Assembly (NCBI GenBank): GCA_023667845.1
Contig: JAMPIU010000206.1
Location: 124,001-188,000, forward strand
Length of the DNA stretch: 64,000 nt
Reading direction: 5' to 3'
Source: Dehalobacter sp.
Lineage (GTDB): Bacteria > Bacillota > Desulfitobacteriia > Desulfitobacteriales > Syntrophobotulaceae
Part shown: positions 1-64,000 of the stretch, piece after piece
Layout: each line of letters begins with the position of its first letter
Position numbering within the stretch: the stretch's first letter is position 1
Made by a program: the position numbers and the translations under genes
The notes under the pieces: model-generated
What the model saw: the letters and a program-made list of their open reading frames with translations, nothing else
What the model was told of the DNA's origin: nothing
Database searches by the model: none

Positions 1-749
1 ACTCCGCCGACGATAAACAGAACTGCAATAACCACCGTTTTTAGATACTCCAAAATTTGATCGCCCAGGAAGAAAACAATCGAGGGCATAACGATCTTAT
101 TCAAAACCATCAGACAGCCAACAACAATCAGCCCGATCCCAAGATACTTACCGGCTTTTTCCGATAACTGACTATCCCGAAAAATACCGTTGAAATAGGT
201 AGGCGTTTGTTGTTTTCCCGGATGATTGACTTTATGCATCACATCAAAAATACTGTAAAACCATAGAAGAGGGGCTGCCATCAGCAGAAGAGACATGCTT
301 AGAAAATCGCTCAGATAAAGTGTCAGGAAAAAAGCTGCCATGAGCTGAAGGCCTTTCTCCATCTGCCCGATATACATATGCCCCGCACCAGGAACAATTG
401 AAAATGTCACTGCCAGAATCTTGCCGTTCTGGTCTTTCATTTCCTCTTCAATAAGCTGCAGCACCTGCGTGCTGTCCATACCTGCCGCGCCGTACTGGGC
501 GAACTTCTGGTTGATCCTGTCGGCAAGGATAAGACTGTCTACGACCGCAGCCAGCCAGATAAATGGCAGGATCACAAAAGGCACACCGTCATAGAAGATA
601 TTCAGCATGGAACAAAACACACCGCTTAAGACTACAAATGCCGAGGCCAGCAGAAATACCAGGCCTCTTTGCAGCAGGCCCAGATAGATATGACCGAGTC
701 CCGGCAAGCTGGAAAGTATAAACGTTAGAAATTTGCTCTTCCTTTTCAT
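1..749 (-). CDS. Multi-pass membrane protein, C-terminus beyond window edge
   Basis: The reading frame is open from the ATG at 749 to the window edge (about 249 residues), so the end of the gene is missing. AGGAG lies 7 bases before the start, inside the end of the anti-sigma gene. The protein is strongly hydrophobic with several predicted membrane segments. It carries two related motifs, PGLGHIYLG near residue 15 and PGAGHMYIG near residue 117, each followed by a basic residue and a hydrophobic helix; this resembles the glycine-rich turn of TM2-like membrane domains. It is the third gene of an ECF sigma/anti-sigma operon (4-base spacing), so it may be a sensor, partner or target of that system. 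I do not recognise a named family. Confidence 0.7.
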   Translation of the reverse strand, partial: MKRKSKFLTFILSSLPGLGHIYLGLLQRGLVFLLASAFVVLSGVFCSMLNIFYDGVPFVILPFIWLAAVVDSLILADRINQKFAQYGAAGMDSTQVLQLIEEEMKDQNGKILAVTFSIVPGAGHMYIGQMEKGLQLMAAFFLTLYLSDFLSMSLLLMAAPLLWFYSIFDVMHKVNHPGKQQTPTYFNGIFRDSQLSEKAGKYLGIGLIVVGCLMVLNKIVMPSIVFFLGDQILEYLKTVVIAVLFIVGG

Positions 750-753
750 AAAT

Positions 754-1308
754 TTACTCCTTCTTTTGAATAATATTCTCAATAATAGACGGACGCTTTT
801 CCTGAATGACCTTTTTGGTCCATCCGGGCTGAATCAGACTGATTGACGGGTCAAGCCTGTCTTCCACAACCTCGGAAACATGACCATGATTCTTAACCAG
901 ACCTTCGTTTAAGGCATTGGAAAGACCGCTGATATAGCCCCCTGTCCAGAAAAAGAAGACAATGCTTGCCGCTGCACAGTACGAAATCAAAAGGTTGATC
1001 CTGCTGCCTGACTTGTCCCTGGCTTTTGGGACGGGCTGTTTGAACACTGGTACTAGTCGGGCCGGTGCAATTCCTGCCTGGCTCTTTTTTGATTGGGTCT
1101 GGTTCAGCACACGCGCAGTAAAATCTTCTCCGAGGAGGTATTCCTGACGGCCTTGCTCTTCCAGCAAGTTTAGATAGACTTGAAGACAGGTGTCACAGCT
1201 TAAGAGGTGCTCTTCCATCTCCAAACGTTCTTCCTCGGGCAAAGAACCAGCCAGATAAGAATGCCATTCATTTTCGATATAACATTGAATGCTTTCATTT
1301 TCATTCAT
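754..1308 (-). CDS. Anti-sigma factor with N-terminal zinc-finger domain (RsiW-like)
   Basis: 184 residues. The N-terminal 50 residues match the zinc-binding anti-sigma (ZAS) fold: a His, then EEHLLSCDTC with the HxxxCxxC signature near residues 33-40. One hydrophobic segment (about 104-125, ISYCAAASIVFFFW) should cross the membrane, leaving a short extracytoplasmic tail. The start ATG overlaps the stop of the upstream ECF sigma gene (ATGA), the usual translational coupling of a sigma/anti-sigma pair. Inferred role: it sequesters the upstream sigma factor at the membrane until a signal, probably proteolysis, releases it. The signal is not visible. Confidence 0.85.
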   Translation of the reverse strand: MNENESIQCYIENEWHSYLAGSLPEEERLEMEEHLLSCDTCLQVYLNLLEEQGRQEYLLGEDFTARVLNQTQSKKSQAGIAPARLVPVFKQPVPKARDKSGSRINLLISYCAAASIVFFFWTGGYISGLSNALNEGLVKNHGHVSEVVEDRLDPSISLIQPGWTKKVIQEKRPSIIENIIQKKE

Positions 1309-1853
1309 GGATTACTCAACTCCTCAAAGCATTCTCTCAAAACTTTTTTCCCCCTGTAAAGCCTCGTTTCCACTGTTCTGACACTGATGTTTTCTTCCTG
1401 AGCAATCTGCCTTGAACTTTTATTTTCCTGATAGGTTTTCCTGATGACTGTCTCGTAGTGCTTCGGGATTCTCTTCAAGCATTGATCCAACAACACCTTC
1501 TCCTCTTCTTTGATGATCATATCCTGGACAGGGGCCCGCCCATCGGCTATGTTTTCGATTTCTGCCAAGCAGATATTTTCCCTCGCCTTCGTATGGACGG
1601 TTTTTCTCTTATAATCGATGGCCTTGTGAAGCGCTATCCTGCTCAGCCAGGTCTTAAATCCCCGGTATTCGTATGTAGAGAGGGATTTATAGACCTGAAG
1701 GAAAGTATCCTGGGTAAGATTCTCAGCTTCGAACGGATCGTGAATAACATTCAGGCAAATCATATAAATCAAATGCTTATATTCGTCTACCAGGGAACGG
1801 AAAGCATCCTGGTCTCCGCTGACTGCCCTTTGGACAATTGTCTCCTGATCGAT
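1305..1853 (-). CDS. ECF-type RNA polymerase sigma factor (sigma-70 family), probable ATC start
   Basis: Sigma region 2 (AENLTQDTFLQVYK) and region 4 (RQIAQEENISVRTVETRLYRGKK, a helix-turn-helix) are clear. The first in-frame TTG (1772) would remove half of region 2, whereas the frame stays open upstream and encodes the expected GDQDAFRSLVDEYKHL segment. No ATG, GTG or TTG lies in that extension. The best-placed start is an ATC codon at 1851-1853, 8 bases after a perfect AGGAGG, giving 182 residues; an ATT at 1836-1838 is a second option. The gene is followed by, and coupled to, the anti-sigma factor. Identity as an ECF sigma is secure; the start is inferred. Confidence 0.85.
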   Translation of the reverse strand: MDQETIVQRAVSGDQDAFRSLVDEYKHLIYMICLNVIHDPFEAENLTQDTFLQVYKSLSTYEYRGFKTWLSRIALHKAIDYKRKTVHTKARENICLAEIENIADGRAPVQDMIIKEEEKVLLDQCLKRIPKHYETVIRKTYQENKSSRQIAQEENISVRTVETRLYRGKKVLRECFEELSNP

Positions 1854-1965
1854 CTTTTCCCCCTCCTTTCCCAGAAATATAGACGAGGCTCACGCAGAAT
1901 ATACGTCAATTTTTTTCTAATAATGTTCTGGGTATCTCATACAAAATCATTATACTGGGTTAAGT

Positions 1966-2003
1966 CTGTACGCCACAATATCCGTGTGCCATGGATGCAC
2001 AAT
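1966..2003. repeat. Intergenic repeat copy A (palindromic GCCATGGATG core)
   Basis: Contains GTGCCATGGATGCACAA, nearly identical (one base missing) to the core at about 18050, and also shares a TATTGTGGC-type segment with that copy. It lies between the ECF sigma gene and the ferredoxin gene. No gene is visible in the rest of 1854-2062. Confidence 0.5.
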
Positions 2004-2062
2004 TCGAAGAATAACCGCGCTTCTTCCAACAGGTCAGCATGCCGGCATGTGACTCATATCAC

Positions 2063-2095
2063 CAAAAAAGGCTGTCCTTATTTTGATGGACAACC
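2063..2095 (-). terminator. Intrinsic terminator downstream of the ferredoxin-like gene
   Basis: Read on the minus strand: a hairpin with TTGTCC pairing GGACAG around an AT-rich loop, followed by six to seven T. It lies about 65 bases after the stop of the 2161-2880 gene. Confidence 0.7.
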
Positions 2096-2160
2096 TTCAA
2101 TAATAATGCCTTTGTAGGAGATTACAATGACACATAAGCCGAAAGTGGAACTTTGGCAGA

Positions 2161-2880
2161 TTACAGGATATTTCCCTGTGAATCGATAATGACTTCGTCG
2201 TACGGCACCGAGATGCCGGCCTGAACCATGGCTGTCTTTACAGCCCGTACAATCCCGGAACAACAAGGTACATCTATCCGGGCCACCTTGACACTCTGCG
2301 GATGATTGATTCTGATGATCTCCGTGATCTTTTCCGTGTAATAATCATTGTCATCCAGTTTGGGACAGCCGATCAGCGTAATTCTGTCCTTCATGAACTT
2401 CTCATGGAAAGAAGCATAGGCATAGGCGGTACAATCCGCCGCAATCAGCAGATCAGCATTTTGCAGGTAAGATGCCTGCGGGTTAATCAGATTCAGCTGA
2501 ACCGGCCATTGCCTGAGTTCCGAAGGACGTTCAGCCCCGATGTTTCCGGAATCCTGTTTTTTCTGGTCAGCGGGTATTTCTTCGATCATTGTGGCCATGG
2601 TGCCTGGGCAGGAACAGCCGGATTTTTCTTTCTTTCGGGCGAGTTTCGCTTTCACCAGCTCTTCATTATAGTCTGCGGCTTCTCTTTTGATAATCTGAAT
2701 TGCACCTGTCGGACATTCCGGCAGGCAGTCGCCAAGCCCGTCACAATATGCATCACTGACCAGAACGGCTTTACCATGAACAAGCTGCAGCGCGCCTTCA
2801 CGACAGGCGTTTACACACAATCCGCAGCTATTGCATTTTTCCTGATCGATTTCGATGATCTTTCTAATCATTTTTATCAC
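2161..2880 (-). CDS. 4Fe-4S dicluster ferredoxin-like iron-sulfur protein
   Basis: 239 residues. The N-terminus carries a classic 4Fe-4S motif CNSCGLCVNACREG (about 16-29) and a second cluster motif with CDGLGDCLPECPTG (about 46-59), like bacterial 2[4Fe-4S] ferredoxins. A Cys pair follows in GCSCPG (about 88). The C-terminal half (LLIAADCTAYAYASF, LIGCPKLDD, DVPCCSGIV) has further cysteines and matches a domain common in anaerobic clostridial ferredoxin-like proteins. The role is probably electron transfer or metal-centre handling in the cytoplasm; no partner is adjacent. An alternative start is the second Met nine bases downstream. It appears monocistronic, with a terminator downstream. Confidence 0.8.
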   Translation of the reverse strand: MIKMIRKIIEIDQEKCNSCGLCVNACREGALQLVHGKAVLVSDAYCDGLGDCLPECPTGAIQIIKREAADYNEELVKAKLARKKEKSGCSCPGTMATMIEEIPADQKKQDSGNIGAERPSELRQWPVQLNLINPQASYLQNADLLIAADCTAYAYASFHEKFMKDRITLIGCPKLDDNDYYTEKITEIIRINHPQSVKVARIDVPCCSGIVRAVKTAMVQAGISVPYDEVIIDSQGNIL

Positions 2881-3036
2881 CTTTTTCCTTGATTTTCTGT
2901 TATTTGGCGTATCTTTACTCTAGAGCAATCATGATTAAAAATCGGTAACCTGCGTTACAACAACTCCGATAATAAACACCAAATAAAGACAAGAAAGTCA
3001 ATTCAAAAAGGACCTGGCATTAAAAAATGGTCGTTA

Positions 3037-3465
3037 TTACTTTTTTTTGATTTCTTCGTAACGGCGAAACCATTCAGGAAATGCTTTTTTGAATTGGACA
3101 GGCTTAAAATTGTCTTTCCGGACCAGAATATGTTTCGTGGTTCCTTCAGCGCAGACTTCACTGCTGCCGTTAACAACCTTATAGCCGTATACCGTCCACA
3201 AACCCTGATTTTCTTCGACCCAGGTTTTCACAAACACACGCTCACCGTAGTGTACCGCTTTTTTATAGGTTACTTCGACTTGATAGACCGGAGCATAATA
3301 CCCGGCTTCTTCCATATCCAGATAATGATACCCGGCATCTTCGACCAGCTGGCATCTTCCGAGTTCAAACCATTTCAGATAGTTAGCGTGGTAGATTACG
3401 CCCATCATATCGGTATCGGCATAACTTAACTGTATTTCTTTCGTCGAGATCAAATATGGTTCCAT
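3037..3465 (-). CDS. Acyl-CoA thioesterase, YbgC/FadM hotdog family
   Basis: 142 residues, the usual length for single-domain 4HBT thioesterases. The family motif YADTDMMGVIYHANYLKWFE near residues 15-34 contains the catalytic Asp and the YHANY segment. It would hydrolyse acyl-CoA thioesters in the cytoplasm; the acyl group is not predictable. The start is preceded by AGGAGAGAG. It stands alone, between the ferredoxin gene and a YdeI-type gene on the same strand. Confidence 0.85.
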   Translation of the reverse strand: MEPYLISTKEIQLSYADTDMMGVIYHANYLKWFELGRCQLVEDAGYHYLDMEEAGYYAPVYQVEVTYKKAVHYGERVFVKTWVEENQGLWTVYGYKVVNGSSEVCAEGTTKHILVRKDNFKPVQFKKAFPEWFRRYEEIKKK

Positions 3466-3519
3466 TTCTCTCTCCTATTCTTAATTCTTCATTTTTGACA
3501 GCTAATCATTTGCTATCTC

Positions 3520-3978
3520 TTATTTACTTTTCTTTTTGGCCCCCAGCATTTCGACCGCCTTTTGAATCCGATCCATTCTGGTTTCCATTTTCTTGGCACT
3601 GGTGATCCACAGGACATAGTCTTTCTTGTGCGTATACGAGAGGCTTTCAAAGAATGTCAAAGCATTCGGGGCTTCCTGCAGCTGTGCCAGGAAGTCTTCC
3701 GGTACCTCGACCGTACGTTCCTGCTCGTCTTTTTCAACTTCGACATTTACCAAATCTCCGGGTTGTTTCCCAATCTTTCTGCGTATGGCCTGCGTTAAGC
3801 CAAGCAGGAAAATTCCATTCATTCTGACGATTGATCCCTGATATTCCATCTCATCAAAAGTAGCTTTTACTTTCACCCGTCTGGCACCAAATGCCGCCTC
3901 AACATCAAAAGGAATTTCGACATATGCCCCGTCAAGGCCTTCATGCTTTTTGATTTCCGCAATAAACTTCTGTTTCAT
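3520..3978 (-). CDS. DUF1905 / YdeI-OmpD-associated family protein
   Basis: 152 residues from the ATG at 3978, chosen because GGTGG lies just upstream; a TTG 18 bases earlier has no ribosome site. The N-terminal part is a DUF1905-type beta-barrel (FDVEAAFGARRVKVKATFDEM, then GIFLLGLTQAIRRKIG). The C-terminal part matches the YdeI/OmpD-associated segment (PEDFLAQL, ALTFFESLSYTHKKDYVLWI). The biochemical role of these cytoplasmic proteins is not established. No operon partner is evident. Confidence 0.75.
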   Translation of the reverse strand: MKQKFIAEIKKHEGLDGAYVEIPFDVEAAFGARRVKVKATFDEMEYQGSIVRMNGIFLLGLTQAIRRKIGKQPGDLVNVEVEKDEQERTVEVPEDFLAQLQEAPNALTFFESLSYTHKKDYVLWITSAKKMETRMDRIQKAVEMLGAKKKSK

Positions 3979-4131
3979 CTGTCCACCCCGGTTCAAAATT
4001 TTATAGAGATCGGTCCGCGGGAAATCAGGAAATATTTTCTTCCAGATGCGTCATAATCGCTGCCTTATTACAGTCTATTTTAGCAAGAAAACGCATACAG
4101 ATCAAAATGTTGTGAAAGGATGGTTGGAAAA

Positions 4132-6291
4132 ATGAAACGTCATCGCTGGTTTATACTTCCTCTGGTTTTTGTTTTGATCTTCCAGCTGCCGGTACCGCTT
4201 TTGGGCGCTGATACCGTAACGCCTCAGACAGGTTCGGCGGAAACAAAAATCTCCCTGGAACAAGCCCTGCAGATTGTCAAACAAAATTTTAAAATTTCCA
4301 AAGAGCTGACCGAGTTCACTTCAAGCTTCAGCAATTATCAGTCCCGTCAGGTTTGGTCGCTGGACTGGAACACTTCCGGCAGCTCCGGCGGTAATTTTTC
4401 AGCGCAGGTTGACGCTGTCAGCGGAGAAATCTTGTCCATATATTCCTGGCAGTCTGTCCAGGAAGATCAGGCCTATACACTTCCACAGATAACCCCGGAA
4501 CAGGCCAGGCAAATTGCGGAAAGTACTGTCCAAAAATTAACCGGGCCGAAATATGCCAAATTGAAATTCCTCGAGAATAAGGCAATTGTTCCGATCAATC
4601 TCTATGGAGAGACCGTTTACAGCTACAATTGGCAGCGGTTTGAAAACGGCATCCCGTTCCAGGGCAACCTGGTCAGTGTACAGGTGAGTGCTGCGAGCGG
4701 CAAGGTCACTGCTTATAACATCATCTGGAATGATCTTAAGATCCCTGAAGTGAATAATATCATCAATGCCGCGAAAGCAACTGAATACTTTAATACCGCT
4801 AAACTTCTGGAACTGCAATACTTTCTGGCACCGGCTTATAAGCCATTGACCACAGCACAAAATAGTGAGAAAGTCCAGCTGGTTTATACCCTGAAAAATG
4901 GTGGAACAATCGATGCATTCACCGGAAAACCCTTGGTCCTGAACTCCGGTCAATGGCTGTTTACGAATGACCGGGCGCTGGGTGGACTTGGCTCGGCTGA
5001 AAGTGCAGCCAAATCCGTTCCTTTAACGCCGCAGGAACAAAAGGAAATCGCCGAAAATGCGAAGCTTTTAACCAGGGAAAAAGCGATTGAGGCCGTCAAG
5101 CAGTGGGTGGAAATCCCTTCGAACGTTACGTTGAAAAGCATCAATCTTTACCAGGACTACAGTCTACGCGGCGGAAAGGTATGGTCCTTTGAATGGGGAA
5201 CCCCAAGCGGGCCCGGAGCCCAAACGATTAATGCCAGGGTCAATGCAGCCAGTGGCGAATTAATCTCTTTCTCTGTTTACTCCTCTTCCGCAAACGCCGA
5301 CGGAAGCCACAATGCGATTACAAGCGAACAGGCCCAGACCATTACGCAGGATTTTATCAGAAAAATCCAGCCGGCCAAATCTCAGCAGGTTAAACTCAAT
5401 GCGAACAACACAGCCGATTCCGTCAAATCAGCAGAACTCACCAGCATCACGTTCAACTATGAACGGATCGTCAACGGCATTCTGTTCCCTTCCAATAACA
5501 TCAGCATTACTGTTGATTTGCAGACGAAGAAAATCACTTCTTATTATCTGAATTGGTGGAATCTCGATTTCCCGCAATTGTCGGAAGCAATGTCTCCAGC
5601 CAAAGTCCAGGAAATACTCTTCCAGGCCAGACCTATGCAATTGACCTATGTTCTGTTGTACGACCAAGGAGAAGCCAAGGAAGTCCGGCTTGTCTATCAG
5701 CCTTCCTCAGAAAGCAGTCAAACCTCCGACCTGATGGATGCCAGAACCGGATCATTTTTGGATTCCCAGGGAAATTCCTTAAAAGAGCAGCCTCAGGCTC
5801 ATATCTTCACGGATATTGCCGGAAACACTGCGGAAAAAGAAATCACCGTGCTGGGAATGGCTGGATTATTCGGTGAATACGGAAGCCAGTTCCGGCCGAC
5901 CGAAAATATCACTGCCAGTGCCTTCCTGCGGGCTCTTTACACAATAAAAAACGGCTCGGAGAACAATCTTTCCGATACCGATGTCGTGAAAAAAGCTAAA
6001 GAAGAAGGATGGATTCAGGATAACCTGACCCCGTCCCAAATCGTTACCAAAGAACTGTGCAGCGAAATCATCGTCCGTTTTCTCGGACTTCAGAAAATCG
6101 CCGCGCTGAACCCAATATTCCAGACTTCCTTCGATGATGTCCCGATTAAAGAGCGCGGATACGCTTCACTCGCCACGGGTCTCGGCATTCTGAAAGCGGA
6201 CAACGGCAAATTTTATCCGCTTCAGCCTATGACCCGCGCTGATGCAGCTTACGCCCTGATCAGAGCGTTTGAAACCGGGTTCAAATCTTAA
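4132..6291 (+). CDS. Secreted PepSY / YcdB-YcdC repeat protein with C-terminal SLH-like region
   Basis: About 719 residues from the ATG at 4132; an in-frame ATG at 4120 is possible but has no spacing from its ribosome site. A signal peptide is clear (MKRHRWFILPLVFVLIF, cleavage near LLGA). Two homologous halves follow (about 30-280 and 310-545), each with the pattern LEQALQIVKQNF...VWSLDW...GGNFSAQVDAVSGEI...YSW, typical of YcdB/YcdC and PepSY domains. The last 150 residues carry S-layer-homology-like helices (GLFGEYGSQFRPTENITASAFL and GILKADNGKFYPLQPMTRADAAYALIR). Predicted to be exported and attached to the cell wall, perhaps as a protease inhibitor or scaffold; function unknown. Confidence 0.75.
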   Translation: MKRHRWFILPLVFVLIFQLPVPLLGADTVTPQTGSAETKISLEQALQIVKQNFKISKELTEFTSSFSNYQSRQVWSLDWNTSGSSGGNFSAQVDAVSGEILSIYSWQSVQEDQAYTLPQITPEQARQIAESTVQKLTGPKYAKLKFLENKAIVPINLYGETVYSYNWQRFENGIPFQGNLVSVQVSAASGKVTAYNIIWNDLKIPEVNNIINAAKATEYFNTAKLLELQYFLAPAYKPLTTAQNSEKVQLVYTLKNGGTIDAFTGKPLVLNSGQWLFTNDRALGGLGSAESAAKSVPLTPQEQKEIAENAKLLTREKAIEAVKQWVEIPSNVTLKSINLYQDYSLRGGKVWSFEWGTPSGPGAQTINARVNAASGELISFSVYSSSANADGSHNAITSEQAQTITQDFIRKIQPAKSQQVKLNANNTADSVKSAELTSITFNYERIVNGILFPSNNISITVDLQTKKITSYYLNWWNLDFPQLSEAMSPAKVQEILFQARPMQLTYVLLYDQGEAKEVRLVYQPSSESSQTSDLMDARTGSFLDSQGNSLKEQPQAHIFTDIAGNTAEKEITVLGMAGLFGEYGSQFRPTENITASAFLRALYTIKNGSENNLSDTDVVKKAKEEGWIQDNLTPSQIVTKELCSEIIVRFLGLQKIAALNPIFQTSFDDVPIKERGYASLATGLGILKADNGKFYPLQPMTRADAAYALIRAFETGFKS

Positions 6292-6339
6292 TTCCGTACG
6301 AAATCAGTAAGGAAATCCCTACTGGGCCCATGGACGAGA

Positions 6340-6666
6340 CTAATAATAGACAGTAAAAATGTAACCGAGGGCTATCCCAAGGATGGCCAGTGTGAATCCA
6401 CCAAATCTGAATCCTGTTTTAATCAGCGGGATTCTTTTTTGATTTCTGACTAAAAAATCTTCATTTTCTTTTTTCAGTACTTCCATCATTTTTTTCGGCT
6501 GCATAAAAGCAAAGAAGCCAAGGATGACATACGCGCCGAATCCCGCATAGACAAGGATATCCAGATCCACATTGCAGCCAACTAAGAATGCTATCAAACT
6601 TAATATAACCAAAGTTAAGAAAACTTTCTCAAATAGGGTCGTCGATCTTTCAAAAAGAGGTTTCAC
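6340..6666 (-). CDS. Small integral membrane protein, function unknown
   Basis: 108 residues with a GTG start preceded by AGGTGGG. Three hydrophobic segments are visible (about 15-33, 37-52, 88-105). A cytoplasmic loop, KKMMEVLKKENEDFLVRNQKRIP, separates the second and third. No family is recognised and no operon partner is present; it converges with the secreted YcdB-type gene. Confidence 0.55.
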   Translation of the reverse strand: MKPLFERSTTLFEKVFLTLVILSLIAFLVGCNVDLDILVYAGFGAYVILGFFAFMQPKKMMEVLKKENEDFLVRNQKRIPLIKTGFRFGGFTLAILGIALGYIFTVYY

Positions 6667-6856
6667 CTTTATTATCCCACCTGCTGCAGTTGTATTGTAT
6701 AAGTACTCATCTATTATAAAACAAGTCCGCGGGAAATTGTCCAGGTAAATAAAGACAATCCCATGCTTGCTTTCAGCGTCTGTTCATCGCATAATAATAG
6801 TTAAGACAAGCAGTACGTTTCCATTTTTCTAAAAACAAGATTACCGGGGTGATCGT

Positions 6857-7780
6857 ATGAAAATCGATGCTCAAAATGAACTGCTGCAGCTGCAGCTTCA
6901 AAATATGGTCCAGGCCCTGGAAGGCACTTCTGAAAACTCCGAAGCTTTTCAGATGGTTTATAAAATGCTGTTGGAGACCATGCAGGAAGACAGCAATGTC
7001 ACGTCGGATCTGAACATCGGGGCTTTGGATAAAAACCTGACAGACAGTTCAGATTTGTCAAATCTGTCGGCGCTTTCAAATCTGACGGATCTGTCAAGGC
7101 AGATGGATCAAACGGATCCTTCCAACACGTCTGACCAGATGCAGATGCTCTATCTCTATAACCTTATCAATCTGCAGAATTCACTGCTCAACACAGGAGA
7201 CGGGACCGAAAGCCTGACCAGAACCGGGGACTTCCTAGGAACAAATAACATGACCTCATCCGGGCAGACATACAACAGTGCTTACAGTGCTTACAACATG
7301 AATAACATGAACAACACGAATAATACAGACAGCTCTTTCAACGCGTCTTCGATTGATGCTTCAATTAAAGCTGCGATTACGGGAGCTTCGGAAAAATACG
7401 GTGTGGAAAAATCTTTGATATCAGCCGTCATTCGTCAGGAATCATCCTTTAACCCGAACGCGGTCTCTTCAGCAGGCGCAATCGGCCTGATGCAGCTGAT
7501 GCCGGCAACAGCCTCAGGGCTGGGCGTAACCGACCCCTTTAATATTGAACAGAATGTTGACGGCGGAACGCGTTATTTGCGGCAGCTGATCGACCGTTAC
7601 GGATCTACGGAGATGGCTCTGGCTGCCTATAATGCCGGATCAGGAACAATTCGGGCCAGAGGCGTCCAGGGGCCAGAGGACCTTGTGAAAATGCCTGCCG
7701 AAACAAGAAATTTTGTTCAAAACGTTATGAATTACTATACAGTATCGAAAGAGGCTGCCACTTATTCTGGCAGCCCCTAA
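6857..7780 (+). CDS. Lytic murein transglycosylase with C-terminal SLT domain
   Basis: 307 residues. The C-terminal 125 residues form a soluble-lytic-transglycosylase domain: catalytic Glu in VIRQESSFNP, then SAGAIGLMQLMPATA, NVDGGTRYLRQLI and ALAAYNAGSG, all family hallmarks. It should cleave the glycan strand of peptidoglycan with anhydro-muramyl products. The N-terminal 180 residues are low-complexity and Asn/Ser/Leu-rich (repeats of LSNL and NNMNNTNN) with no obvious signal peptide, as in many Firmicute SLT proteins built on this plan. The start follows GGGGTGATCGT. A GC-rich hairpin overlaps the 3' end. Confidence 0.85.
   Translation: MKIDAQNELLQLQLQNMVQALEGTSENSEAFQMVYKMLLETMQEDSNVTSDLNIGALDKNLTDSSDLSNLSALSNLTDLSRQMDQTDPSNTSDQMQMLYLYNLINLQNSLLNTGDGTESLTRTGDFLGTNNMTSSGQTYNSAYSAYNMNNMNNTNNTDSSFNASSIDASIKAAITGASEKYGVEKSLISAVIRQESSFNPNAVSSAGAIGLMQLMPATASGLGVTDPFNIEQNVDGGTRYLRQLIDRYGSTEMALAAYNAGSGTIRARGVQGPEDLVKMPAETRNFVQNVMNYYTVSKEAATYSGSP
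7754..7776 (+). terminator. Hairpin at the 3' end of the transglycosylase gene
   Basis: GGCTGCCA pairs with TGGCAGCC across a 7-base loop, followed by a weak CTTTATT stretch. It lies within the last codons. It may act as a weak terminator between the convergent transglycosylase and cupin genes. Confidence 0.35.
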
Positions 7781-7858
7781 ATCTTTATTCGAACAAATTG
7801 AAAAATGAAGTGGTCTTGACAGTTCTCAATTGATAGTATCCAAGGATAAAGATAAAGG

Positions 7859-8206
7859 TTACTTATCTCCTTCTTCAGGTACAATGCATAGGAATGAAAA
7901 TTCTTTCCGGGAGTCATTCTGAAATTGATGGAGCGCGCCTCCGGGAACATAGGCATACGCGCCTTCCTTCAGTACATAATCCTGACCATCTAAATGCAGT
8001 GTTCCTTCGCCTGAAACAATATAATTAATATGGGGCCAATCATGCGTATGTCTGGGTGTAAAGCCGCCTGGTTCAAGCGCAAAGAGCCGCATCGTCCAGC
8101 CATCCCAGCCTTCTTTGGGAGATATCAGCACTTTTTTGATGGCACCCTGTATTCCTGCTCCCTGCATAGGGATCCCTGCCAATTCGTTCACATGGCCAAC
8201 GATCAT
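7859..8206 (-). CDS. Cupin-fold protein
   Basis: 115 residues. The conserved cupin motif 1 (GGFTPRHTHDWPHINYIVSGEG) and motif 2 (YAYVPGGALHQFQN) provide the usual metal-binding His residues (HTHDWPH, H near residue 92). Such small single-domain cupins bind a metal and act as isomerases, dioxygenases or sensors; no specific reaction can be assigned. The start is preceded by GAGGCGAAACG. It lies downstream of the aromatic operon on the same strand but is separated from it by an AT-rich tandem repeat. Confidence 0.75.
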   Translation of the reverse strand: MIVGHVNELAGIPMQGAGIQGAIKKVLISPKEGWDGWTMRLFALEPGGFTPRHTHDWPHINYIVSGEGTLHLDGQDYVLKEGAYAYVPGGALHQFQNDSRKEFSFLCIVPEEGDK

Positions 8207-8224
8207 CGTTTCGCCTCCGATCTC

Positions 8225-8272
8225 ATTTCTCTATTTTGTTATTTCTCTATTTTGTTATTTCTCTATTTTATT
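8225..8272. repeat. Three-copy 16-bp tandem repeat
   Basis: The unit ATTTCTCTATTTTGTT is repeated exactly twice, then once with a single change, and a degenerate fourth copy follows. It lies between pheA and the cupin gene, and its end overlaps the pheA stop codon. Confidence 0.85.
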
Positions 8273-9458
8273 ACCTATTTTGTTTATCTGACGGATAATT
8301 TCCGAGCATCTGGAAGTAAGCGCTCTCTTTCTCTATCCCCTCAACTGCTTTCTTGACCACACGATTATTCAGATTACCCTCGAAATCAATATAGAAGAGA
8401 TATTCCCAGGTCTTATCCGTCATCGGTCGGGATTCGATCTTCATCATATTCAGCCCGTTCCGTGCAAAGTGACTGAGGACCCTGTACAATGAACCTGGTT
8501 CGTGGGAAATGGCGACAACGAGACTGATCTTGTTACACGCACCTCTAAGCTCAGGTTTTCTGCCGATGATGATAAACCGGGTGAAGTTCGCCGGATTATT
8601 GTTGATCTTTTCGGCCAGAATGTCCAGGCCATAGAGCTCCGCCGCTCGCCTGCTCGCAATGGATACCAGGGCTTTCGAGCCTGCATCGGCAACTTTCTTG
8701 GCACTTACCGCGGTATTGCTGCAGGTCGCCTGGTTCCATTCGGGATGTTTTCTTAAAAAAATACTGGACTGCTGAAAACCCTGGGGATGGGAGCATACTT
8801 CCCTGATATCTTCGAGTTTTGCTCCTTTAACCGCCAACAGGTTATGATCGATCTGGATACATTTTTCACCGACGATATAAAACCCAAACTGACAAAGCAG
8901 GTCGTAGACGTCGGCAATACCGCCGGTAAACGAATTTTCCAGCGGAAGAACCCCGTAATCGATCTCTTCTGCAGCCAACGCCTGAAACACATCTTCAAAG
9001 TTCACATAATTCTTGGCATTCTTGCCTTCCCCAAAATATTCCTTAAGCGCCTGTTCACTATAGGAGCCCGGAATTCCCTGGAACCCGATCACATTTCCGG
9101 AAACACATTTCCCCAGTTCTCCGGTTTCCGACTCCTCTTCAATTTCCGAGATTTCCTGCCAGGAACCGGTTTCTGGCCTAAAAAAGCGTTCAGCCTGAAC
9201 ACCTTTACTAATACTCATGACGGCTTTGAGGAACTCTTCTGCAGTTTTAACCAGATCCTTGTTTTTGACCTGCTCAATTTTTTGCAGGACTTTATTCTCC
9301 CTGGATTCATCTAAGATATTAATGCTGTTCAAAATCTTATATTCAGCTACCTCAATGACGGTCTCCATTCTTGCTTCAAAAAGACGAAGCAGCTCGGTAT
9401 CAATTTCATCTATCTTAGACCTGAGGTCCTGTAGTCTCCGATTTTTTAGTTCATCCAC
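8271..9458 (-). CDS. pheA: Bifunctional chorismate mutase / prephenate dehydratase (P-protein)
   Basis: 395 residues from a GTG that overlaps the aroC stop region and follows AGGATGGGG. The N-terminal 85 residues are an AroQ-type chorismate mutase (LRSKIDEIDTELLRLFEARM). The central prephenate dehydratase domain has GIPGSYSEQAL, GVLPLENSFTGG and the catalytic NFTRF motif. The C-terminal ACT domain (EPGSLYRVLSHF and ESRP) is the Phe-binding regulatory site. It converts chorismate to phenylpyruvate and is probably feedback-inhibited by Phe. It is the last gene of the aroF-tyrA-aroA-aroC-pheA operon. A fused mutase-dehydratase is less usual in Firmicutes than a separate dehydratase. Confidence 0.93.
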   Translation of the reverse strand: MDELKNRRLQDLRSKIDEIDTELLRLFEARMETVIEVAEYKILNSINILDESRENKVLQKIEQVKNKDLVKTAEEFLKAVMSISKGVQAERFFRPETGSWQEISEIEEESETGELGKCVSGNVIGFQGIPGSYSEQALKEYFGEGKNAKNYVNFEDVFQALAAEEIDYGVLPLENSFTGGIADVYDLLCQFGFYIVGEKCIQIDHNLLAVKGAKLEDIREVCSHPQGFQQSSIFLRKHPEWNQATCSNTAVSAKKVADAGSKALVSIASRRAAELYGLDILAEKINNNPANFTRFIIIGRKPELRGACNKISLVVAISHEPGSLYRVLSHFARNGLNMMKIESRPMTDKTWEYLFYIDFEGNLNNRVVKKAVEGIEKESAYFQMLGNYPSDKQNR

Positions 9459-10543
9459 GTTACCCCATCCTTTTCTATCATCAAGTCCAATAAGGCCAGT
9501 GCAGCGGCGCTTTCTACGACAGGAACCGCCCGGGGGACGATGCAAGGGTCGTGTCTTCCCTGAACTGTGATTTGCGTCTCTTCCCTGGCGGCCATATTCA
9601 CCGTCTGCTGCACTTTGCCGATCGAAGGCGTCGGTTTCACGGCAGCCCGGAATATCAAAGGCATGCCATTCGTGATCCCTCCAAGGATTCCGCCATTGTA
9701 ATTGGAAAGCGTCACCACTTTATCTGTGAAAGCGAATGGATCATTAGCTTCAGACCCTTTCATCTGCACAATTGCAAACCCAGCGCCGAATTCGACTCCC
9801 TTCACCGCCGGAACAGCAAACAGCAGATGGGCAATTTTGCTTTCAGCTGAATCAAAGAATGGCGACCCCAAGCCGACAGGCAAACCTGCTACCGCTGTTT
9901 CAATCACGCCGCCGACAGAGTCCTCCTCGGCTTTGGCCTGAAGAATTTTCTGTTTCATCCGGGTACCCGCTTCTTCGGACAAAACTGGGAATTCTTGTTC
10001 TGTCAGTTCCCGGAGTAGACCTGAATCAATTCGAAGGTCATCAAAACGATCCTCTCCAATACCACCGATATTTAAAATATGGCTGCCAATCACAATGCCC
10101 TTCTTTTCCAGGATTTGTTTGGCAATGGCTCCAGCCAGCACCAATGGTGCAGTTAGTCTGCCGGAAAAATGGCCTCCACCCCGGTAATCGTTGAAGCCCC
10201 TGTGTTTTACCATCGCGGTATAATCCGCATGGCCGGGCCGCACCGTGTCTTTCAATTCGCAATAATCCCCGGAGTGCTGATCCTTATTCCAGATCACACA
10301 GCAGAGCGGGGCTCCGGTCGTAAATCCATGAAAGAAACCACTCAGGATTTCAAATTCGTCTTTTTCTTGCCGCGGGGTTGAAAGCGCGTTCTTCCCCGGT
10401 GCCCTTCTGGCCAGTTCCCGGCTGATGAAGGGCAAATCGAGCTTTAATCCCGCCGGCAGACCATCGAGTACGATCCCGATGCATTTTCCGTGTGATTCCC
10501 CAAACAGCGATAGTTTAAGGGTTTCACCCCATGTTCCACTCAT
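9446..10543 (-). CDS. aroC: Chorismate synthase
   Basis: 365 residues, full length. Family motifs are clear: GESHGKCIGIVLDGLPAGL at the N-terminus, RPGHADYTAMVKHRGFNDYRGGGHFSGR with the conserved FMN-site residues near 100-130, and the C-terminal QGRHDPCIVPRAVPV. It catalyses the last shikimate step, 5-enolpyruvylshikimate-3-phosphate to chorismate, using reduced FMN. It overlaps aroA by 20 bases and pheA by 13 bases, so the genes are translationally coupled within the aromatic operon. Confidence 0.96.
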   Translation of the reverse strand: MSGTWGETLKLSLFGESHGKCIGIVLDGLPAGLKLDLPFISRELARRAPGKNALSTPRQEKDEFEILSGFFHGFTTGAPLCCVIWNKDQHSGDYCELKDTVRPGHADYTAMVKHRGFNDYRGGGHFSGRLTAPLVLAGAIAKQILEKKGIVIGSHILNIGGIGEDRFDDLRIDSGLLRELTEQEFPVLSEEAGTRMKQKILQAKAEEDSVGGVIETAVAGLPVGLGSPFFDSAESKIAHLLFAVPAVKGVEFGAGFAIVQMKGSEANDPFAFTDKVVTLSNYNGGILGGITNGMPLIFRAAVKPTPSIGKVQQTVNMAAREETQITVQGRHDPCIVPRAVPVVESAAALALLDLMIEKDGVTWMN

Positions 10544-11819
10544 CAGCTCTACCTCCCAATTTGCAAAAATCCTGCCAGAAATGCGGATATGATTTTTTGA
10601 CGGCTTCGGCTCCGGTCAGAAACACAGGCTCTGTACACCTGATGGAGGCCACAGCCATAGCCATCGCGATCCGGTGATCGTTCCAGCTGTCGACGGTTCC
10701 GCCATGCAGGGTTTCTACCCCTTCGATGAGGAGCCCTTCCTGCAGTTCCTGAATCCTGGCCCCAAGCTTGTTCAGCTCTGATGCCGTTGCTTTGAGTCTG
10801 TCCGATTCTTTGATCCGGAGTCTTCCAGCATTAATGATTCTGGTTGTGCCTTTGCTTAAAGAAGCCAGGACTGCAAGCACAGGTACCAGATCCGGACACT
10901 GTCCGGCATCAATTACCATTCCCTCAGTCGGACCACCCAGCACTTCTAGATTGTCATCTATCCAATAAATTCGGGCACCCATCCCCAGCATCATATCGAG
11001 AATCGCCCTGTCCCCCTGCAGGGACCGAGCATTTAGATCCAGACATTTCAGACCGGACCCCAGTGTACCTGCCACCAGCCAGAACGCAGCCTGGGAGTAG
11101 TCTCCTTCAATGCGGCAATTAATTGCCTTATACCGCTGCTTTCCTGGAATAAGAAATTCCCGGTAGGCGTTGTTTTGTACGGTTATTCCCGACTTTTCCA
11201 GCGCATTAATAGTCAGGTCAACATAACCGCGGGATTCTAGTTCCGTTGTAACGACAATTCTGGAATCTCCGTCCAAGAGCGGCAGCAAAAACATAAGTCC
11301 TGTAATAAATTGAGAGCTGACATTGCCTTTCAGTTTATACTCACCCGGTGAAAATCTCCCTTTGATCGTCAAGGGCAAATATCCGTCCCGGGTCTGATAT
11401 TCAATTCCGTGCAGTTGAAACAGCTCATAATATGCGTCCAGGGGGCGCTCCACCAGCTTGCCGGCACCGGTAAAGGTCACCGGGCCTCCTGTCAGTGTGG
11501 CCAGCGGTATCAGAAATCTCAGCGTAGATCCGGATTCCCGGCAGTTGATTGTTTCCTGCGCGATTTGAAGCTTCGGGTTCCCTTCCAGCCAAAGCGCGCC
11601 TGGTTCACCAGGGTTCGCCGAGACTTCCCCGACGGTTGTACCCAGAGACACCAGCCCGTCCAAGGTTGCAGAAATATCTTCAGAAAAAACAAGATTGTCA
11701 ATGCTGCTGGTCCCTTCAGCCAGCGCGGCGCAGATGACTGCCCGGTGACTGATGCTTTTGGAAGGAGGTATCCTGATCTCCCCTGTTAAGGTTGAAGGTT
11801 GCAAGCGTAAGCACGTCAA
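10524..11819 (-). CDS. aroA: 3-phosphoshikimate 1-carboxyvinyltransferase (EPSP synthase)
   Basis: 431 residues. A TTG start follows AAGGAGAG with good spacing. Conserved motifs include PPSKSISHRA near residue 18, NCRESGSTLRFLIPLA near 92-107 and RIKESDRL with DSWNDHRIAMA in the C-terminal half. The enzyme transfers enolpyruvate from PEP to shikimate-3-phosphate. It sits 12 bases after tyrA and overlaps aroC. Genes for earlier shikimate steps (aroB, aroD/Q, aroE, aroK) are not in this operon. Confidence 0.96.
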   Translation of the reverse strand: MTCLRLQPSTLTGEIRIPPSKSISHRAVICAALAEGTSSIDNLVFSEDISATLDGLVSLGTTVGEVSANPGEPGALWLEGNPKLQIAQETINCRESGSTLRFLIPLATLTGGPVTFTGAGKLVERPLDAYYELFQLHGIEYQTRDGYLPLTIKGRFSPGEYKLKGNVSSQFITGLMFLLPLLDGDSRIVVTTELESRGYVDLTINALEKSGITVQNNAYREFLIPGKQRYKAINCRIEGDYSQAAFWLVAGTLGSGLKCLDLNARSLQGDRAILDMMLGMGARIYWIDDNLEVLGGPTEGMVIDAGQCPDLVPVLAVLASLSKGTTRIINAGRLRIKESDRLKATASELNKLGARIQELQEGLLIEGVETLHGGTVDSWNDHRIAMAMAVASIRCTEPVFLTGAEAVKKSYPHFWQDFCKLGGRADEWNMG

Positions 11820-11831
11820 GAAAATCTCTCC

Positions 11832-12686
11832 TTAAAACTTTTCTCTGCCCCGGCCGGCATTCTCAAGCATTTGTTTCAGCGAATCCCGATCCTTTTCTGC
11901 GACCGCCGTTCGGATCATCCGGACGTTTTCGATGAACACGTCAATTTGTTCTAAAATATTGTCTTTATTTTCGAGTAGAAGTTCACTCCAGAGCTCGGCA
12001 TTCATTCTCGCGACCCGTGTTGCATCGCGGAAGCTGCCTCCGACAAAGCTGCCGGTATCCTCAGCACAGGAACTGTTCATCAGGGCGGCCGCAATGACAT
12101 GCGGAAGTTGACTTGTCAGCGCAATTATTTCGTCATGTTTATGCGGTTCCATTCGGATCGGCTGTCTGCAGCCGAGACCAAGAATCAACCTTTCCACCAG
12201 TCTCAAGCTTTCATTCTTCGTGCCGTCGATTGGGGTAATTAGATAGTTGGCCCCCCGGAAAATCTCTTCAGAAGCATAGGCAAATCCGCTGGATTCTTTG
12301 CCAGCCAGCGGATGTCCCCCGACGAAGCTCAAATCTTCCCTTAAGACTGAACTAATCTCCTGAACGACTTGTTCTTTGAGTCCTGCTGTATCCGTAATCA
12401 GGGCACCGTGTTTAAAATAGGCCAGGTTGTCTTTCACAAACTGAACGGCAAGCTCCGGATAGATGCAGATCACAACAATATCCGAGCTTTGCAGCGGAAT
12501 GCTTGCCTCCGTGAATCCTTTGCTGATCACACCCGTTTTTTCTGCTTGTTCCAGTACGCTGCTGTTAACATCGACTGCCCAGATTTTCTTTGGTTTTAGT
12601 TTATTCAAAGCCATGGCGAATGATCCGCCAATAAGTCCCAGACCCACTACCGTAATTTCCATACTACCAAAGCCCGGTTCTTCCAA
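11832..12686 (-). CDS. tyrA: Prephenate dehydrogenase
   Basis: 284 residues from a TTG 8 bases after GGAGG; an upstream in-frame GTG overlaps the ribosome site and is unlikely. The NAD-binding Rossmann motif VGLGLIGGSFA is near the N-terminus, followed by DTAGLK, FVGGHPLAGKESSGF and TSQLPHVIAAAL, hallmarks of TyrA. It oxidatively decarboxylates prephenate to 4-hydroxyphenylpyruvate on the Tyr branch. There is no C-terminal ACT domain. It lies 30 bases after aroF. Confidence 0.94.
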   Translation of the reverse strand: MEEPGFGSMEITVVGLGLIGGSFAMALNKLKPKKIWAVDVNSSVLEQAEKTGVISKGFTEASIPLQSSDIVVICIYPELAVQFVKDNLAYFKHGALITDTAGLKEQVVQEISSVLREDLSFVGGHPLAGKESSGFAYASEEIFRGANYLITPIDGTKNESLRLVERLILGLGCRQPIRMEPHKHDEIIALTSQLPHVIAAALMNSSCAEDTGSFVGGSFRDATRVARMNAELWSELLLENKDNILEQIDVFIENVRMIRTAVAEKDRDSLKQMLENAGRGREKF

Positions 12687-12716
12687 GAAATCCACCTCCA
12701 GGGATCATCTCATTGA

Positions 12717-13730
12717 TTAAATAATCTTGTTCTGTATAACCGCCAGCTGTCTCAGCGAGTCCATTAAAGCCTGGAATTTCTCCGGTTTGATAGACTGCTG
12801 CCCGTCACATTTGGCATTGGCCGGGTCGTTGTGCACTTCGATCATGACACCGTCGGCACCTACGACCATCGCTGCTTTAGCCATCGGTTCGACAAGCCAC
12901 CACAGCCCTGCCGCGTGGCTTGGATCAACAATAACCGGAAGATGACTCAGTTTCTTGATCACCGGCACAGCAGTCAGGTCAAGCGTATTTCGGGTGTAAT
13001 TTTCGAAAGTCCGGATGCCTCTTTCACAGAAAATAACATTCTCGTTGCCATGCGCCAGAATATATTCCGCAGCGAGTAATAATTCCTCAATGGTCGAGGA
13101 TAACCCTCTTTTTAGAATCACCGGTTTTTGAATTTTTCCGACTTCTTTTAAGAGTTCAAAGTTCTGCATATTGCGGGCGCCGATCTGAATAATATCCACA
13201 TCTTCAACGAATCTCTCCAGATATTCGGTCGACATTAATTCCGACACGATTGGCAGTCCTGTCTTTGCCCTGGCTATTTTCAAAAGTTCCAGGCCATCCT
13301 CTCTTAAACCCTGAAAGCTGTACGGTGAGGAACGCGGCTTAAAAGCGCCGCCTCTTAAAAAAGCAGCTCCGGATTCCTTAACCGCTTCGGCAATGCCGAC
13401 AATTTGCGTTTCACTTTCTACCGAACACGGACCGGCAATCACAGCAAAGGTATCGCCGCCGATTTTTCTGTCCCCGACACTGATGACCGTATCTTCCGGG
13501 TGGAATAAACGGTTAACCTTTTTAAAAGGCTCCTGAACATGAATGACTTTTTCAACATAATCATTTGCATGCAGCGTGTCCGGGTCAATGCTGCTGGTAT
13601 TCCCGATCAATCCAAGAATATGGTAGTTCACGCCTAAAGACTCATGAACCTCACATCCCAGGTCCAATATCTTCTGTTTCATCTTCGCGATCTCCTCTGG
13701 TGGCGTCTTCGGCCTCATTACAATAATCAT
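12717..13730 (-). CDS. aroF: 3-deoxy-7-phosphoheptulonate synthase (DAHP synthase, type I beta)
   Basis: 337 residues. An N-terminal ferredoxin-like regulatory domain (about 1-70, MIIVMRPKTPPEEI) precedes the KDO8P-type barrel: FAVIAGPCSVES, RGGAFKPRSSPYSFQG, QIGARNMQNFELL, KRGLSSTIEE, FCERGIRTFE and VDPSHAAG. It condenses PEP and erythrose-4-phosphate, the committed step of the pathway. The start follows AAGGAGGTAGGAAAA. It is the first gene of the operon and lies behind a leader of about 335 bases that encodes an aromatic-rich peptide and an attenuator. Confidence 0.96.
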   Translation of the reverse strand: MIIVMRPKTPPEEIAKMKQKILDLGCEVHESLGVNYHILGLIGNTSSIDPDTLHANDYVEKVIHVQEPFKKVNRLFHPEDTVISVGDRKIGGDTFAVIAGPCSVESETQIVGIAEAVKESGAAFLRGGAFKPRSSPYSFQGLREDGLELLKIARAKTGLPIVSELMSTEYLERFVEDVDIIQIGARNMQNFELLKEVGKIQKPVILKRGLSSTIEELLLAAEYILAHGNENVIFCERGIRTFENYTRNTLDLTAVPVIKKLSHLPVIVDPSHAAGLWWLVEPMAKAAMVVGADGVMIEVHNDPANAKCDGQQSIKPEKFQALMDSLRQLAVIQNKII

Positions 13731-13785
13731 TTTTCCTACCTCCTTAAACTGTCCTACTTACTTACATGATACTACTCAAGCTTGA

Positions 13786-13823
13786 ATAAAAACAGAAGGC
13801 TCATTATTTCTAATGAGCCTTCT
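13786..13823 (-). terminator. Attenuator terminator in the aromatic-operon leader
   Basis: Minus-strand RNA forms a perfect 13-bp stem (AGAAGGCTCATTA / TAATGAGCCTTCT) with a GAAA loop, followed by GTTTTTATT. It lies about 55 bases before the aroF start and after the leader peptide stop. The 5' arm (GCTCATTAG, 13810-13818) is also perfectly complementary to CTAATGAGC at 13895-13903 within the leader ORF, so terminator and antiterminator exclude each other. Confidence 0.85.
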
Positions 13824-13865
13824 TTAACAGTATCGTATTTCAACTTCGGTTTCTCTCGACCGGGG

Positions 13866-14036
13866 TCAGGCCGCAAGGCAATTTCCCGCCGGATGCTCAT
13901 TAGTGAAGAGAGAAAGTATTCTATTGTAGAACAACCAAAAATAACCGGTGCTAAAATAAAAGTAATAATAGCACTGGCTAAAGCTTCTAAACACAAAAGT
14001 ATTGATTTGTTCTAACATTCTCTTACCGCTAAGCAT
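13866..14036 (-). CDS. Aromatic-rich leader peptide of the aro operon
   Basis: A 56-codon ORF starting at ATG 14034-14036, 8 bases after GGAG (within TTTTGGAGAATG), ending with TGA at 13866-13868. It encodes 8 Phe, 6 Tyr and 1 Trp. Residues 23-37 read YYYFYFSTGYFWLFY, 11 aromatics out of 15. This is what a ribosome-stalling leader for an aromatic-amino-acid operon should look like. Codons 22-24 (13966-13973, TGCTATTA) can pair, with one bulged G, with TAATGAGCA at codons 45-48, and that segment can instead pair with the 5' arm of the terminator. Ribosomes stalled on the Phe/Tyr/Trp codons would cover the first segment and favour antitermination. Seen directly: ORF, composition and complementarities. 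Inferred: the regulation. Confidence 0.82.
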   Translation of the reverse strand: MLSGKRMLEQINTFVFRSFSQCYYYFYFSTGYFWLFYNRILSLFTNEHPAGNCLAA

Positions 14037-14073
14037 TTTACATTCTCCAAAAAGTTACTTTCGAGTTCTGTCC

Positions 14074-14103
14074 ATTATACCGTATAGATTCTTTGGCTGT
14101 CAA
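14074..14103 (-). promoter_or_regulatory. Sigma-A promoter of the aromatic operon
   Basis: On the minus strand: TTGACA at 14098-14103 and TATAAT at 14074-14079, both perfect consensus, with an 18-base spacer. It would start transcription near 14067, giving a leader of about 335 bases before aroF. Confidence 0.85.
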
Positions 14104-14487
14104 ACGAAAATTATTGTATGCCTTTCTTTTTCTGCATTAGCTTTACTGGTATTTGGAGGATAATTATTGGCTTTCTTTTCTTATCATCCGCACAAGCATG
14201 AACAAATCTGCAAATTTGGAAGTATTTGTTAAATAAGAACATTGAAAATAAACCCGCTAAACTTGCTTTTTTATTTAGCGGAGCCAGAAAATAGCGCCTC
14301 TCTATAGGCATTCGTAATTCATCCATTTTTTTGAATACGTTTTCAAATATATAACATGTTTCAGGAGGAAATATACATTTTGTGGCGAATTTTACATAAA
14401 ATTGGTTAAGCTGAAAGTTTCCCATGTCAAAATATCTTAGCAAAGAACACCGCAGATGACTTGTGTTTAAAAAGGGGGGTTTTCTCG
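14104..14487. other. AT-rich intergenic region without a convincing gene
   Basis: About 380 bases between the aromatic promoter and the ComX-like gene. It holds an inverted repeat CCGCTAAA / TTTAGCGG (about 14250-14283) whose minus-strand reading is followed by a T-rich stretch, so it may be a weak terminator. A minus-strand frame of 110 codons (14111-14443) lacks a ribosome site and known motifs. No ComQ-like isoprenyl transferase is present. Confidence 0.5.
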
Positions 14488-14682
14488 ATGAACTACGACA
14501 GTATTGCTAATTTGGTTCATGATTGTGTTAGAAATCCCAAGATGTTGTTGGCACAAAACAGCAAACACGGTAACATGGTTAAGCCCACTGAGTTCACTAC
14601 AATTCAGAACGTTTTATCCGACTACAGAGTTTCTGGCGGCACTATTAGTATGACCGTATCTCCACTGGACAGTTGGCAATAA
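14488..14682 (+). CDS. ComX-like signal peptide precursor (putative)
   Basis: 64 residues from the ATG at 14488, 8 bases after AAGGGGGG. The layout resembles ComX competence-pheromone precursors: an N-terminal helix ending in NP (IANLVHDCVRNPKMLL), a middle segment with TEFTTIQNVLSDY, then a short C-terminal tail SPLDSWQ whose only Trp is the penultimate residue; in ComX the prenylated Trp is likewise near the C-terminus. There is no signal sequence, also as in ComX. It lies 124 bases before a ComP-like PDZ sensor kinase on the same strand. No ComQ modification gene is nearby, so prenylation is uncertain. Similarity is by pattern only; a different peptide signal or a small regulator cannot be excluded. 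Confidence 0.55.
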   Translation: MNYDSIANLVHDCVRNPKMLLAQNSKHGNMVKPTEFTTIQNVLSDYRVSGGTISMTVSPLDSWQ

Positions 14683-14740
14683 ATTAATCACTTATAACTT
14701 TCGGCTTGATTCAAATTGTGTTTCAAATGGAACATAAACA

Positions 14741-14780
14741 ATACTGCCAGGCACGATCGTAAAGAAATGCCTGGCAGTAT
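14741..14780 (+). repeat. Perfect 13-bp inverted repeat between peptide and kinase genes
   Basis: ATACTGCCAGGCA pairs with TGCCTGGCAGTAT around a 14-base loop. No T-tract follows, so it is not a standard terminator. It may set the ratio of peptide to kinase message by RNA processing or partial termination, or be a protein-binding dyad for a kinase promoter. Confidence 0.7.
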
Positions 14781-14806
14781 ACATCATTAGGGAAGTAGTT
14801 TGAGAA

Positions 14807-17188
14807 ATGAATATTTTACGGGAAAAAATTCAAAAAAAACAAATTTATTATCTTGCCAGCCTAATATTTATTTTAATCGGGCTCGTTTACTTCTTTTCCT
14901 GCTTTCAGCGCCCTTTTGTCGGTTTAGATATGAAGAACTCCAGCGGTCAGTGGTATGTGGTTAGTGCCAATCAAAATGGAGAAGGGTATCAATTGGGTAT
15001 CCGGGTTGGTGATCAGATCCTTAAAATCAATTCGCAGGATGCGGGAGACTATCACCTGTTAAAGAAATGGGGGCTGGCCGAAGGCGCTCATAGTATCAGT
15101 TTTTCTGCTAACAATAATACAACAGTACAGACTTTTACTATAGAAATTCTGCCTGCTTACCAAACGATATTTATACTTCCATATTTCATACTTGGGTTTA
15201 TTTTCTGGTTCCTGGGATTTATAGCCTGGTTGAAACGTCCTTTTTTAGTACAGGCCCGTGCTTTATTTTGGTTAAATTATTTCATTGGTTTAGCCATTCT
15301 TCTATCTCAAGCTTCCAGCCGCGCGTTGTTTCTAGGTAAAGAATTGCAGTACATCGCTTTTTTACTGACCGCAGTAGCCTTAGTTTATTTTTTCTCAATT
15401 TTTTCGGAAGGAAATAACACGAAGGTTAATCAATTAGGCTGCAAACTTGTAACAGTTCTTGCCGTAGTATTTTTTATACTACTCGGTATACATGCCATAT
15501 GCTTTTTCAGTCTTTCAAGTTATTTGGTTAAACTGGCATTATTTACGATGATTATCAGTATTTTATTTGTTGTGGTTAACCTGATTCTATTAAAATCGTC
15601 AAAAGATCAAGCAGCGAAAAATGAAGCAAATATTATTCTCTTAGGGTTACTGATTGGCTTCTTGCCTTTTTTTCTTTTTACAGCGCTGCCTGCTCTTTTT
15701 GATTTTAAGCAATTGGTTTATAGTTATGTAGATTCATTTTTTGCCCATTTATTGATTTCAGCTGTACCCTTCTCTCTCTACTTTGTAGTTGTTAATAAAT
15801 ATCTCCCGGATTACCGCCGGATTTACGAAAGATTCATTATTTGTATTATCTCGTCGGTTTCTCTTAGCTTTATCTCGTTGTTAATCTTTTATATTTTAAA
15901 AATTGTGCCTTCTATCACGTTTGAAGTCTATATAGAAATGTTTTTCTTAATTTTTATCCTGATTGTTTGTTCATATTATCTCCAGATTATTTTAAGTAAA
16001 CTATTTAAAAAATCAGGTTTTCTTCAGGAAAAGCAGAGCTTCAAACAAAGGATTGAGGAATTAAACGAGAATCTGACATCCCTGATTGCCGATGATCAAA
16101 TACTCATAGAAATGGCCCAAAATCTTGAAATTGACGGGATTTTCCTTGTTACTGATAATGTCCATTTTCGTGGTCTCAATAAAGCTGTTGGCCGTTTCCA
16201 AGAGAATCTTGTTGAACGTGAAATATTGGAAGAATATTTTAACAACCATAACAAACTTGATATGGAAACGAAAGTACTTGCGGATGATTTTCCCGCTGAA
16301 GTTTTTGTTCCTTTTTCGTCTCATAATTCAGCCTGCGGCGTTTTTTTCGGCCACCGCTTTTCAAGAATTAAGTTTATCCAGTCAGAATTATCTTTTCTGA
16401 CGCTTCTTGCGGGTCAGCTGGTTTATCAATTGCTGATATTAATTGTGATCAATGGCCTTAATAAAGAATTAATTGTGTTAAATGAACGTATAAACGATAC
16501 CAAAACAATAAGCGAAACAGAAATAGAAAATACTATTCCCCCAAATTTTGTATATTCACTTTTTGCAAATATGAATAATCAAGATAGTCTGATTCCGAAA
16601 TTATTAACCGGTCCGTACCACTATGTTCTCGATCAATACAGTTGGCTGGACTACTTGCAAAGAAAGAATTTACCGGAGAGTGTAAAACAGCAAACGATGC
16701 TGAAAATTGGGGAAATCGACCGAGATATTAAGTTTGAAATTTTAGCAAAAATTGATAAGCGCAACCCTCCGCTGTTAGATAAGTCGGGGCTATTACCGAC
16801 TATTGAATTGTGGATTCAGGATTTCATGCGTGAAGAATTGGCTTTAATAATTTTAAATACTTTTGGGATAGAAAATAACAATCGTTTTGATAAGCAAATT
16901 GAAACTGTAGCCTTTCGCTTTATCGAAAAAGGAATCATTAACGCCCTGCGGTATTCAGAGTCCTATGTATTTAAGGTTGATATTATTCTCATAAAGAATA
17001 TTTTGGAGATCATAATCAGCGATAATGGTAAAGGATTTGATGTAAATGAACTGGAAACTTGGCTTATTTCCGGTGCTCATTCGGGTTTGGCTGTCATGAA
17101 GGAACGTATTGAAAGTGTTGGCGGACAATTGAAAATTACTTCACAAATAAATAAAGGGACAACACTAAAAGCAATTTTTCAAGTATGA
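14807..17188 (+). CDS. ComP-like PDZ-domain membrane sensor kinase, H-box apparently degenerate
   Basis: 793 residues. TM1 (about 13-31) is followed by an extracytoplasmic PDZ-like domain (about 35-110: VVSANQNGEGYQLGIRVGDQILKIN), then about eight membrane helices (115-395), a cytoplasmic linker and a C-terminal HATPase domain. This is the architecture of Bacillus ComP. The ATP lid motifs are intact: N box EKGIINALRYSE (about 706-717), DNGKGF (about 739) and HSGLAVMKERIESVGG. PPLLDKSGLLPTIELWI (about 654) fits the end of a HisKA_3 domain. Where the phospho-acceptor motif (RIAxxIHD) should lie, about 570-586, I read EIENTIPPNFVYSLF, with Pro in place of His. No response regulator is adjacent. 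The gene is AT-rich compared with its neighbours, suggesting transfer. It probably senses the upstream peptide. Confidence 0.72.
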   Translation: MNILREKIQKKQIYYLASLIFILIGLVYFFSCFQRPFVGLDMKNSSGQWYVVSANQNGEGYQLGIRVGDQILKINSQDAGDYHLLKKWGLAEGAHSISFSANNNTTVQTFTIEILPAYQTIFILPYFILGFIFWFLGFIAWLKRPFLVQARALFWLNYFIGLAILLSQASSRALFLGKELQYIAFLLTAVALVYFFSIFSEGNNTKVNQLGCKLVTVLAVVFFILLGIHAICFFSLSSYLVKLALFTMIISILFVVVNLILLKSSKDQAAKNEANIILLGLLIGFLPFFLFTALPALFDFKQLVYSYVDSFFAHLLISAVPFSLYFVVVNKYLPDYRRIYERFIICIISSVSLSFISLLIFYILKIVPSITFEVYIEMFFLIFILIVCSYYLQIILSKLFKKSGFLQEKQSFKQRIEELNENLTSLIADDQILIEMAQNLEIDGIFLVTDNVHFRGLNKAVGRFQENLVEREILEEYFNNHNKLDMETKVLADDFPAEVFVPFSSHNSACGVFFGHRFSRIKFIQSELSFLTLLAGQLVYQLLILIVINGLNKELIVLNERINDTKTISETEIENTIPPNFVYSLFANMNNQDSLIPKLLTGPYHYVLDQYSWLDYLQRKNLPESVKQQTMLKIGEIDRDIKFEILAKIDKRNPPLLDKSGLLPTIELWIQDFMREELALIILNTFGIENNNRFDKQIETVAFRFIEKGIINALRYSESYVFKVDIILIKNILEIIISDNGKGFDVNELETWLISGAHSGLAVMKERIESVGGQLKITSQINKGTTLKAIFQV

Positions 17189-17210
17189 TTTAAGTACATA
17201 AAAGAAAAAT

Positions 17211-17256
17211 GCCTTTATTACGACCTCTTAAATCTTCCCTTTTAAAAAGGCTTTTT
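17211..17256 (+). terminator. Terminator downstream of the sensor kinase
   Basis: GCCTTT pairs with AAAGGC across a long AT-rich loop, followed by five T; it lies 23 bases after the kinase stop. Confidence 0.5.
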
Positions 17257-17313
17257 CAGTGGCCTTATATTAATAAGGACTCCGGCTGTTTTTCATAATC
17301 AGAGCCGTCCCCG

Positions 17314-17925
17314 TTAACGCCATCCCCTGGTATAAGTCTCATTGCAGTCGGAACAGATAATTTTCCCTTCGACAAGATGTGCTTTGACTTCTGCAAATGG
17401 CTCCCTGCATTGGGAACATACAACTGTCTGAAAAATTCTGGCCGATTCAATCCGGGGCATAGTGACTTCGGTAACCGTAAATAATCCATCAGCAGGCGCG
17501 GACAGAAATTTTTCAATTCTGTCCTTCTGCAGCGTCCCCCAGACTGCCTTTTCCTGATCACTGGCCGACCCGGCTGATATTTTTGCCTTCAATTCAGTAT
17601 ATTGTTCATCATCCGGTTTGTTGCCGAGTTTTCTTAATATCCTGACCGCTTTGCCGGATTTGCGGTTGGCTAACGTAACCGCCTGTTTGCCGGAATCCTT
17701 ATAAATCAGATTGCCCTTTCCAAGCGTACAACCGGTAAGTACCTGAATCGCATCGACACCGCAGGCATCGTTTTCGACGACCGCAAACAGTTCTTCATCT
17801 GCGGCTCTCATTACACCAAGCGTATCGAGTCCGATAAACGCCTGTCTGAAGCCAATTGCAAGTCCCATGCATTGATGTCCATGAAATTCAACACATTTTT
17901 CCCAGGGTGTTTTTTCTCTGCACAT
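17314..17925 (-). CDS. FmdE-family metal-binding protein with C-terminal zinc ribbon
   Basis: 203 residues; start preceded by AAAGGACTG. The N-terminal domain has the FmdE signature: VEFHGHQCMGLAIGFRQA with a HGHxC metal site, ENDACGVDAIQVLTGCTLGKGNL and FxxxxSGKAVRI-type segments. The C-terminal 45 residues hold two CxxC pairs (VVCSQCREPF, IICSDCNETY), a zinc ribbon. The family is named after subunit E of formylmethanofuran dehydrogenase but is widespread in anaerobes without methanogenesis, often near molybdenum or tungsten enzymes; the true function is unresolved. No such enzyme is adjacent here. Confidence 0.85.
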   Translation of the reverse strand: MCREKTPWEKCVEFHGHQCMGLAIGFRQAFIGLDTLGVMRAADEELFAVVENDACGVDAIQVLTGCTLGKGNLIYKDSGKQAVTLANRKSGKAVRILRKLGNKPDDEQYTELKAKISAGSASDQEKAVWGTLQKDRIEKFLSAPADGLFTVTEVTMPRIESARIFQTVVCSQCREPFAEVKAHLVEGKIICSDCNETYTRGWR

Positions 17926-18027
17926 GATTGGTCAGTCCTTTCTTAAATAACGCGGTAAGCTCATTCAATCGTCTTATTGAGGCAGTGTAAATTGAGATAA
18001 TAATTTATTTTTTGGGGATAGTCGTGG

Positions 18028-18115
18028 GCCACAATACTGCTTTCCGGCCATTGTGCCATCCATGGCACAAAAGGCCGCGCTGCGCACTCCATGCTCCGCT
18101 TACAGCAGAACTGTG
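18028..18115. repeat. Intergenic repeat copy B (palindromic core)
   Basis: Contains TTGTGCCATCCATGGCACAA, a near-perfect palindrome. It is flanked by CGTGGGCC..ACTGCT on one side and a GGCCGCGCTGCGCACTCC segment on the other; both flanks recur around copy C near 36000. It lies between znuB and the FmdE-like gene. Apart from this and a short tandem repeat, 17926-18248 shows no gene. Confidence 0.6.
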
Positions 18116-18144
18116 TCCCCCAGACTGATCATAAGGTTACTTAT

Positions 18145-18176
18145 GTAAGTCTGTAAGTCTATAAGTTTGTAAGTCT
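18145..18176. repeat. Four-copy 8-bp tandem repeat
   Basis: GTAAGTCT appears twice in tandem, then ATAAGTTT, then GTAAGTCT again, an octamer array in the znuB-fmdE intergenic space. Confidence 0.8.
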
Positions 18177-18248
18177 GCATGCCATAGACAGCTCATTATC
18201 TATGTGGTTACTTTAAGAACTTTTTTACTAGAATGGTCATCGTAGATC

Positions 18249-19091
18249 CTATCTTGTTGAAACTTTCCAGATAAATGTCCCGGCAAAGAATAGCGCAAGC
18301 ACCAAAACAATGGTGGCGCCTGTTGCTGTTCCCCAAAAGTACGACAGGATGAGTCCTGCCAGACCTGAAATCAAGGCGATGATCACGGCAAAGACATGAT
18401 ACTGCCTTGTATTTGCCGCGATATTCCGGGAAGCGGCTGCAGGCAGGACAAGCAGGGAACTGATAATCAGAATGCCTACCCAGCGGATCGCGAACGTTAC
18501 CACAACGGCGATCACGATGGCAAATACAAATTCATAAAAGCGGACATGAATTCCCCGGCTTTTGGCCAGGGATTGATTGACACTTACCAGAAGCAGCTTG
18601 TTGAACCAGCCTGCCCAAAACACCAGCACCAGCACAAAAATCAGGGCTAAAATTCCCAGCTCTGAAGGGGTTATGCTTAACAGATCACCGATCAAATACA
18701 CGGAGTACTTGCTAAAGCCGCCGTTGCGTGACAGGAGCACGATACCCAATGCAACTGCCGTTGAGGAAAATACGCCGATGATCGTATCCGTCGATGCCGT
18801 ATTGGCATTTTTAACACTAATCACCGCAACCGCAAACAACACCGAAAAAACCAGCAAAGCCCAAAAAGGGCTTTGAATCCCGAGTACAACTCCCGCCGCA
18901 ACGCCTGTCAACGCCGAATGTCCCAACGCATCTGAGAAAAAGGCCATCCGGTTATTCACGATCATTGTGCCTAGGATACCTAGAATGGGCGTCACCAGAA
19001 GAACAGCCAGCAGGGCGTTCTTCATAAAATCATATTCCAGCCAGGCCAGAGGAAGCAAGGCATCCAGCAGTCTATACCATTGTTCGATCAT
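18249..19091 (-). CDS. znuB: Zinc/manganese ABC transporter permease
   Basis: 280 residues from the ATG at 19091, which follows AGAGGAAG and fits the family start; an upstream in-frame Met would overlap znuC by 89 bases. It is an ABC-3 family permease with about eight helices: LGILGTMIVNNRMAFFSDALGHSALTGVAAG is the conserved first-helix/loop block, and GVFSSTAVALGIVLLS and AIRWVGILIISSLLVLPAAASRNIA are typical. It imports zinc (or manganese) across the membrane with ZnuC and ZnuA. It overlaps znuC by 20 bases. Confidence 0.9.
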   Translation of the reverse strand: MIEQWYRLLDALLPLAWLEYDFMKNALLAVLLVTPILGILGTMIVNNRMAFFSDALGHSALTGVAAGVVLGIQSPFWALLVFSVLFAVAVISVKNANTASTDTIIGVFSSTAVALGIVLLSRNGGFSKYSVYLIGDLLSITPSELGILALIFVLVLVFWAGWFNKLLLVSVNQSLAKSRGIHVRFYEFVFAIVIAVVVTFAIRWVGILIISSLLVLPAAASRNIAANTRQYHVFAVIIALISGLAGLILSYFWGTATGATIVLVLALFFAGTFIWKVSTR

Positions 19092-19899
19092 TGGTTTGTT
19101 CTTCCTCTTTTCTTTTAGATTCAGCGTTTCCTTTCGCCCACCCCATACCAAATGTTTCAATCACTTTCTCGTTATCGAAGACTTCAGCAGCGGTTCCACA
19201 GCATTCGATGGTTGCATGATTCAGCAGTATCACGCGGTCCGCATATTTGGCCACGAGATTCAAATCGTGCGAAACAAGAATAATCGATAAGTCATAGTCC
19301 TGACGCAGCCTGGAGACAATATCATAGAACAGTTCCAACCCTTTCTGGTCGATACCCGACACCGGTTCATCAAGAAACAAGAGATTTGGGACGGGGTCAA
19401 GCGCCAGCGCGAGTAATACTCTTTGCAACTCCCCTCCGGATAGCGCACCCAGTCTTCTGTTAAGCAGATGTTCAGCCTGCACAAGCGTCAAATTCTTTTG
19501 AACGCGTTTTTTTGTTTTTTGAGAAGAACCGAGCCAGACGGGAAAACGGTTGTAAGTCGCCGTAAACAAGTCCAGCACAGTGACCGGCGAACTGTTGTCA
19601 AAATCAAGTTTCTGCGGGACATAGCCGATGAGCGGACGGCCCTTTTGGTTATCTTTAGGATCAAGAAATTCAATCGTTCCCGTGTGTGGAATTTCACCGA
19701 GGATGGCTTTAAACAAGGTTGTCTTACCAGCTCCGTTCGGTCCGATCACCGCAGTCAAATCGCCGCAGTATATTTCAAGATTGATATCCCGCAGTATTTC
19801 TTTGTTATTCAGCGTCACCCCAAGGTGGTTGATCCGCGTACGGCATAAGCCGCATCCGCATTCTTCATATGATTCATGATTGCAGCATTTATTTTTCAT
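19072..19899 (-). CDS. znuC: Zinc/manganese ABC transporter ATP-binding protein
   Basis: 275 residues. Walker A GPNGAGKTT (about 52-60), Q-loop YVPQK, signature LSGGELQRV and Walker B NLLFLDEP, with the switch His in ILVSHDLNLV, make a complete ABC ATPase. An unusual N-terminal tail of about 20 residues is Cys/His rich (CCNHESYEECGCGLC) and may bind zinc, perhaps sensing or handing over the substrate on the cytoplasmic side; that is inference. The start overlaps the znuA stop by 4 bases and the gene overlaps znuB, giving a coupled znuA-znuC-znuB operon. Confidence 0.92.
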   Translation of the reverse strand: MKNKCCNHESYEECGCGLCRTRINHLGVTLNNKEILRDINLEIYCGDLTAVIGPNGAGKTTLFKAILGEIPHTGTIEFLDPKDNQKGRPLIGYVPQKLDFDNSSPVTVLDLFTATYNRFPVWLGSSQKTKKRVQKNLTLVQAEHLLNRRLGALSGGELQRVLLALALDPVPNLLFLDEPVSGIDQKGLELFYDIVSRLRQDYDLSIILVSHDLNLVAKYADRVILLNHATIECCGTAAEVFDNEKVIETFGMGWAKGNAESKRKEEEQTNDRTMV

Positions 19900-20882
19900 T
19901 GGAGGGCCTCCTGCAGTGTCTGCAGATTTTTATCCATCAAATCAATATAAGCATCCATTTTCAGTGGGCCCGTGACGATCGGGTCAAGGTAATAGACACG
20001 GGCACCTGTTTCGTTCGCGATTGTCTCTGCCGTATCCGCAGAATACTGAGGCTCGGCAAACAAAGCCTTGACGTTTAATGCTTTGATTTTTTCGATCGTT
20101 TCAGTCAGTTCTATTGGGCTGGGTTCTGATCCGGGCTCCCGCTCGATCACAGCTGCCACATTCAAATGAAATTCTTCGGCAAAATACGGGAATGCCTCAT
20201 GAAAAGTCACGATATCCCGGTTCTTTACCCCATCCAGGGCCTGGTGCATTTTATTTTTTTCCTGTTCGAGCTTCGCAATATATTCTGCAGTATTTTCCTG
20301 ATATTTTTCAGCATTTTCGGGATCAAGGGCCGCCAGCTTATAGCCAATGTTTTGAACCTGTCTGATCGCTTTAGATATACTCAGCCACACATGCGGATTT
20401 TTCCCTGTCTCATCCTGAATCAGGGTAATCCCTTCACTGGCGTCGATGATCTCCAAATCCGGCATCTGCCCTGTAACCTTAGCGAGGAATGATTCCATTC
20501 CCGCGCCGTTGATCACCAGAACCTTGGCATCTTCCAGGCTTTTCAGATCTTCAGTCGTCAGGGCATAATCGTGGAGACAGCCGGTTGTCGGTTTGGTCAT
20601 ATTGACGACGGTCACGTTCGAGATACCCTTCGTGATGTTTAAAGTAAATAGATAGATCGGATAAAACGAAGTCGCAATTTTCAGCGATCCTCGACTGTCA
20701 TCCGTATTCACCGCGGCGCTCTCCTTCGCGCCGCACCCGCTTAAGGTTACCATGATTGCCAGCAAAGCCGCGCAAAAAGGTTTCGCCCACTTAAAAAACA
20801 TTTTTGTCCTATTGGTCCTATTTGTCCTATTCATTGCCGTTTTATCAATCATAGCCGTCTTTGCGATCTTAGCAGTCATCAA
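19896..20882 (-). CDS. znuA: Zinc-binding ABC transporter lipoprotein (cluster A-I)
   Basis: 328 residues from the first ATG. The lipobox LSGC lies in LLAIMVTLSGCGAK (Cys near residue 50), after a hydrophobic segment. The metal-binding residues of the ZnuA fold are visible: His in TGCLHDYAL, His in NPHVWLS, His in VTFHEAFPYF and Asp/Glu in FAEPQYS. The first 27 residues before MFFKWAKPF are odd, an in-frame run of short repeats including NRTNRTNRT; translation might instead start at that Met. It heads the znuACB operon, with a Zur-type dyad upstream and a divergent Fur-family gene. Confidence 0.9.
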   Translation of the reverse strand: MMTAKIAKTAMIDKTAMNRTNRTNRTKMFFKWAKPFCAALLAIMVTLSGCGAKESAAVNTDDSRGSLKIATSFYPIYLFTLNITKGISNVTVVNMTKPTTGCLHDYALTTEDLKSLEDAKVLVINGAGMESFLAKVTGQMPDLEIIDASEGITLIQDETGKNPHVWLSISKAIRQVQNIGYKLAALDPENAEKYQENTAEYIAKLEQEKNKMHQALDGVKNRDIVTFHEAFPYFAEEFHLNVAAVIEREPGSEPSPIELTETIEKIKALNVKALFAEPQYSADTAETIANETGARVYYLDPIVTGPLKMDAYIDLMDKNLQTLQEALQ

Positions 20883-20900
20883 CTAATTTCCCCTAAAATT

Positions 20901-20921
20901 TGCAAATGGTTCTCATTTGCA
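20901..20921. promoter_or_regulatory. Zur/Fur-type operator upstream of znuA
   Basis: TGCAAATG-GTTCT-CATTTGCA, a perfect 8-5-8 inverted repeat containing the TTCTCATT half-site seen in many Fur/Zur boxes. It lies 19 bases before the znuA start and between znuA and the divergent Fur-family gene. Confidence 0.65.
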
Positions 20922-21176
20922 TTAATATATAAATTGATTATACTACAAAAGTATGCATTTTATTCCCCTTGATTAGAAATTATTCCAAATATTTTTTGGC
21001 AAAGTCATTAATGCTTTGTGAAGCTGTGTAAAAGTATTACAATAGAGTCAGAGTCAGATATATTAGGTTGAAATCATTAAAAATCTTCTGGAGCGACTGA
21101 CAAAAACAACCTCATGATCAATTCGGAGGGCACTGTTCCGTTGTGAGCAAAAATTTGACTAAAAGGACTGAATTCT

Positions 21177-21626
21177 TTGCCTGAAAACCAGCAAGACCCA
21201 TTAAAAGAAATCATGAAAAAAGCAGGGATCAAGAATACCAAGCATAGGAACTTGATATTTGACCTGCTTCAGAATGCGGAAGAACCTCTGACGGCTGAGG
21301 AGATTTTTATTTCTCTAAAAGATAAAAGCTTGTCCATTTGCCTTTCTACCGTCTATCGTACGCTGGAAAAGCTGATGTCGGGCAATCTGCTTCTCAAAAC
21401 GAATATCTCTGATGACGGCAAAGCCAGATATGAACTGAATCATGACCAGCATAAACACTATCTGATTTGTATGAAGTGCAACAAACGGATCTCGATTGCG
21501 GACTGCCCAATGAAAGAATTCGAAAAGGCCCTGAAAGACCAGGCCGATTTCGATGTGATCCAGCACAAATTGGAAATCTACGGTTACTGTCAGGACTGCA
21601 AGACCTCGCCGCAGCCAAAAAGATAA
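21177..21626 (+). CDS. zur: Fur-family metalloregulator, probable zinc regulator Zur
   Basis: 149 residues from a TTG preceded by AAAGGA; no ATG gives a plausible length. The winged-helix part (TKHRNLIFDLLQNAEEPLTAEEIFISL, STVYRTLEKL) and the C-terminal dimer domain with NHDQHKHYLICMKC and CQDC (structural zinc site) identify Fur family. Its position, divergent from znuACB with a dyad operator between them, argues for a zinc-responsive repressor, although PerR or Fur specificity cannot be ruled out by eye. Its 3' end overlaps the convergent addA end by 37 bases. Confidence 0.85.
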   Translation: MPENQQDPLKEIMKKAGIKNTKHRNLIFDLLQNAEEPLTAEEIFISLKDKSLSICLSTVYRTLEKLMSGNLLLKTNISDDGKARYELNHDQHKHYLICMKCNKRISIADCPMKEFEKALKDQADFDVIQHKLEIYGYCQDCKTSPQPKR

Positions 21627-24600
21627 AAATACTTTTCTTTGACTTTTTTCCCTGTCAGCATTTCCAGCGCCCTGGCGTAATAGAGAATCTGCTGGCGGTA
21701 CCTTTCCAGAATAATGCGGGATCCGCCTTCCGGAATCCGGTCCGTCTTATAGTCAACCAGAACAATCCCGTCCTCTTCCTCAAAATAACAGTCAATAATG
21801 CCCTGCAGCAAGACGACCTCCTGCCCGCAGGCACCTGCCGCCATGTCAGGGAATACTTCCCGGCATGGTATTTCTATATTAAAACGGACTTCACGGTTTA
21901 CACTGCCTGAAGCCTTCATTCTGCGTCCGAGCGGGGACTCGAGAAAAAACATTATCTTTTCCGGATCGACGCTTTCAGCCTGCTGCTCTGTGAGCAGTTC
22001 TTTTTTGACCATTTCCTGAATCTGATTCGGAATGTCATTGCGCTGAACATCCAGGTGCTGCATGACAAAATGCAGAATTGTTCCCACTTCTGCCGCATTT
22101 AGCCCTTTCTTTTCTTCGAGAAACAACGGCTTTTTGATCAGCTGCGGCAGGGAAGCCGATCCGTTTGCAAGCCCCAGCCCTGTCTCTTCCGAAAGCTCCG
22201 CTTCCAGCCGTCTCTTCAGTTCGGTGACAGAGACTTTGGGCGGGATTCGGGTACTGGCAGTGAAAGTATACTCCCAGCCAAGCCTTCGCGCAATCTCTTT
22301 CTTTACATCTCTGCGGTGGAGTCGATCACTGTCGCTGTCATTATTATCACTATTATCTCTACTATCGTTATTATCGTTATTATCATCATTAACTTCGGTA
22401 TCACCGTGATCTTCGGTCTCCTGATGTAAACTAGCCAGCCATCGGATGAATGTTTCTTCTTCCTTTTCCTGAACGGCTGATCTGCCAAGAAGCTCATTTT
22501 TTGTCCACATGCGGATCTGCCATTCGGACGGATCGTCAAGCAGACCGTTTCCCGATGCTCCCTCTGTTACATCGGTAGGATACCCGAGCCAGCCGGCCCG
22601 AGTGGCAGTGCTGCAGCCCCGGTACTTTATGAGTGCCGGCCCGATCCAGTCCAGATATTTTTCTCCTTTGAATACTTCGTATGCAGGCAGCTTTTCCGGA
22701 TCACCTGCAGCAGCTTTAGACCATTTATTCAACGCCTTCCGAGCATTGGAAACTGCTCCGGAGATAATCAGCTTTTCCCTGGCTCTGGTCAAGGCCACAT
22801 AGAGAATCCGCATTTCTTCCGACAGGGTCTCCATCCTGATTTGTTCCCGAATTGCATATTTAGGAACAGACGGATACGCTATCCTGAGCCTCGGATCCGC
22901 AACGTCAGGACCGAGTCCAAGCTCCTGATGAAATAAAATACTCCTGTTTAAATCATGAAAGTTAAATTTCTTGCCGCATCCGGCCAAAATAACGACCGGG
23001 AATTCCAGCCCTTTGCTTTTATGAATACTCATAATCCGGACGACATTATCATTTTCACCAAGGATTTTGGCATTGCCAAAATCACCCTGGTTGCTTTTAA
23101 GCTTGTCAATGAAATTAATAAAATTGAACAGCCCTTTAAAACTCGTTTCCTCATATTGTCTGGCCCGTTCAAATAGAATCCGGAGATTGGCCTGACGCTG
23201 CACGCCCCCAGGCATCGCTCCGACAATCCCATAATAGCCTGTCTCGGTATAAAGCTGCCAGAGCAGCCCGTCGGCAGACAGATATTGAGCGGTGTCCCGC
23301 CATCTGTGAAGGTTGCTCAGGAACATTGCTGCTTTCTTTTTCAGCGTTTCTTTTCCAGGTGTTTCGTTCTTCATTTTTCCTATCTCAGATTTTCCGTCCG
23401 CGAGTTGATTCTGAAATTTGATTCCCGGCTTACTGCTCTCTAATTCGTTATCAGGCTTTCCGCTCTCCGGTTCAGGAGTATCCTCTTCTGCCGTCTCTTC
23501 CACCAACTGTTTAAGCGCCTCATAGATCGGCACATGCCGTCTGGTAAGCCGCAGCCCGGCGAGTTCATCAGATGAGAAAGCGGCCAGCGGCGATCTCAGA
23601 ACGGCCAATAACGGAATATCCTGCAACGGATTATCAATGATCTGGAGCAGTGACAGGATCACCTGTACCTCGGAAGACTTGAAAAATCCTGTGCCGGTAT
23701 CAGCAAAGGCAGGGATGCCAGCCGCCGTCAGTTCCTCTGTGAATACCTCGGACCAGTTCCGGGTGGTCCGGAGAAGAATGACAATGTCGCTGCAGCGCAG
23801 CTCTCGGTACGCTTTGCTTTCCTTATCATAAACTGCCGCCCGTCTGCCCTGTTCGTCCGGCTGGAATAGTTCCTCTATCCTTCGAACCGTAAAGCGGGCT
23901 TCGCACTGGATCGCATCCAGCATCCCCGGGTCAATCTGTTCCGTTTCATCAGAGAGGCCATTTGAGGCGTCCGCAAACTCCGTCAATTCCTGTTCTTCCT
24001 GACCTGAACTGTCAGAAAATCCGTTTTCCTGATCCAACCGCTCCGGATCACCTGTTTGAATAAGATGAAATTCTACGGATCCGCCAACAGTCAGCTGTTC
24101 CTGGTCATTTTCGGCAAAGACGGCTCCCGGATTCAAAGCCTCGTTGTCATTGTAGTCCAGTTCCCCGACCTGAACCGACATGATCTGCCTGAAAATGTAG
24201 TTAACAGCATCAACCACTTCCCGGCGGCTGCGGAAATTCTTATACAGGCAAATTTTTCGATGGCTGGCGCCTTGTTCCGGAGAGTAACTGTGATACTTCT
24301 CCAGAAACAGTTCCGGTTTAGCCTGTCTGAATCTGTAAATACTCTGTTTGACATCTCCGACCATAAAGACATTCGGTCTGGCTGATCCTGTCCGGGAAAT
24401 CATCTGAAGCAAAATCTCCTGGACCAGATTGCTGTCCTGGTACTCATCGACCAGAATTTCCGCGAAACGTTCCTGATAGCGTTTGGCTGCTTCAGACGGC
24501 ACATACGCTCCCGTTTCATCCTGCACCGTCAGAATTTCGAGGCAAAAATGTTCCAGGTCATTAAAATCCACCAGAGACTTGCCATTCTTTTTCAGCGCAT

Positions 24601-25672
24601 ATCTGCGTTCAAATTCAACAACCAGTCTGCTTAGACACTGCATCAGCGGCCGGAGGGTCTGCAAATCTGCTCTGATATCTGCCGAATCAGCTGCCAGGGC
24701 CCGTTCTTTCAGTTTACCAATCTTCTTTTTGACCTGATCCCGGATTTCTTTGACCTGCTCTTGAACAGCTTTATCCGCATCTTTGCCGGCTGACGGCAGT
24801 CTTTGAAACGGGTAGTTCCGGGCTGTTTGGGCAAGGTCATCCCACCTGGCATTACGCTCTTCCAGACAAAGCTCCCGGATATGCTGCAGAAAGCAGTATT
24901 CTTCCTCGAAGATAGGACGGTATTTATCCAGTCCTGTACCAGGCTGCAGAAGCGCAACTGCGGCCTGCATATTCTGTATCAGTCCCTCAATTTCAAGTCC
25001 GATACTTTTAAGCAGGATTTTTCCCCAGCTGGTCTGACTGAAATCCGTCCCTTCGGACATGCCGAAACGTCCGGTCATCTCCGCAAGCCATTTTTCCGGC
25101 CAGGGACTGCTTTGTATAAACGTATGCAGATTCAGCACCATGTCCTGTAAGGCCTGATCGTCCCTGTTACCGCCATAACACTCTAATAGTTCAAGAAAAT
25201 CGTGATTCTCGGCATTCTCTTCATACATTTCATCAAACAGGTCATTGAGTACTTCCATTTTCATCAGCATCGTTTCCGTCTCATCGGCAATCCGGAAAGA
25301 CGGATCAATATTTATGGCCTGGAAGTTACTACGGATGACCTCAAGACAAAACGAGTGAATGGTTGTAATACTGGCTTTGCTTAACAGCGTCAGCTGTTTT
25401 TGCATATTGGAAGACCCCGGGTTGCTTTCCAATACTACAGCGAGAGCTTCGGCAATCCTTTCCCTCATCTCTGCCGCAGCTGCATTGGTAAACGTCACCA
25501 CGAGCAGCCGGTCAATGTCCACAGGGTCATCGTTATCCGTAATTCTTTGGATGATCCGCTCCACGAGTACGGCCGTCTTACCGGCCCCGGCAGCCGCTGC
25601 AACCAGCAGGTTGCAGTCCTTGGCTGTAATTGCTTCCCATTGTTCATTCGTCCATTTCGTCTGATCAGTCAT
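21590..25672 (-). CDS. addA: ATP-dependent helicase/nuclease subunit A
   Basis: 1360 residues, somewhat longer than Bacillus AddA. UvrD-type helicase motifs: Walker A AAAGAGKTAVL (about 26), EILVDEYQDSN (about 409), GDVKQSIYRFRQA, MSIHKSKGLEFPVVIL and LYVALTRAREKL. The C-terminal RecB-type nuclease has the catalytic IVLVDYKTDR (about 1302). With AddB it processes double-strand breaks and loads RecA. Two low-complexity insertions stand out: an Asp/Asn-rich stretch at about 1090-1120, encoded by an AT-rich trinucleotide-like repeat, and a Glu/Lys/Ser/Pro-rich stretch near 730-775. It overlaps addB by 8 bases. Confidence 0.96.
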   Translation of the reverse strand: MTDQTKWTNEQWEAITAKDCNLLVAAAAGAGKTAVLVERIIQRITDNDDPVDIDRLLVVTFTNAAAAEMRERIAEALAVVLESNPGSSNMQKQLTLLSKASITTIHSFCLEVIRSNFQAINIDPSFRIADETETMLMKMEVLNDLFDEMYEENAENHDFLELLECYGGNRDDQALQDMVLNLHTFIQSSPWPEKWLAEMTGRFGMSEGTDFSQTSWGKILLKSIGLEIEGLIQNMQAAVALLQPGTGLDKYRPIFEEEYCFLQHIRELCLEERNARWDDLAQTARNYPFQRLPSAGKDADKAVQEQVKEIRDQVKKKIGKLKERALAADSADIRADLQTLRPLMQCLSRLVVEFERRYALKKNGKSLVDFNDLEHFCLEILTVQDETGAYVPSEAAKRYQERFAEILVDEYQDSNLVQEILLQMISRTGSARPNVFMVGDVKQSIYRFRQAKPELFLEKYHSYSPEQGASHRKICLYKNFRSRREVVDAVNYIFRQIMSVQVGELDYNDNEALNPGAVFAENDQEQLTVGGSVEFHLIQTGDPERLDQENGFSDSSGQEEQELTEFADASNGLSDETEQIDPGMLDAIQCEARFTVRRIEELFQPDEQGRRAAVYDKESKAYRELRCSDIVILLRTTRNWSEVFTEELTAAGIPAFADTGTGFFKSSEVQVILSLLQIIDNPLQDIPLLAVLRSPLAAFSSDELAGLRLTRRHVPIYEALKQLVEETAEEDTPEPESGKPDNELESSKPGIKFQNQLADGKSEIGKMKNETPGKETLKKKAAMFLSNLHRWRDTAQYLSADGLLWQLYTETGYYGIVGAMPGGVQRQANLRILFERARQYEETSFKGLFNFINFIDKLKSNQGDFGNAKILGENDNVVRIMSIHKSKGLEFPVVILAGCGKKFNFHDLNRSILFHQELGLGPDVADPRLRIAYPSVPKYAIREQIRMETLSEEMRILYVALTRAREKLIISGAVSNARKALNKWSKAAAGDPEKLPAYEVFKGEKYLDWIGPALIKYRGCSTATRAGWLGYPTDVTEGASGNGLLDDPSEWQIRMWTKNELLGRSAVQEKEEETFIRWLASLHQETEDHGDTEVNDDNNDNNDSRDNSDNNDSDSDRLHRRDVKKEIARRLGWEYTFTASTRIPPKVSVTELKRRLEAELSEETGLGLANGSASLPQLIKKPLFLEEKKGLNAAEVGTILHFVMQHLDVQRNDIPNQIQEMVKKELLTEQQAESVDPEKIMFFLESPLGRRMKASGSVNREVRFNIEIPCREVFPDMAAGACGQEVVLLQGIIDCYFEEEDGIVLVDYKTDRIPEGGSRIILERYRQQILYYARALEMLTGKKVKEKYFYLFGCGEVLQS

Positions 25673-28600
25673 GATTTTGTTCCGCCTTCATGATATGGTT
25701 CCAGATTTCCTCATCTCCGTGGGCGGTCAGCAACCGGAAGCTATTTTCCTTTCTGGCCGGATCAAATTGGCAGACTGCTGCGTAGCAGCAGTAGGTACAC
25801 GAGGTTATCCGCTTTTTCTTGTACGGCGTGATCGAAACACTGCCGCCCATCATTTCCTCACATAAGTCTTTCAGAAGGTTCCGGACATATTTTCTGAGGA
25901 TTTCAAATTGTTCCAGGGTAGCTGCCGAGGATTTGCCCAGAAGGTCTCCCTTATTGATCCTAGCCGGAATAATTAGCGAAGTGCCGTCGATGGTCCGGTC
26001 CATTTCCTTAATCAATTTGACATCCGCGAGCAGCAGGCCCTTCATTTTCAGTTGTTTCATAATGTCCAGCTCGATCTCTTCCTCCGTAAGCCTGCCATCA
26101 GCTCTGACGATAGGATCATCGATCCGGAAATACAGGATGCCTCCCGGCAGGACTGGTTTTTCCGTCTCCAGCCCACTGTTCTGCCAGAGGGCATCGAGAT
26201 ACGTGAATAACTGGATCTGCAGTCCGTAATAAACGTCGGCCAGTTTGAAATCCTTGCTCCCAGATTTATAATCCACGATTCTGAGGTAGGTCCCTTCTTC
26301 AGCTTCCAACGCATCGACCCTGTCAATCCTTCCGCTTAAAGACACCTTCCGGCCTGAATCAAGTTCAATCACAATCGGCGGGAACTTTTCCCGCTCGCCA
26401 AATCCAAGCTCATAACCCAACGGCTCAAAGCCACTGCGCTTGAGGTGCTCCGCAATCATCCAGACCGCACGCGTGATGACCCTTTTCAGTCTCAAGGCAA
26501 GTGAAGTATACCGTTGGGAGGACGTGAGGCCGGACCCCTGCATTTTTCGAAGCATTTCATCCACAATCTCCGAGACTTTCTCCCGGCACCACGGTCTTTC
26601 CATCTCTCGCCAAGAGATTTGCTGCTGCGCCGCCTCCAGCGAAAATCTTTCGAGAACGGCATGCATAAACGTCCCGACATCCGGCGGACTGAACTGATAA
26701 ATCTTTCTCTCTTTGGCTTCAAGTCCATATTGAAGATAAAATGCAAACTGACAGGACGCATATTTTTCGAGCCTCGATGCACTGGCATGAGCCGATGCGC
26801 CATACAATGCCGTTATTTTTGCTGAGCTGACCGGCTCGGCAATATTTCTGGCTGAGAATGCTGTCTGAAGTGCCTCACAGCGCGGTTTCCATTCTTCCAG
26901 CCCATTGTACCAGCGATAGACATCCCGCCACCAGCCGTTGATTTCCAGCCCTTCTGCCTTGCGGCGGAAAGCTGCAACCATTTGTTTGAAAGAAGGAGAT
27001 TTTCCGGTCAGCTGTTCCAATTCAGCACTTTCTAGCCAGGTATTTTCTGTGCCGGCATTCACCACTTCTGTATTCTTCGTCTCTGTATTCTCTGTCCCTA
27101 TATTCTCCGTCTCAGCATTTTCTTTACCAGCAGCAAACCTGGATAGCGCTGGAATCAGCGTGCTGTTTTCCAAAATTTCCGGGAACAGCTTCCTCAGCCG
27201 GTAAATCACCAACGAAGGCCGCAAGCTTCGGCCTTCCTGGTCGGCGATCGGCCAGCTCAGGCGAAGATAAGCAGATGCGGTCGTTAAAGACCGGTAAATC
27301 AGATACTGGGCCTGAAAGGCCTGCGTGCGGGTATCATTAGCCAGTTCAATCCCAACCGTATTCAGCGCGGCACGGTCCGCATCGGCCAGGATACCTTCCG
27401 TCTGCGCAGTGGAAGGGAACACCCCGTCATTGACCCCTAAAATAAAAAGTGCTTTGATCTGATGGCTTCGGAACCTCTCGATGCTGCCGATCAGAACTTG
27501 ATCCAGCGAAGCCGGTATCAACCCGATCTGATATTCGGCGAAGCCGATTTTCAGGGTGTCCGTAAAGCTTTCCAAACTCAAAGGCTCCTCGCCCATCGTC
27601 TCCACGGTCTGATCCAGGACGTTCATCAGGATATTCCAGACCTGGCCGTATTCATTGGCCAGATTCAGCATACCCTGCCGCCTGAATTCTTCCATGATCC
27701 TTTCCAACCTGGCCGGGACGCCTATCCCGCCAAGAAAATCATACAGGGCTTCGCAGATTTCCGAAGCCTTTTTTCTGTTTTTGGTTTTGGCGCGAAATTG
27801 AAGAAGCGGGACTGCAATTTCACGTCTGGTCTGATTGATCTCCTTCAGCTCTATTTTGGCCTTTTCCACATCTTGGGGCCGCTGATTCTCTTCCGGCAGC
27901 AAACCCGGATGCATCGTCCAGTCTTCATTTTTCGTCCAGCGGCTTCCGCGGACTCCGCAGGCCAGTACATAATTTTCGATGCGGTCCATACGCTCCCTGT
28001 CCAGACCGGTCAATCCGGTTTTCAGATACGCAAATACCGCTTCATAAGACCAGTGGTCGTTAAATATATCGAGCATCGCCAGAATCATTCTGACCAGCGG
28101 CTGATCTGTGATCTCGGTCTTACTGTCCAAAAAATATGGAATTTCATACTCAGCAAAAACAGTTTCCAGGAAACTCCGGTAGCCGTCCAGATTTCCGGTG
28201 ACTACGGCGATATCTCTGTATCTGAGCCCTCGATCCCGGCAAAGCCTGACGATGTCTGCCGCTGTAGCTTCAATCTCCGCATAGATATTTACCGAAGCAT
28301 GCAGGGAGATATCCCTGGTTGCTTCTGGATATACCCGGTACGGATAGGCATCATAATACCGTTCGAGGTGGGACAACTCCGTACTGCAGCGAAACCTGGG
28401 CAGAGGAACTTCCGCCAAATGAACCGACGGCTCAATCTCCAAGCCCGCCTCCTGGCAGATTTTCTTGAACTTACGGTACACGCCTTTGACTTCAGAGAAT
28501 ACATCGGTTTCCATCAGACCTTCTTCATCAAGACAGTCCGTACACAGACAAATGTTCACCCTGTTCACCTTAAGCAGCAGCCTTGTGATGACTTTGTATT

Positions 28601-29228
28601 CCTGCGGTGTAAATCCGGCAAAACCATCAACCCAGATTTCTGCGCCGTCAAAAATGTTTGTGGATTCCAGCTTGGCTGCCGCCAGGGTAAGATCATCGTC
28701 ACTATCCCGATATCTTTGCCGGATCAGTTCCTCGAACCCGGAATAGACGGCATTCAGTTCAGCCAGTTTGTCCCTGAGCGGCTGGTCCGCCATATCGGCA
28801 ATGACGTTCTGCAGATCTTCCGGCGTAACATTATACCGTTTCAGCTCTGTGATTAGCCCTGAAAGCGAACTGACAAACCCTTTGCGGTCGGCTGATCTCG
28901 TATAGACCTTCAGTTCGTCTTTAATCTGCGTAAGGACACGGTAGATCAACATGCTCTTGCCTGCCGGGTGGATATGCGGGTACGTGATTCCGCCCGCCTC
29001 GTTAAATACCCTGAATGCCAGGCGGCGGAAACTTAATACTTCCGTCTTTAGAATCCCGCCGGTCTTCAGCACATTAATCAAGTCCCTCTCCGCCTGCAGC
29101 GTATACTGTTCCGGCACAAGCAGCACCAAAGGATGATCCGCTCCGTTTTTGACGCGTTCCTTTATTTCATTCAGGCAATAGGTGGACTTGCCGCTGCCGG
29201 ACCGTCCGTAAATAAACCTAAGACTCAT
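25665..29228 (-). CDS. addB: ATP-dependent helicase/nuclease subunit B
   Basis: 1187 residues. Walker A YGRSGSGKSTYCL at residue 7. The C-terminal nuclease has LRIVDYKSGSKDF, and the iron-sulfur staple cysteines are visible as ASCQFAFYL (about 816) and CTYCCYAAVCQFD near 1140-1150, diagnostic for AddB. It recognises recombination hotspots and cuts the other strand in the AddAB enzyme. A repeat-like insertion built from ENTET/NAGTEN units lies at about 699-733, encoded by 15-bp-like repeats; it probably arose by slippage and should be a surface loop. It begins 68 bases after the YaiI/YqxD gene. Confidence 0.95.
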   Translation of the reverse strand: MSLRFIYGRSGSGKSTYCLNEIKERVKNGADHPLVLLVPEQYTLQAERDLINVLKTGGILKTEVLSFRRLAFRVFNEAGGITYPHIHPAGKSMLIYRVLTQIKDELKVYTRSADRKGFVSSLSGLITELKRYNVTPEDLQNVIADMADQPLRDKLAELNAVYSGFEELIRQRYRDSDDDLTLAAAKLESTNIFDGAEIWVDGFAGFTPQEYKVITRLLLKVNRVNICLCTDCLDEEGLMETDVFSEVKGVYRKFKKICQEAGLEIEPSVHLAEVPLPRFRCSTELSHLERYYDAYPYRVYPEATRDISLHASVNIYAEIEATAADIVRLCRDRGLRYRDIAVVTGNLDGYRSFLETVFAEYEIPYFLDSKTEITDQPLVRMILAMLDIFNDHWSYEAVFAYLKTGLTGLDRERMDRIENYVLACGVRGSRWTKNEDWTMHPGLLPEENQRPQDVEKAKIELKEINQTRREIAVPLLQFRAKTKNRKKASEICEALYDFLGGIGVPARLERIMEEFRRQGMLNLANEYGQVWNILMNVLDQTVETMGEEPLSLESFTDTLKIGFAEYQIGLIPASLDQVLIGSIERFRSHQIKALFILGVNDGVFPSTAQTEGILADADRAALNTVGIELANDTRTQAFQAQYLIYRSLTTASAYLRLSWPIADQEGRSLRPSLVIYRLRKLFPEILENSTLIPALSRFAAGKENAETENIGTENTETKNTEVVNAGTENTWLESAELEQLTGKSPSFKQMVAAFRRKAEGLEINGWWRDVYRWYNGLEEWKPRCEALQTAFSARNIAEPVSSAKITALYGASAHASASRLEKYASCQFAFYLQYGLEAKERKIYQFSPPDVGTFMHAVLERFSLEAAQQQISWREMERPWCREKVSEIVDEMLRKMQGSGLTSSQRYTSLALRLKRVITRAVWMIAEHLKRSGFEPLGYELGFGEREKFPPIVIELDSGRKVSLSGRIDRVDALEAEEGTYLRIVDYKSGSKDFKLADVYYGLQIQLFTYLDALWQNSGLETEKPVLPGGILYFRIDDPIVRADGRLTEEEIELDIMKQLKMKGLLLADVKLIKEMDRTIDGTSLIIPARINKGDLLGKSSAATLEQFEILRKYVRNLLKDLCEEMMGGSVSITPYKKKRITSCTYCCYAAVCQFDPARKENSFRLLTAHGDEEIWNHIMKAEQNHD

Positions 29229-29296
29229 CCTGTTCTCCGTTCCTCTGAGAATTATCCAACTAAGTACTCGTAATTCTGTGTTTTTTCATTCTTGAG

Positions 29297-29749
29297 TTAT
29301 TCAAACGTACGGTCTTTGGTTTCTTCAATCAGCCTAATAAAAGCCGCTTGAAACCGCTCATTGTCTTCTTTGGTTCTTTTCTTAACATGGGTGGTTCTTC
29401 CTCCCCCGCGCCGTACCTTTTGTCCGACGTGACGTTCAAAAAGGAGGCGTTCAATATTGTTGTCGGTATAAATAAGACCATTTTGATTAATGGCCCTGGC
29501 GCCTTTCCCCAGAACAAGCGCCGCCAGTCCGTAATCCTGCGTGACAACAATATCCTCCCTGTCCAACCGCTTCATCAGTGCAAAATCCACACTGTCCCGG
29601 TCCTGGTCCACGGTGATCACCGTACTGTAGTCGTCCTTCAGTTCATGGGAAGTATCGATGATCATGATGACCGGAAGTTCAAATTGTTTCGCGCAGCTCA
29701 CAATGAGCTCCTTCACCGGACAGGCATCCGCGTCAACCAATATTTTCAT
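29297..29749 (-). CDS. YaiI/YqxD family (DUF188) PIN-like protein
   Basis: 150 residues, full family length. Starts with MKILVDADACPVK, the acidic PIN-like motif, followed by VTQDYGLAALVLGKGARAINQNGLIY and GGGRTTHVKKRT, all typical of UPF0178/DUF188. A nuclease-like fold is expected but no activity is established. It overlaps recQ by 17 bases and precedes addB, so a DNA-repair cluster is likely. Confidence 0.9.
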   Translation of the reverse strand: MKILVDADACPVKELIVSCAKQFELPVIMIIDTSHELKDDYSTVITVDQDRDSVDFALMKRLDREDIVVTQDYGLAALVLGKGARAINQNGLIYTDNNIERLLFERHVGQKVRRGGGRTTHVKKRTKEDNERFQAAFIRLIEETKDRTFE

Positions 29750-31523
29750 GTCCTTGCAGGGCCTCCTTGATCTCGGTTAAAAATAAATCCCCGTATTTCT
29801 GCAGTTTCCTTTCGCCAACGCCATTTACCCGGATCAGCGCATTTCTGTCCTGCGGACAGTTTTTGGCCATTTCCCTGAGCGTGCTGTCCGGAAAAATCAT
29901 GTACGGAGGTAATCCCTCCTGCTGGGCAATCTGTTTGCGCAAGGCCCGCAGTCTTTCAAATATTTGTTCAGCGGCGGTGAGCGATACTTCTTCCCGCTGC
30001 ACCTGAATCTGATACACTTTTTCCTCACTCTTAAGCACAGCCGTCGCTTTCGGCGCAAGCTTCACTACCGGATACTGACCGCCTGCAACCATAAGATAAC
30101 CTTCGGCTGCCAGGAAACTGATCCTGTCCTTAATCTCCTGCAGCGGTGTGTCCTTCATGATCCCATGGGTAGATAGTCTGTCCAGCCCAAACTGCAGAAC
30201 TTTTTTGTTCTGGGAGCCTTTGAGTACCTCGGCTACCAACGCCGAACCAAAACGTTCCTTCATCCGGTAAACACAGGACAGGATTTTTTGGGCATCCAGA
30301 GTTACATCAACCTTTTTCCGGTCATCGTCACAGTTGCTACAGTTCCAGCATTTATCCGGACTTTCTGTTTCTCCGAAATACTCCAGAATGGTCTGCCTTA
30401 AACATCTCGATGTATGGCAGTAATCGACCATGGCCTGCAGTTTTTTATACTCATTGGCCACACGCTGTTCCTGAAATATGGTTTCTTCAATCATCATTTT
30501 CTGAATCTGCACGTCCTGGGGACCAAAAAGCAAAAAACACTCTGCCGGCTCACCGTCACGGCCCGCCCTACCAGCTTCCTGATAATAGGATTCAATGTTT
30601 TTGGGCATGTTGTAATGGATCACAAACCGGACATTGGATTTATCGATTCCCATGCCGAAAGCGTTTGTTGCCACCATCACAGCAATCTCGTCATAGATAA
30701 ACTTTTCCTGATTGCGCTTTCGTTCGTGATCGGGCAAACCGGCATGGTAACAGCCGACTGAGAATCCCTGTCCTTTCAGCAATTTATAGAGTCTGTCGAC
30801 ATCTTTGCGCGTTGCGGCATAGATAATTCCTGAATCATCGCGGTTATTTTTCAGACGATTCTGAACAAATATCTTCTTGTTTTCACCGCGAAGAACGGAA
30901 AACTTCAGGTTCGGCCTGTCAAATCCCGTGATAAAGCAATTGGGTTTCCTAAGGCCCAGCATGCGGATAATATCCTGCCTGACTTCCTCGGTGGCCGTAG
31001 CCGTAAAAGCCCCGACCAAAGGCCTTGCGGGCAGGGATTGAAGAAACTTGCTGATCCGCAAATAGCTCGGACGAAAGTCATGGCCCCACTGGGAAACACA
31101 GTGCGCTTCGTCTACAGCCACAAAATGGATTGGCAGTCCATTCAGCCTGGCAAGGAACTCTTCGGACTCCAGACGCTCCGGAGCCAGATAGACCAGTTTA
31201 TACTCTCCCCGCTGCATCCTGTCAATGCGCGACCAGGTCTCTTTCGGAGAAATAGAGCTGTTGATAAACGTAGCCGGAATGCCGGTTTGGCCGAGACTGT
31301 CCACCTGATCTTTCATTAGAGAGATCAAAGGAGAAATAACCAGCGTAACCCCTTCAAACAAAACCGCCGGAATTTGGTACGCAATCGATTTGCCTGCCCC
31401 TGTAGGCATAATGGCTAACGTATCCTGCCTCTGAAGCAGGCTTTCAATGACTTGTTCCTGCCCTCCTCTGAATTCCCGATAACCGAAATACTTGAGCAGG
31501 GCTTCTTTTGCTTTCGCAATCAT
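29733..31523 (-). CDS. recQ: ATP-dependent DNA helicase RecQ
   Basis: 596 residues. All RecQ motifs are present: YFGYREFRGGQEQVIESLL, Walker A MPTGAGKSIAYQIPA, LISLMKDQV, DEAHCVSQWGHDFRPSY, then the helicase C domain (VATNAFGMGIDKSNVRFVIH, QEAGRAGRDGEP). The RQC zinc site reads CRQTILEYFGE...CWNCSNCDD, and a C-terminal HRDC domain spans about 515-590. A 3'-5' helicase in recombination and replication-fork repair. It heads a repair cluster with the YaiI-type gene, addB and addA. Confidence 0.96.
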   Translation of the reverse strand: MIAKAKEALLKYFGYREFRGGQEQVIESLLQRQDTLAIMPTGAGKSIAYQIPAVLFEGVTLVISPLISLMKDQVDSLGQTGIPATFINSSISPKETWSRIDRMQRGEYKLVYLAPERLESEEFLARLNGLPIHFVAVDEAHCVSQWGHDFRPSYLRISKFLQSLPARPLVGAFTATATEEVRQDIIRMLGLRKPNCFITGFDRPNLKFSVLRGENKKIFVQNRLKNNRDDSGIIYAATRKDVDRLYKLLKGQGFSVGCYHAGLPDHERKRNQEKFIYDEIAVMVATNAFGMGIDKSNVRFVIHYNMPKNIESYYQEAGRAGRDGEPAECFLLFGPQDVQIQKMMIEETIFQEQRVANEYKKLQAMVDYCHTSRCLRQTILEYFGETESPDKCWNCSNCDDDRKKVDVTLDAQKILSCVYRMKERFGSALVAEVLKGSQNKKVLQFGLDRLSTHGIMKDTPLQEIKDRISFLAAEGYLMVAGGQYPVVKLAPKATAVLKSEEKVYQIQVQREEVSLTAAEQIFERLRALRKQIAQQEGLPPYMIFPDSTLREMAKNCPQDRNALIRVNGVGERKLQKYGDLFLTEIKEALQGHENIG

Positions 31524-31696
31524 ATCGAATATCTCCCATCCGTCGGGATTATAGAAAAATAACCATAGAGCAGAATCTATGGCTGATTTTATGTATTAGA
31601 GTTCGCCGGAAAAAAGTCATTTCCTTTATTAATTTCAGGATTTTTGTTACAATTCTAATCAGATTGCTTCTGCAATTATTTTCAGGAGGTGTTTCT

Positions 31697-31897
31697 GTGA
31701 ACAAGAAACCGAAAACAAAATATCCGCGCGCTTTCTTTAAAGTCAAAATGGGCACTCAAATTATCCAGCCCCGGAAAGGTGCCGGAGCAAAAGACTCAAA
31801 TCCTTACAACCGCAAAGCCAAACACAAAAAAACCATCGCGTTCGAGCACTTCGATCCGGTGGTTTTTTTGTGGTATTCGTTTGGATGGATATCTTGA
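31697..31897 (+). CDS. Putative ArfA/BrfA-like ribosome-rescue factor encoded by a nonstop message
   Basis: 66 codons from a GTG 8 bases after CAGGAGGTG, a very strong ribosome site. The protein is small and basic; PRKGAGAKDSNPYNRKAKHKK resembles the basic KKGKGSYxRKxKH core of ArfA-type rescue factors. The key feature is an intrinsic terminator inside the ORF: the stem covers codons 43-57 and its T-run is codons 56-58, so most transcripts would end before the stop codon. ArfA and B. subtilis BrfA are both made from nonstop mRNAs and so accumulate only when tmRNA is limiting. The context (divergent from recQ, monocistronic) is neutral. Homology is by eye and needs a profile search. Confidence 0.6.
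   Translation: MNKKPKTKYPRAFFKVKMGTQIIQPRKGAGAKDSNPYNRKAKHKKTIAFEHFDPVVFLWYSFGWIS
31826..31869 (+). terminator. Intrinsic terminator inside the small basic ORF
   Basis: AAAAAAACCATCG pairs with CGGTGGTTTTTTT (13 bp, one GU), with an inner TCGA/TCGA stem, ending in seven T. It lies 26 bases before the in-frame stop codon. Confidence 0.85.
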
Positions 31898-31961
31898 AAA
31901 TTTGCCGTTTTTGAAGTTTACTACACTAGTATAGTAGATTTCAAAAACGGCAAATTTTCAA
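31894..31961. repeat. Long perfect palindrome (22-bp arms)
   Basis: TTGAAAATTTGCCGTTTTTG... is repeated as its exact reverse complement at 31940-31961, with a 24-base loop that itself contains CTAC/GTAG. The left arm overlaps the stop codon of the small basic ORF. It is not followed by a T-run. No target-site duplication is evident. Confidence 0.9.
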
Positions 31962-32044
31962 TGTAGGTTGTCCCATTCTGAATATATAAATGAGCATCAT
32001 CCCTTTTCTAAAGAAAAGGTTGTTTGGAACAAGACCAAAATTAG

Positions 32045-33877
32045 TTAATTCTGTTCTCCCCCAAAAATAAGTACACCTTTCGGATAATGATCCTGCACCC
32101 AGACCAAACTATTTTTGTCTGTTATCTCCTGGATATGTTTCTTATAGGCATCATACCAGTCCTGATGATTCGTACTGGCATATTTGATATCCTCACTGCC
32201 GAGGATCTTCCGGCATAGGATCTCCATCAGACTTCCCTTTAAGCCTGTCTGTCCGCCTTTTGCAAATTCGGAGAATAGGTAAGGCAGTGCTTTTTCATCC
32301 ATGGCAATAATTGTTTCAACCTCTGTCGGATGCGCATTCAAATAATCATAGGGATTTGAGGAATCCATTGGTGATGTCATGATCTTCTCCAGACAATTTT
32401 TAACCTGATCCGCATTATTGGCTACTATATTCCCATCTGTATATCCATAACTGGCATAGACGCTGTTCAAGCGGTCAATCATTTCCTTCAGCTTTCCGAT
32501 ATTGTCGGAATAAAGACGTACATCTCCTTGCATGACCTGCTCAATCCGGCTCCTTGACTTTGACCAGCTATACCCTTCCAATTGCCCAGTACTGTCGGCA
32601 AATCGAATGTTAATGATTTGGACGTTATCCACCAAAGCAAAGAGCAAAATGGCATTGCGATCAAACACATTTCCGATGATTCCGTCTTCTGCCGTAATCG
32701 CCGAAGCGTTATTAATCCGATAATTAATGGTTATGCCATATGGCTCAGCGGACGTCTGCAACTCGACTTTATCCCGGACAACCCCTTCTGGCAAAGGCAT
32801 CGCGTCAATCAGCGCGATAACCTTGCTCGCATTGCCTACATACGGTGTTTTGTTGGCCAGTAATTTATCGACCGCGTAGCCTGAGTACGTTTTCTGCCCT
32901 GTAGCCGCCCCATTTATCGGGTTTGCTATGAATCCAATCATCAACGCCGCGATCACGATAATTATAGCCGTGCCAACCCAAAAACGAGGCTTTCTGTAAT
33001 GGATCACATTTTTTATTCTCTCTTTAATATTGTTTTCACCGAAAGCTAAAGGGGTAGCCTGCCAGAAGCTGTTCTTCTGAACTGCCAACGCCAGCAGGGA
33101 ATTGGCATAATCCGCTTTGATCCCTTGCCCCTTGTTTCTGATAACCGTTTCATCGCAGGACATTTCCATGTCCTTAACCATCAGCGTAAAGCAGAGCCAC
33201 ATCAACGGATTAAACCAATGGATGATCAGAACCAAAAATGCCGCCGGTTTGATCAGATAATCACTTCTCTGAATATGTACCGTTTCATGCGCCAGTACAT
33301 AGGGTAATTCCCGGGACGAAATGCCTGCAGGCAAATAAATTCTCGGTCTCCTAAAGCCAAAAACAAACGGTGTGCTGATTTGATCTGTCTCATAAATATG
33401 CGATAAAGAAGCATCCAGCAGCGTAGCCGTTTTTATCTTTCCTGCAATTTTAAAATAGGAAAGAATATTCCAAATCAGCAGAACCATAACTCCGGCCATC
33501 CAGACCATACTGCCAAGCAACATCAGCATAGAAAGCGGACTTACACCCATTGCTGCGACCAGAGGCAGCGTACTGCCAACTGAGCTGTTTACTGTACCGT
33601 TTATTGCATAATTTATGTTCTCAAGGCCTGTCATCACCAGCGTCTCAGGCAAAGCATCAGGCTGCATGGCGGGTTTGACAACGTTTAGGAAACTAAAAAC
33701 CGAGGTAAATGAACCAGGACAGGTCAGTCTGAAAAAAACCGCCAGCCACAACAGATAAGAAAAGACTTTCGGTGCCCTTTTCAGAAGCAGTCGAATCAGG
33801 ATCACACCGAGAGCCACATAGGAAGCTGTCATGCTCATATCGACAACAGTGCTGAAAACTGTCATCAAGCTGTTCAT
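32045..33877 (-). CDS. BlaR1/MecR1-family M56 membrane metallopeptidase sensor
   Basis: 610 residues. Four N-terminal membrane helices surround the M56 peptidase domain with the zinc motif YVLAHETVHIQRSDYL (HExxH, about 195-210) and the third ligand region DMEMSCDETVI. A further helix near 305-325 leads to a C-terminal extracytoplasmic domain (about 330-610) with a DUF4825-like start (YSGYAVDKLLANKTPYVGN), not a penicillin-binding sensor domain. So it probably senses something other than a beta-lactam. It overlaps the blaI-like gene by 4 bases; that repressor is the expected partner. Confidence 0.85.
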   Translation of the reverse strand: MNSLMTVFSTVVDMSMTASYVALGVILIRLLLKRAPKVFSYLLWLAVFFRLTCPGSFTSVFSFLNVVKPAMQPDALPETLVMTGLENINYAINGTVNSSVGSTLPLVAAMGVSPLSMLMLLGSMVWMAGVMVLLIWNILSYFKIAGKIKTATLLDASLSHIYETDQISTPFVFGFRRPRIYLPAGISSRELPYVLAHETVHIQRSDYLIKPAAFLVLIIHWFNPLMWLCFTLMVKDMEMSCDETVIRNKGQGIKADYANSLLALAVQKNSFWQATPLAFGENNIKERIKNVIHYRKPRFWVGTAIIIVIAALMIGFIANPINGAATGQKTYSGYAVDKLLANKTPYVGNASKVIALIDAMPLPEGVVRDKVELQTSAEPYGITINYRINNASAITAEDGIIGNVFDRNAILLFALVDNVQIINIRFADSTGQLEGYSWSKSRSRIEQVMQGDVRLYSDNIGKLKEMIDRLNSVYASYGYTDGNIVANNADQVKNCLEKIMTSPMDSSNPYDYLNAHPTEVETIIAMDEKALPYLFSEFAKGGQTGLKGSLMEILCRKILGSEDIKYASTNHQDWYDAYKKHIQEITDKNSLVWVQDHYPKGVLIFGGEQN

Positions 33878-34233
33878 TGTATCGCCTCCTCAATAATTCG
33901 TTTCAGTTCTTCAGCTTCCTTGGCTGTGAGCGTTTTCCGATCGAGGAATGCTGTTAAAAATTGCGGCAGAGAACCGTCAAAGTTTTTTTCGATCAAAGAT
34001 TGGCTTTCATATTTCTGCACTTCTTCCTTTTTAACAAGTGAAGTGACGACTGCATCAGCATTGTCTAAAATGCCCCGTTCACATAGTTTTCGCAAAACCG
34101 TGTAAGTGGTTGACTTCTTCCAGCCCAGTCTTTCCAAAGAAAGCCGTGCAAGCTCAGTCGAATTCACCGGTTCTTTTTCCCAGACGATACTGACAAATCT
34201 ATACTCCGCATCAAATAATTTATAGTTTTCCAT
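33874..34233 (-). CDS. BlaI/MecI-family transcriptional repressor
   Basis: 119 residues from the ATG at 34233, preceded by TTGGGGG; the open frame extends upstream but without a ribosome site. The winged-helix domain reads YRFVSIVWEKEPVNSTELARLSLERLGWKKSTTYTVLRKLCERG, the BlaI signature, followed by the dimerisation tail ending AEELKRIIEEAI. It would repress its own operon until cleaved or released through the M56 partner downstream. Confidence 0.9.
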   Translation of the reverse strand: MENYKLFDAEYRFVSIVWEKEPVNSTELARLSLERLGWKKSTTYTVLRKLCERGILDNADAVVTSLVKKEEVQKYESQSLIEKNFDGSLPQFLTAFLDRKTLTAKEAEELKRIIEEAIQ

Positions 34234-34270
34234 GATACCCCCAAGGTTTATCTTAATAGACCTACTTATA

Positions 34271-34299
34271 AGTCTATCCCAATAGACCTCACTTGTCAA
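34271..34299 (-). promoter_or_regulatory. Promoter/operator of the BlaI-BlaR1-type operon
   Basis: Minus strand: TTGACA at 34294-34299 and TAGACT at 34271-34276, with a 17-base spacer. A dyad GTCTAT-CCCA-ATAGAC (34272-34287) overlaps the -10 region, and a further AATAGACCT half-site lies at 34254-34262. It fits repressor binding, though not the TACA/TGTA BlaI consensus. Confidence 0.6.
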
Positions 34300-34337
34300 C
34301 ATAAATCCGCGGTGAAATTTTTTTCGAGGGCAACAGA

Positions 34338-35816
34338 TCAAAGCCTGATATATTTTGTTGCCACTGATTGCACAAACGCACTGTCATGCTCCACAAACAG
34401 CAGGGTTGGCCGGCATCTTACAATGAGGTCCTCAATCTGCATCCGGGACAGAACGTCAATATAGTTCAGCGGCTCATCCCAGATATACAGATGGGCCTGC
34501 TCGCAGAGACTTTTGGCCAGGAGCACCTTTTTCTTCTGCCCTGCGCTGAACATACGCATATCTTTTTCGAACTGAACGCCTGAGAAATCGAGCTTGTGCA
34601 GAATGGTCAGAAAACGGCTTTCCTCAATCTGGTACTGCTCCGCAAAACTGCGCAGACTGCCCTGCAAGTAAGCGGTATCCTGCGAAATATAGGAGATTCT
34701 TAGATTACTTCCAATATTGACCTTGCCGCTGGAGGCAAGATCTTCTCCAATCAGCAGCTTTAAAACACTGGATTTGCCGCTGCCATTCCTGCCACTTAAG
34801 GCCACCCGCTCTCCTCTCTCTACAGTAAAATGAACATTCTCGCAGACCTTCCTGTCCGCATAATAGATTGCCAGGTCACGTAATTCCACAAGTGTATTTT
34901 TCGGGTGTGAAAGAGGTCTCATACTCAGGCTGTCGGCCAGCTCGATATTTTTTAAAAGTTTTTCTTTCGTCTGGATGTTCTTTTGCTGCCGAGCTTCGAT
35001 CACTTTGGACCGTTTCATCATTTTTGCCGCCTGGTGGCCGATATAGCCTTTATCCGGCTTGATGCCGGAGTTCAGCGTTCCCTTCTTGGTCTTCTCAATT
35101 TTATCCGACCAGCCGGCCGTCCGCCTGGCTGCTGCCGATAATTGTTTGATCTCTTTCTGCAGCCTGTCATTCTCTGCTGTTTCAAACGAATCCGTTCTCT
35201 CTTTATTGACCCACCACGTTGAAAAATTGCCTTTTTGAAGTTCAATATTGGTTTTATTGATGGTCAGGATATGGTCGATACAACGGTCCAGAAAAAACCT
35301 GTCATGCGAAACCAGGATAAAGCCGGTTTTCCTGTTCAGATATTTCCCGACAACGCGCCTGCCCTCTATGTCCAGATGATTGGTCGGTTCATCGATCAAA
35401 AGAAAGTTGTGGGGTTTAATAAACAGTGCCGCAAGCAAAACCTTGGTCTGCTCCCCTTGGCTTAAGGCTGCAAAAGGCAGCTCCAGGACATCCTCTGCAA
35501 CTTCGAGCAATGACAATTCTTTCTGAAGTTCCCAATGTTCAAAAGCAGGGCAGATACTTGCCACTACCTCAATGACATTTTGACTGGGATCGGTAACCTG
35601 AAAAGGAAAATAATCAAAAGACACGGGGGATTCAATTGTTCCAAGGTACTCGTATTTCCCGCACAGCAGCTGCAAAAAGGTCGTTTTACCGCGCCCGTTC
35701 CGGCCAGTGAACCCAAGTTTCCAGTCCGTATCGATCTGAAAAGATACATTTTCAAAAATATTGTCATAACTGCCGTCATAGCAAAACGTTAAATGGTCGA
35801 TGTTAATCAACGCCAT
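34338..35816 (-). CDS. ABC-F family ATPase, probable ribosome-protection antibiotic-resistance factor
   Basis: 492 residues from the ATG at 35816 (GAGGTGATCGCG upstream). Two ABC cassettes: first Walker A GRNGRGKTTFLQL and signature LSQGEQTKVLLAALF; second Walker A GRNGSGKSSVLKL and signature FSAGQKKKVLLAKSL; no membrane segments. The linker between cassettes is long and basic (about 210-300), as in the antibiotic-resistance ABC-F group. MALINIDHLTFCYDGSYDNIFENVSF and TDWKLGFTGRNGRG resemble Lsa/CplR-type proteins that displace lincosamides, pleuromutilins and streptogramin A from the ribosome. An attenuator and leader ORF upstream support drug-induced expression. Confidence 0.85.
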   Translation of the reverse strand: MALINIDHLTFCYDGSYDNIFENVSFQIDTDWKLGFTGRNGRGKTTFLQLLCGKYEYLGTIESPVSFDYFPFQVTDPSQNVIEVVASICPAFEHWELQKELSLLEVAEDVLELPFAALSQGEQTKVLLAALFIKPHNFLLIDEPTNHLDIEGRRVVGKYLNRKTGFILVSHDRFFLDRCIDHILTINKTNIELQKGNFSTWWVNKERTDSFETAENDRLQKEIKQLSAAARRTAGWSDKIEKTKKGTLNSGIKPDKGYIGHQAAKMMKRSKVIEARQQKNIQTKEKLLKNIELADSLSMRPLSHPKNTLVELRDLAIYYADRKVCENVHFTVERGERVALSGRNGSGKSSVLKLLIGEDLASSGKVNIGSNLRISYISQDTAYLQGSLRSFAEQYQIEESRFLTILHKLDFSGVQFEKDMRMFSAGQKKKVLLAKSLCEQAHLYIWDEPLNYIDVLSRMQIEDLIVRCRPTLLFVEHDSAFVQSVATKYIRL

Positions 35817-35835
35817 CGCGATCACCTCACAGTGT

Positions 35836-35873
35836 AAAAATAATAAGGCTGCAAGAAAGTTTATTCTTGCAGC
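35836..35873 (-). terminator. Attenuator terminator in the ABC-F leader
   Basis: Minus-strand RNA: GCTGCAAGAA pairs with TTCTTGCAGC across a 6-base loop, followed by CTTATTATTTTT; it ends 20 bases before the ABC-F start. Its 3' half, AACTTTCTTGC (35851-35861), can instead pair with AGCAAGAAAGTT at 35981-35992 upstream, which would break the terminator. Confidence 0.82.
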
Positions 35874-35989
35874 TTCAAAATATCCTTGAACACAGTTGAT
35901 GTGCAGAAAAAATGTTAACATAATGCACATTCCAAAACGCTGTCGGTCCAATGTGATCTTTGATTACTTTAAAAGATTGTAACTTTCTT

Positions 35990-36095
35990 GCTCCGTGGGC
36001 TTACTGCTCCTTGCCATCCTTGGCACCGCGGCATTAGCCCGTGGGCGTCACAAGGCCAGCAGCACTTGCTGCTTACTCCGTAACGCTCTTTTCAC
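35990..36095. repeat. Intergenic repeat copy C within the ABC-F leader
   Basis: GC-rich block containing TTGCCATCCTTGGCACC, with CGTGGGC..ACTGCT on one side and GGCCAGCAGCACTTGCTGC on the other, colinear with copy B near 18050. It fills the space between attenuator segments at 35981-35992 and 36105-36116. Confidence 0.55.
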
Positions 36096-36102
36096 TTCAC
36101 AT

Positions 36103-36123
36103 TTAGCAAGAAAGTTTGCGCAT
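36103..36123 (-). CDS. Six-codon leader peptide (MRKLSC) of the ABC-F gene
   Basis: ATG CGC AAA CTT TCT TGC TAA on the minus strand, 8 bases after GGAG. The ORF contains AACTTTCTTGCT (36105-36116), exactly complementary to the antiterminator segment at 35981-35992. A ribosome held on this mini-ORF by an antibiotic would free that segment to disrupt the terminator. This matches the general plan of inducible ABC-F and erm leaders. The ORF and complementarities are seen; use as a sensor is inferred. Confidence 0.65.
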   Translation of the reverse strand: MRKLSC

Positions 36124-36198
36124 CTTCCCATCTCCGATCAAGTTTATCTATTAACAAAAATTCCAAATCAACCTATTAATACATTACTTAACCTTAGT

Positions 36199-36207
36199 AT
36201 TATATCA
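36199..36207 (-). promoter_or_regulatory. Extended -10 promoter for the ABC-F leader
   Basis: TGATATAAT on the minus strand: TATAAT preceded by TG and one base, a perfect extended -10 element. No good -35 is visible. It lies 76 bases before the mini-ORF and just beyond the sufB stop. Confidence 0.5.
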
Positions 36208-36227
36208 GATAACCCTATCATTCGATA

Positions 36228-37145
36228 CTAGGCTAGAAAACCCTGCAGAATCATATCTTCAGCTTCTTTTTCCGTGAGGCCAAGCGTCATCAGCTTGATC
36301 AGCTGATCGTTTGCAATCCTGCCGATCGCCGCCTCATGGATCAGCTGAGCATCCGAATGGAAGGCCGAAATTTCCGGAATAGAAGAAACTTTCGCTTGAT
36401 CCATAATAATGGAATCACATTGAATATGTCCGCGGCATTGGGCATAGCCGCGCATATTCAAATGAAAAACTTGAGTGGAATTATCCTGCGCCACGGAACG
36501 GGAAATGATTTGGGCGGCAGCATCTTCTCCTATCAGCTCAACTGTAATATCGGATTCGGCATTCTGGTTGGTGGTAGTCAGCAGTCTTTCCATGACAATC
36601 AGACGCGCGTTCTTGTGCAGGCGCACTTCCGTATCCCTTTTGGTTTGGTCGACACCTCTAATCTGAACCATTTCCAGCTCAGCCACGCCGCCCTCTTCGA
36701 CTTCAATAATCGTCTTCGGATTCAAAATCCTTTCCCCGCTGCCATCGCCTTCGCCGTAGTGTTTTTCCACATACTTCATCTTGGCGCCCTTACGGACAAA
36801 AAATTCGTGAACGCCATCATGCTGGGCTTTCTTGCTTCCCGGGTTATGAATCCCGCAGCCGGCCACAATCAGAACGTCCGAGTCGGCGCCGATTTCAAAT
36901 GTATTGTAAACGAGGTCATCCATCCCTTCAGACAGAATAACCGGAATATGCACGCTTTCTCCTTTGGTTCCGGGTTTCACAATGATATCAATGCCAGGCT
37001 TGTCCTGCTTGGTGATAATATCAATATTTGCAGTCGTATTTCGTCCTGCTTTCTCGCCATTTTTACGGATATTATAGGCTCCATGCGGGATTTCATGCAA
37101 ATCAGCCACTTCAGCCAGAATTTTTTTATCGATCGCATTCAACAT
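36228..37145 (-). CDS. sufB: SufB/SufD-family iron-sulfur cluster scaffold (SMS-type short form)
   Basis: 305 residues, much shorter than classical SufB (about 470) and lacking its N-terminal domain. The beta-helix core and C-terminal motifs are present: VAGCGIHNPGSKKAQHDGVHEFFV, MRGYAQCRGHIQCDSIIMD, SSIPEISAFHSDAQLIHEAAIGRI and LTEKEAEDMILQGFL. It assembles Fe-S clusters with SufC. Only sufC is adjacent; no sufS, sufU or sufD. This two-gene arrangement matches the minimal SMS system described in archaea and anaerobic bacteria. It overlaps sufC by 7 bases. Confidence 0.88.
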   Translation of the reverse strand: MLNAIDKKILAEVADLHEIPHGAYNIRKNGEKAGRNTTANIDIITKQDKPGIDIIVKPGTKGESVHIPVILSEGMDDLVYNTFEIGADSDVLIVAGCGIHNPGSKKAQHDGVHEFFVRKGAKMKYVEKHYGEGDGSGERILNPKTIIEVEEGGVAELEMVQIRGVDQTKRDTEVRLHKNARLIVMERLLTTTNQNAESDITVELIGEDAAAQIISRSVAQDNSTQVFHLNMRGYAQCRGHIQCDSIIMDQAKVSSIPEISAFHSDAQLIHEAAIGRIANDQLIKLMTLGLTEKEAEDMILQGFLA

Positions 37146-37888
37146 TGGGCTTTTCCTCCTACAATGGTACAGTTATTTCTGCATTCGCAGTTGGAATCCA
37201 GCAGCTCGATTTCACCCAGAATTTTAGCCTTGGTGGTCACTTCGCTGATTTTTCCGTCGGACACTAAAACAACCTGGTCGGCCAGACGGAGAATCCTCTC
37301 CTGGTGAGAGATAATCACAATCGTCGTGTCATACTTTTTATTTAAATTTTGGAACGTCTCAGTCAGCTTCTGGAAGCTCCACAGGTCAATCCCTGCTTCC
37401 GGTTCATCAAAGACAGCCACTTTCAGGTTGCGTGCCAAAATACTGGCAATTTCAACTCTCTTTAATTCCCCGCCCGAAAAGCTCGCATTGATTTCCCTGT
37501 CCAAATAATCCTGCGCGCATAAACCCACATCATAAAGCAAATCACAGGAATTCACCTCTTTATCCGGACCGGCAGCCAGCTTTAAAATATCGCGGACTTT
37601 CATTCCTTTAAAACGGGGCGGTGACTGAAACGCATAGCCGATACCCAGCCGTGCTCTTTCCGTAATTCCCATCTGGGTAATATCCGTTCCGTCCAATAAT
37701 ATTTTCCCTGCCGTAGGCTGGTAAATACCCATAATCACTTTGGCGATTGAGGATTTTCCTCCCCCGTTCGGACCTGTCATGACGTAAATCTTTTTCTTAT
37801 CCAGGGTGAGACTGACGTTCTCAAGGATTTCCACATCTGTTCCCTGGTCATCGTCTAACGTCAGGCCGACATTTATCAATTCCAACAT
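37139..37888 (-). CDS. sufC: SufC-type ABC ATPase of Fe-S assembly
   Basis: 249 residues. Walker A GPNGGGKSSIAK, signature FSGGELKRVEIASIL, Walker B VAVFDEPEAGIDLWSF and switch His IISHQERIL. ERARLGIGYAFQSPPRFKG is typical of SufC. It drives scaffold rearrangement in Fe-S cluster assembly. The last 20 residues form an unusual Cys-rich tail, CECRNNC then a terminal Cys, absent from E. coli SufC; it may bind iron or a cluster (inference). It is the first gene of the two-gene operon. Confidence 0.92.
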   Translation of the reverse strand: MLELINVGLTLDDDQGTDVEILENVSLTLDKKKIYVMTGPNGGGKSSIAKVIMGIYQPTAGKILLDGTDITQMGITERARLGIGYAFQSPPRFKGMKVRDILKLAAGPDKEVNSCDLLYDVGLCAQDYLDREINASFSGGELKRVEIASILARNLKVAVFDEPEAGIDLWSFQKLTETFQNLNKKYDTTIVIISHQERILRLADQVVLVSDGKISEVTTKAKILGEIELLDSNCECRNNCTIVGGKAQC

Positions 37889-38080
37889 CTCAATACCACC
37901 TTTTAAGCATTTTCCGATTTAAAAATTTTTGCAACATCTTCCATCATTATCTCTTGATAGATATTTCTTCGGATATTATAGCATCCCAAATTAAATAAAG
38001 GAAATCCCAGTATCCTTTAAGTGCTTAATGACTTATTAACGTCAAAAATCAAATAAAATCATGAAGGGCAAATGCTTTCT

Positions 38081-38611
38081 TTAACGGTTATAAAGCACAA
38101 GCGTAAAAAAACCGACTTTTCCCATTCCTGCGTTATACGTCATCTTCTGGTCCATGGACATCCGGACGACATCGATTCCGCTGCCTTCCATCGAATATTG
38201 CTTTTTGTCCGGGAAGCGGCAGGGCTCTTCCTCAAGGGCCGAGCATTTCTCACACAATGTGCAAGGACCTGCGCCCATGATCAGAACATCATCCGCAGTG
38301 AATTCTTTCCGCAGCGCTTTGTTCAGATTATCCAGAATCTCAATCGACTCCTTCATTTCTTTTGTGGAACGGATTGAGATAATTTTGCAGAGAATGAAAG
38401 CCTGACCGTATTTCTGGACCCTGGCTTTTCTTTCCTCCTCCGTCCCTGCTCCGGGCGGACAGGCATGGTTCTTTCCAAAATTTCCGCAGGTATTTCTGGC
38501 GCACTGATCGAATACATCCTGTGAAAAAACAATGTTATCAACTTTGATTTCTCTGTATTCGTCAAATCCCAATTTTGTGAAGATTTCGATTAACCGCTCT
38601 CTTAGATCCAT
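38081..38611 (-). CDS. DUF2284 cysteine-rich metal-binding protein
   Basis: 176 residues. Cysteines are clustered as CARNTCGNFGKNHACPPG (about 34-51) and GPCTLCEKCSALEEEPCRFP (about 116-135), the DUF2284 pattern, which suggests an iron-sulfur or zinc site. The C-terminus (MEGSGIDVVRMS) also fits the family. Function is unknown; such proteins are common in strict anaerobes. No partner gene adjoins. Confidence 0.82.
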   Translation of the reverse strand: MDLRERLIEIFTKLGFDEYREIKVDNIVFSQDVFDQCARNTCGNFGKNHACPPGAGTEEERKARVQKYGQAFILCKIISIRSTKEMKESIEILDNLNKALRKEFTADDVLIMGAGPCTLCEKCSALEEEPCRFPDKKQYSMEGSGIDVVRMSMDQKMTYNAGMGKVGFFTLVLYNR

Positions 38612-38739
38612 TTTCTTTGGCCCCTTTTTTCTTCATTTCTAGCACGCAGGAAGCTTGGAACCCTACATATGGAATACTATACAAACTGATCAATTAATTC
38701 AAGGGTAAAAGGTCAAACCGTGGATATTAAAACGGATAA

Positions 38740-38880
38740 CCCGGCAAACTGAATACTCGCTATGTCCAGGTTTTGATGTACGGCATAACCCTCAATCAAT
38801 TACAGGAGTATCCTGCTTCCGAAACTCCTAATGCTTTTAAGATGCTTAAACAAAAAACCAAGAAGAAAGTGATTTTTTGA
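38740..38880 (+). pseudogene. Short ORF remnant, possibly the end of a transposase
   Basis: An open stretch of 46 codons without a start codon, ending KMLKQKTKKKVIF. Its composition and basic C-terminus look like the tail of a larger lost protein, perhaps a transposase, but no motif proves this. The rest of 38612-38906 shows no gene. Confidence 0.3.
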
Positions 38881-38906
38881 GGCAAAAGAAAAAACTAAAG
38901 AGCTAT

Positions 38907-39098
38907 TTATAAAGCCTTTAGTTTTGTAATATCCTCAGTATTTTTCGCCGTTGCTGAAATTATTGTATCAAGTTTCCGGTGGATTTCTTTGTGTTCTGCT
39001 TGGTTTTTCTTTTCCATTGCTTCCAGTTTATCATCAATAGAATTGATTCTGTTATCAATGGATGATAATTTTTCTAGGATAATATCAAGTTTATCCAT
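38907..39098 (-). CDS. Small coiled-coil protein, function unknown
   Basis: 63 residues, start preceded by AAAGGAGATG with 7-base spacing. The whole chain shows heptad spacing (LDIILEKLSSIDNRINSIDDKLEAM) followed by a charged EHKEIHRKLD segment, so a parallel coiled coil is likely. Such proteins are often found as small accessory or phage-derived proteins; no function is assigned. Confidence 0.65.
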   Translation of the reverse strand: MDKLDIILEKLSSIDNRINSIDDKLEAMEKKNQAEHKEIHRKLDTIISATAKNTEDITKLKAL

Positions 39099-39241
39099 TT
39101 GAAAACATCTCCTTTGTTATAAGTATAAATAGATCGAAGTCTTAAGTAAATAAAAATAATGTTGCGTCAGTTCCATCAAGAAAACTTACAAAAAAGAACA
39201 ATAAAACGGCACTTTTGAATAACTGATCTTTTATATATGAA

Positions 39242-39264
39242 AAGAGAGCTAATTCAGCTCTCTT
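39242..39264 (-). terminator. Terminator downstream of tRNA-Val
   Basis: AAGAGAGCT pairs with AGCTCTCTT around a 5-base loop; on the minus strand it continues with TTCATAT. It lies about 80 bases after the tRNA 3' end. Confidence 0.55.
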
Positions 39265-39345
39265 GGTATGTTCTAATTTTTAATTTTAACTAGGATTAGA
39301 CTAGGTCTTTGACTAGGAACTTAGGGTAACTAAAAGATATTAAAA

Positions 39346-39422
39346 TGGTGGGTTTGATAGGATTCGAACCTACGACCCCCGCGATGTGAACACGGTGCTC
39401 TAACCGGCTGAGCTACAAACCC
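39346..39422 (-). tRNA. tRNA-Val (anticodon CAC), CCA encoded
   Basis: Folded by eye: acceptor GGGTTTG/CAAACCC, D stem GCTC/GAGC, anticodon stem CCGTG/CGCGG (one GU) with loop TTCACAT giving anticodon CAC, T stem GTAGG/CCTAT with TTCGAAT loop, discriminator A and encoded CCA. CAC reads GUG (Val). Confidence 0.9.
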
Positions 39423-39591
39423 ACAATGGCATGCACATGGTTTATTATAGCGCTATTATCTGGGAAATGCTACCCTAAAAGCTCTAAAAAGCAACAATCA
39501 TTCCTTTTTTACTGGCCTAGGTCGCAATGGTCGCTCCCATCTTTCCCCGACCCATTCGATCAGCCTGCTCAGAGACTTGTTTCGATCTATA

Positions 39592-40221
39592 TCAGAGCAA
39601 AGGACTGATTAGAAACTGGTAGATATGCTCAATCGGCCACCCTATTACGATATTGATCACATTTGTAATAATCAGAATCAGTAAGATAAACGTACTCATC
39701 TGATAAATCTGGCTGTACAGACTGCTGTCTTTCAAACCGAGCAAACCAAAGACAACATGGGAACCGTCGAGCGGCGGGATTGGCAGAAGGTTAAAAACAA
39801 ACAAGACGACATTCATCCAGACCGCATTAACAAAGATCGTTTGCAGAATATTCAGCGTATTGTTATCGAGGATACTTTCTGGAATATAACCGATGGCCCA
39901 TATCAGGACCACGAAACATACCGCAAGCAACAAGTTCATCACCGGTCCGGCCAGGGATACCAGGATGTCATCTCTTTTTCTGTTTTTAAAATTACGGGGG
40001 TCAACCTGAACAGGCTTGGCCCAGCCAAAATGAGCGATAACCAACATCAGAAATCCAATAATATCGAGATGAACCAACGGGTTAAGCGACGTCCTGCCCT
40101 GCAGTCTGGGCGTATCATCACCAAACCAAACTGCAGTCTGGGCGTGGGCAAATTCATGAAAGGTAAGACCAATAATGATTCCGGGCAACATATATAGGGT
40201 TTGAACAATATCAAAATTCAT
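39592..40221 (-). CDS. Site-2-protease-like M50 membrane metalloprotease
   Basis: 209 residues with about six hydrophobic segments. The zinc-binding HEFAHA motif is near residue 21 in a membrane helix, and the second conserved motif NLLPIPPLDGSHVV is near 145. GWAKPVQVDPRNFKNRKRDDILVSLAGPVMNLLLA is typical of the short soluble-loop M50 family (YwhC-type). Predicted to cut substrates within the membrane; the substrate is unknown. Single gene. Confidence 0.88.
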   Translation of the reverse strand: MNFDIVQTLYMLPGIIIGLTFHEFAHAQTAVWFGDDTPRLQGRTSLNPLVHLDIIGFLMLVIAHFGWAKPVQVDPRNFKNRKRDDILVSLAGPVMNLLLAVCFVVLIWAIGYIPESILDNNTLNILQTIFVNAVWMNVVLFVFNLLPIPPLDGSHVVFGLLGLKDSSLYSQIYQMSTFILLILIITNVINIVIGWPIEHIYQFLISPLL

Positions 40222-40409
40222 GCTTTACTTCCTTTCGGGTAATACTTTGTTCTCTTAACTTTTGAGAGGTCGCCACATCAAGGGGATAAAATCCTATAAT
40301 CCTAATAATACATAATTCCGGCCCATTTGACAAAGGAATACTTCAGATACAATATAAGATACAGGATAAAGCTTAAGAATATGTGAATAAAGAAAAGGAA
40401 GTGATCCTT

Positions 40410-40757
40410 ATGGAAAAACATTTTCTTAAAAACATTGATTTTGGTAAAGTTCTGGATATGGCTTCTTTGGTAGATTACCAGAACGGTCAGGTCGTCAGCA
40501 GAACGCTGGCCCAGAGCAAAGCCTTAAGTCTGACACTTTTTGCGTTTGATCTGGGAGAAGAGATCAGCTCCCACTCCTCTGGCGGAGATGCGATGGTCTA
40601 CATCCTTGATGGCAGTGCCCGGATCACGATCGGATCTCAGGACTATGTGCTGGAAAAAGGCCAGACCATCGTCATGCCTGCAGCTATCCCGCACGCAATA
40701 TTTGCTGCCGCGAAATTCAAAATGCTATTGATCGTTGTATTCAATATTGACTCATAA
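40410..40757 (+). CDS. Cupin-domain protein
   Basis: 115 residues from the ATG after AAGGAAGTGATCC (a GTG 27 bases upstream is less likely). Cupin motif 1 GEEISSHSSGGDAMVYILDGSARI and motif 2 YVLEKGQTIVMPAAIPHAIFA are recognisable, but several usual metal ligands in motif 1 are Ser instead of His, so metal binding may be altered. Role unknown. It is followed by a hairpin. Confidence 0.72.
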   Translation: MEKHFLKNIDFGKVLDMASLVDYQNGQVVSRTLAQSKALSLTLFAFDLGEEISSHSSGGDAMVYILDGSARITIGSQDYVLEKGQTIVMPAAIPHAIFAAAKFKMLLIVVFNIDS

Positions 40758-40772
40758 TAGACTTTGCTTACA

Positions 40773-40804
40773 CAAGAACCCCCCTGCAATCGGGAGGTTT
40801 CTTG
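40773..40804 (+). terminator. Hairpin downstream of the cupin gene
   Basis: CAAGAACCCCC pairs with GGGAGGTTTCTTG with one bulge. The T-tract is weak, so it may serve both converging genes. Confidence 0.5.
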
Positions 40805-40907
40805 CTTCTGATGATCTTCGGCTTTTCTAATATTTTACTGCCTTATTTTAATCGGATATTTTTGGTTCAATATTCTATCTACGCTATCAGCTTATCTGTA
40901 TACCTTC

Positions 40908-42854
40908 CTATCGTTTGAAGCCTCTTCCGCCTCCCGGCCCGCCGCCGGATCCGGACTGAGTGGTTCCGGCTCTGCCGCCCATTCCTCCGCTATAGGAACC
41001 GACATTCGTAACCTTCTCTGAAATCGCAACCTCTTCGTAGCATGTTCCAGCCGTATAGGTCCCACCTGAATAGAGACCGTTTGCAGAGGTGCCTGTTGAA
41101 CTCCCTCCATAATAAATCTTGTAGGTTGTGCCTTTGGTTAATTCTGATGAACATACGACCAGGTTCCGGAACGTTTTGGTCGGCGCAAAAGTAAGCACTT
41201 CTTTTCCATCTGCATTTTCGATCCTGACGATCGTACCGGCCTGCTGATCAGACGGCAGGTTAATGTTCAAAGAGTAGAAAGATGAATTCGTATCCGGAGC
41301 CTCTGCCATGCCTGCGCTGCCTGCCGCTACCAGGAACCCGCCGGTTACGGTGAATGATCCGGTATAATCCAGAGCACCGTTACCGTTGTCCGTTGGTCCG
41401 TTGACAATCACTTTTCCATCGGTCATGGTGACCGATCCGTTGATATCAATTCCATCACCACCTGAATCAACAACGATGGTACCACCATTGATGCTCATAC
41501 TGCAGTCACCCGAAGACGCAAAATTATTTTGACCCGGCCGGCCATTCACCGAGGAAGAATCTGTGCCGCCTGCACCGTTGATACCATCGTCGCTTGACTT
41601 CACGTTCATATCCCCGCCATGGATATTGATCACAGTACTTTCAATTCCTTCATAAGATTTCGCAATCGTAACCTCCCCGGCGTTAATATCCAGCGTTGCA
41701 TCAGAATGCATCCCGTCATCACCGGCTGTAATATTAATCTTTCCGCCGCTTACCGTTAAACTGTCGTTGGAATGGATCGCATCGTCCGCCGAGTCAATGC
41801 TGATCGTACCACCTTCAATCGTAATTGCCAAACCGGCCTTGAACCCTTTCATACTGGCAGTTGACGTACTGTCATCGGTCGAAGTTGCTTTGGCCGCGGC
41901 ACCGCCGGGTCTCATCATACTTGAATTTGTGTTTATATTAATGCTGTTGGCGCTGCCCCCGCCGGACGTAATATCAATCGTTCCGTCTGTACACCAAATG
42001 CTTGTTTCAGCCTGCATCCCGTCTTCACCGGCGGTAATATGGATTGTTCCTGCTTCGATCAGGATAAAGCCTTTAGCAACATCCGTATCATTAGAAGATT
42101 TAAACCCGTCATCTCCTGCATTCACCGTGATACTGCCATCTTTAACGGCGATGAAATCACGGCCAATGATCCCGTTATTCACGGCATCGACGGAAATGTT
42201 GCCGCTCACGATTCTAAGTTCATCTTTACTCGTTATACCATTTTTGAAGTTAGCTTTGACATTCAATGATCCGCTGCCATTGATCGTCAGGTCACTTTTG
42301 TTGAAGATCACTGCATTCGGTTCCTCTTCTTTAGGATCCGAGTAAGTGTAGGATGAGCCGTCCTTCAGCGTATTTTTCGTGCCGTCCGCCAGGGTAATGA
42401 CGGTCTTCTCAGATTTCAGCACATAAATAGGTGCACTGGTTGAACAGGTCATATCGACACCATTCAGGATCAGTCTGACGGTTTTGCTGTCCTCGGTGTA
42501 GACGATAATCTGAGCATCGGCAATTGTGCCGCTGACAACATACGTACCTGCAGATAGAATGGTTACAACATTATCGGCAACGCTGACTCCGTTTCCCTCT
42601 GTCTTCATGGAGTCCCCTGAAAAAGTAATATGCGAGGCTTTGGTATCATCCCATTCCGCATAGGTATCTTCGTCGTCATAATCAACGGAAATACGGTTCT
42701 CAGTACTGTCCAGGACGGCACCGGAGCTGTCCAATTCCGCTGTCTTCTGTGAAGAACAAGCTGTTAACGTTAAAAGGGATACGCATAATATGGCAATCAT
42801 GCCAATGGAAATTATTTTTTTCTTGGGGATCTTGGGGGTCTTAGGGCCCATCAA
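40908..42854 (-). CDS. Lipoprotein with DUF4353 beta-helix (carbohydrate-binding domain-like)
   Basis: 648 residues. Lipoprotein signal with LLTLTAC near residue 33. The body (about 55-560) is a repetitive beta-solenoid with recurring units such as ITAGEDGMQAE, IDSADDAIHSNDSLTVSGGKI and SSDDGINGAGG, matching DUF4353 proteins annotated as carbohydrate-binding domain-containing. The D-D-G/A-I/M-H-S repeats could bind calcium or sugar. The C-terminus is Gly-rich (GGMGGRAG, GGGPGGGRGFKR). Predicted to sit on the outer face of the membrane; function unknown. Confidence 0.8.
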   Translation of the reverse strand: MMGPKTPKIPKKKIISIGMIAILCVSLLTLTACSSQKTAELDSSGAVLDSTENRISVDYDDEDTYAEWDDTKASHITFSGDSMKTEGNGVSVADNVVTILSAGTYVVSGTIADAQIIVYTEDSKTVRLILNGVDMTCSTSAPIYVLKSEKTVITLADGTKNTLKDGSSYTYSDPKEEEPNAVIFNKSDLTINGSGSLNVKANFKNGITSKDELRIVSGNISVDAVNNGIIGRDFIAVKDGSITVNAGDDGFKSSNDTDVAKGFILIEAGTIHITAGEDGMQAETSIWCTDGTIDITSGGGSANSININTNSSMMRPGGAAAKATSTDDSTSTASMKGFKAGLAITIEGGTISIDSADDAIHSNDSLTVSGGKINITAGDDGMHSDATLDINAGEVTIAKSYEGIESTVINIHGGDMNVKSSDDGINGAGGTDSSSVNGRPGQNNFASSGDCSMSINGGTIVVDSGGDGIDINGSVTMTDGKVIVNGPTDNGNGALDYTGSFTVTGGFLVAAGSAGMAEAPDTNSSFYSLNINLPSDQQAGTIVRIENADGKEVLTFAPTKTFRNLVVCSSELTKGTTYKIYYGGSSTGTSANGLYSGGTYTAGTCYEEVAISEKVTNVGSYSGGMGGRAGTTQSGSGGGPGGGRGFKR

Positions 42855-43098
42855 TCTTCATCCTTTCCAGGAATCTTTTTTTTGTGATTGTACAACAGGT
42901 TTGTGACTACGAGGTGTAAGCAATGTGACAAAATGATGAAAACATTCAACAAACAACAATTAAAAGCCAGTTCAGATCGAACCGGCCTTATACTAGGTAT
43001 CCTATACTATTGTAATTCTCTTTCATCTGTCCATTGTCACAAAAAAATTCTCATAACAGATTTGTCATGCTGTCTTGTGGTAGCTTTTACGTATGTTT

Positions 43099-43986
43099 TT
43101 ACTTGTCTATCTCTTTATCTTTCTGATCTTGATAAGGGTCAAGATGGATATTCACACGGGTGTTTTTCAACTTGTCACTCATGTCCTTTTTCAGGATTCC
43201 GATAATATCATGCGCTTCCTTGACGGTAACGTTGTGATCAATCGTAATATGAAAATCAATGTGTTTCATATTTCCTGATTTTCTTGTTTTAAGCTTGTGA
43301 TAATCTCTGAATTGATGACTGTGCTCAGAAATGATCTTTTCAATCTCAGCTTCTTCTTCATCAGAGAGCTTCGAGTCGAGAAGAAAGTTAAAGGCTGTTT
43401 TGCATAAGTGAAACGCTTCTTTGATGATCAGCAAAGCCACGATAACCGCGACAACAGAGTCCAGCACCGCAAATCCGGTGAGTTTAATCAGCAGGATTCC
43501 AACGCCGACGCCTAACGACGTATAAACATCGGTTTTTAGGTGAAGCGCATCTGCTTCCAAGGCCATCGATTCCTCTTCTTTGGCCACCTGATATAATTTT
43601 CTTGATACAACCAAATTGACAAGTGCCGATACAAACATTACCCCGATGGCAACAGCCGCCTGTTCAATCTCGGCAGGTTCAAATATTTTCTTAATAGCTT
43701 CAATAATAATCAGCGCCGCTGCGACAAAAATCAGAAGCCCTTCGACAAGTCCCGAAATATTTTCGATCTTTCCATGTCCGTAGGGATGATCCTTATCTGC
43801 CGGCTTCGTTGACTGTCTCACCGAGAAAAAGGCGACAATCGATGCGGCAAGGTCCATGCTTGAGTGGATCGCCTCGGAAATAATACTGACGGAACCACTC
43901 AAAATGCCCGCTATGATCTTAAATATGATCAGCGCAGTATTCGAAATAATGGATAACAATGCAAACTTGACTCTTCTGTCAGCCAC
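43099..43986 (-). CDS. Cation diffusion facilitator (CDF) metal exporter
   Basis: 295 residues from a GTG after GGGAGGAAG; the open frame runs further upstream but into the riboswitch region. Six membrane helices with the CDF site SGSVSIISEAIHSSMDLAAS (HxxxD, about 45) and DHPYGHGKIENISGL (about 72), then a C-terminal cytoplasmic ferredoxin-like dimer domain (GNMKHIDFHITIDHNVTVKEAHDI). It would export a divalent cation by proton antiport. The NiCo riboswitch upstream points to nickel/cobalt as inducers, hence probable substrates. Confidence 0.9.
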   Translation of the reverse strand: MADRRVKFALLSIISNTALIIFKIIAGILSGSVSIISEAIHSSMDLAASIVAFFSVRQSTKPADKDHPYGHGKIENISGLVEGLLIFVAAALIIIEAIKKIFEPAEIEQAAVAIGVMFVSALVNLVVSRKLYQVAKEEESMALEADALHLKTDVYTSLGVGVGILLIKLTGFAVLDSVVAVIVALLIIKEAFHLCKTAFNFLLDSKLSDEEEAEIEKIISEHSHQFRDYHKLKTRKSGNMKHIDFHITIDHNVTVKEAHDIIGILKKDMSDKLKNTRVNIHLDPYQDQKDKEIDK

Positions 43987-44128
43987 AGCTTTTCTTCCTC
44001 CCAAAATCACCAAAAATATCAATTTCTTAAAATTCAACCTAGTACCTTGTCGACTCTGAAATGATAATATAATGGCGAGCAGATTTCTTAAAAGACAAGG
44101 CAAATGATTGAGAAACCCCTTCTTATAT

Positions 44129-44168
44129 AAAAAAACTGCGGAACTATAGTTGTTGGAAATATAGTCCC
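44129..44168 (-). terminator. Riboswitch expression-platform terminator upstream of the CDF gene
   Basis: Minus-strand RNA: GGGACTATA pairs with TATAGTTCC (one GU) across an 11-base loop, followed by GCAG and seven T. The 5' arm includes the GGGAC end of the aptamer, so ligand-bound aptamer and terminator exclude each other. Confidence 0.82.
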
Positions 44169-44250
44169 ACAGGGTTTGTCTCCTGCTGCCGTATACCGGC
44201 CCAGCCTTATACACCCAAATCAAATGTTAAGTGTATCGGCCTGATCGATG
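44164..44250 (-). ncRNA. NiCo (czcD-type) riboswitch upstream of the CDF gene
   Basis: Minus-strand sequence has the ordered NiCo landmarks: ATCAGGCC, a stem ATACAC/GTGTAT, GGCTGGGCC, CGGCAGCAGG, and CCTGTGGGAC at the 3' end. The order and spacing match the copy before the P-type ATPase and the known four-way-junction NiCo aptamer; the first motif reads GATCAGG here rather than GAGCAGG. Binding of Ni/Co would prevent the overlapping terminator and turn on the exporter. Confidence 0.82.
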
Positions 44251-44347
44251 CGCAATATTTTTTGATAAATCAAAAACTAGTATATTTGAAAACAACCTCT
44301 ACTGTCAATATCGTTTTGCCTAAAACTTGAGTAGCTCTACCTTAAAT

Positions 44348-44761
44348 TTAGGATAGCTCCCTGCGTTTAAATACCATTGCAATCAAGCACACCAATCCTG
44401 CTGCCGTCCCGGCCCAGCCGGCCACTTGGAACAGCTGAACGTAGCCGGATGCAGTCCCGGCAATATCGAGTATCCCCTTCAGCAAACTGCCTACGGTTAA
44501 TACCGCAATGCCGGAATTATAGATATTGTAAAACAAACGATAGTTTCTGCGATCGCTGATCCGGGGAACGATCAGCCCCAGAGTAAAATAGAACAATGCG
44601 CCGCCCAGAAGCGGATACAGAAACATCAGGGTCATTGCCGCCGAACGAACCCCATGACCGAACTGTGCATAGATATTATTGACAGCAATAGATACCGCTG
44701 TGAGTATCAGATAGACAATCACTGTTTTACGGATCTGCCGTGATCCTTCCCTACTATTCAT
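44348..44761 (-). CDS. Four-helix integral membrane protein, function unknown
   Basis: 137 residues from the ATG that overlaps the end of the phosphodiester glycosidase gene (8-base overlap), so probably translated by coupling. Four hydrophobic segments are visible (about 15-32, 43-66, 85-103, 108-131) with short basic loops. No family is recognised. Its fixed link to the upstream glycosidase gene suggests a shared envelope role. Confidence 0.65.
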   Translation of the reverse strand: MNSREGSRQIRKTVIVYLILTAVSIAVNNIYAQFGHGVRSAAMTLMFLYPLLGGALFYFTLGLIVPRISDRRNYRLFYNIYNSGIAVLTVGSLLKGILDIAGTASGYVQLFQVAGWAGTAAGLVCLIAMVFKRRELS

Positions 44762-45698
44762 TACCGATATAGACAATGTCGCTCACCTCTCTCTGCTGAG
44801 AACTCCTGCCATCGGTCGGATGATTGACGATTTCTCCGTTAAAGTACATGGTCGAAGAGCCTCCTCCATCCAAATTATACGCAACCGTACATCCTCTCTC
44901 GGCAAACTCCTGCGCAAGCTCCAGCAAAGAAAGTCCTGCGCTCTCTTCCGTCCGGCCGTCAGAGACAATTACGATATAATGCAGACCGGAGACCTGACCG
45001 ATCGCGGTCCTCGGATTGCTATTTTTGGACTGGGATACCTCACTGGTACTGTCCACCACAATTTTCCCATTTTCGATCAGGGCCGGTCCAAATGAAAGCA
45101 CCTGCCAGGTATTTGTCAGGGAATCAGCACTAACCGCATTTTCATTAATAATTGAGAAGTTCCCGACGTCGTCAATCACCAAGGCTTCATCGTTTCCGGC
45201 CTCCCGGGCCGTATCCCTGTACAAGACGCCATTGCGTAAAACATAACCGTTATTTCTGAATCCATAGTAGTCGCCATTGATCGCGAAAACTGCCTGATGT
45301 TCTTCGGCCATATCCGAGGTTGTTTCCTTGAGATTGCGCCCAAAGCTGTTTTCAGCCAACGCCGTTTTCAGGTAAGACGCATCGCTAAGCTGGATATCGG
45401 CGACATAAATGGTTGTGTCATACGCCTGCACCGCATCAATTGTTATTTTGATATTTTTATCCTGATAAGAATGATCGGTAACCGCAGCTTTAGTCTCCGA
45501 CCCGGACTCGGTCGGATCCTCTGCTGCACTTTGCTGCTCAGAGGATGTATTTTGCTGTTCGGCAGCCTCACGCTGCTTGACTTCGGTCACGTTCTTTGGA
45601 ATTACAAAGGTATCCAGCAGAACAAAAACAAAAGAAAATGTCAGTAAAACAGCTAAGACGGCCGCCCAACGGTAGGGTTTGGCTAAGAATTTTTTCAT
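44754..45698 (-). CDS. Membrane-anchored phosphodiester glycosidase family protein (NAGPA/DUF2233)
   Basis: 314 residues from the ATG at 45698. One N-terminal membrane anchor (about 10-33) and a Glu/Gln/Ser-rich linker precede an extracytoplasmic NAGPA domain. Its motifs are FAINGDYYGFRNNGYVLRNG, SFGPALIENG, NPRTAIGQ and CTVAYNLDGGGSSTMYFNG, the family catalytic region. Related enzymes remove GlcNAc from phosphodiesters or act on exopolysaccharide. The precise substrate is unknown. Confidence 0.85.
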   Translation of the reverse strand: MKKFLAKPYRWAAVLAVLLTFSFVFVLLDTFVIPKNVTEVKQREAAEQQNTSSEQQSAAEDPTESGSETKAAVTDHSYQDKNIKITIDAVQAYDTTIYVADIQLSDASYLKTALAENSFGRNLKETTSDMAEEHQAVFAINGDYYGFRNNGYVLRNGVLYRDTAREAGNDEALVIDDVGNFSIINENAVSADSLTNTWQVLSFGPALIENGKIVVDSTSEVSQSKNSNPRTAIGQVSGLHYIVIVSDGRTEESAGLSLLELAQEFAERGCTVAYNLDGGGSSTMYFNGEIVNHPTDGRSSQQREVSDIVYIGNE

Positions 45699-45798
45699 GT
45701 TGCCAATGAACACTCCTGTCTTCTGTCATCGATTTCTGTTTTATATTAAATGACCCATGTGACAGTTTGATGAACTATTGATGAGCATTCATTGAATA

Positions 45799-48345
45799 TT
45801 ATGTTCTTTTCCAGCGCTTAAACCCTTTGACAACCTCATACCATCCGACAGATACGACGGCCAAAGCAGCGGCCAGGATAAGCTGTTTCCAGGACAACGG
45901 CGCGAGCTTCAATAAGTGATTCAGCGGCGTATAGATAATAAGAAGCAATCCTGCTATTGTCCCAATATTTACCATCCACATAACCTTATCTCTGATCAGT
46001 TTCGCAAAAGACCGAAAAGCAGAATCCGTATTGGAGCTGTTCACCTGAACCAGCACTAGGTTTGCCAGCAAAATAATCGCTAGTGCCATGGTCCTGGCCA
46101 GAGAAGCCTGATCAGGATGGTTGTTTAAAATAGTGAAATAGGTTACGAATGATGCACCAAAGATCACGAGACCCTGTAGGACACTTTTAGTCAGTATTTT
46201 TGCAGTGAGCAGCTTTTCGTCGGGACTGCGCGGAGGCTGATCCATGATATCCCGTTCGGCCGGCTGCCGCTCCAGCACAATTGAACAGGTGGGGTCAATA
46301 ACAACTTCAAGCAGTACCACGTGCAGCGGCAACAGCAAAAGACTCGCCGGACTGATTCCCAGGAAGGGTGCAAGTAAAGAGGCAAATGCGATCGGGATAT
46401 GAATCGTGAAGACATAGCCAACGGCTTTTCTGATGTTATCATAGATTCTTCGGCCATCCTTAATGGTATCAACAATGGTTGAAAAGTTGTCATCCAGCAG
46501 GACCAAATCGGCAGCCTCACGAGAAACCTCAGAACCGCGCTTGCCCATCGCAATCCCAATATCGGCATATTTCAAGGCTGGCGCATCATTGACGCCGTCT
46601 CCGGTCATCGCGACGATCTCGCCGTTATCTTTAAAAGCTTTGACAATTCTCATTTTGTGTTCCGGAATTACCCTGGAAAAGATACTGACATCCTTGACTT
46701 TCTCACGCAATTCTTCCTCGCTCATTTGATTCAGCTCATCGCCGGTGATAATCTTATCGCAGTTCGGCATGTTAATCTGCCTGGCAATCGTGCTTGCGGT
46801 AATCCCGTTATCTCCGGTGATCATAACGACCCGGACCCCGGCTTTGTTGCAGATTTGAATATCCTGCTTAACAGATTCCCGCGGCGGGTCGGCAAGACCC
46901 ACCATGCCACAAAGCTGCAGCCGGCATTCCGGCAGGGTGTCCGGGACTTCCTCTTTGCCGGCCAGTACCATTTGGCCAACGGCAATCACCCGCAGACCCT
47001 GCTGCGACATTTCTCTGATTTTGTGCTCGGCAACTTTTCTCTCCTGATCCGTCAGACTGCATACGTCCAGAATACGTTCAGGCGAGCCTTTGGCTGCAAC
47101 CACAAGCTCATTTTCATTTTGCCAGACGTGTCCCATCATCTTGGTCTGGTCCGTGAACGCATATTCTTTGATCAGCTCTCCGCCAAAAAGGAGCTCTCTG
47201 CCTATCCCTTGCACTTCACAGTAAGCAATCATAGCCTTCTCCATCGGGTCATAGGCATCCGGCTCGCAGCCCATGCCCATAATCCGGATCAACCCTTCGC
47301 CATCGTCGTTCAGACTCCAGGTATCCCGGACCGTCATTTGGTTCATGGTAATGGTACCTGTTTTATCGACGCAAAGAACGGATACAGCCCCGAGCGTTTC
47401 TACGGACGACAATCTTCTGACCAATGACTGCTTTTTAGCCAGCCGCCAGGCACCCATCGATAGAAACACGGTCAAAATAACAGGAAACTCCTCCGGGATC
47501 ATGGCCATGGCCAGGGTGATCCCAGACAAAATGCTTTCAATGACCCGTTCACTGCCAACATGGTCCGGCAGATTGAAATAGGTCACGACTCCGACCAGTG
47601 CGAATAAGACTGCGGCAATCCCCGCGCACAGCTTGACCAGTTTTCCGGTTTGTTTTTCCAACGGGGTCGGACGGTCAGGCGCGGCGGCTATTTCCTGCCC
47701 GATTTTTCCGTATTCGGTAGCCGGGCCGATTTTATCGACCCTGATCGCTCCGGTGCCCTGGGTAACCAGCGTCCCGGCGTAGCAATAGTCCCGTCGCCAG
47801 TATTCTTTGCTGTCGAGGGACAATTCCCCATCGGCAGCCTTATCTCCGTAGACAGCTTTCCAGACACCTGCCGATTCGCCGGTCAGCGAGGATTCATCGA
47901 CACAGAGTGTACTCGCTTTTAAAACTGTGCCATCCGCCGGCACTTTGACGCCTTCAGCAATAAACATGATGTCGCCGGGCACCAGGTCCGAACTGTTGAT
48001 GATTTGTGTCATTCCATCGCGCAGCACGGAAATCTTCGGCGTGGATAAATCCTTCAAAGCCCTAAGTGTTTGATCGGTTTTCCATTCCTGGATGACTTCT
48101 ATGCTGATAATCCCGACAACAAAAACAAGCATGATGGCGCCGTCCCGAGGTTCTCCGAGGATAAAATAGATCACAGCCGCAATGAGCAGCAGCAAAAACA
48201 TTGGTTCACTGATCACCTGCAGGATCTTGTGCAGAAAGCTTTCTTTTTTTTCAGGTACCAGCTCATTCTTCCCGAACCTTTCCTGAAGCTGTCTGGCTTC
48301 GAAACTTGAGAGTCCCTGCAGTTCCCTGATTTGTTGTTCTGTCAT
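45799..48345 (-). CDS. P2-type cation-transporting ATPase, NiCo-riboswitch controlled
   Basis: 848 residues from the ATG after GGAGGCATCTGT. Phosphorylation motif VLCVDKTGTIT, TGES (LTGESAGVW), MVGLADPPRES, VVMITGDNGITA and MTGDGVNDAPALKYADIGIAMG are all present, with about ten membrane helices. The M4 motif is PEEFP rather than the PEGLP of calcium pumps. It is usually annotated as a calcium-transporting or PMA-like ATPase, but a NiCo aptamer with terminator directly upstream suggests export of nickel or cobalt. The cargo is inferred. Confidence 0.9.
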   Translation of the reverse strand: MTEQQIRELQGLSSFEARQLQERFGKNELVPEKKESFLHKILQVISEPMFLLLLIAAVIYFILGEPRDGAIMLVFVVGIISIEVIQEWKTDQTLRALKDLSTPKISVLRDGMTQIINSSDLVPGDIMFIAEGVKVPADGTVLKASTLCVDESSLTGESAGVWKAVYGDKAADGELSLDSKEYWRRDYCYAGTLVTQGTGAIRVDKIGPATEYGKIGQEIAAAPDRPTPLEKQTGKLVKLCAGIAAVLFALVGVVTYFNLPDHVGSERVIESILSGITLAMAMIPEEFPVILTVFLSMGAWRLAKKQSLVRRLSSVETLGAVSVLCVDKTGTITMNQMTVRDTWSLNDDGEGLIRIMGMGCEPDAYDPMEKAMIAYCEVQGIGRELLFGGELIKEYAFTDQTKMMGHVWQNENELVVAAKGSPERILDVCSLTDQERKVAEHKIREMSQQGLRVIAVGQMVLAGKEEVPDTLPECRLQLCGMVGLADPPRESVKQDIQICNKAGVRVVMITGDNGITASTIARQINMPNCDKIITGDELNQMSEEELREKVKDVSIFSRVIPEHKMRIVKAFKDNGEIVAMTGDGVNDAPALKYADIGIAMGKRGSEVSREAADLVLLDDNFSTIVDTIKDGRRIYDNIRKAVGYVFTIHIPIAFASLLAPFLGISPASLLLLPLHVVLLEVVIDPTCSIVLERQPAERDIMDQPPRSPDEKLLTAKILTKSVLQGLVIFGASFVTYFTILNNHPDQASLARTMALAIILLANLVLVQVNSSNTDSAFRSFAKLIRDKVMWMVNIGTIAGLLLIIYTPLNHLLKLAPLSWKQLILAAALAVVSVGWYEVVKGFKRWKRT

Positions 48346-48377
48346 ACAGATGCCTCCATTATTGTCTTGAAGGATAT

Positions 48378-48415
48378 AAAAATACCTGTAGAACATTTTA
48401 CTGTCCCACAGGTAT
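48378..48415 (-). terminator. Riboswitch expression-platform terminator upstream of the P-type ATPase
   Basis: Minus-strand RNA: ATACCTGT pairs with ACAGGTAT, with an inner GGACA/TGTTC stem, followed by TTTTATAT. Its 5' half is the 3' end of the NiCo aptamer. Confidence 0.82.
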
Positions 48416-48490
48416 ATGTATATCATCACCTGCTGCCCATCGGGCCCAGCCCCATGAACTTGTTTCCAAGTTCATCGCCTGCTCAGTTTG
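48400..48490 (-). ncRNA. NiCo (czcD-type) riboswitch upstream of the P-type ATPase
   Basis: The landmarks appear in order: ACTGAGCAGGC, stem ATGAACTTG/CAAGTTCAT, GGGCTGGGCCC, GGGCAGCAGGT, then ACCTGTGGGACAGT. This agrees closely with the published NiCo aptamer consensus (CUGAGCAGGC ... GGCAGCAG ... CUGUGGGACAG). The overlapping terminator implies a genetic ON switch on Ni/Co binding. Confidence 0.9.
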
Positions 48491-48712
48491 TACTGTAGAT
48501 TGATATGCAGTGCAAAGAGATAGTTGAATTTTACCATATTGTTTTTTTTAAAGCAATATTTTATGAAAATTTTATTTAGACGATTTGATTTAGATATTTT
48601 AAGGCATCCGCTTTTTTAAATGAATAATTAATTGAATTTTAGTGGACATTTAATAAATATCGTATACGATTGAAAAGGGATCAATTTTTAGTATTACGCA
48701 AAGGACATATGA

Positions 48713-49204
48713 ATGACAACACCTAAGACAAATAAACAGAAAGATATTTTCCATATCGGCTTTGAAATCGGTTTGCTGATGAAAGGCATTGACGGTCTAC
48801 TAGAAATTATCGGCAGTATCTTGCTGCTGTTTCTGACGCCGGACCGGTACAACTGGCTGATACGCCTTTTGACGCAGCATGAATTATCTGAAGACCCGCA
48901 AGACTTGTTTGCCAATTACCTGATCCATTCCAGCCCCAGCTTTTCCTTCAGCACGCAGCATTTTGTGGTATTCTACCTGCTGTCACACGGGATCATCAAA
49001 TGCATTCTCGTCCTTCTGTTATGGCGCCAAAAACTGTGGGCTTACCCATTGGCCATTCTGTCCTTAATCTTGTTTGTCGTTTACCAGCTTTACCGCTATA
49101 CGTTCACACATTCCGCATTTTTGATTCTGCTTACGATCTTCGACGTGCTCATGATTTTCCTGACTTACAAAGAATCGAAACAAGTAAGATCTAAGGCTAT
49201 GTGA
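48713..49204 (+). CDS. DUF2127 family membrane protein
   Basis: 163 residues, ATG after AAAGGAC. Four hydrophobic segments, with GFEIGLLMKGIDGLLEIIGSILLLFL at the N-terminus and FYLLSHGIIKCILVLLLWRQKLWAYPLA in the middle, match DUF2127. Function unknown. It stands alone, divergent from the P-type ATPase and convergent with kimA. Confidence 0.8.
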   Translation: MTTPKTNKQKDIFHIGFEIGLLMKGIDGLLEIIGSILLLFLTPDRYNWLIRLLTQHELSEDPQDLFANYLIHSSPSFSFSTQHFVVFYLLSHGIIKCILVLLLWRQKLWAYPLAILSLILFVVYQLYRYTFTHSAFLILLTIFDVLMIFLTYKESKQVRSKAM

Positions 49205-49228
49205 TTCTGTCTGATCGGTCATTTAGTT

Positions 49229-51052
49229 TCATTTTTGTAAATGGTACGGTATCGTAGCCACGCACACATTTCTCCGATATAACAAATGTGTACGGATTAG
49301 TAAGCTCGACTGGTTATGCAGAATATGGTGCCATCCTTTTTTCGGAATAAATTCCGGGATCAGAACCATGATCTGATAATTCTGATCGGCTGCTTTGTGT
49401 TCGATCATATCGATAAATTTGGTCAGCGGATGGATAATGCTCCGGTGTAGAGAATTCAACGTTACCAAACGGACGTCGGGATTCCATTTCTCCCACTTTT
49501 CCTCGAGCTTTTTCTCTTCCTCCTTATCAAAGCAAACACTTACCGCAATGATCTGGTTTGCCGACAGCGATTTCGCATAGTTTAACGCATTTTCCACTAC
49601 GCGCGTGATGCTTGCGACAGGAATAATGATAATATTTCCTTTAATCGGTACTGTTGGTTCAGCCGCCGATACCCGAAGCTGCTCTGCGACGTCCATATAA
49701 TGCTTATGGATTCTGTGGAAAAGCAGAATAATCAACGGCAGGAAGATTAAAATCGGCCAAACCTGTGTGAACTTGGTCAACAGGAACATCATGACAACGA
49801 TGAAGCTGATCAGCGCCCCGAGCGAATTAACAATCAGCTTTGGCATCCAGCCTTTCGGCTTTTCGCGGAACCATTTCACGATCATTCCGGTCTGAGCCAG
49901 GGTGAACGGAATAAACACACCAATCGCATAAAGCGGAATCAGGCGCTCCGTTTGCCCTTTAAAAGCTACAATTAAGAGGATCGATAAAAAGCCAAGGATA
50001 AGGATTCCATTGGAGAATCCAAGACGGTCTCCGCGGATCGTGAACATCCTTGGAATAAATTTGTCTTTGGCAAGATTCACAGCCAGCAAAGGGAAAGCCG
50101 AGTATCCGGTATTTGCGGCCAGAATCAAAATTAACGCGGTTGTGCCCTGAATAAAGTAGTAGATAAAATTACGTCCGAATATTCCTTCAGCCATTTGGGA
50201 AACAACCGTTTCCTGTGGGTTCGGGGCTATTCCATAATAAAAGGCCAGAAACACAATCCCCGAAAATAATATCGCGAGCAAACTACCCATCGCCATTAAT
50301 GTTTTGGCCGCATTATTCGGAGCGGGCTCTTTAAAATTCGGGATCGCGTTAGAAATAGCTTCAACGCCAGTCAAAGCCGAACAGCCGGAGGCAAAGGCCT
50401 TGAGCAGAATAAACAGGCTTATCCCTGCGACAGGTGTGCCTACAGCCGCATGCAGTTCAGCCGGTACCTGACCAGTTAAGACATTGTACAGACCGGCACC
50501 AATTAAAATAAACAGGGCCGCCACAAACAAATAGACAGGATAGGCCAGGATAGAAGCGGATTCTCTTATCCCGCGCAGATTAAGGACCGTAATCAAGAGA
50601 ACAAAAAACACAGCGATACCTACCGTATGGGCATGCAAGGCCGGGAAAGCTGAGGTAAGCGCATCGGTTCCTGCAGACACACTAACCGCTACAGTCAGAA
50701 TGTAGTCGACCAGCAGGGAGCCTCCGGCGATTAAGCCTGAATTCATGCCGAGGTTGTTCTTCGATACGACATATGCTCCGCCGCCGTGCGGATAAGCAAA
50801 AATGATCTGCCGGTACGACAGGATTAAAGCGATTAAGAGAACCAAAACGCCGATCGCGATCGGAACAGAATACCAGAATGCTGCCGCTCCGACCGTAAAG
50901 AGAACGATTAGGATTTGTTCCGGGCCGTACGCAACTGAGGATAAAGCGTCGGAAGAAAGAATCGCAAGGGCTTTCTTCTTGTTCAGCTTCTGTTCGCCGA
51001 GCTCCGTTGATTTTAAGGGACGCCCGATTAAGAAGCGTTTAAGGGAAGATAC
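49229..51052 (-). CDS. kimA: KimA-type high-affinity potassium importer (KUP/APC superfamily)
   Basis: 607 residues from the Met of MVSSLKRFLIGRPLKS, which matches the start of B. subtilis KimA (YdaO); the frame continues upstream through a repeat sequence. Twelve membrane helices carry KimA hallmarks such as ALAILSSDALSSVAYGPEQIL, LSYRQIIFAYPHGGGAYVVS, SGCSALTGVEAISN and RGDRLGFSNG. The C-terminal cytoplasmic domain is also colinear with KimA (WHHILHNQSSLLIR near the end). It imports potassium with protons. It lies directly downstream of kdpDE but behind their terminator and a palindromic site, so KdpE could control it. Confidence 0.88.
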   Translation of the reverse strand, partial: VSSLKRFLIGRPLKSTELGEQKLNKKKALAILSSDALSSVAYGPEQILIVLFTVGAAAFWYSVPIAIGVLVLLIALILSYRQIIFAYPHGGGAYVVSKNNLGMNSGLIAGGSLLVDYILTVAVSVSAGTDALTSAFPALHAHTVGIAVFFVLLITVLNLRGIRESASILAYPVYLFVAALFILIGAGLYNVLTGQVPAELHAAVGTPVAGISLFILLKAFASGCSALTGVEAISNAIPNFKEPAPNNAAKTLMAMGSLLAILFSGIVFLAFYYGIAPNPQETVVSQMAEGIFGRNFIYYFIQGTTALILILAANTGYSAFPLLAVNLAKDKFIPRMFTIRGDRLGFSNGILILGFLSILLIVAFKGQTERLIPLYAIGVFIPFTLAQTGMIVKWFREKPKGWMPKLIVNSLGALISFIVVMMFLLTKFTQVWPILIFLPLIILLFHRIHKHYMDVAEQLRVSAAEPTVPIKGNIIIIPVASITRVVENALNYAKSLSANQIIAVSVCFDKEEEKKLEEKWEKWNPDVRLVTLNSLHRSIIHPLTKFIDMIEHKAADQNYQIMVLIPEFIPKKGWHHILHNQSSLLIRTHLLYRRNVCVATIPYHLQK

Positions 51053-51074
51053 CATGAAATGTTTCACCATCCAA

Positions 51075-51125
51075 TTAAAATAGTTGCGTTCCTTGCCATC
51101 CATGGCCGTTGGCAGCCTTTGCTGC
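51075..51125. repeat. Intergenic repeat copy D upstream of kimA
   Basis: Minus strand: AGTGCAGCAAAGG followed by GGCCATGGATGGCAAGGA, resembling copies B and C. It lies just before the likely kimA start and extends the apparent reading frame. Confidence 0.45.
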
Positions 51126-51138
51126 ACTTAGATATATT

Positions 51139-51158
51139 ATGAAGTACTTATACTTCAT
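51139..51158. promoter_or_regulatory. Palindromic operator candidate in the kimA promoter region
   Basis: ATGAAGTA-CTTA-TACTTCAT, a perfect 8-4-8 inverted repeat about 90 bases before kimA, with TATA-rich flanks. KdpE is an attractive but unproven binder. Confidence 0.45.
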
Positions 51159-51273
51159 GATATACCAAAAAAGGTTAATTTCATTCGCACACCTATTTAT
51201 AACACCGATGGCATAAAGAAAGAATTCAGATATATGCCCTTCATGTAAAGAATGTATAAAGATTATGCCAAAT

Positions 51274-51297
51274 AAAAAAAGCCCGTTTGTACGGGCT
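51274..51297 (-). terminator. Terminator of kdpDE, overlapping the kdpE stop
   Basis: AGCCCGT pairs with ACGGGCT across ACAA, followed by seven T on the minus strand. The kdpE stop codon lies within the stem. Confidence 0.85.
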
Positions 51298-51997
51298 AAA
51301 TCTCCTCAACCATCCGATATCCTACCCCAACCTCGGTCAGAATATACCTGGGTTCTGCAGGGTTGATTTCCAGCTTTCTGCGGATATTGGCCATATTGAC
51401 CCTGAGAGCTTGAATCTCATTGGTGTAAGGTCCCCATATTTCCTTCATGATGAAATCGTGGGTCAGTACTTTCCCGATGTTTTTGGAAAGCAACACAATG
51501 ATCTTGTATTCAATCGGTGTAAGGTGGATTTCTTTTCCGGCCATGGCTACAAGTCTTTTCTGATAGTTTATCTCGAGATCGCCGACTGTGATCTTCTCTG
51601 ATTCGGGGAAACTGACACTGACATTCTTTTGACTGTGACGGATCCCGGTTCTTATCCTGGCCAGCAGCTCGGAAGTACCAAACGGTTTGGTCAGATAATC
51701 GTCCGCACCAAGATCCAGGGCTTCAACTTTTTCCCGTTCCTGTCCGCGGGCCGACACAACAATGATCGGAATTCCGCTCCACTGCCTGATCGTACGCAGC
51801 ACTTCGACGCCGTCCATATCCGGCAAACCGAGATCCAGCAAGATCAAATCGGGCGAATAGGATGCCGCCATTGAGACAGCCTCTTTCCCCCGGGCTGTCC
51901 GGATAATCTGATAATCATTGGAAGTCAGGATCGCCGAAATAAAGTTGCAGATTTTTTCATCATCCTCGACAATCAGGAGCAAAGGTTTGTTACTCAT
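51296..51997 (-). CDS. kdpE: KdpE-type response regulator (OmpR family)
   Basis: 233 residues from the ATG at 51997 (GGAGAACATTT upstream), overlapping kdpD by 8 bases. Receiver domain with LLIVEDDEKI, phospho-acceptor LILLDLGLPDMDG (Asp about 54) and KPF. The C-terminal winged helix has HLTPIEYKIIVLLSKNIGKVLTHDFIMKEIWG and LRVNMANIRRKLE, as in KdpE. It is phosphorylated by the KdpD partner. Confidence 0.93.
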   Translation of the reverse strand: MSNKPLLLIVEDDEKICNFISAILTSNDYQIIRTARGKEAVSMAASYSPDLILLDLGLPDMDGVEVLRTIRQWSGIPIIVVSARGQEREKVEALDLGADDYLTKPFGTSELLARIRTGIRHSQKNVSVSFPESEKITVGDLEINYQKRLVAMAGKEIHLTPIEYKIIVLLSKNIGKVLTHDFIMKEIWGPYTNEIQALRVNMANIRRKLEINPAEPRYILTEVGVGYRMVEEI

Positions 51998-54671
51998 AAA
52001 TGTTCTCCTCCAGAGGCAGTGTGAACCGGAATACGGCGCCGCCCTGCTCTTTGTTGGCAGCCTCCATTTTCCCATTGTGAGCCTTGATAATCGACATGCA
52101 TATTGACAGACCGATTCCCATTCCACGGGCTGAATCCGAACTGCGTTTGCCGCAGGGCACATAACTTTCAAATAAATACGGGAAATCCTCTTCGGTAATT
52201 CCTGGTCCGTTGTCACTAACCTCAAAGACAGCCTGAGCTCCGGTTTTTGTCACCCGCACCGCGGTCACGGTGTCATCCGGCGAATGCTTGACCGCATTTT
52301 CGAGCAGATTGATCAAAACCTGCTCAATCAGCTTTCCATCCATCGGCACCAGCAAAAGGTCTTCAGGCACCTGCACCGCTATTTTACTGTTCGGGTAACG
52401 ATGACGGGTTCTACTGATCGCTTCGGCCACGATCTCCTCAGCGGCCTCAAATGTTTTGGCGACATTCATGGTTCCTTCCTTAATCCGGGTCACGGACAAT
52501 AAGTTTTCGACCATGCGTATCAGCCATTGCGAATCTTCTTTGATGTCCGAGACCAGTTGGATATGGGTCTCTTTATCCAGATGATCACCATTTTCAAGGA
52601 TTGCTGAGCTTGCCCCGAGAATGCCGGTCAGCGGGGTCCTCAGATCGTGTGAAATTGCGCGCAGCAGATTGCTTCGCATTTTTTCTTTTTCTGATTCGAT
52701 TAATATTTGCCGCTGTTCATCAGACAGGTACTGCCGTTCCAAAGCCATGGCGACTTGGGAAATAATCATTTTTAGCAGCAGACGGTTATTACGGTTTAAC
52801 CTGCCTTTGAGACATGAAATTCCAATCACGCCAAGCACATCGCCCTGGGAAATGATCGGCATATAATAAGCGCCTGCTCCTGTATGCGTATCTGTTCCTG
52901 CACCGGCCTGTTTTTGATTGGCAAATACCCATTGAGCAACCTTGCTTTCGCGCTCCGACAGCAGAAATGAAGCATCAGGTTCTGCGGAGGATTGCGTCAG
53001 AATACCTGATGAATCCTGATGATTGGATGAACGATGCAGGTTTGCCGGTCCATACTGATCCCGGGTGTAAAAAACCGCTGAGCATTTAAAAAGCTTCACA
53101 ATGTATTCGTTCGTTAGCGTAACAATATGTTGAAGTCCTCTGGTTGTTAAAAGCCTTTTATTAATCTCATACAATAGCTCAGTGCGCCCTTCTCTTTCCG
53201 CAGCCAGCCGTGCTTGGGTCTGAATGCGGACAGTCGTTGTACTTGTGATCAAAGCCACAATCAGCATAATCACAAAAGTGACCGGATAGCCTGTCTGGAT
53301 GGCATAAAACGTGAAAAGCGGCGAAACAAAAAAGAAGTTAAAAACAAGTACACTTAAGACTGAGGCCGTAATGCCGTACACATACCCCATGGTGAGTCTG
53401 GAAATAAAAAACACAGACAAGATATAGACCATGATAATATTTTGATTGCCAAATTCCAGTGCCCGAAGGCCAAAGGATAGCAAGGTCGCCCCAGTCAGAA
53501 CCCCTATCGTTTTCCAGATATCCGGCCAGGATAAAAACAGGTCTTGGCTGATCCGCTTCCTTCGCGGTTCGCGATAGGATCTTTGAGGCCAGCTGCTTGG
53601 GATGATATGAATTTCAATGTTTGGCAGCAGCCCGATGAGCTTATCCTCAAGTGCCGGATCAAATAATGTTTTCAGCGTCTTTTTATTTCTGCTTTTTCCA
53701 ATGACAATATTTGTGATGCCCGTAAGCTTGGCATATTCCGAAATAATGGAAGCCAGACCATGTCCGTTCAGCGTCACAATTTTGGCGCCTAAGAGCTCGG
53801 CCAGATCCAGATTCTCCTGGACGTTTTTCTTTTCTTCTTCCGTAAAATACCTGCTTTCCATATCTTCGATATACAAAGCAGTCCACGGGGCATGGAAGGC
53901 CTCTGCCGATCTGGCCGTCCAGCGGATGCATTTAGCGGCCGACGGCGAAGAACTGATACAGACTAATAGCTTAATTCCGGCTGTTTTTACGGATAAGAGC
54001 TGTTCATTTTGATTCTCGTTGACAATCCGGTCCGCAACCTTGCGCATAGCGGTCTCCCGCAGGAGGCGCAGGCTTTCAAGACTTAAAGGACATTTCTTTT
54101 CCCCGCAGCGTTTCATCAGTTCGTCCGGCTCGATATCGATCAGCTCAACTTTATCGGCGCTGTCAAACATATAGTCTGGAATCGTGTCCCGCTCATTAAC
54201 CTTCGTGATATCCTGCATTAGATCTCTCAGGCTTTCGATGTGCTGCACATTGACTGTGGTGTAGACGTCAATTCCGGCATTCAGCAGCTCTTCGATATCC
54301 TGGTAGCGTTTTTTGTTCCGCATGCCGTCCGCATTACTATGGGCCAGCACATCAACCAGCAGGAGCTCGGGTTTTCTTTGCAAAGCGGCGTCCAGATCAA
54401 ATTCTTTGCGGTAACGGTTTTTATGGTTAACAGTCTTCGGCGGCAAAGTCGGCAGTCCGTCCAGCAGCTGAATGGTTTCGGGACTTGTATGCGGCTCCAG
54501 ATAACCTACGACAACATCTACCCCGCTTTTCAGCCGGCTGCGGGCATCATCAAGCATCGCATAGGTTTTTCCTACACCCGGGGCATAGCCAAAGAAGATT
54601 TTTAGTTTTCCGGTTTTGTTTGCAGCCCTGGCGCGAATATCCTGCACGCCGCCACCACCCTGACTCTTCAT
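51990..54671 (-). CDS. kdpD: KdpD-type potassium-responsive sensor histidine kinase
   Basis: 893 residues. N-terminal KdpD domain with Walker A-like FGYAPGVGKTYAML (about 27) and LLVDVLAHSNADGMRNKKRYQDIEELL; USP-like domain (about 230-360); four membrane helices (about 390-490, DUF4118); GAF-like domain (about 510-640); H box AISHDLRTPLTGI (about 665) and HATPase with NLLENAVKHSPDD, DNGPGI and GMGIGLSICMSI. Senses potassium and turgor. No kdpFABC genes are adjacent; the downstream transporter is kimA. Confidence 0.95.
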   Translation of the reverse strand: MKSQGGGGVQDIRARAANKTGKLKIFFGYAPGVGKTYAMLDDARSRLKSGVDVVVGYLEPHTSPETIQLLDGLPTLPPKTVNHKNRYRKEFDLDAALQRKPELLLVDVLAHSNADGMRNKKRYQDIEELLNAGIDVYTTVNVQHIESLRDLMQDITKVNERDTIPDYMFDSADKVELIDIEPDELMKRCGEKKCPLSLESLRLLRETAMRKVADRIVNENQNEQLLSVKTAGIKLLVCISSSPSAAKCIRWTARSAEAFHAPWTALYIEDMESRYFTEEEKKNVQENLDLAELLGAKIVTLNGHGLASIISEYAKLTGITNIVIGKSRNKKTLKTLFDPALEDKLIGLLPNIEIHIIPSSWPQRSYREPRRKRISQDLFLSWPDIWKTIGVLTGATLLSFGLRALEFGNQNIIMVYILSVFFISRLTMGYVYGITASVLSVLVFNFFFVSPLFTFYAIQTGYPVTFVIMLIVALITSTTTVRIQTQARLAAEREGRTELLYEINKRLLTTRGLQHIVTLTNEYIVKLFKCSAVFYTRDQYGPANLHRSSNHQDSSGILTQSSAEPDASFLLSERESKVAQWVFANQKQAGAGTDTHTGAGAYYMPIISQGDVLGVIGISCLKGRLNRNNRLLLKMIISQVAMALERQYLSDEQRQILIESEKEKMRSNLLRAISHDLRTPLTGILGASSAILENGDHLDKETHIQLVSDIKEDSQWLIRMVENLLSVTRIKEGTMNVAKTFEAAEEIVAEAISRTRHRYPNSKIAVQVPEDLLLVPMDGKLIEQVLINLLENAVKHSPDDTVTAVRVTKTGAQAVFEVSDNGPGITEEDFPYLFESYVPCGKRSSDSARGMGIGLSICMSIIKAHNGKMEAANKEQGGAVFRFTLPLEENIYE

Positions 54672-54780
54672 TCGTTTAACTCTTCATTGTTTAGCTATTA
54701 TAGCGCTCTATAGAACATTATCATACGCCCGATAGGATGATTTAGCAAGAACGTTCAACCCACCTTGTGTCCACATCCTC

Positions 54781-54939
54781 GCCGCTTTTAAAATGATCAC
54801 TAAGCTGCTCGTAGTGTTCAATCTTACAAATATCCCGCTGTTCATCGGGTGTACAATCGGTACCATCCTGGTTTTCAGCTTGATTTACGGGGTCGTCTAT
54901 GCGTTGACGGCCCGGGTGTATTACAGGATTGTCAGTTAG
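54781..54939 (+). pseudogene. C-terminal remnant of an FtsX-type ABC permease
   Basis: An open frame, without a plausible start or ribosome site, that ends with a hydrophobic helix and GVVYALTARVYYRIVS then TAG, the typical last helix and tail of BceB/FtsX-like permeases. Only about 50 residues remain. The rest of 54672-55132 holds a terminator and a palindrome, and no intact gene. Confidence 0.55.
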
Positions 54940-54979
54940 GAATTGCCTTCCTCAGCAATTAGATGTTGATGAGTCCCGT

Positions 54980-55014
54980 AAAAAAGCCTGCCCAACAAAT
55001 GTTGTGGCAGGCTT
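54980..55014 (-). terminator. Bidirectional-looking terminator
   Basis: AAGCCTGCC pairs with GGCAGGCTT with an inner AACA/TGTT stem; six T follow on the minus strand. It probably ends transcription of mntR. Confidence 0.75.
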
Positions 55015-55077
55015 ACCTTTATTCTGTAACACTTTTTTCTATCTAAACATATCCTGATTTTAGAATCACTCCTTAGA

Positions 55078-55093
55078 GTTAGCTAAGGCTAAC
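55078..55093. promoter_or_regulatory. DtxR/IdeR-like palindrome without an adjacent gene
   Basis: GTTAGC-TAAG-GCTAAC, within TAGGTTAGCCTTAGCTAAC on the minus strand, resembling the DtxR-family box TTAGGTTAGGCTAACC. It lies 40 bases after mntR, and no ORF follows. Confidence 0.4.
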
Positions 55094-55132
55094 CTATCGA
55101 AATAATCTACAGTAACTCCCGAACTATAGTGC

Positions 55133-55561
55133 CTACAGTAAATTCTCCTTCGAACGAATCTGAACAAAATCATCAAACTCTTTTTTCCAGGACGGATGGC
55201 TCTTGATAAATTCCACCAGTGTTTTAATCGCATCAATGGTTGCCGCTGAGAGGTAGTGTTCCATCGCCTCGGCCTCAGCAGCAAAATTGCACTTGCTACA
55301 TATCAGAGCAAGAAATTCCTGAAGCAATTGATTCCTGGTTACCAGATAAAACCCGTACTCTTTTCCTTTATCCGTGAGCTTGATCTCGCCATACGGTTCG
55401 TACTTAATATATTCATAGTCCCGCAATTTATAGAGAGCTTTCGTCACAGATGGCAAAGCGACTTGAAGTCTATGACTTATGTCCGTAACACGAACTGTAT
55501 CAAGTGACAGCGAAAAGCGATAAATTTCCTCCAAGTAATCTTCCAGGCTCGGTGAAAGCAT
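55133..55561 (-). CDS. mntR: DtxR/MntR-family manganese-responsive regulator
   Basis: 142 residues from the ATG after GAGGAGTGGGGAAG. The winged helix SLEDYLEEIYRFSLSLDTVRVTDISHRLQVALPSVTKALYKL and the metal/dimer helices with EAEAMEHYLS (conserved E-x-M/C-E-H ligands) match MntR. It is divergent from mntH, its expected target. No C-terminal SH3-like domain is present, as in MntR and unlike DtxR. Confidence 0.9.
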   Translation of the reverse strand: MLSPSLEDYLEEIYRFSLSLDTVRVTDISHRLQVALPSVTKALYKLRDYEYIKYEPYGEIKLTDKGKEYGFYLVTRNQLLQEFLALICSKCNFAAEAEAMEHYLSAATIDAIKTLVEFIKSHPSWKKEFDDFVQIRSKENLL

Positions 55562-55603
55562 CTTCCCCACTCCTCTCGCTTCACCTGAAGTTACTGATAT
55601 TTG

Positions 55604-55625
55604 TTAGCATCCATCTAAATGCTTA
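55604..55625. promoter_or_regulatory. Candidate MntR operator between mntR and mntH
   Basis: TTAGCAT and ATGCTTA form an imperfect inverted repeat separated by 8 bases in the divergent promoter region. Confidence 0.35.
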
Positions 55626-55757
55626 TCGCTATTTAAGAAAGAATGATTCAGCCGTATCACAGTAGATTCACATCTATGTGTACTGCTTCGTTCTATACCT
55701 ATATCATTTTCTTGCCTCATATGACAGTTCATTAGAAATAAGCGGAGGGTTATAACA

Positions 55758-57026
55758 ATGAGCAAAGAAATCAACCTTGTTCAAACTTCATTAACATTAC
55801 CTTTGCCTAAAAATACCTGGCTGGAAAAGATCAAAGACACACTGAGATATCTGGGCCCGGCCTTCATCGTGAGTGTCGCCTATATTGACCCCGGCAACTT
55901 TGCCACCAACATCAGCGCAGGTTCCAATTTCAATTACAATCTTGTTTGGGTTGTCTTATGGAGCAACCTGATGGCGATTTTCTTGCAAACACTGTCGGCG
56001 AAGCTCGGCATTGTCACCGGTGTTGATCTGGCTACGCAGTGCGGGCGTGTTTTCTCCAGGCCGGTAAATCTTTTACTTTGGATCATCATGCTGTTTGCCG
56101 TTATCGCAACGTATATGGCAGAATTCTTGGGCTCGACGCTTGGCCTGTACCTACTTTTCGGCATACCGCTCGTGGCAGCAGGTCTGATAACCATATGTCT
56201 GACCTTCGTCATTGTATATTTGCGGCGTTTCGGCCAGCATATGGTTGAAAGAATTATCATCAGTCTGGTGGCTGTCATCGGGGCCTCATATTGTCTCGAG
56301 CTGTTCCTGGCTGAACCGGATTGGTCAGCGGTCGCTTTGCACACCTTAGTTCCTAGCCTAGGTCCCGAAAGCATTCTGGTTGCCGTCGGTATGTTGGGCG
56401 CGACCGTTATGCCTCACGTCATTTATCTCCATTCGGACTTGATGAAAGCAAGACGTACTTCCGATGATTTGGCCGAAGCAAAAAAGCATTTCCGAATGGA
56501 ATGCTTCGATATCGCCTTTGCTATGAACATCGCGTTTCTGGTCAACGCTGCAATGGTTATTATCGCTGCAGCCGTTTTTTTTAACCAGGGACCGGTCGAT
56601 TCCATCGAACAGGCGCACAAGTCCCTGGCGCCGCTGCTTGGCAGTTTATCCAGCGGTGCTTTTGGCCTGGCGCTGCTTGCTTCAGGCCTTTCCTCATCCA
56701 CCGTTGGCGCTATGGCCGGAGAATGTATGCTGAAAGGGTTCATCGGTCTGGATATTCCGGTCAATATCCGGCGGGCAATTACTATGATTCCAGCCATCAT
56801 TCTCCTGTGGCTTGGCTTTAACCCGATGAGGATGCTGATTATGAGCCAGGTTACCTTAAGCTTTGCGCTGCCGGCAGCGGTCATTCCGCTGCTTCTGATC
56901 ACCAAACGCCGGGACATTATGGGTGAAATGGCAAACCGTAAAATCACCAATGCTGCCGGTGTGGTAATCGTAAGTCTTATTGTCTCACTGAATGTTGTTC
57001 TGTTATATTTAACTTTTTCCGCTTAA
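55758..57026 (+). CDS. mntH: Nramp-family manganese/divalent metal transporter MntH
   Basis: 422 residues, ATG after GCGGAGGG. Eleven or so helices with the Nramp metal site YIDPGNFATNISAG (DPGN, about 43-46) and GATVMPHVIYLHSDLMKAR (MPH, about 220), both invariant. It imports Mn(II), possibly Fe(II), with protons. Divergent from mntR, implying repression by Mn-MntR. Confidence 0.95.
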   Translation: MSKEINLVQTSLTLPLPKNTWLEKIKDTLRYLGPAFIVSVAYIDPGNFATNISAGSNFNYNLVWVVLWSNLMAIFLQTLSAKLGIVTGVDLATQCGRVFSRPVNLLLWIIMLFAVIATYMAEFLGSTLGLYLLFGIPLVAAGLITICLTFVIVYLRRFGQHMVERIIISLVAVIGASYCLELFLAEPDWSAVALHTLVPSLGPESILVAVGMLGATVMPHVIYLHSDLMKARRTSDDLAEAKKHFRMECFDIAFAMNIAFLVNAAMVIIAAAVFFNQGPVDSIEQAHKSLAPLLGSLSSGAFGLALLASGLSSSTVGAMAGECMLKGFIGLDIPVNIRRAITMIPAIILLWLGFNPMRMLIMSQVTLSFALPAAVIPLLLITKRRDIMGEMANRKITNAAGVVIVSLIVSLNVVLLYLTFSA

Positions 57027-57040
57027 GTTAGAACTAAACA

Positions 57041-58252
57041 TCAGTTTTCAAGATGCCTTAACCCTTTCCGATAAAAGATAATCATGAACAGCGCAGCAAT
57101 CAGAGCCATCACAGAACCATAGTAAAATGGCACGCTGTAATTGACATGATCATAAAGCAAACCTGCTATGACACTGGCCGGAAGAAGCGTAATACCCACA
57201 AGGCTGTTATAGATGCCCAGTCCTGTTCCCCGTTTGTCTTTGTCAATCAAATCAGACACCAATGCCTTCTGTACGCCGTCAGTGGCTGCGCTGTAAAGTC
57301 CGTACAACGCAAAAAGCAATACCACTACAGTTCCGCTGTTTGTTCTGCCAAACCCGAAATATAGGATTGAATACAGCAGATAGCCAAAAATAATCAGTCT
57401 TTCTCTGCCGATTTTATCTGACAGCATGCCGGCTGGTACGGAGAAGAGCGCTGACACTGCGTAAAAGATCAGATAGATCATCGGAATCAAGGAGTCTTTG
57501 ATCCCAATATCACTGGCTTTGACCAAAAGAAGCGCATCGGTTGAATTTCCCATCGTAAAGATAAAGATGATTCCAAGAAAGGCATAGTACTTTTTCGGGA
57601 AGTCCTTCAATGTAACTTTCCCAAGCGGTTCCATCTTTTCCGATTTTGCTTCCTTCACAAAGCATATAATGTTTATCAGTCCCAGCAAACCTGGGATGGC
57701 TGCTATAAGAAATACCAGCCGGTAATCATTTGGAAACAGCAGCAGGATACCTGCTGCCAGGAGCGGCCCAACGATCGCCCCGCTGTTATCCATCGCTTTG
57801 TGAAAGCCAAAGTTTTTGCCTTTGCTGCCGTCTTCGGAGGACGCGGCGATCAGGCTGTCTCTTGGCGCTGTCCGGATACCCTTGCCAACCCGCTCGGTAA
57901 ATCTGATAAGCAGAACCTGCAGCGGCGAGGTTACCAACGAAAACATGGGTGAAAGAACTGCCGTGAAAGCATACCCGATGACCATGAATGGCTTATTCTT
58001 TCTGATCTTGTCACTCCACCAGCCGGATAACGCTTTGAGTACGGATGCCGTACTCTCCGCAATCCCTTCAATCAAAGAGAGCTCCGTTTTAGTTGCTCCC
58101 AAGGACATTAAAAATAACGGCATCACAGAATAAATCATTTTTGTCGTCGTATCCGTTAAAAAGCTTGTCAGGCCTACAAAAAAAATGTTCTTCTCTATGC
58201 CCAAGATCTTCTTTTCCCGGATCTTATTGTTATTGTTCATTTCTTTTCTCAT
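57041..58252 (-). CDS. Major facilitator superfamily transporter
   Basis: 403 residues, twelve predicted helices. The MFS loop motif between TM2 and TM3 reads ALSGWWSDKIRKNKPFMVIGY and a second copy AGMLSDKIGRERLIIFG follows in the C-terminal half. RFTERVGKGIRTAPRDSLIA (about 115-134) is a characteristic conserved segment of a clade of uncharacterised MFS proteins. Substrate unknown. It converges with mntH; a Met 12 bases downstream is an alternative start. Confidence 0.85.
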   Translation of the reverse strand: MRKEMNNNNKIREKKILGIEKNIFFVGLTSFLTDTTTKMIYSVMPLFLMSLGATKTELSLIEGIAESTASVLKALSGWWSDKIRKNKPFMVIGYAFTAVLSPMFSLVTSPLQVLLIRFTERVGKGIRTAPRDSLIAASSEDGSKGKNFGFHKAMDNSGAIVGPLLAAGILLLFPNDYRLVFLIAAIPGLLGLINIICFVKEAKSEKMEPLGKVTLKDFPKKYYAFLGIIFIFTMGNSTDALLLVKASDIGIKDSLIPMIYLIFYAVSALFSVPAGMLSDKIGRERLIIFGYLLYSILYFGFGRTNSGTVVVLLFALYGLYSAATDGVQKALVSDLIDKDKRGTGLGIYNSLVGITLLPASVIAGLLYDHVNYSVPFYYGSVMALIAALFMIIFYRKGLRHLEN

Positions 58253-58498
58253 TAAAAAGAGCGATCTCCATCGCCCCAGCTCCCTTTGTCATATCCCTTA
58301 CGTCAATGCTAACACATTGTAATATCGGTTACAAGTGGGGGATAACAAATATCGCCGTTTCATCCCATTCCATATCCCAGTTCACAAATCTTACGTGCTC
58401 AGCCAATCTTTAAATCCAAAACAGTATTCATAAATAACTTCATTCCTAACGGGAAATAATAGGTAAGGTTAGGTTCAAAGTGGAAGGATGAGAGCAGT

Positions 58499-60097
58499 AT
58501 GTTCCGCTACATTCATTCTAAACTGCGTTTTTGGCAGTTAGCAAATCATAACGGCGCTGACGCCAATCATTTAAGGAATTCGAACTCTAACCTTTCCGAT
58601 AATCTGAACAAAAACCTTACTGCTCTAAAAGGTGTGTTCGGAAATAGCTATGATGTTAATGTGCGGGAATTTAACTTTGGTGATCAGGGACTTACACGTG
58701 GTGCGATCATCTTCTTATCCGGGATGACGGATACAGTCACAATTAACGAAAGTATTATAAAACCATTAATGTACGACATCCGATTAAGCTCCAAACAAGA
58801 AACCTCACCAATGAATAATATGAGTATCATTCAGGCAACGCTGCTTACGGTGGGAATGGTTCAAAAAGTTTCTACGATCAATGAAGTCGTAGACGGCTGT
58901 TTGTCCGGAAAAACAATTCTACTGATGGATGGCTCAAAAGAAGCTTTAGTCATTGGCACCGAAGGTTGGGAAACCCGTGGCGTGGACGAACCCAAAACAG
59001 AATCCGTTGTCCGGGGCCCGAGGGAAGGCTTTACTGAAAATTTGCTTACCAATACAACCCTGTTGCGTCGTAAAATAAGAAACCCGAATTTAACCCTGGA
59101 AACCATGAAAATAGGTGAACAAACCAAGACCACCATTTGTGTTGCCTATTTAAAAGATCTCGCTAATCCACAGCTCATCAAAGAAATTCAACGGCGTCTT
59201 CAAAGAATTAAGACAGATGCAATTCTGGAATCAGGGTATATCGAGCAGTTCATTGAGGATGCTCCTTTTTCTATTTTCTCCACAGTTGCTAACAGTGAAA
59301 AACCGGATCTTGTGGCAGCAAAAATCTTAGAGGGAAGGGCGGCCATTTTTGTTGACGGAACTCCCTTTGTGCTTACCGTCCCAATGGTTTTTATTGAAAG
59401 TTTTCAAAGCGCTGAAGATTACTATTCCCGGCCTTATTTTGCAAGCGTGGTTAGACTCCTCAGGCTTTTAGCTTTTCTGATTAGCATTACGGCTCCGGCA
59501 ATCTATGTTGCTTTAACAACTTTTCACCAAGAATTGATTCCTACTTCCTTACTTTTTACCATGGCTGCATCCGAGGAGGGCGTCCCTTTCCCTGCGATGG
59601 CAGAAGCGCTCATTATGGGAACAACATTTGAAATCCTCAGGGAGGCCGGGGTTCGCTTGCCCCGTCCTATCGGTCAAGCGGTCAGTATTGTGGGAGCTTT
59701 GGTTATTGGCGAGGCTGCTGTAGGTGCCGGAATAATCGGAGAGCCTATGGTTATCGTGATAGCTTTGACAGCAATTTGCAGTTTTGTGGTTCCTTCCCAA
59801 ACAGATTCCGGTAGTATCTTACGATTAATTCTTGTTCTCCTAGCCGGGGCAATGGGAGGGTTTGGGATTGCACTTGGATTAATGGGGACATTTATTCACC
59901 TGGCTTCCTTAAGATCTTTTGGCACCCCGTATTTATCACCTTTCGCTCCTCTCAGTACGCAAGACTTGAAAGATACATTCATCAGGGCGCCTGTTTGGGC
60001 AATGTTTACCCGCCCTAGAACTATAGGCTGGCATGACCCTGAGCGCCAGGAGTTCAGATTAAAACCCAGCCATCCTTCAGAAGAAGACAAGAGTTAG
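58499..60097 (+). CDS. gerAA: Spore germination protein GerAA/GerKA family
   Basis: 532 residues. An N-terminal cytosolic domain (FGNSYDVNVREFNFG, SGMTDTVTINESIIKPL) is followed by the membrane domain with EGRAAIFVDGTPFVLTVPMVFIESFQSAEDYYSRP, then ETFHQELIPTSLL-like and RLPRPIGQAVSIVGALVIGEAAV segments, all family hallmarks. It forms the germinant receptor of the spore inner membrane with GerAB and GerAC. First gene of the operon; a sigma-G promoter was not recognised. Confidence 0.94.
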   Translation: MFRYIHSKLRFWQLANHNGADANHLRNSNSNLSDNLNKNLTALKGVFGNSYDVNVREFNFGDQGLTRGAIIFLSGMTDTVTINESIIKPLMYDIRLSSKQETSPMNNMSIIQATLLTVGMVQKVSTINEVVDGCLSGKTILLMDGSKEALVIGTEGWETRGVDEPKTESVVRGPREGFTENLLTNTTLLRRKIRNPNLTLETMKIGEQTKTTICVAYLKDLANPQLIKEIQRRLQRIKTDAILESGYIEQFIEDAPFSIFSTVANSEKPDLVAAKILEGRAAIFVDGTPFVLTVPMVFIESFQSAEDYYSRPYFASVVRLLRLLAFLISITAPAIYVALTTFHQELIPTSLLFTMAASEEGVPFPAMAEALIMGTTFEILREAGVRLPRPIGQAVSIVGALVIGEAAVGAGIIGEPMVIVIALTAICSFVVPSQTDSGSILRLILVLLAGAMGGFGIALGLMGTFIHLASLRSFGTPYLSPFAPLSTQDLKDTFIRAPVWAMFTRPRTIGWHDPERQEFRLKPSHPSEEDKS

Positions 60098-60133
60098 ACC
60101 GGCTTGAATAACATTAAAAACAAGAGGCAATTG

Positions 60134-61315
60134 ATGAAAAATCAAATTGGTTTCATTATGAAAGTCATGGTATGTTTCATGTTAATTTTACCCCTAAGTG
60201 GTTGCTGGAGCCGCCATGAGTTAAATTCTTTATCGTTTGTCGTAGGCGTAGGTTTAGATAAAGCCGAGGAGCCCGGAGAAATACAATTGACAACGCAAGT
60301 TGTGAAACCGGGTGAACTAAAATCTGCTTCTGTTAAAAATAAGAGCGGTGCGGGCGGGACAAACGCCTACTGGAACATAAAAAGAACGGGATATGTTGCC
60401 TCTGAAATTATCAGAGATTTTAGTCATGAATCCAGTCACAGGTTATATTTTCCGCATAATCAGGTTCTGATATTTGAGAGAAAGTTGGCTGAGGAAGGAA
60501 TACAACCATATATAGATACTTTTATACGGGATAGTGAGACTCGTTTTAATGTTTTGCTCGTGGTCTCCGAAGACCAAGCAAGTGAGGTACTTGATGTTTC
60601 GCCTGAATTGGAGAAGTTGCCTGCAATTAACATTGCCAAATTAGTTGAAACTCAAAAGATAACGTCTGAATCGCCAACAGTTAGGTTAATCGATTTTATT
60701 AATCGTTTAATGAGCAAGAGCACAGCCCCCATCGCCCCTTTGATTAGAGTGACCGGCCAAGGGAATGAAAAAACAGTGGAAGTCTTTGGAACAGCAGTTT
60801 TTAAGCATGATAAATTGGTTGGCGAACTGAATGAACGTGAAACGCGCGGACTGCTTTGGGTTATCAACGAAGTAAAAAGCGGGATGATTAATGTTGCTGG
60901 TCCTAGCGGTGATGGTGAAGTGAGCTTGGAAATCACGCTTGCGAAAAGTAAAATGACACCTGTCATCCAAGATGATACGATTCTGATAAAGCTCGATATC
61001 AAAGCAGAAGGGATCGTCAATAGCCAGAGTGGTTCAGAAAACCTAGCATCACCAATCATTGTTGCCTCTCTGGAAAAAGAACTATCCGCTGAAATCAGAA
61101 AAGAAATCATAGCTGCTTTAAAAACGGCCAAGGATCTCAATTCAGATATATTTGGTTTTGGTGATTCAATCTATTGGAAATACCCCTCAGAGTGGCATGA
61201 ACTGGAATCTAAATGGGACAAGGTCTTTCCGGACGTTGAAGTAGCGTTAAATATCAATACTAAGCTACGCAGTACAGGCAATATCAGCGCTCCTGCCGTA
61301 CCTGCTAAGGAGTAA
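60134..61315 (+). CDS. gerAC: Spore germination lipoprotein GerAC family (Ger(x)C)
   Basis: 393 residues from the ATG after AAGAGG; a TTG 30 bases upstream is an alternative. Lipobox LPLSGCW followed by SRHELNSLSFVVGVGLDK is the Ger(x)C signature. The body ends with the beta-sheet domain containing SDIFGFGDSIYWKYPSEWHELESKWDKVFPDVEVALNI, diagnostic for the C-terminal Ger(x)C domain. It is the lipoprotein subunit of the germinant receptor and lies between gerAA and gerAB, so the gene order is A-C-B. Confidence 0.93.
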   Translation: MKNQIGFIMKVMVCFMLILPLSGCWSRHELNSLSFVVGVGLDKAEEPGEIQLTTQVVKPGELKSASVKNKSGAGGTNAYWNIKRTGYVASEIIRDFSHESSHRLYFPHNQVLIFERKLAEEGIQPYIDTFIRDSETRFNVLLVVSEDQASEVLDVSPELEKLPAINIAKLVETQKITSESPTVRLIDFINRLMSKSTAPIAPLIRVTGQGNEKTVEVFGTAVFKHDKLVGELNERETRGLLWVINEVKSGMINVAGPSGDGEVSLEITLAKSKMTPVIQDDTILIKLDIKAEGIVNSQSGSENLASPIIVASLEKELSAEIRKEIIAALKTAKDLNSDIFGFGDSIYWKYPSEWHELESKWDKVFPDVEVALNINTKLRSTGNISAPAVPAKE

Positions 61316-61318
61316 TTC

Positions 61319-62401
61319 ATGAGGCTTGAAAGAGGAATCATATCAAGTTCACAGTTGATGTTTTTAGTTGCAGGATATGTTCAGGGTTCTGTTTTGGTGG
61401 CTGCATTTTCGAATACAGTTACCAAGCAGTATACTTGGCTGGTTGTTTTATCCGGATTGGCTGCAAGCATTCCCCTTGCCATGGCTTATGTTGCCTTAGC
61501 GAGGAAATTCCCCGGCAAGGACCTGGTACAAATCAATCGTATTGTCTATGGTCCCTATTTAAGTAAACTGGTTTCCGCCTTATACATTTGGTTTTTTTGC
61601 ACGATTGCAGGTTTCATGTTAGCATATCTCGGCCAAATCATAAGGAATTACATGATGCCGGAAACTCCTATGTTCGCAATTTGTATTCTATTTGCTTGCA
61701 TCTGCGCCTGGGCAGTGCGCAACGGAATAGAGGTCCTCGCCCGGACCAGTGTTATATTTGTCATAATCATCATAATTGTAATCCTAATAACTTTCGTTCT
61801 ACTGCTGAAAGACATGGAACTAACGAATTTCCTGCCGTTTTTTGATCTTCCCCTGAAGGATTTTATTCAGGGTACACATTTTATGTTGACCCTTCCCTTT
61901 TGTGAAATCTTGGTGTTTCTCATGCTATTCCCCTATGTAAACAAGGGAGTAGAAGCAAAAAAATCTGTTATTTTAGGATTAATCATCGGAGGGATCAGCA
62001 TATTAATTGATACGGTTCGTAATACAGCTGTGCTGGGAGCAGCAGCGGTGATCATGGTTTCCCCTTCGATTGAATCCGTGCGCCTGATAGATCTGGCAGA
62101 AATCATAACCAGGCTGGAAATGCTTGTTATTACTATATTATTAATTGCAATGTTCATAAAAGTAAATGTTATGTATTATGGCGCAGTATTAGGGATAGCC
62201 CGATTATGTAATTTACGGTCCTATAGGCCACTGGTACTTCCGATTGGAAGTATCATTGTTAGTTTATCCATTATGACATTTGATACTCTGGCACAAAGCA
62301 ATGATTTCGCAACTAGGACAGGGCCTATTTTCACCCTTGTGTTTGAGTTTTCGCCTGTAATAACCTTACTTGTAGCAAAAATACGAAAGTTACCAAAATA
62401 A
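61319..62401 (+). CDS. gerAB: Spore germination permease GerAB family
   Basis: 360 residues, ten membrane helices, an APC-superfamily germination permease. The N-terminus ISSSQLMFLVAGYVQGSVLV, MAYVALARKFPGKDLVQINRIVYGPYLSK and the middle ARTSVIFV are typical. It is the probable ligand-binding subunit of the GerA-type receptor. It starts 4 bases after gerAC. Confidence 0.92.
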   Translation: MRLERGIISSSQLMFLVAGYVQGSVLVAAFSNTVTKQYTWLVVLSGLAASIPLAMAYVALARKFPGKDLVQINRIVYGPYLSKLVSALYIWFFCTIAGFMLAYLGQIIRNYMMPETPMFAICILFACICAWAVRNGIEVLARTSVIFVIIIIIVILITFVLLLKDMELTNFLPFFDLPLKDFIQGTHFMLTLPFCEILVFLMLFPYVNKGVEAKKSVILGLIIGGISILIDTVRNTAVLGAAAVIMVSPSIESVRLIDLAEIITRLEMLVITILLIAMFIKVNVMYYGAVLGIARLCNLRSYRPLVLPIGSIIVSLSIMTFDTLAQSNDFATRTGPIFTLVFEFSPVITLLVAKIRKLPK

Positions 62402-62412
62402 CAGGAAAGGAA

Positions 62413-62634
62413 ATGGCCGTGATTTTTTTATTAACGATAGCTTTTGTCGCCATAGGATTATTTGAAGTCCCTGCTCTTGTCAAAAACAAGCACTGGCGGG
62501 AACTTACCGTCTTTTCGGTCTTATTTCTGTTAGCGTTTATACTGGCTCTATTACAAGCAGCAGATGTCAAAATACCCAGTCCAGTCAAAGGCGTGGAATA
62601 TTTGATTAAGGATATATTAAAAATTAGTTATTGA
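62413..62634 (+). CDS. Small two-helix membrane protein in the ger operon
   Basis: 73 residues, 11 bases after gerAB with AGGAAAGG as ribosome site. Two hydrophobic helices (about 2-22 and 31-48) and an amphipathic tail. Small membrane subunits such as GerD-like or GerAD-type proteins are known beside some germinant receptors, but I see no motif that proves homology. Position suggests a fourth subunit. Confidence 0.65.
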   Translation: MAVIFLLTIAFVAIGLFEVPALVKNKHWRELTVFSVLFLLAFILALLQAADVKIPSPVKGVEYLIKDILKISY

Positions 62635-62686
62635 TACTAGAAATCAAAGAAACTCCACCAAAATTTGCTATATTTGAAATATTCCT

Positions 62687-62715
62687 TTGACATATACTTT
62701 CATTCCAGTTATACT
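62687..62715 (+). promoter_or_regulatory. Sigma-A promoter of the zinc-ribbon gene
   Basis: TTGACA at 62687-62692 and TATACT at 62710-62715, 17-base spacer. It gives a 5' leader of about 105 bases that contains GGGAAG...CTTCCC. Confidence 0.75.
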
Positions 62716-62826
62716 AAAGCAGCTCGTTCATTTTGTGGATTTACTAATAACCTCTCCATTGCCTAAAGCTCTGGGAAGCTATGAATTCTTCCCATAAAGC
62801 GGGTAATATATTTTGGAGGTTTTTTT

Positions 62827-63129
62827 ATGTTTGAAGACAAAGTTTTAACCTGTAAGGACTGTGGAAATGAGTTTTCCTTCTCCGTTTCCGAACAAGAATT
62901 CTACGCAGAAAAGGGATTTACCAATGAACCTGGCAGATGTCCGGAATGCCGCTCTGCGAGAAAGGCACAGGGTAGATCCAACAACCAATACGGTCGTCCG
63001 CAACGAGAAATGTTCCCAGCCGTCTGTGCTACTTGTGGAAAAGAAACTCAAGTCCCTTTCCAACCCTCAGGTGACAAACCGGTTTATTGTCGTGATTGTT
63101 ATCAACCACGCACACGAAATAATTGGTAA
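62827..63129 (+). CDS. Zinc-ribbon protein with two CxxC-pair domains
   Basis: 100 residues, ATG after TTTTGGAGG. An N-terminal ribbon with LTCKDCGNEFSFSVSEQEFYAEKGF and GRCPECR, and a C-terminal ribbon with AVCATCGKETQVPFQPS and VYCRDCY; both match the zinc-ribbon (zf-trcl type, CxxC-x(n)-CxxC) proteins common in Clostridia. Probably nucleic-acid binding or a small regulator; function unknown. It has its own strong promoter and terminator. Confidence 0.85.
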   Translation: MFEDKVLTCKDCGNEFSFSVSEQEFYAEKGFTNEPGRCPECRSARKAQGRSNNQYGRPQREMFPAVCATCGKETQVPFQPSGDKPVYCRDCYQPRTRNNW

Positions 63130-63140
63130 GTATTTGAAAG

Positions 63141-63176
63141 AAGCCTTCCTAGTACACACACTAGGGAGGCTTTTTT
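63141..63176 (+). terminator. Terminator of the zinc-ribbon gene
   Basis: AAGCCTTCCTAGT pairs with ACTAGGGAGGCTT (13 bp, one GU) around ACACAC, followed by a T-run. Confidence 0.9.
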
Positions 63177-63234
63177 ATTTCGGGTCTTCTTATACCATAA
63201 GCAGCCCATAAGGATATTTTTGCGCTATATTGGC

Positions 63235-64000
63235 TCATGCGGACACTTTAAATGGTTGTATTCTTGATAATTCATAGAATAGTGGCGATTTATAACCCAA
63301 TGCTGAATGAAGCCTTCGGCAATTGTAGTAAATATTAATCCATTGCTTAAGTCCAATCTGAGCTTGCTCAATACTCTGAAAGTATCGCTTGTAAACAAAT
63401 TCTGTCTTCAAGGTTTGAAAGAATGATTCCATTGGAGCATTGTCATAAGGATTCCCTTTACGGCTCATACTGCCGAGAATTTTGTGCTTATCCAGTAACT
63501 CCCGGAATGCCTTGCTAGTATACTGACTGCCACGATCTGAATGATGAATAAGTCCTGGAGCAGGCCGCTCCTTGGCAATTGCCAAGGAAAGAGCCCGACA
63601 AACCAATTTGGCATTTGGCTTCGTTCCAAGTGCCCAACCTACTATTTTTCTACGGCACAAATCCATGACAGCTGCGAGATAAGACCATTTTCCGTTTGTT
63701 CTGATGTAGGTAATGTCGGCTAGCCAAACTTTATTAATCTCTGTAACTTTAAACTCTTGGCCCAGCAGATTGGGAAATGCCTGTTCATTGGGATCAGCCT
63801 TCGTGGTTTGCGGCTTGTACTTGCTCTTGATCTTCGCTTTAATGCCATTCTGATGCATAATCCTTTGAACTTTGCTCCGGCCGCACTTGACGTTATGTTC
63901 CTTGTTCAGAGATTCATAAACGCGCTTGACACCGTAGTTATGATCATTATCCCGTTCAATCTTTCTGATCTTGGCAAGGACCACGGCGTCTTTATCCTGG
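63235..64000 (-). mobile_element. IS3-family transposase (OrfB, DDE integrase core), cut by window edge
   Basis: The frame runs from the stop at 63235 to the window edge; the N-terminus lies outside. An HTH_21-type segment (NYGVKRVYESLNKEHNVKCGRSKVQRIM) precedes the DDE core: WLADITYIRT (D), LIHHSDRGSQYTS (D), then NPYDNAPMESFFQTLKTE (E), the full catalytic triad of IS3/IS150-type elements. The 3' end WINIYYNCRRLHSALGYKSP is typical. An upstream OrfA and the far inverted repeat should lie beyond 64000. Confidence 0.92.

Follow-up and report, generated by a model that had tools for sequence, protein, structure and literature searches.

A candidate pseudo-kinase version of the ComQXPA signaling system in Dehalobacter and its relatives

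Results

A ComX-like peptide gene and a ComP-like receptor gene stand side by side in the window, the 64,000-nt stretch of Dehalobacter DNA analyzed here (part of G000:C206), and the receptor has a leucine where most of its relatives have the phospho-acceptor His. The same loss is seen in a supported clade of receptors whose linked regulators are also degenerate. We put at about 0.5 the probability that these loci are a pseudo-kinase/pseudo-receiver version of ComQXPA, in which the signal is relayed by docking without His-to-Asp transfer. The features of the window pair are the following:

14488-14682, + strand: comX-like pheromone precursor, 64 aa; codon of the sole Trp, Trp63, at 14674-14676
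14741-14780, + strand: 13-bp perfect inverted repeat in the comX-comP gap, RNA fold z −5.6
14807-17188, + strand: ComP-like receptor, 793 aa, with TM, external PDZ-like domain, multi-TM block, soluble region, DHp and HATPase
16604-16606, + strand: Leu600 codon, at the phospho-acceptor position where most relatives have His, placed by the receptor alignment and the DesK alignment
16934-17185, + strand: HATPase_c domain, residues 710-789, with N712, D739, G741, G743, G760 and G784 intact
14112-17312, no strand: stretch of about 3.2 kb bearing comX and comP, missing at the same site in G003 and G005

The comX start is preceded by a strong Shine-Dalgarno-like stretch, and comP follows after 125 bases. 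A preliminary description of this DNA, made from the letters alone, had reported a 64-residue peptide with a lone penultimate Trp directly before a ComP-like sensor, with no ComQ and no response regulator adjoining; the two ORFs bear this out (Trp at 63 of 64), and so did a check of the neighboring genes. Of the four adjacent genes that make up a comQXPA locus (comQ, comX, comP, and comA), the window thus has comX and comP only. The inverted repeat between them occurs at a single place in the genome and is kept in D. restrictus (G004), where one G-C pair has become G-U. It is not followed by a T-run, and is possibly an attenuator or a processing hairpin.

In the genomes G003 and G005 the DAHP synthase gene and an FmdE-like gene lie side by side with clean breakpoints in blastn, the left flank match ending at window position 14111 and the right one restarting at 17313, and tblastn found neither comX nor comP at these empty sites. 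In D. restrictus two transposase-like ORFs interrupt the receptor orthologue and leave it as two ORFs (L031, 4461-9631), so the pair is dispensable there. The window pair is therefore an accessory module found in two of the four close Dehalobacter genomes, and, as the flanking genes are the same across genomes, contamination is unlikely. Next to the DAHP synthase gene, small overlapping ORFs on the minus strand (window 13772-14036) are kept in G003, G004, and G005; they include a hydrophobic stretch with a Cys that resembles autoinducer precursors, and neither they nor the minus-strand ORF at 14111-14443 had a match in NCBIfam.

To place the pair, we searched for its relatives, first in 25 genomes from the family and next in 74 from the order, and found about 40 full-length receptors, with similar loci across Dehalobacter and Syntrophobotulus-, Desulfitobacterium-, and Desulfosporosinus-type genomes. 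The majority of these receptors sit in loci ordered comX-comQ-comP-comA, where the linked comQ codes for a polyprenyl-synthase homolog with a DDIQD motif and the linked comA for a regulator made of a receiver and a GerE domain. A second locus type, with the canonical order comQ-comX-comP-comA, occurs in the same bacterial group, and its peptides match the Pfam ComX family (PF05952) with E-values down to 3.7e-29. In most loci homologous to the window pair comQ lies directly 3′ of comX, a place that comP takes in the window.

The comX-first peptides (n = 32) share a common layout in the family alignment, with the Trp invariant in 32 of 32, and the window peptide matches the family profile at E 1.4e-26. 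Like a ComX precursor it is short, carries its Trp near the C-terminus and stands beside comP. The preliminary description had made the case for a ComX-like peptide depend on a profile match somewhere among the homologous loci. The window peptide itself gave no match to PF05952 at E ≤ 10, and only two of the 32 family members did so (best E 0.034, below the cut-off), whereas six of six canonical peptides used as a positive control matched, the best at 3.7e-29. A search of the whole genome with the same profile gave no match either, but neither did the control genomes, and we did not take this as absence. Nevertheless, a peptide from a homologous locus in G166, which belongs to a different family of the phylum, passes the PF05952 cut-off of 25 with 33.5 bits, matches the peptide family of the window at E about 4.7e-8 and also adjoins a comQ. 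Moreover, hhalign aligned the comX-first family to the canonical ComX set with a score of 33.9 and a probability of 92.9, while 200 column shuffles scored at most 15.6. Judging from this bridging peptide and the profile comparison, the window peptide is homologous to ComX. With 32 peptides sharing the layout and the invariant Trp, and with full-length relatives of the receptor (E down to 1e-214), the pair is more than a chance arrangement.

The genome of the window also holds a complete comX-comQ-comP-comA locus on contig C51. Two peptides of the comX type were counted in this genome, along with a single ComQ and a single close ComA. The last two both lie on C51, as the unlinked partner that the preliminary description had envisaged alongside a genome-wide search for prenyltransferases and orphan regulators; the regulators linked to receptors of this kind proved to be degenerate, as detailed below. 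All genomes of the genus have a counterpart of the next ComQ match (E 1e-10, about 31% identical), and we therefore take this match to be an ordinary prenyl synthase. Both ComPs of the genome lack the His, so an intact ComP partner, or mixed ComP dimers, cannot supply it. That the window receptor pairs with the C51 ComA is a guess, based on this being the sole close ComA in the genome. Other arrangements were seen elsewhere. In G006 (L039, 7351-12448) two comP genes that encode the His stand in tandem after a comX-type peptide, with neither comQ nor comA adjoining, and in G008 a second comX-like frame with an internal stop (G008:C77:39442-39636) lies near a short comP fragment and is, together with it, a remnant of another pair.

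The receptor begins with TM1 (residues 11-35), followed by a PDZ-like region (PF17820, E 5.7e-4, under the curated cut-off) and about nine predicted TM helices between residues 117 and 402. After these come a soluble region, a long helix, the DHp, and an intact HATPase_c domain (E 3.9e-7). It thus has, beside comX, the multi-TM sensor, the HATPase, and the ATP-binding boxes of a ComP-type receptor, and the boxes had been correctly described as intact. The best structural match of its CA domain is the CA domain of VraS with ADP (Z 19.1, 131 residues aligned, 1.8 Å). In AlphaFold the full-length model is of poor quality (mean pLDDT 55), and even when the transmitter was modeled by itself the DHp did not rise above about 60, so we make no structural claim on the DHp and use the CA domain alone.

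What the receptor lacks is the phospho-acceptor His of the HisKA_3 motif. In an alignment of 48 receptors this column holds His in 37 and Leu600 in the window receptor, which reads K-L-L600-T-G-P-Y-H605 against E-I-H-D-G-P-L-Q; when the family profile was aligned to DesK (3gig) with HMMER, this column fell on 'ARDLHDT', the H-box of DesK. The absence of the His had been recognized in the preliminary description, which named Pro578 as the substituted residue; we rejected that assignment, as Pro578 sits in a six-residue insertion upstream of Leu600. The window protein is not matched by the HisKA_3 profile.

Nine receptors that have Leu, Ser or Cys in place of the His form one clade (SH-aLRT 99 in a quick-mode tree without bootstrap). 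Leu is found in the window receptor, its D. restrictus orthologue, and four Dehalobacter-type comXQPA receptors, Ser in G008, and Cys in G027 and G028, which we take to be Desulfitobacterium-type genomes. Two separate losses occurred elsewhere, to Tyr in G042 (L161, 2998-5346) and to Asp in G063 (L176, 391-2817). The residues of the N-, G1-, and G2-boxes are invariant across the nine receptors. A conserved His elsewhere in the dimerization helices, which the preliminary description had named as grounds for giving up the claim, was not found in any conserved DHp position across the clade. Being common to a supported clade of nine receptors, the absence of the His is no local accident. It is shared by receptors with linked ComQ and ComA, and is older than the window pair; loci that keep all four genes have it too. 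The four Dehalobacter comXQPA receptors and G008 keep a DxxxQ/H motif, with D directly after the lost His (+1) and Q or H four residues further on (+5), as does the G042 receptor; at these two positions the window receptor has T and H, and G027 and G028 have A at the first.

The His-less transmitter evolves under purifying selection: the window pair has a transmitter dN/dS of 0.18, other pairs of the clade range over 0.13-0.36, and His-bearing controls give 0.16-0.17. Within the window pair the ratio falls from 0.67 in comX to 0.40 in the sensor half and 0.18 in the transmitter. Between the comP genes of G004 and G003 (L033, 5619-7973; L034, 6422-8767) dS is 1.5 in the sensor half and 0.09 in the transmitter, a mosaic that would be expected if the signal-sensing part had been replaced, as in the Bacillus pherotypes (reviewed in PMC4008528).

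The linked ComA-like regulators of the His-less clade all have Ser or Gly as the second residue of the acid pair. DS or DG stands in place of DD in seven of the eight His-less loci, against one of the 32 His-bearing loci (L037 of G020, the sole exception), and the regulator of G042, whose receptor has Tyr, keeps an intact DD. The conserved Thr is gone too in G008, G027, and G028. As Dehalobacter still has it, and no member has lost the phospho-accepting Asp or the Lys, some phosphorylation may remain. A receiver without any one of five key residues has been defined as a pseudo-receiver (PMC12632262), a definition that covers these regulators, all of them outside the window. On the tree the parallel losses of ComP and ComA amount to essentially one event, and so carry no statistical weight of their own; a test of ComP His against ComA DD on independent pairs was dropped, as there were too few independent events.

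Discussion

The window pair would be an accessory signal-receptor module of a ComX/ComP-type family ordered comX-comQ-comP-comA. Its precursor would probably be prenylated on Trp63 in trans by the single ComQ of the genome, then trimmed and released, and the released peptide would be sensed outside the cell by the TM/PDZ part of the receptor. The receptor is best pictured as a pseudo-histidine kinase, with a nucleotide-binding domain, a docking helix and no phospho-acceptor, whose partners would resemble the regulators of the sister loci in lacking the Mg-binding second residue of the acid pair. Phosphotransfer is unable to bypass the His (PMC12632262). The most likely output would be docking to a ComA-like regulator, controlled by pheromone and nucleotide and acting through allosteric activation or sequestration. 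We infer that the window pair signals at all. On the larger claim, that this is a selected and stable pathway in which both halves of phosphotransfer were abandoned together and a lipidated peptide signal reaches a transcription factor by ATP-gated docking, we lean slightly to the negative.

A receptor that works only as a phosphatase, its DHp DxxxQ motif dephosphorylating ComA in a pheromone-switched manner while another kinase or a small-molecule donor phosphorylates it, would fit the motif kept in the four Dehalobacter comXQPA receptors, G008, and G042, as well as the retained Asp and Lys of ComA, the more so as the His is reported to be nonessential, and the Gln to be key, in HisKA_3 phosphatases (PMC5231405; PMC3510030). 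We consider it unlikely, however: the motif Asp is replaced by Thr in the window receptor (His at +5) and by Ala in G027 and G028, the loss of the Mg-binding residue from the regulators, and of the Thr from some, argues against control by phosphate, and the His is missing less often from HisKA_3 than from HisKA domains (PMC12632262), which speaks against a general phosphatase role. Given a window receptor without the motif Asp and degenerate regulators, docking is preferred.

Less probable again is a pheromone sink or decoy, in which the window pair would have ceased to signal to DNA and its receptor, by binding pheromone or by pairing with that of C51, would tune the main locus in a cheater- or pherotype-like way. 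The lack of a linked ComA or ComQ, the presence or absence of the pair within the genus, and the fast evolution of comX and the sensor half against the conserved transmitter are all in keeping with it, but a pure sink would have no need of a conserved ATP-binding domain, and the conservation of the transmitter suggests an active cytoplasmic role. Least probable of the alternatives is recent decay, the window pair being what is left of a complete locus after the loss of comQ and comA. The transposase-interrupted orthologue in G004, the second comX with a comP fragment in G008, and the missing pair in G003 and G005 would suit it; the window copy, however, has an uninterrupted frame of 793 codons, a dN/dS well under 1 and intact residues for ATP binding, and the His loss predates the pair and is common to loci with all four genes.

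Like ComQXPA of Bacillus subtilis, the docking system proposed here combines a short Trp-bearing precursor, a ComQ-type polyprenyl synthase, a multi-TM HATPase receptor, and a NarL-type regulator. It differs in that comX precedes comQ, the peptide falls under the Pfam ComX cut-off, the receptor clade is His-less, and ComA is degenerate, and the window copy further lacks comQ and comA. The canonical loci of the same order (G020 L040, L180-L186) share the four gene families, but have comQ first and both His and DD intact. DivL of Caulobacter belongs to the HisKA family. It too has a histidine-kinase fold with the His replaced, the other boxes kept, and no autokinase activity; unlike our receptors it carries Tyr and a PAS sensor, regulates CckA without a peptide pheromone, and has as its partner DivK, a phosphorylated receiver (PMC4211667). 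The HisKA_3 kinases DesK and NarX have related DHp and CA domains, and the CA domains of VraS and DesK are the nearest solved structures, but DesK and NarX keep the His and work with normal receivers. Genes for a prenyltransferase, a Trp-terminal peptide, and a histidine kinase also lie together in PalQ/PalX/PalP of Paenibacillus alvei, although there the precursor is of the NHLP type, its Trp is strictly C-terminal, and the described cluster has no regulator (PMC10853753).

In the part available to us, the comQXPA census of Dogsa et al. (2014; PMC4008528) names Syntrophobotulus and Desulfosporosinus, with comX between comQ and comP, and holds no mention of a comX-first order or of Dehalobacter. 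Literature phrase searches returned no case of a quorum-sensing pseudo-histidine kinase, and quorum sensing is not mentioned in those genome papers on Dehalobacter that were searched. In one published survey the His was missing from 0.3% of HisKA_3 domains (PMC12632262); the His-less receptors described here score under the HisKA_3 cut-off and could escape surveys of this kind.

Pseudo-histidine kinases and pseudo-receivers are known mostly from isolated odd cases. Here the two occur together, linked and conserved, and their input is of a known kind. The switching of pseudo-receivers has been called unknown (PMC12632262), and a linked pseudo-pair with one defined signal makes that question testable. 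In organohalide-respiring bacteria that are used for groundwater clean-up, this would be a quorum-sensing system not reported so far. Dehalobacter and its relatives have a peptide and receptor of the Bacillus ComX/ComP kind, and probably relay the signal in some other way than by phosphate.

Follow-up and report, generated by a model that had tools for sequence, protein, structure and literature searches.

The Lsa-type ABC-F gene found in this Dehalobacter sp. contig is very probably controlled by a ribosome-mediated transcription attenuator, in which a drug would switch the gene on by holding a ribosome on a six-codon mini-ORF, with the start codon as the most likely site. Several ABC-F and erm genes are induced through ribosome stalling on short leaders. 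The elements of the leader described here were conserved in related species and in other genera, and the alternative pairings of its central segment covaried among dissimilar leaders.

Anatomy of the leader and of the gene it precedes

The leader is placed on the minus strand of the window, which is the whole stretch of 64,000 nt that was analyzed. In the direction of transcription, its features and the gene that follows are:

36199-36207, minus strand: putative extended –10 promoter element TGATATAAT, read from the sequence and unchanged in three sister species
36132-36135, minus strand: Shine-Dalgarno (SD) sequence GGAG of the mini-ORF, read from the sequence, 8 nt before its ATG
36103-36123, minus strand: mini-ORF (upstream ORF, uORF) MRKLSC*, ATGCGCAAACTTTCTTGCTAA, identical in four species of the genus
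36105-36116, minus strand: segment a, AACTTTCTTGCT, contained in the mini-ORF, its TTGC reaching a point 18 nt from the A of the start codon
35992-36057, minus strand: copy of an interspersed palindromic repeat in the a-b loop, outside the switch, which recurs at 14 other places in the genome
35981-35992, minus strand: segment b, AGCAAGAAAGTT, 112 nt after a; partner of a (switch off) or c (switch on)
35971-35977, minus strand: segment d, ATCTTTT, just after b; pairs with GGGAAGAT in the region of the AUG and ribosome site of the mini-ORF
35848-35873, minus strand: intrinsic terminator hairpin GCTGCAAGAA-TAAACT-TTCTTGCAGC, 10 bp with the loop TAAACT
35851-35861, minus strand: segment c, AACTTTCTTGC, in the terminator loop and 3′ arm
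35836-35847, minus strand: U-rich terminator tail, read from the sequence and present also in relatives
34338-35816, minus strand: gene of an Lsa-family ABC-F ribosome-protection protein of 492 aa, assigned by profile and structure-sequence matches

A preliminary description of this region had pointed out an extended –10 promoter, a mini-ORF with a well-spaced GGAG and three matching segments in alternating orientation. All of them were located, with TGATATAAT at 36207-36199, the ORF MRKLSC at 36123-36103, and the segments at 36116-36105 (a), 35992-35981 (b) and 35861-35851 (c). The placement of a inside the mini-ORF, of b about 110 nt further down (112 nt by coordinates) and of c in the loop and 3′ arm of the terminator was likewise as described, and an independent terminator scan of 35780-36300 returned the hairpin at 35873-35848 as the only terminator-like site. 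A consensus promoter scan did not list TGATATAAT at 36207-36199, because its –35 is weak. A longer overlapping frame from an upstream ATG (MGRCANFL..., about 27 aa) was rejected, as its ATG abuts the GGAG and the frame is not kept in relatives. Sequestration of the SD sequence by the terminator was also considered for the leader, and none was seen. In the 412-nt leader, an 11-mer occurs twice direct and once inverted, which was reproduced in 1 of 3000 dinucleotide-preserving shuffles; given the conservation reported below, a chance origin of the leader elements is untenable.

The ABC-F protein matched NF000167, the model of the Lsa family (ARE3), from end to end (E 1.9e-217, 1-492 of 492) with 723 bits, the curated cut-off being 750. 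With NF000355, which describes ribosome-protection ABC-F proteins in general, it reached 462 bits, above the cut-off of 380. The next best named family was Msr, with 229 bits, and the closest solved structure by sequence was Lsa(A) (PDB 7nhk, E 4.1e-124). These matches point to a gene product that is Lsa-like by a wide margin, though under the curated Lsa cut-off. SufB/SufC-like genes with the same orientation precede the ABC-F gene. Directly downstream, and also in the same direction, there is a pair coding for a BlaI-like repressor and a BlaR1-like sensor (32045-34239, minus strand). Elsewhere in the window, two NiCo (nickel/cobalt) riboswitches were found above Rfam gathering scores (48399-48496 and 44160-44258, minus strand), about 4 kb apart, and the genome carries several reductive-dehalogenase genes.

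Pairing, covariation and distribution of the leaders

In the proposed mechanism, ribosomes would leave the mini-ORF at once when no drug is present; its ribosome site, its AUG and a would pair with b and d, and c, being free, would complete the terminator, with transcription ending before the ABC-F gene. A drug of the pleuromutilin, lincosamide or streptogramin A type would hold a ribosome in place on the mini-ORF, the start codon being the most likely position, with its footprint over a. Segment b, together with d, could then capture c (and the 5′ arm) of the terminator, which would be blocked, and the ABC-F gene would be transcribed.

These pairings were assessed in 88 collected leaders, from which 35 representatives with less than 75% similarity were kept. 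Pairing energies within and across leaders were compared by a permutation test, in which relatedness was reduced, not removed. Since the position of c was set by the terminator and that of b by its match to a, the b:c comparison depends on neither fit, and it revealed that b pairs better with the c of its own leader (–15.8 kcal/mol) than with that of others (–12.1 kcal/mol; z –9.9, 0 of 5000 permutations). The a:b pairing was also stronger within the own leader (–13.7 versus –12.1 kcal/mol, z –6.1), a result favored by the choice of b according to its own a, and the terminator arms (5′ arm with c), likewise chosen by fit, gave z –12.7. The control pairings b:5′ arm (z 0.1) and a:c (z about 0) presented no own-leader preference in the 35 representatives. 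In the same set, the SD region paired better with the d of its own leader (z –4.0), and the d:5′ arm pairing gave a weak signal (z –2.0). At position 4 of b, where A was replaced by G, 8 representatives had a corresponding C in c, the U of a being retained almost always and pairing by wobble, a pattern that should be expected of a segment serving two partners. This covariation in 35 dissimilar leaders supports the earlier proposal that a:b leaves the terminator intact and b:c destroys it.

Minimum-energy folds indicated an off-state helix longer than a:b, in which the ribosome site and AUG of the mini-ORF pair with d. The stalled state was modeled by masking the footprint of a start-codon ribosome (–14 to +15); since the minimum-energy fold alone is not decisive for this state, forced-pair energies were used together with the covariation. 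Masking lowered the median advantage of the terminator over the antiterminator from 14.2 to 1.5 kcal/mol in the 35 leaders, and the forced antiterminator equaled the optimum in 12 of the 35 masked leaders. The terminator was still the stalled-state optimum in most leaders, with a gap of 1.6 kcal/mol in the window. As modeled, the energies would permit the switch, and the antiterminator would need co-transcriptional capture or timing for part of the work. Both the covariation and the constrained-fold energies showed the anti-antiterminator and antiterminator pairings to be mutually exclusive.

The conservation of the three segments, which the preliminary description had named as a check, was verified in sister species and in other genera. 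Three other species of the genus show no change in b, in the complete mini-ORF and its ribosome site, or in the extended –10; one of them has a single substitution in the terminator loop, by which an A-U pair of b:c becomes G-U. Beyond the genus, the mini-ORF occurs as MRNFSC and other variants, and a GGAG/GAGG-type site is found at the equivalent place in nearly all relatives' leaders. A search of GTDB, with each species represented by one genome, for a degenerate 21-mer pattern of the mini-ORF, ATGCGYAMHYWTTCTTGCTAA, gave 43 matches, against about six expected for random base order by our own arithmetic. An Lsa-type ABC-F gene, with 44-85% identity over the available part, was placed 177-490 nt downstream in 38 of them. 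In three others the stored sequence ends before the downstream gene can be judged, and the remaining two (Omnitrophota and Prolixibacteraceae), which had neither ribosome site nor ABC-F gene, are likely chance matches. Bar these two, every match with enough downstream sequence had an Lsa-family ABC-F gene as its target. The hosts included many Desulfosporosinus, as well as Desulfotomaculaceae, Eubacterium, Anaerovorax, Emergencia, Oscillospiraceae and others.

A second sample, independent of the pattern, was gathered by protein similarity and divided into three groups. Among homologues with at least 60% identity, the leader was detected by script in 35 of 39 and by eye in two more (L111 and L113), that is, in at least 37 of 39. 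For L058 the upstream contig is too short for the leader, with the terminator visible, and L112 was the one true absence at this identity. The share of leaders dropped with protein distance, reaching 1 of 10 below 53% identity. No copies of the leader were found in plasmid records and viral contigs, and no Rfam covariance model matched it at gathering score, the only hit at E up to 1 being mir-8186, far below threshold. A search of literature text for the peptides MRNFSC, MRKLSC and MINFSC, with supplementary tables and subscription journals outside its scope, gave unrelated matches only.

Some homologues presented other arrangements. The distant L043, L044, L045 and L046 carry a different leader upstream of the ABC-F gene, with other mini-ORFs (MIR*, MRIR*) and, by eye, similar alternative pairings before a terminator. 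L110, L111, L113 and L117 have a second small ORF of about 26 codons (M...THD.L.IES...G..Y.E) between the terminator and the ABC-F gene, followed by a possible hairpin. This ORF, which may be another regulatory layer, was kept in L112, where the attenuator was lost.

Signals to which the leader may respond

Measured from the A of the start codon, TTGC ended at 18 nt in 87 of the 88 leaders, in a search that allowed a range. Because the toeprint of a start-codon ribosome lies 16 nt downstream (PMC9226507) and a ends at 18 nt, a ribosome held at the AUG would cover most of a. The coding content of the mini-ORF was far less constant: codons 2-4 vary, with R, I, Y, S, N, K, E or L at codon 2, and the stop is TAA, TAG, TGA or shifted. 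In L052 (MK*), L141 (MR*) and L148 (MR*), Ser-Cys is missing and segment a is kept outside the frame; in L148, moreover, a and b changed together. This combination of variable codons and stops with the persistence of a and of its spacing favors start-codon stalling over peptide-specific arrest as the probable signal. Regarding the drug class, ribosome stalling at the start codons of uORFs is caused by lincosamide, streptogramin A and pleuromutilin drugs (PMC12421871), and Lsa proteins belong to the group that protects against these same drugs, which stop early elongation (PMC10201436).

It is improbable that the same attenuator depends on an arrest determined by the nascent peptide, at the end of MR[N/K/T]FSC, in a macrolide- or phenicol-like manner, as in erm leaders. 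Erm-type leaders work by such an arrest, and MRNFSC was indeed the commonest peptide (45 of 88), with Arg frequent at codon 2; however, the leaders do not share a constant nascent peptide where an arrest of the erm type would occur. The freely varying codons 2-4, the shifting stops and the MK*/MR* leaders that keep the RNA segment argue against it, as does the early-elongation spectrum of the Lsa group. Peptide independence may nevertheless be incomplete, considering the common Arg at codon 2 and the finding that induction of vmlR is influenced by the sequence of its mini-ORF (PMC10201436).

Even less probable is an amino acid attenuator sensing cysteine (or serine) starvation through the Ser-Cys codons, in the way proposed for a cysteine-codon attenuator upstream of cysS (PMC8632094). 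Nearly all leaders have TCT TGC within the mini-ORF, and the SufB/SufC-like neighbors would suit such a role, but there is a single Cys codon, which the MK*/MR* members lack, the target is always an ABC-F gene of the antibiotic-resistance type, and RNA pairing fully accounts for TTCTTGC.

That there is no switch at all, the leader being a plain terminator with a chance inverted repeat or with the arms of an inserted mobile repeat, is the least credible explanation, for although part of the a-b region is an interspersed repeat, the sister species L011 has retained a, b and c but has no insert, other genera are also without it, and the b:c covariation contradicts it.

About 46 nt of the a-b spacing of the window correspond to the core of this repeat, which is cleanly missing in L011, so that the 110-nt distance is not functional in itself; in most other leaders, b is found about 40-75 nt past the mini-ORF. 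The repeat is a passenger in the hairpin loop, and L011 rules it out as a component of the switch. It was noted in the window and at L002-L008 and is present within the leader loop in three of the four species of the genus; its longer copies, with the inverted ends GTCTGCGTGCCAC/GTGGCACGCAGAC, resemble a small non-autonomous mobile element.

The proposed drug-responsive attenuator is retained, with two refinements of the preliminary reading: the off helix extends over the SD sequence and AUG of the mini-ORF to d, and the stall most likely takes place at the start codon, largely irrespective of the peptide. We lean slightly towards a broader proposal, namely that the leaders form a single old attenuator class outside Rfam, distributed over several Bacillota lineages and dedicated to Lsa-type genes, which senses only the AUG-held ribosome through a fixed 18-nt ruler, with any peptide. 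The 88 covarying leaders make the RNA logic of drug-induced ABC-F expression readable from evolution, and the naturally occurring MK*, MR* and altered-stop leaders allow the contribution of the peptide to be told apart from that of RNA pairing. They also imply the prediction that many anaerobes from soil, sediment and gut, including the Dehalobacter studied here, carry an Lsa-type resistance that is intrinsic, inducible and, as long as no drug is present, silent.

Relation to known attenuators

The proposed mechanism resembles those of the vmlR and cplR attenuators, sharing the uORF, the terminator and the mutually exclusive pairings of ABC-F attenuators. The vmlR leader of Bacillus subtilis (uORF MIN) has in common with it the ABC-F target, a short uORF in an anti-antiterminator hairpin and the competition of antiterminator and terminator (PMC9226507). 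Start-codon stalling, which lincomycin and retapamulin cause in vmlR (PMC9226507), is what we infer from sequence for the present leaders. In contrast, vmlR has another uORF and sequence, an extra SD-sequestering hairpin and a NusG pause site, whereas most of the present leaders have 19-29 nt between the end of the terminator 3′ arm and the gene, and an anti-SD hairpin was not observed. The vmlR2 leader (uORF MK[L/Q]; PMC10201436) is a further relative of the vmlR-type scheme, with a mini-ORF different from the one described here. Similarly, the cplR leader of Clostridioides difficile (uORF MR[I/M]) shares a clostridial ABC-F gene, a uORF starting with Met-Arg, a uORF-sequestering hairpin and a terminator (PMC10201436), but its terminator also hides the SD sequence of the gene, its uORF has three codons, and CplR is an ARE1 and not an Lsa protein. 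The lsaA gene of Enterococcus faecalis shares the Lsa-family target and a predicted short uORF (PMC10201436); this uORF is MAGN, and the comparison is made at the level of the uORF, not of the RNA.

The leaders of vgaL/lmo0919, vgaA, msrD, lmrC, are5sc and tiaA, as well as uORFC-6-1 before hflX, are likewise uORF attenuators that respond, or are proposed to respond, to antibiotics, and they act on genes for ribosome protection or rescue (PMC12421871, PMC8632094); they differ in their uORFs, targets and hosts, and some depend on particular peptide motifs, such as Arg-Leu-Arg in uORFC-6-1. Compared with all of these, the leader family appears to be new within a known attenuator scheme, being absent from Rfam, having a mini-ORF and sequence of its own, and being unusually widespread.
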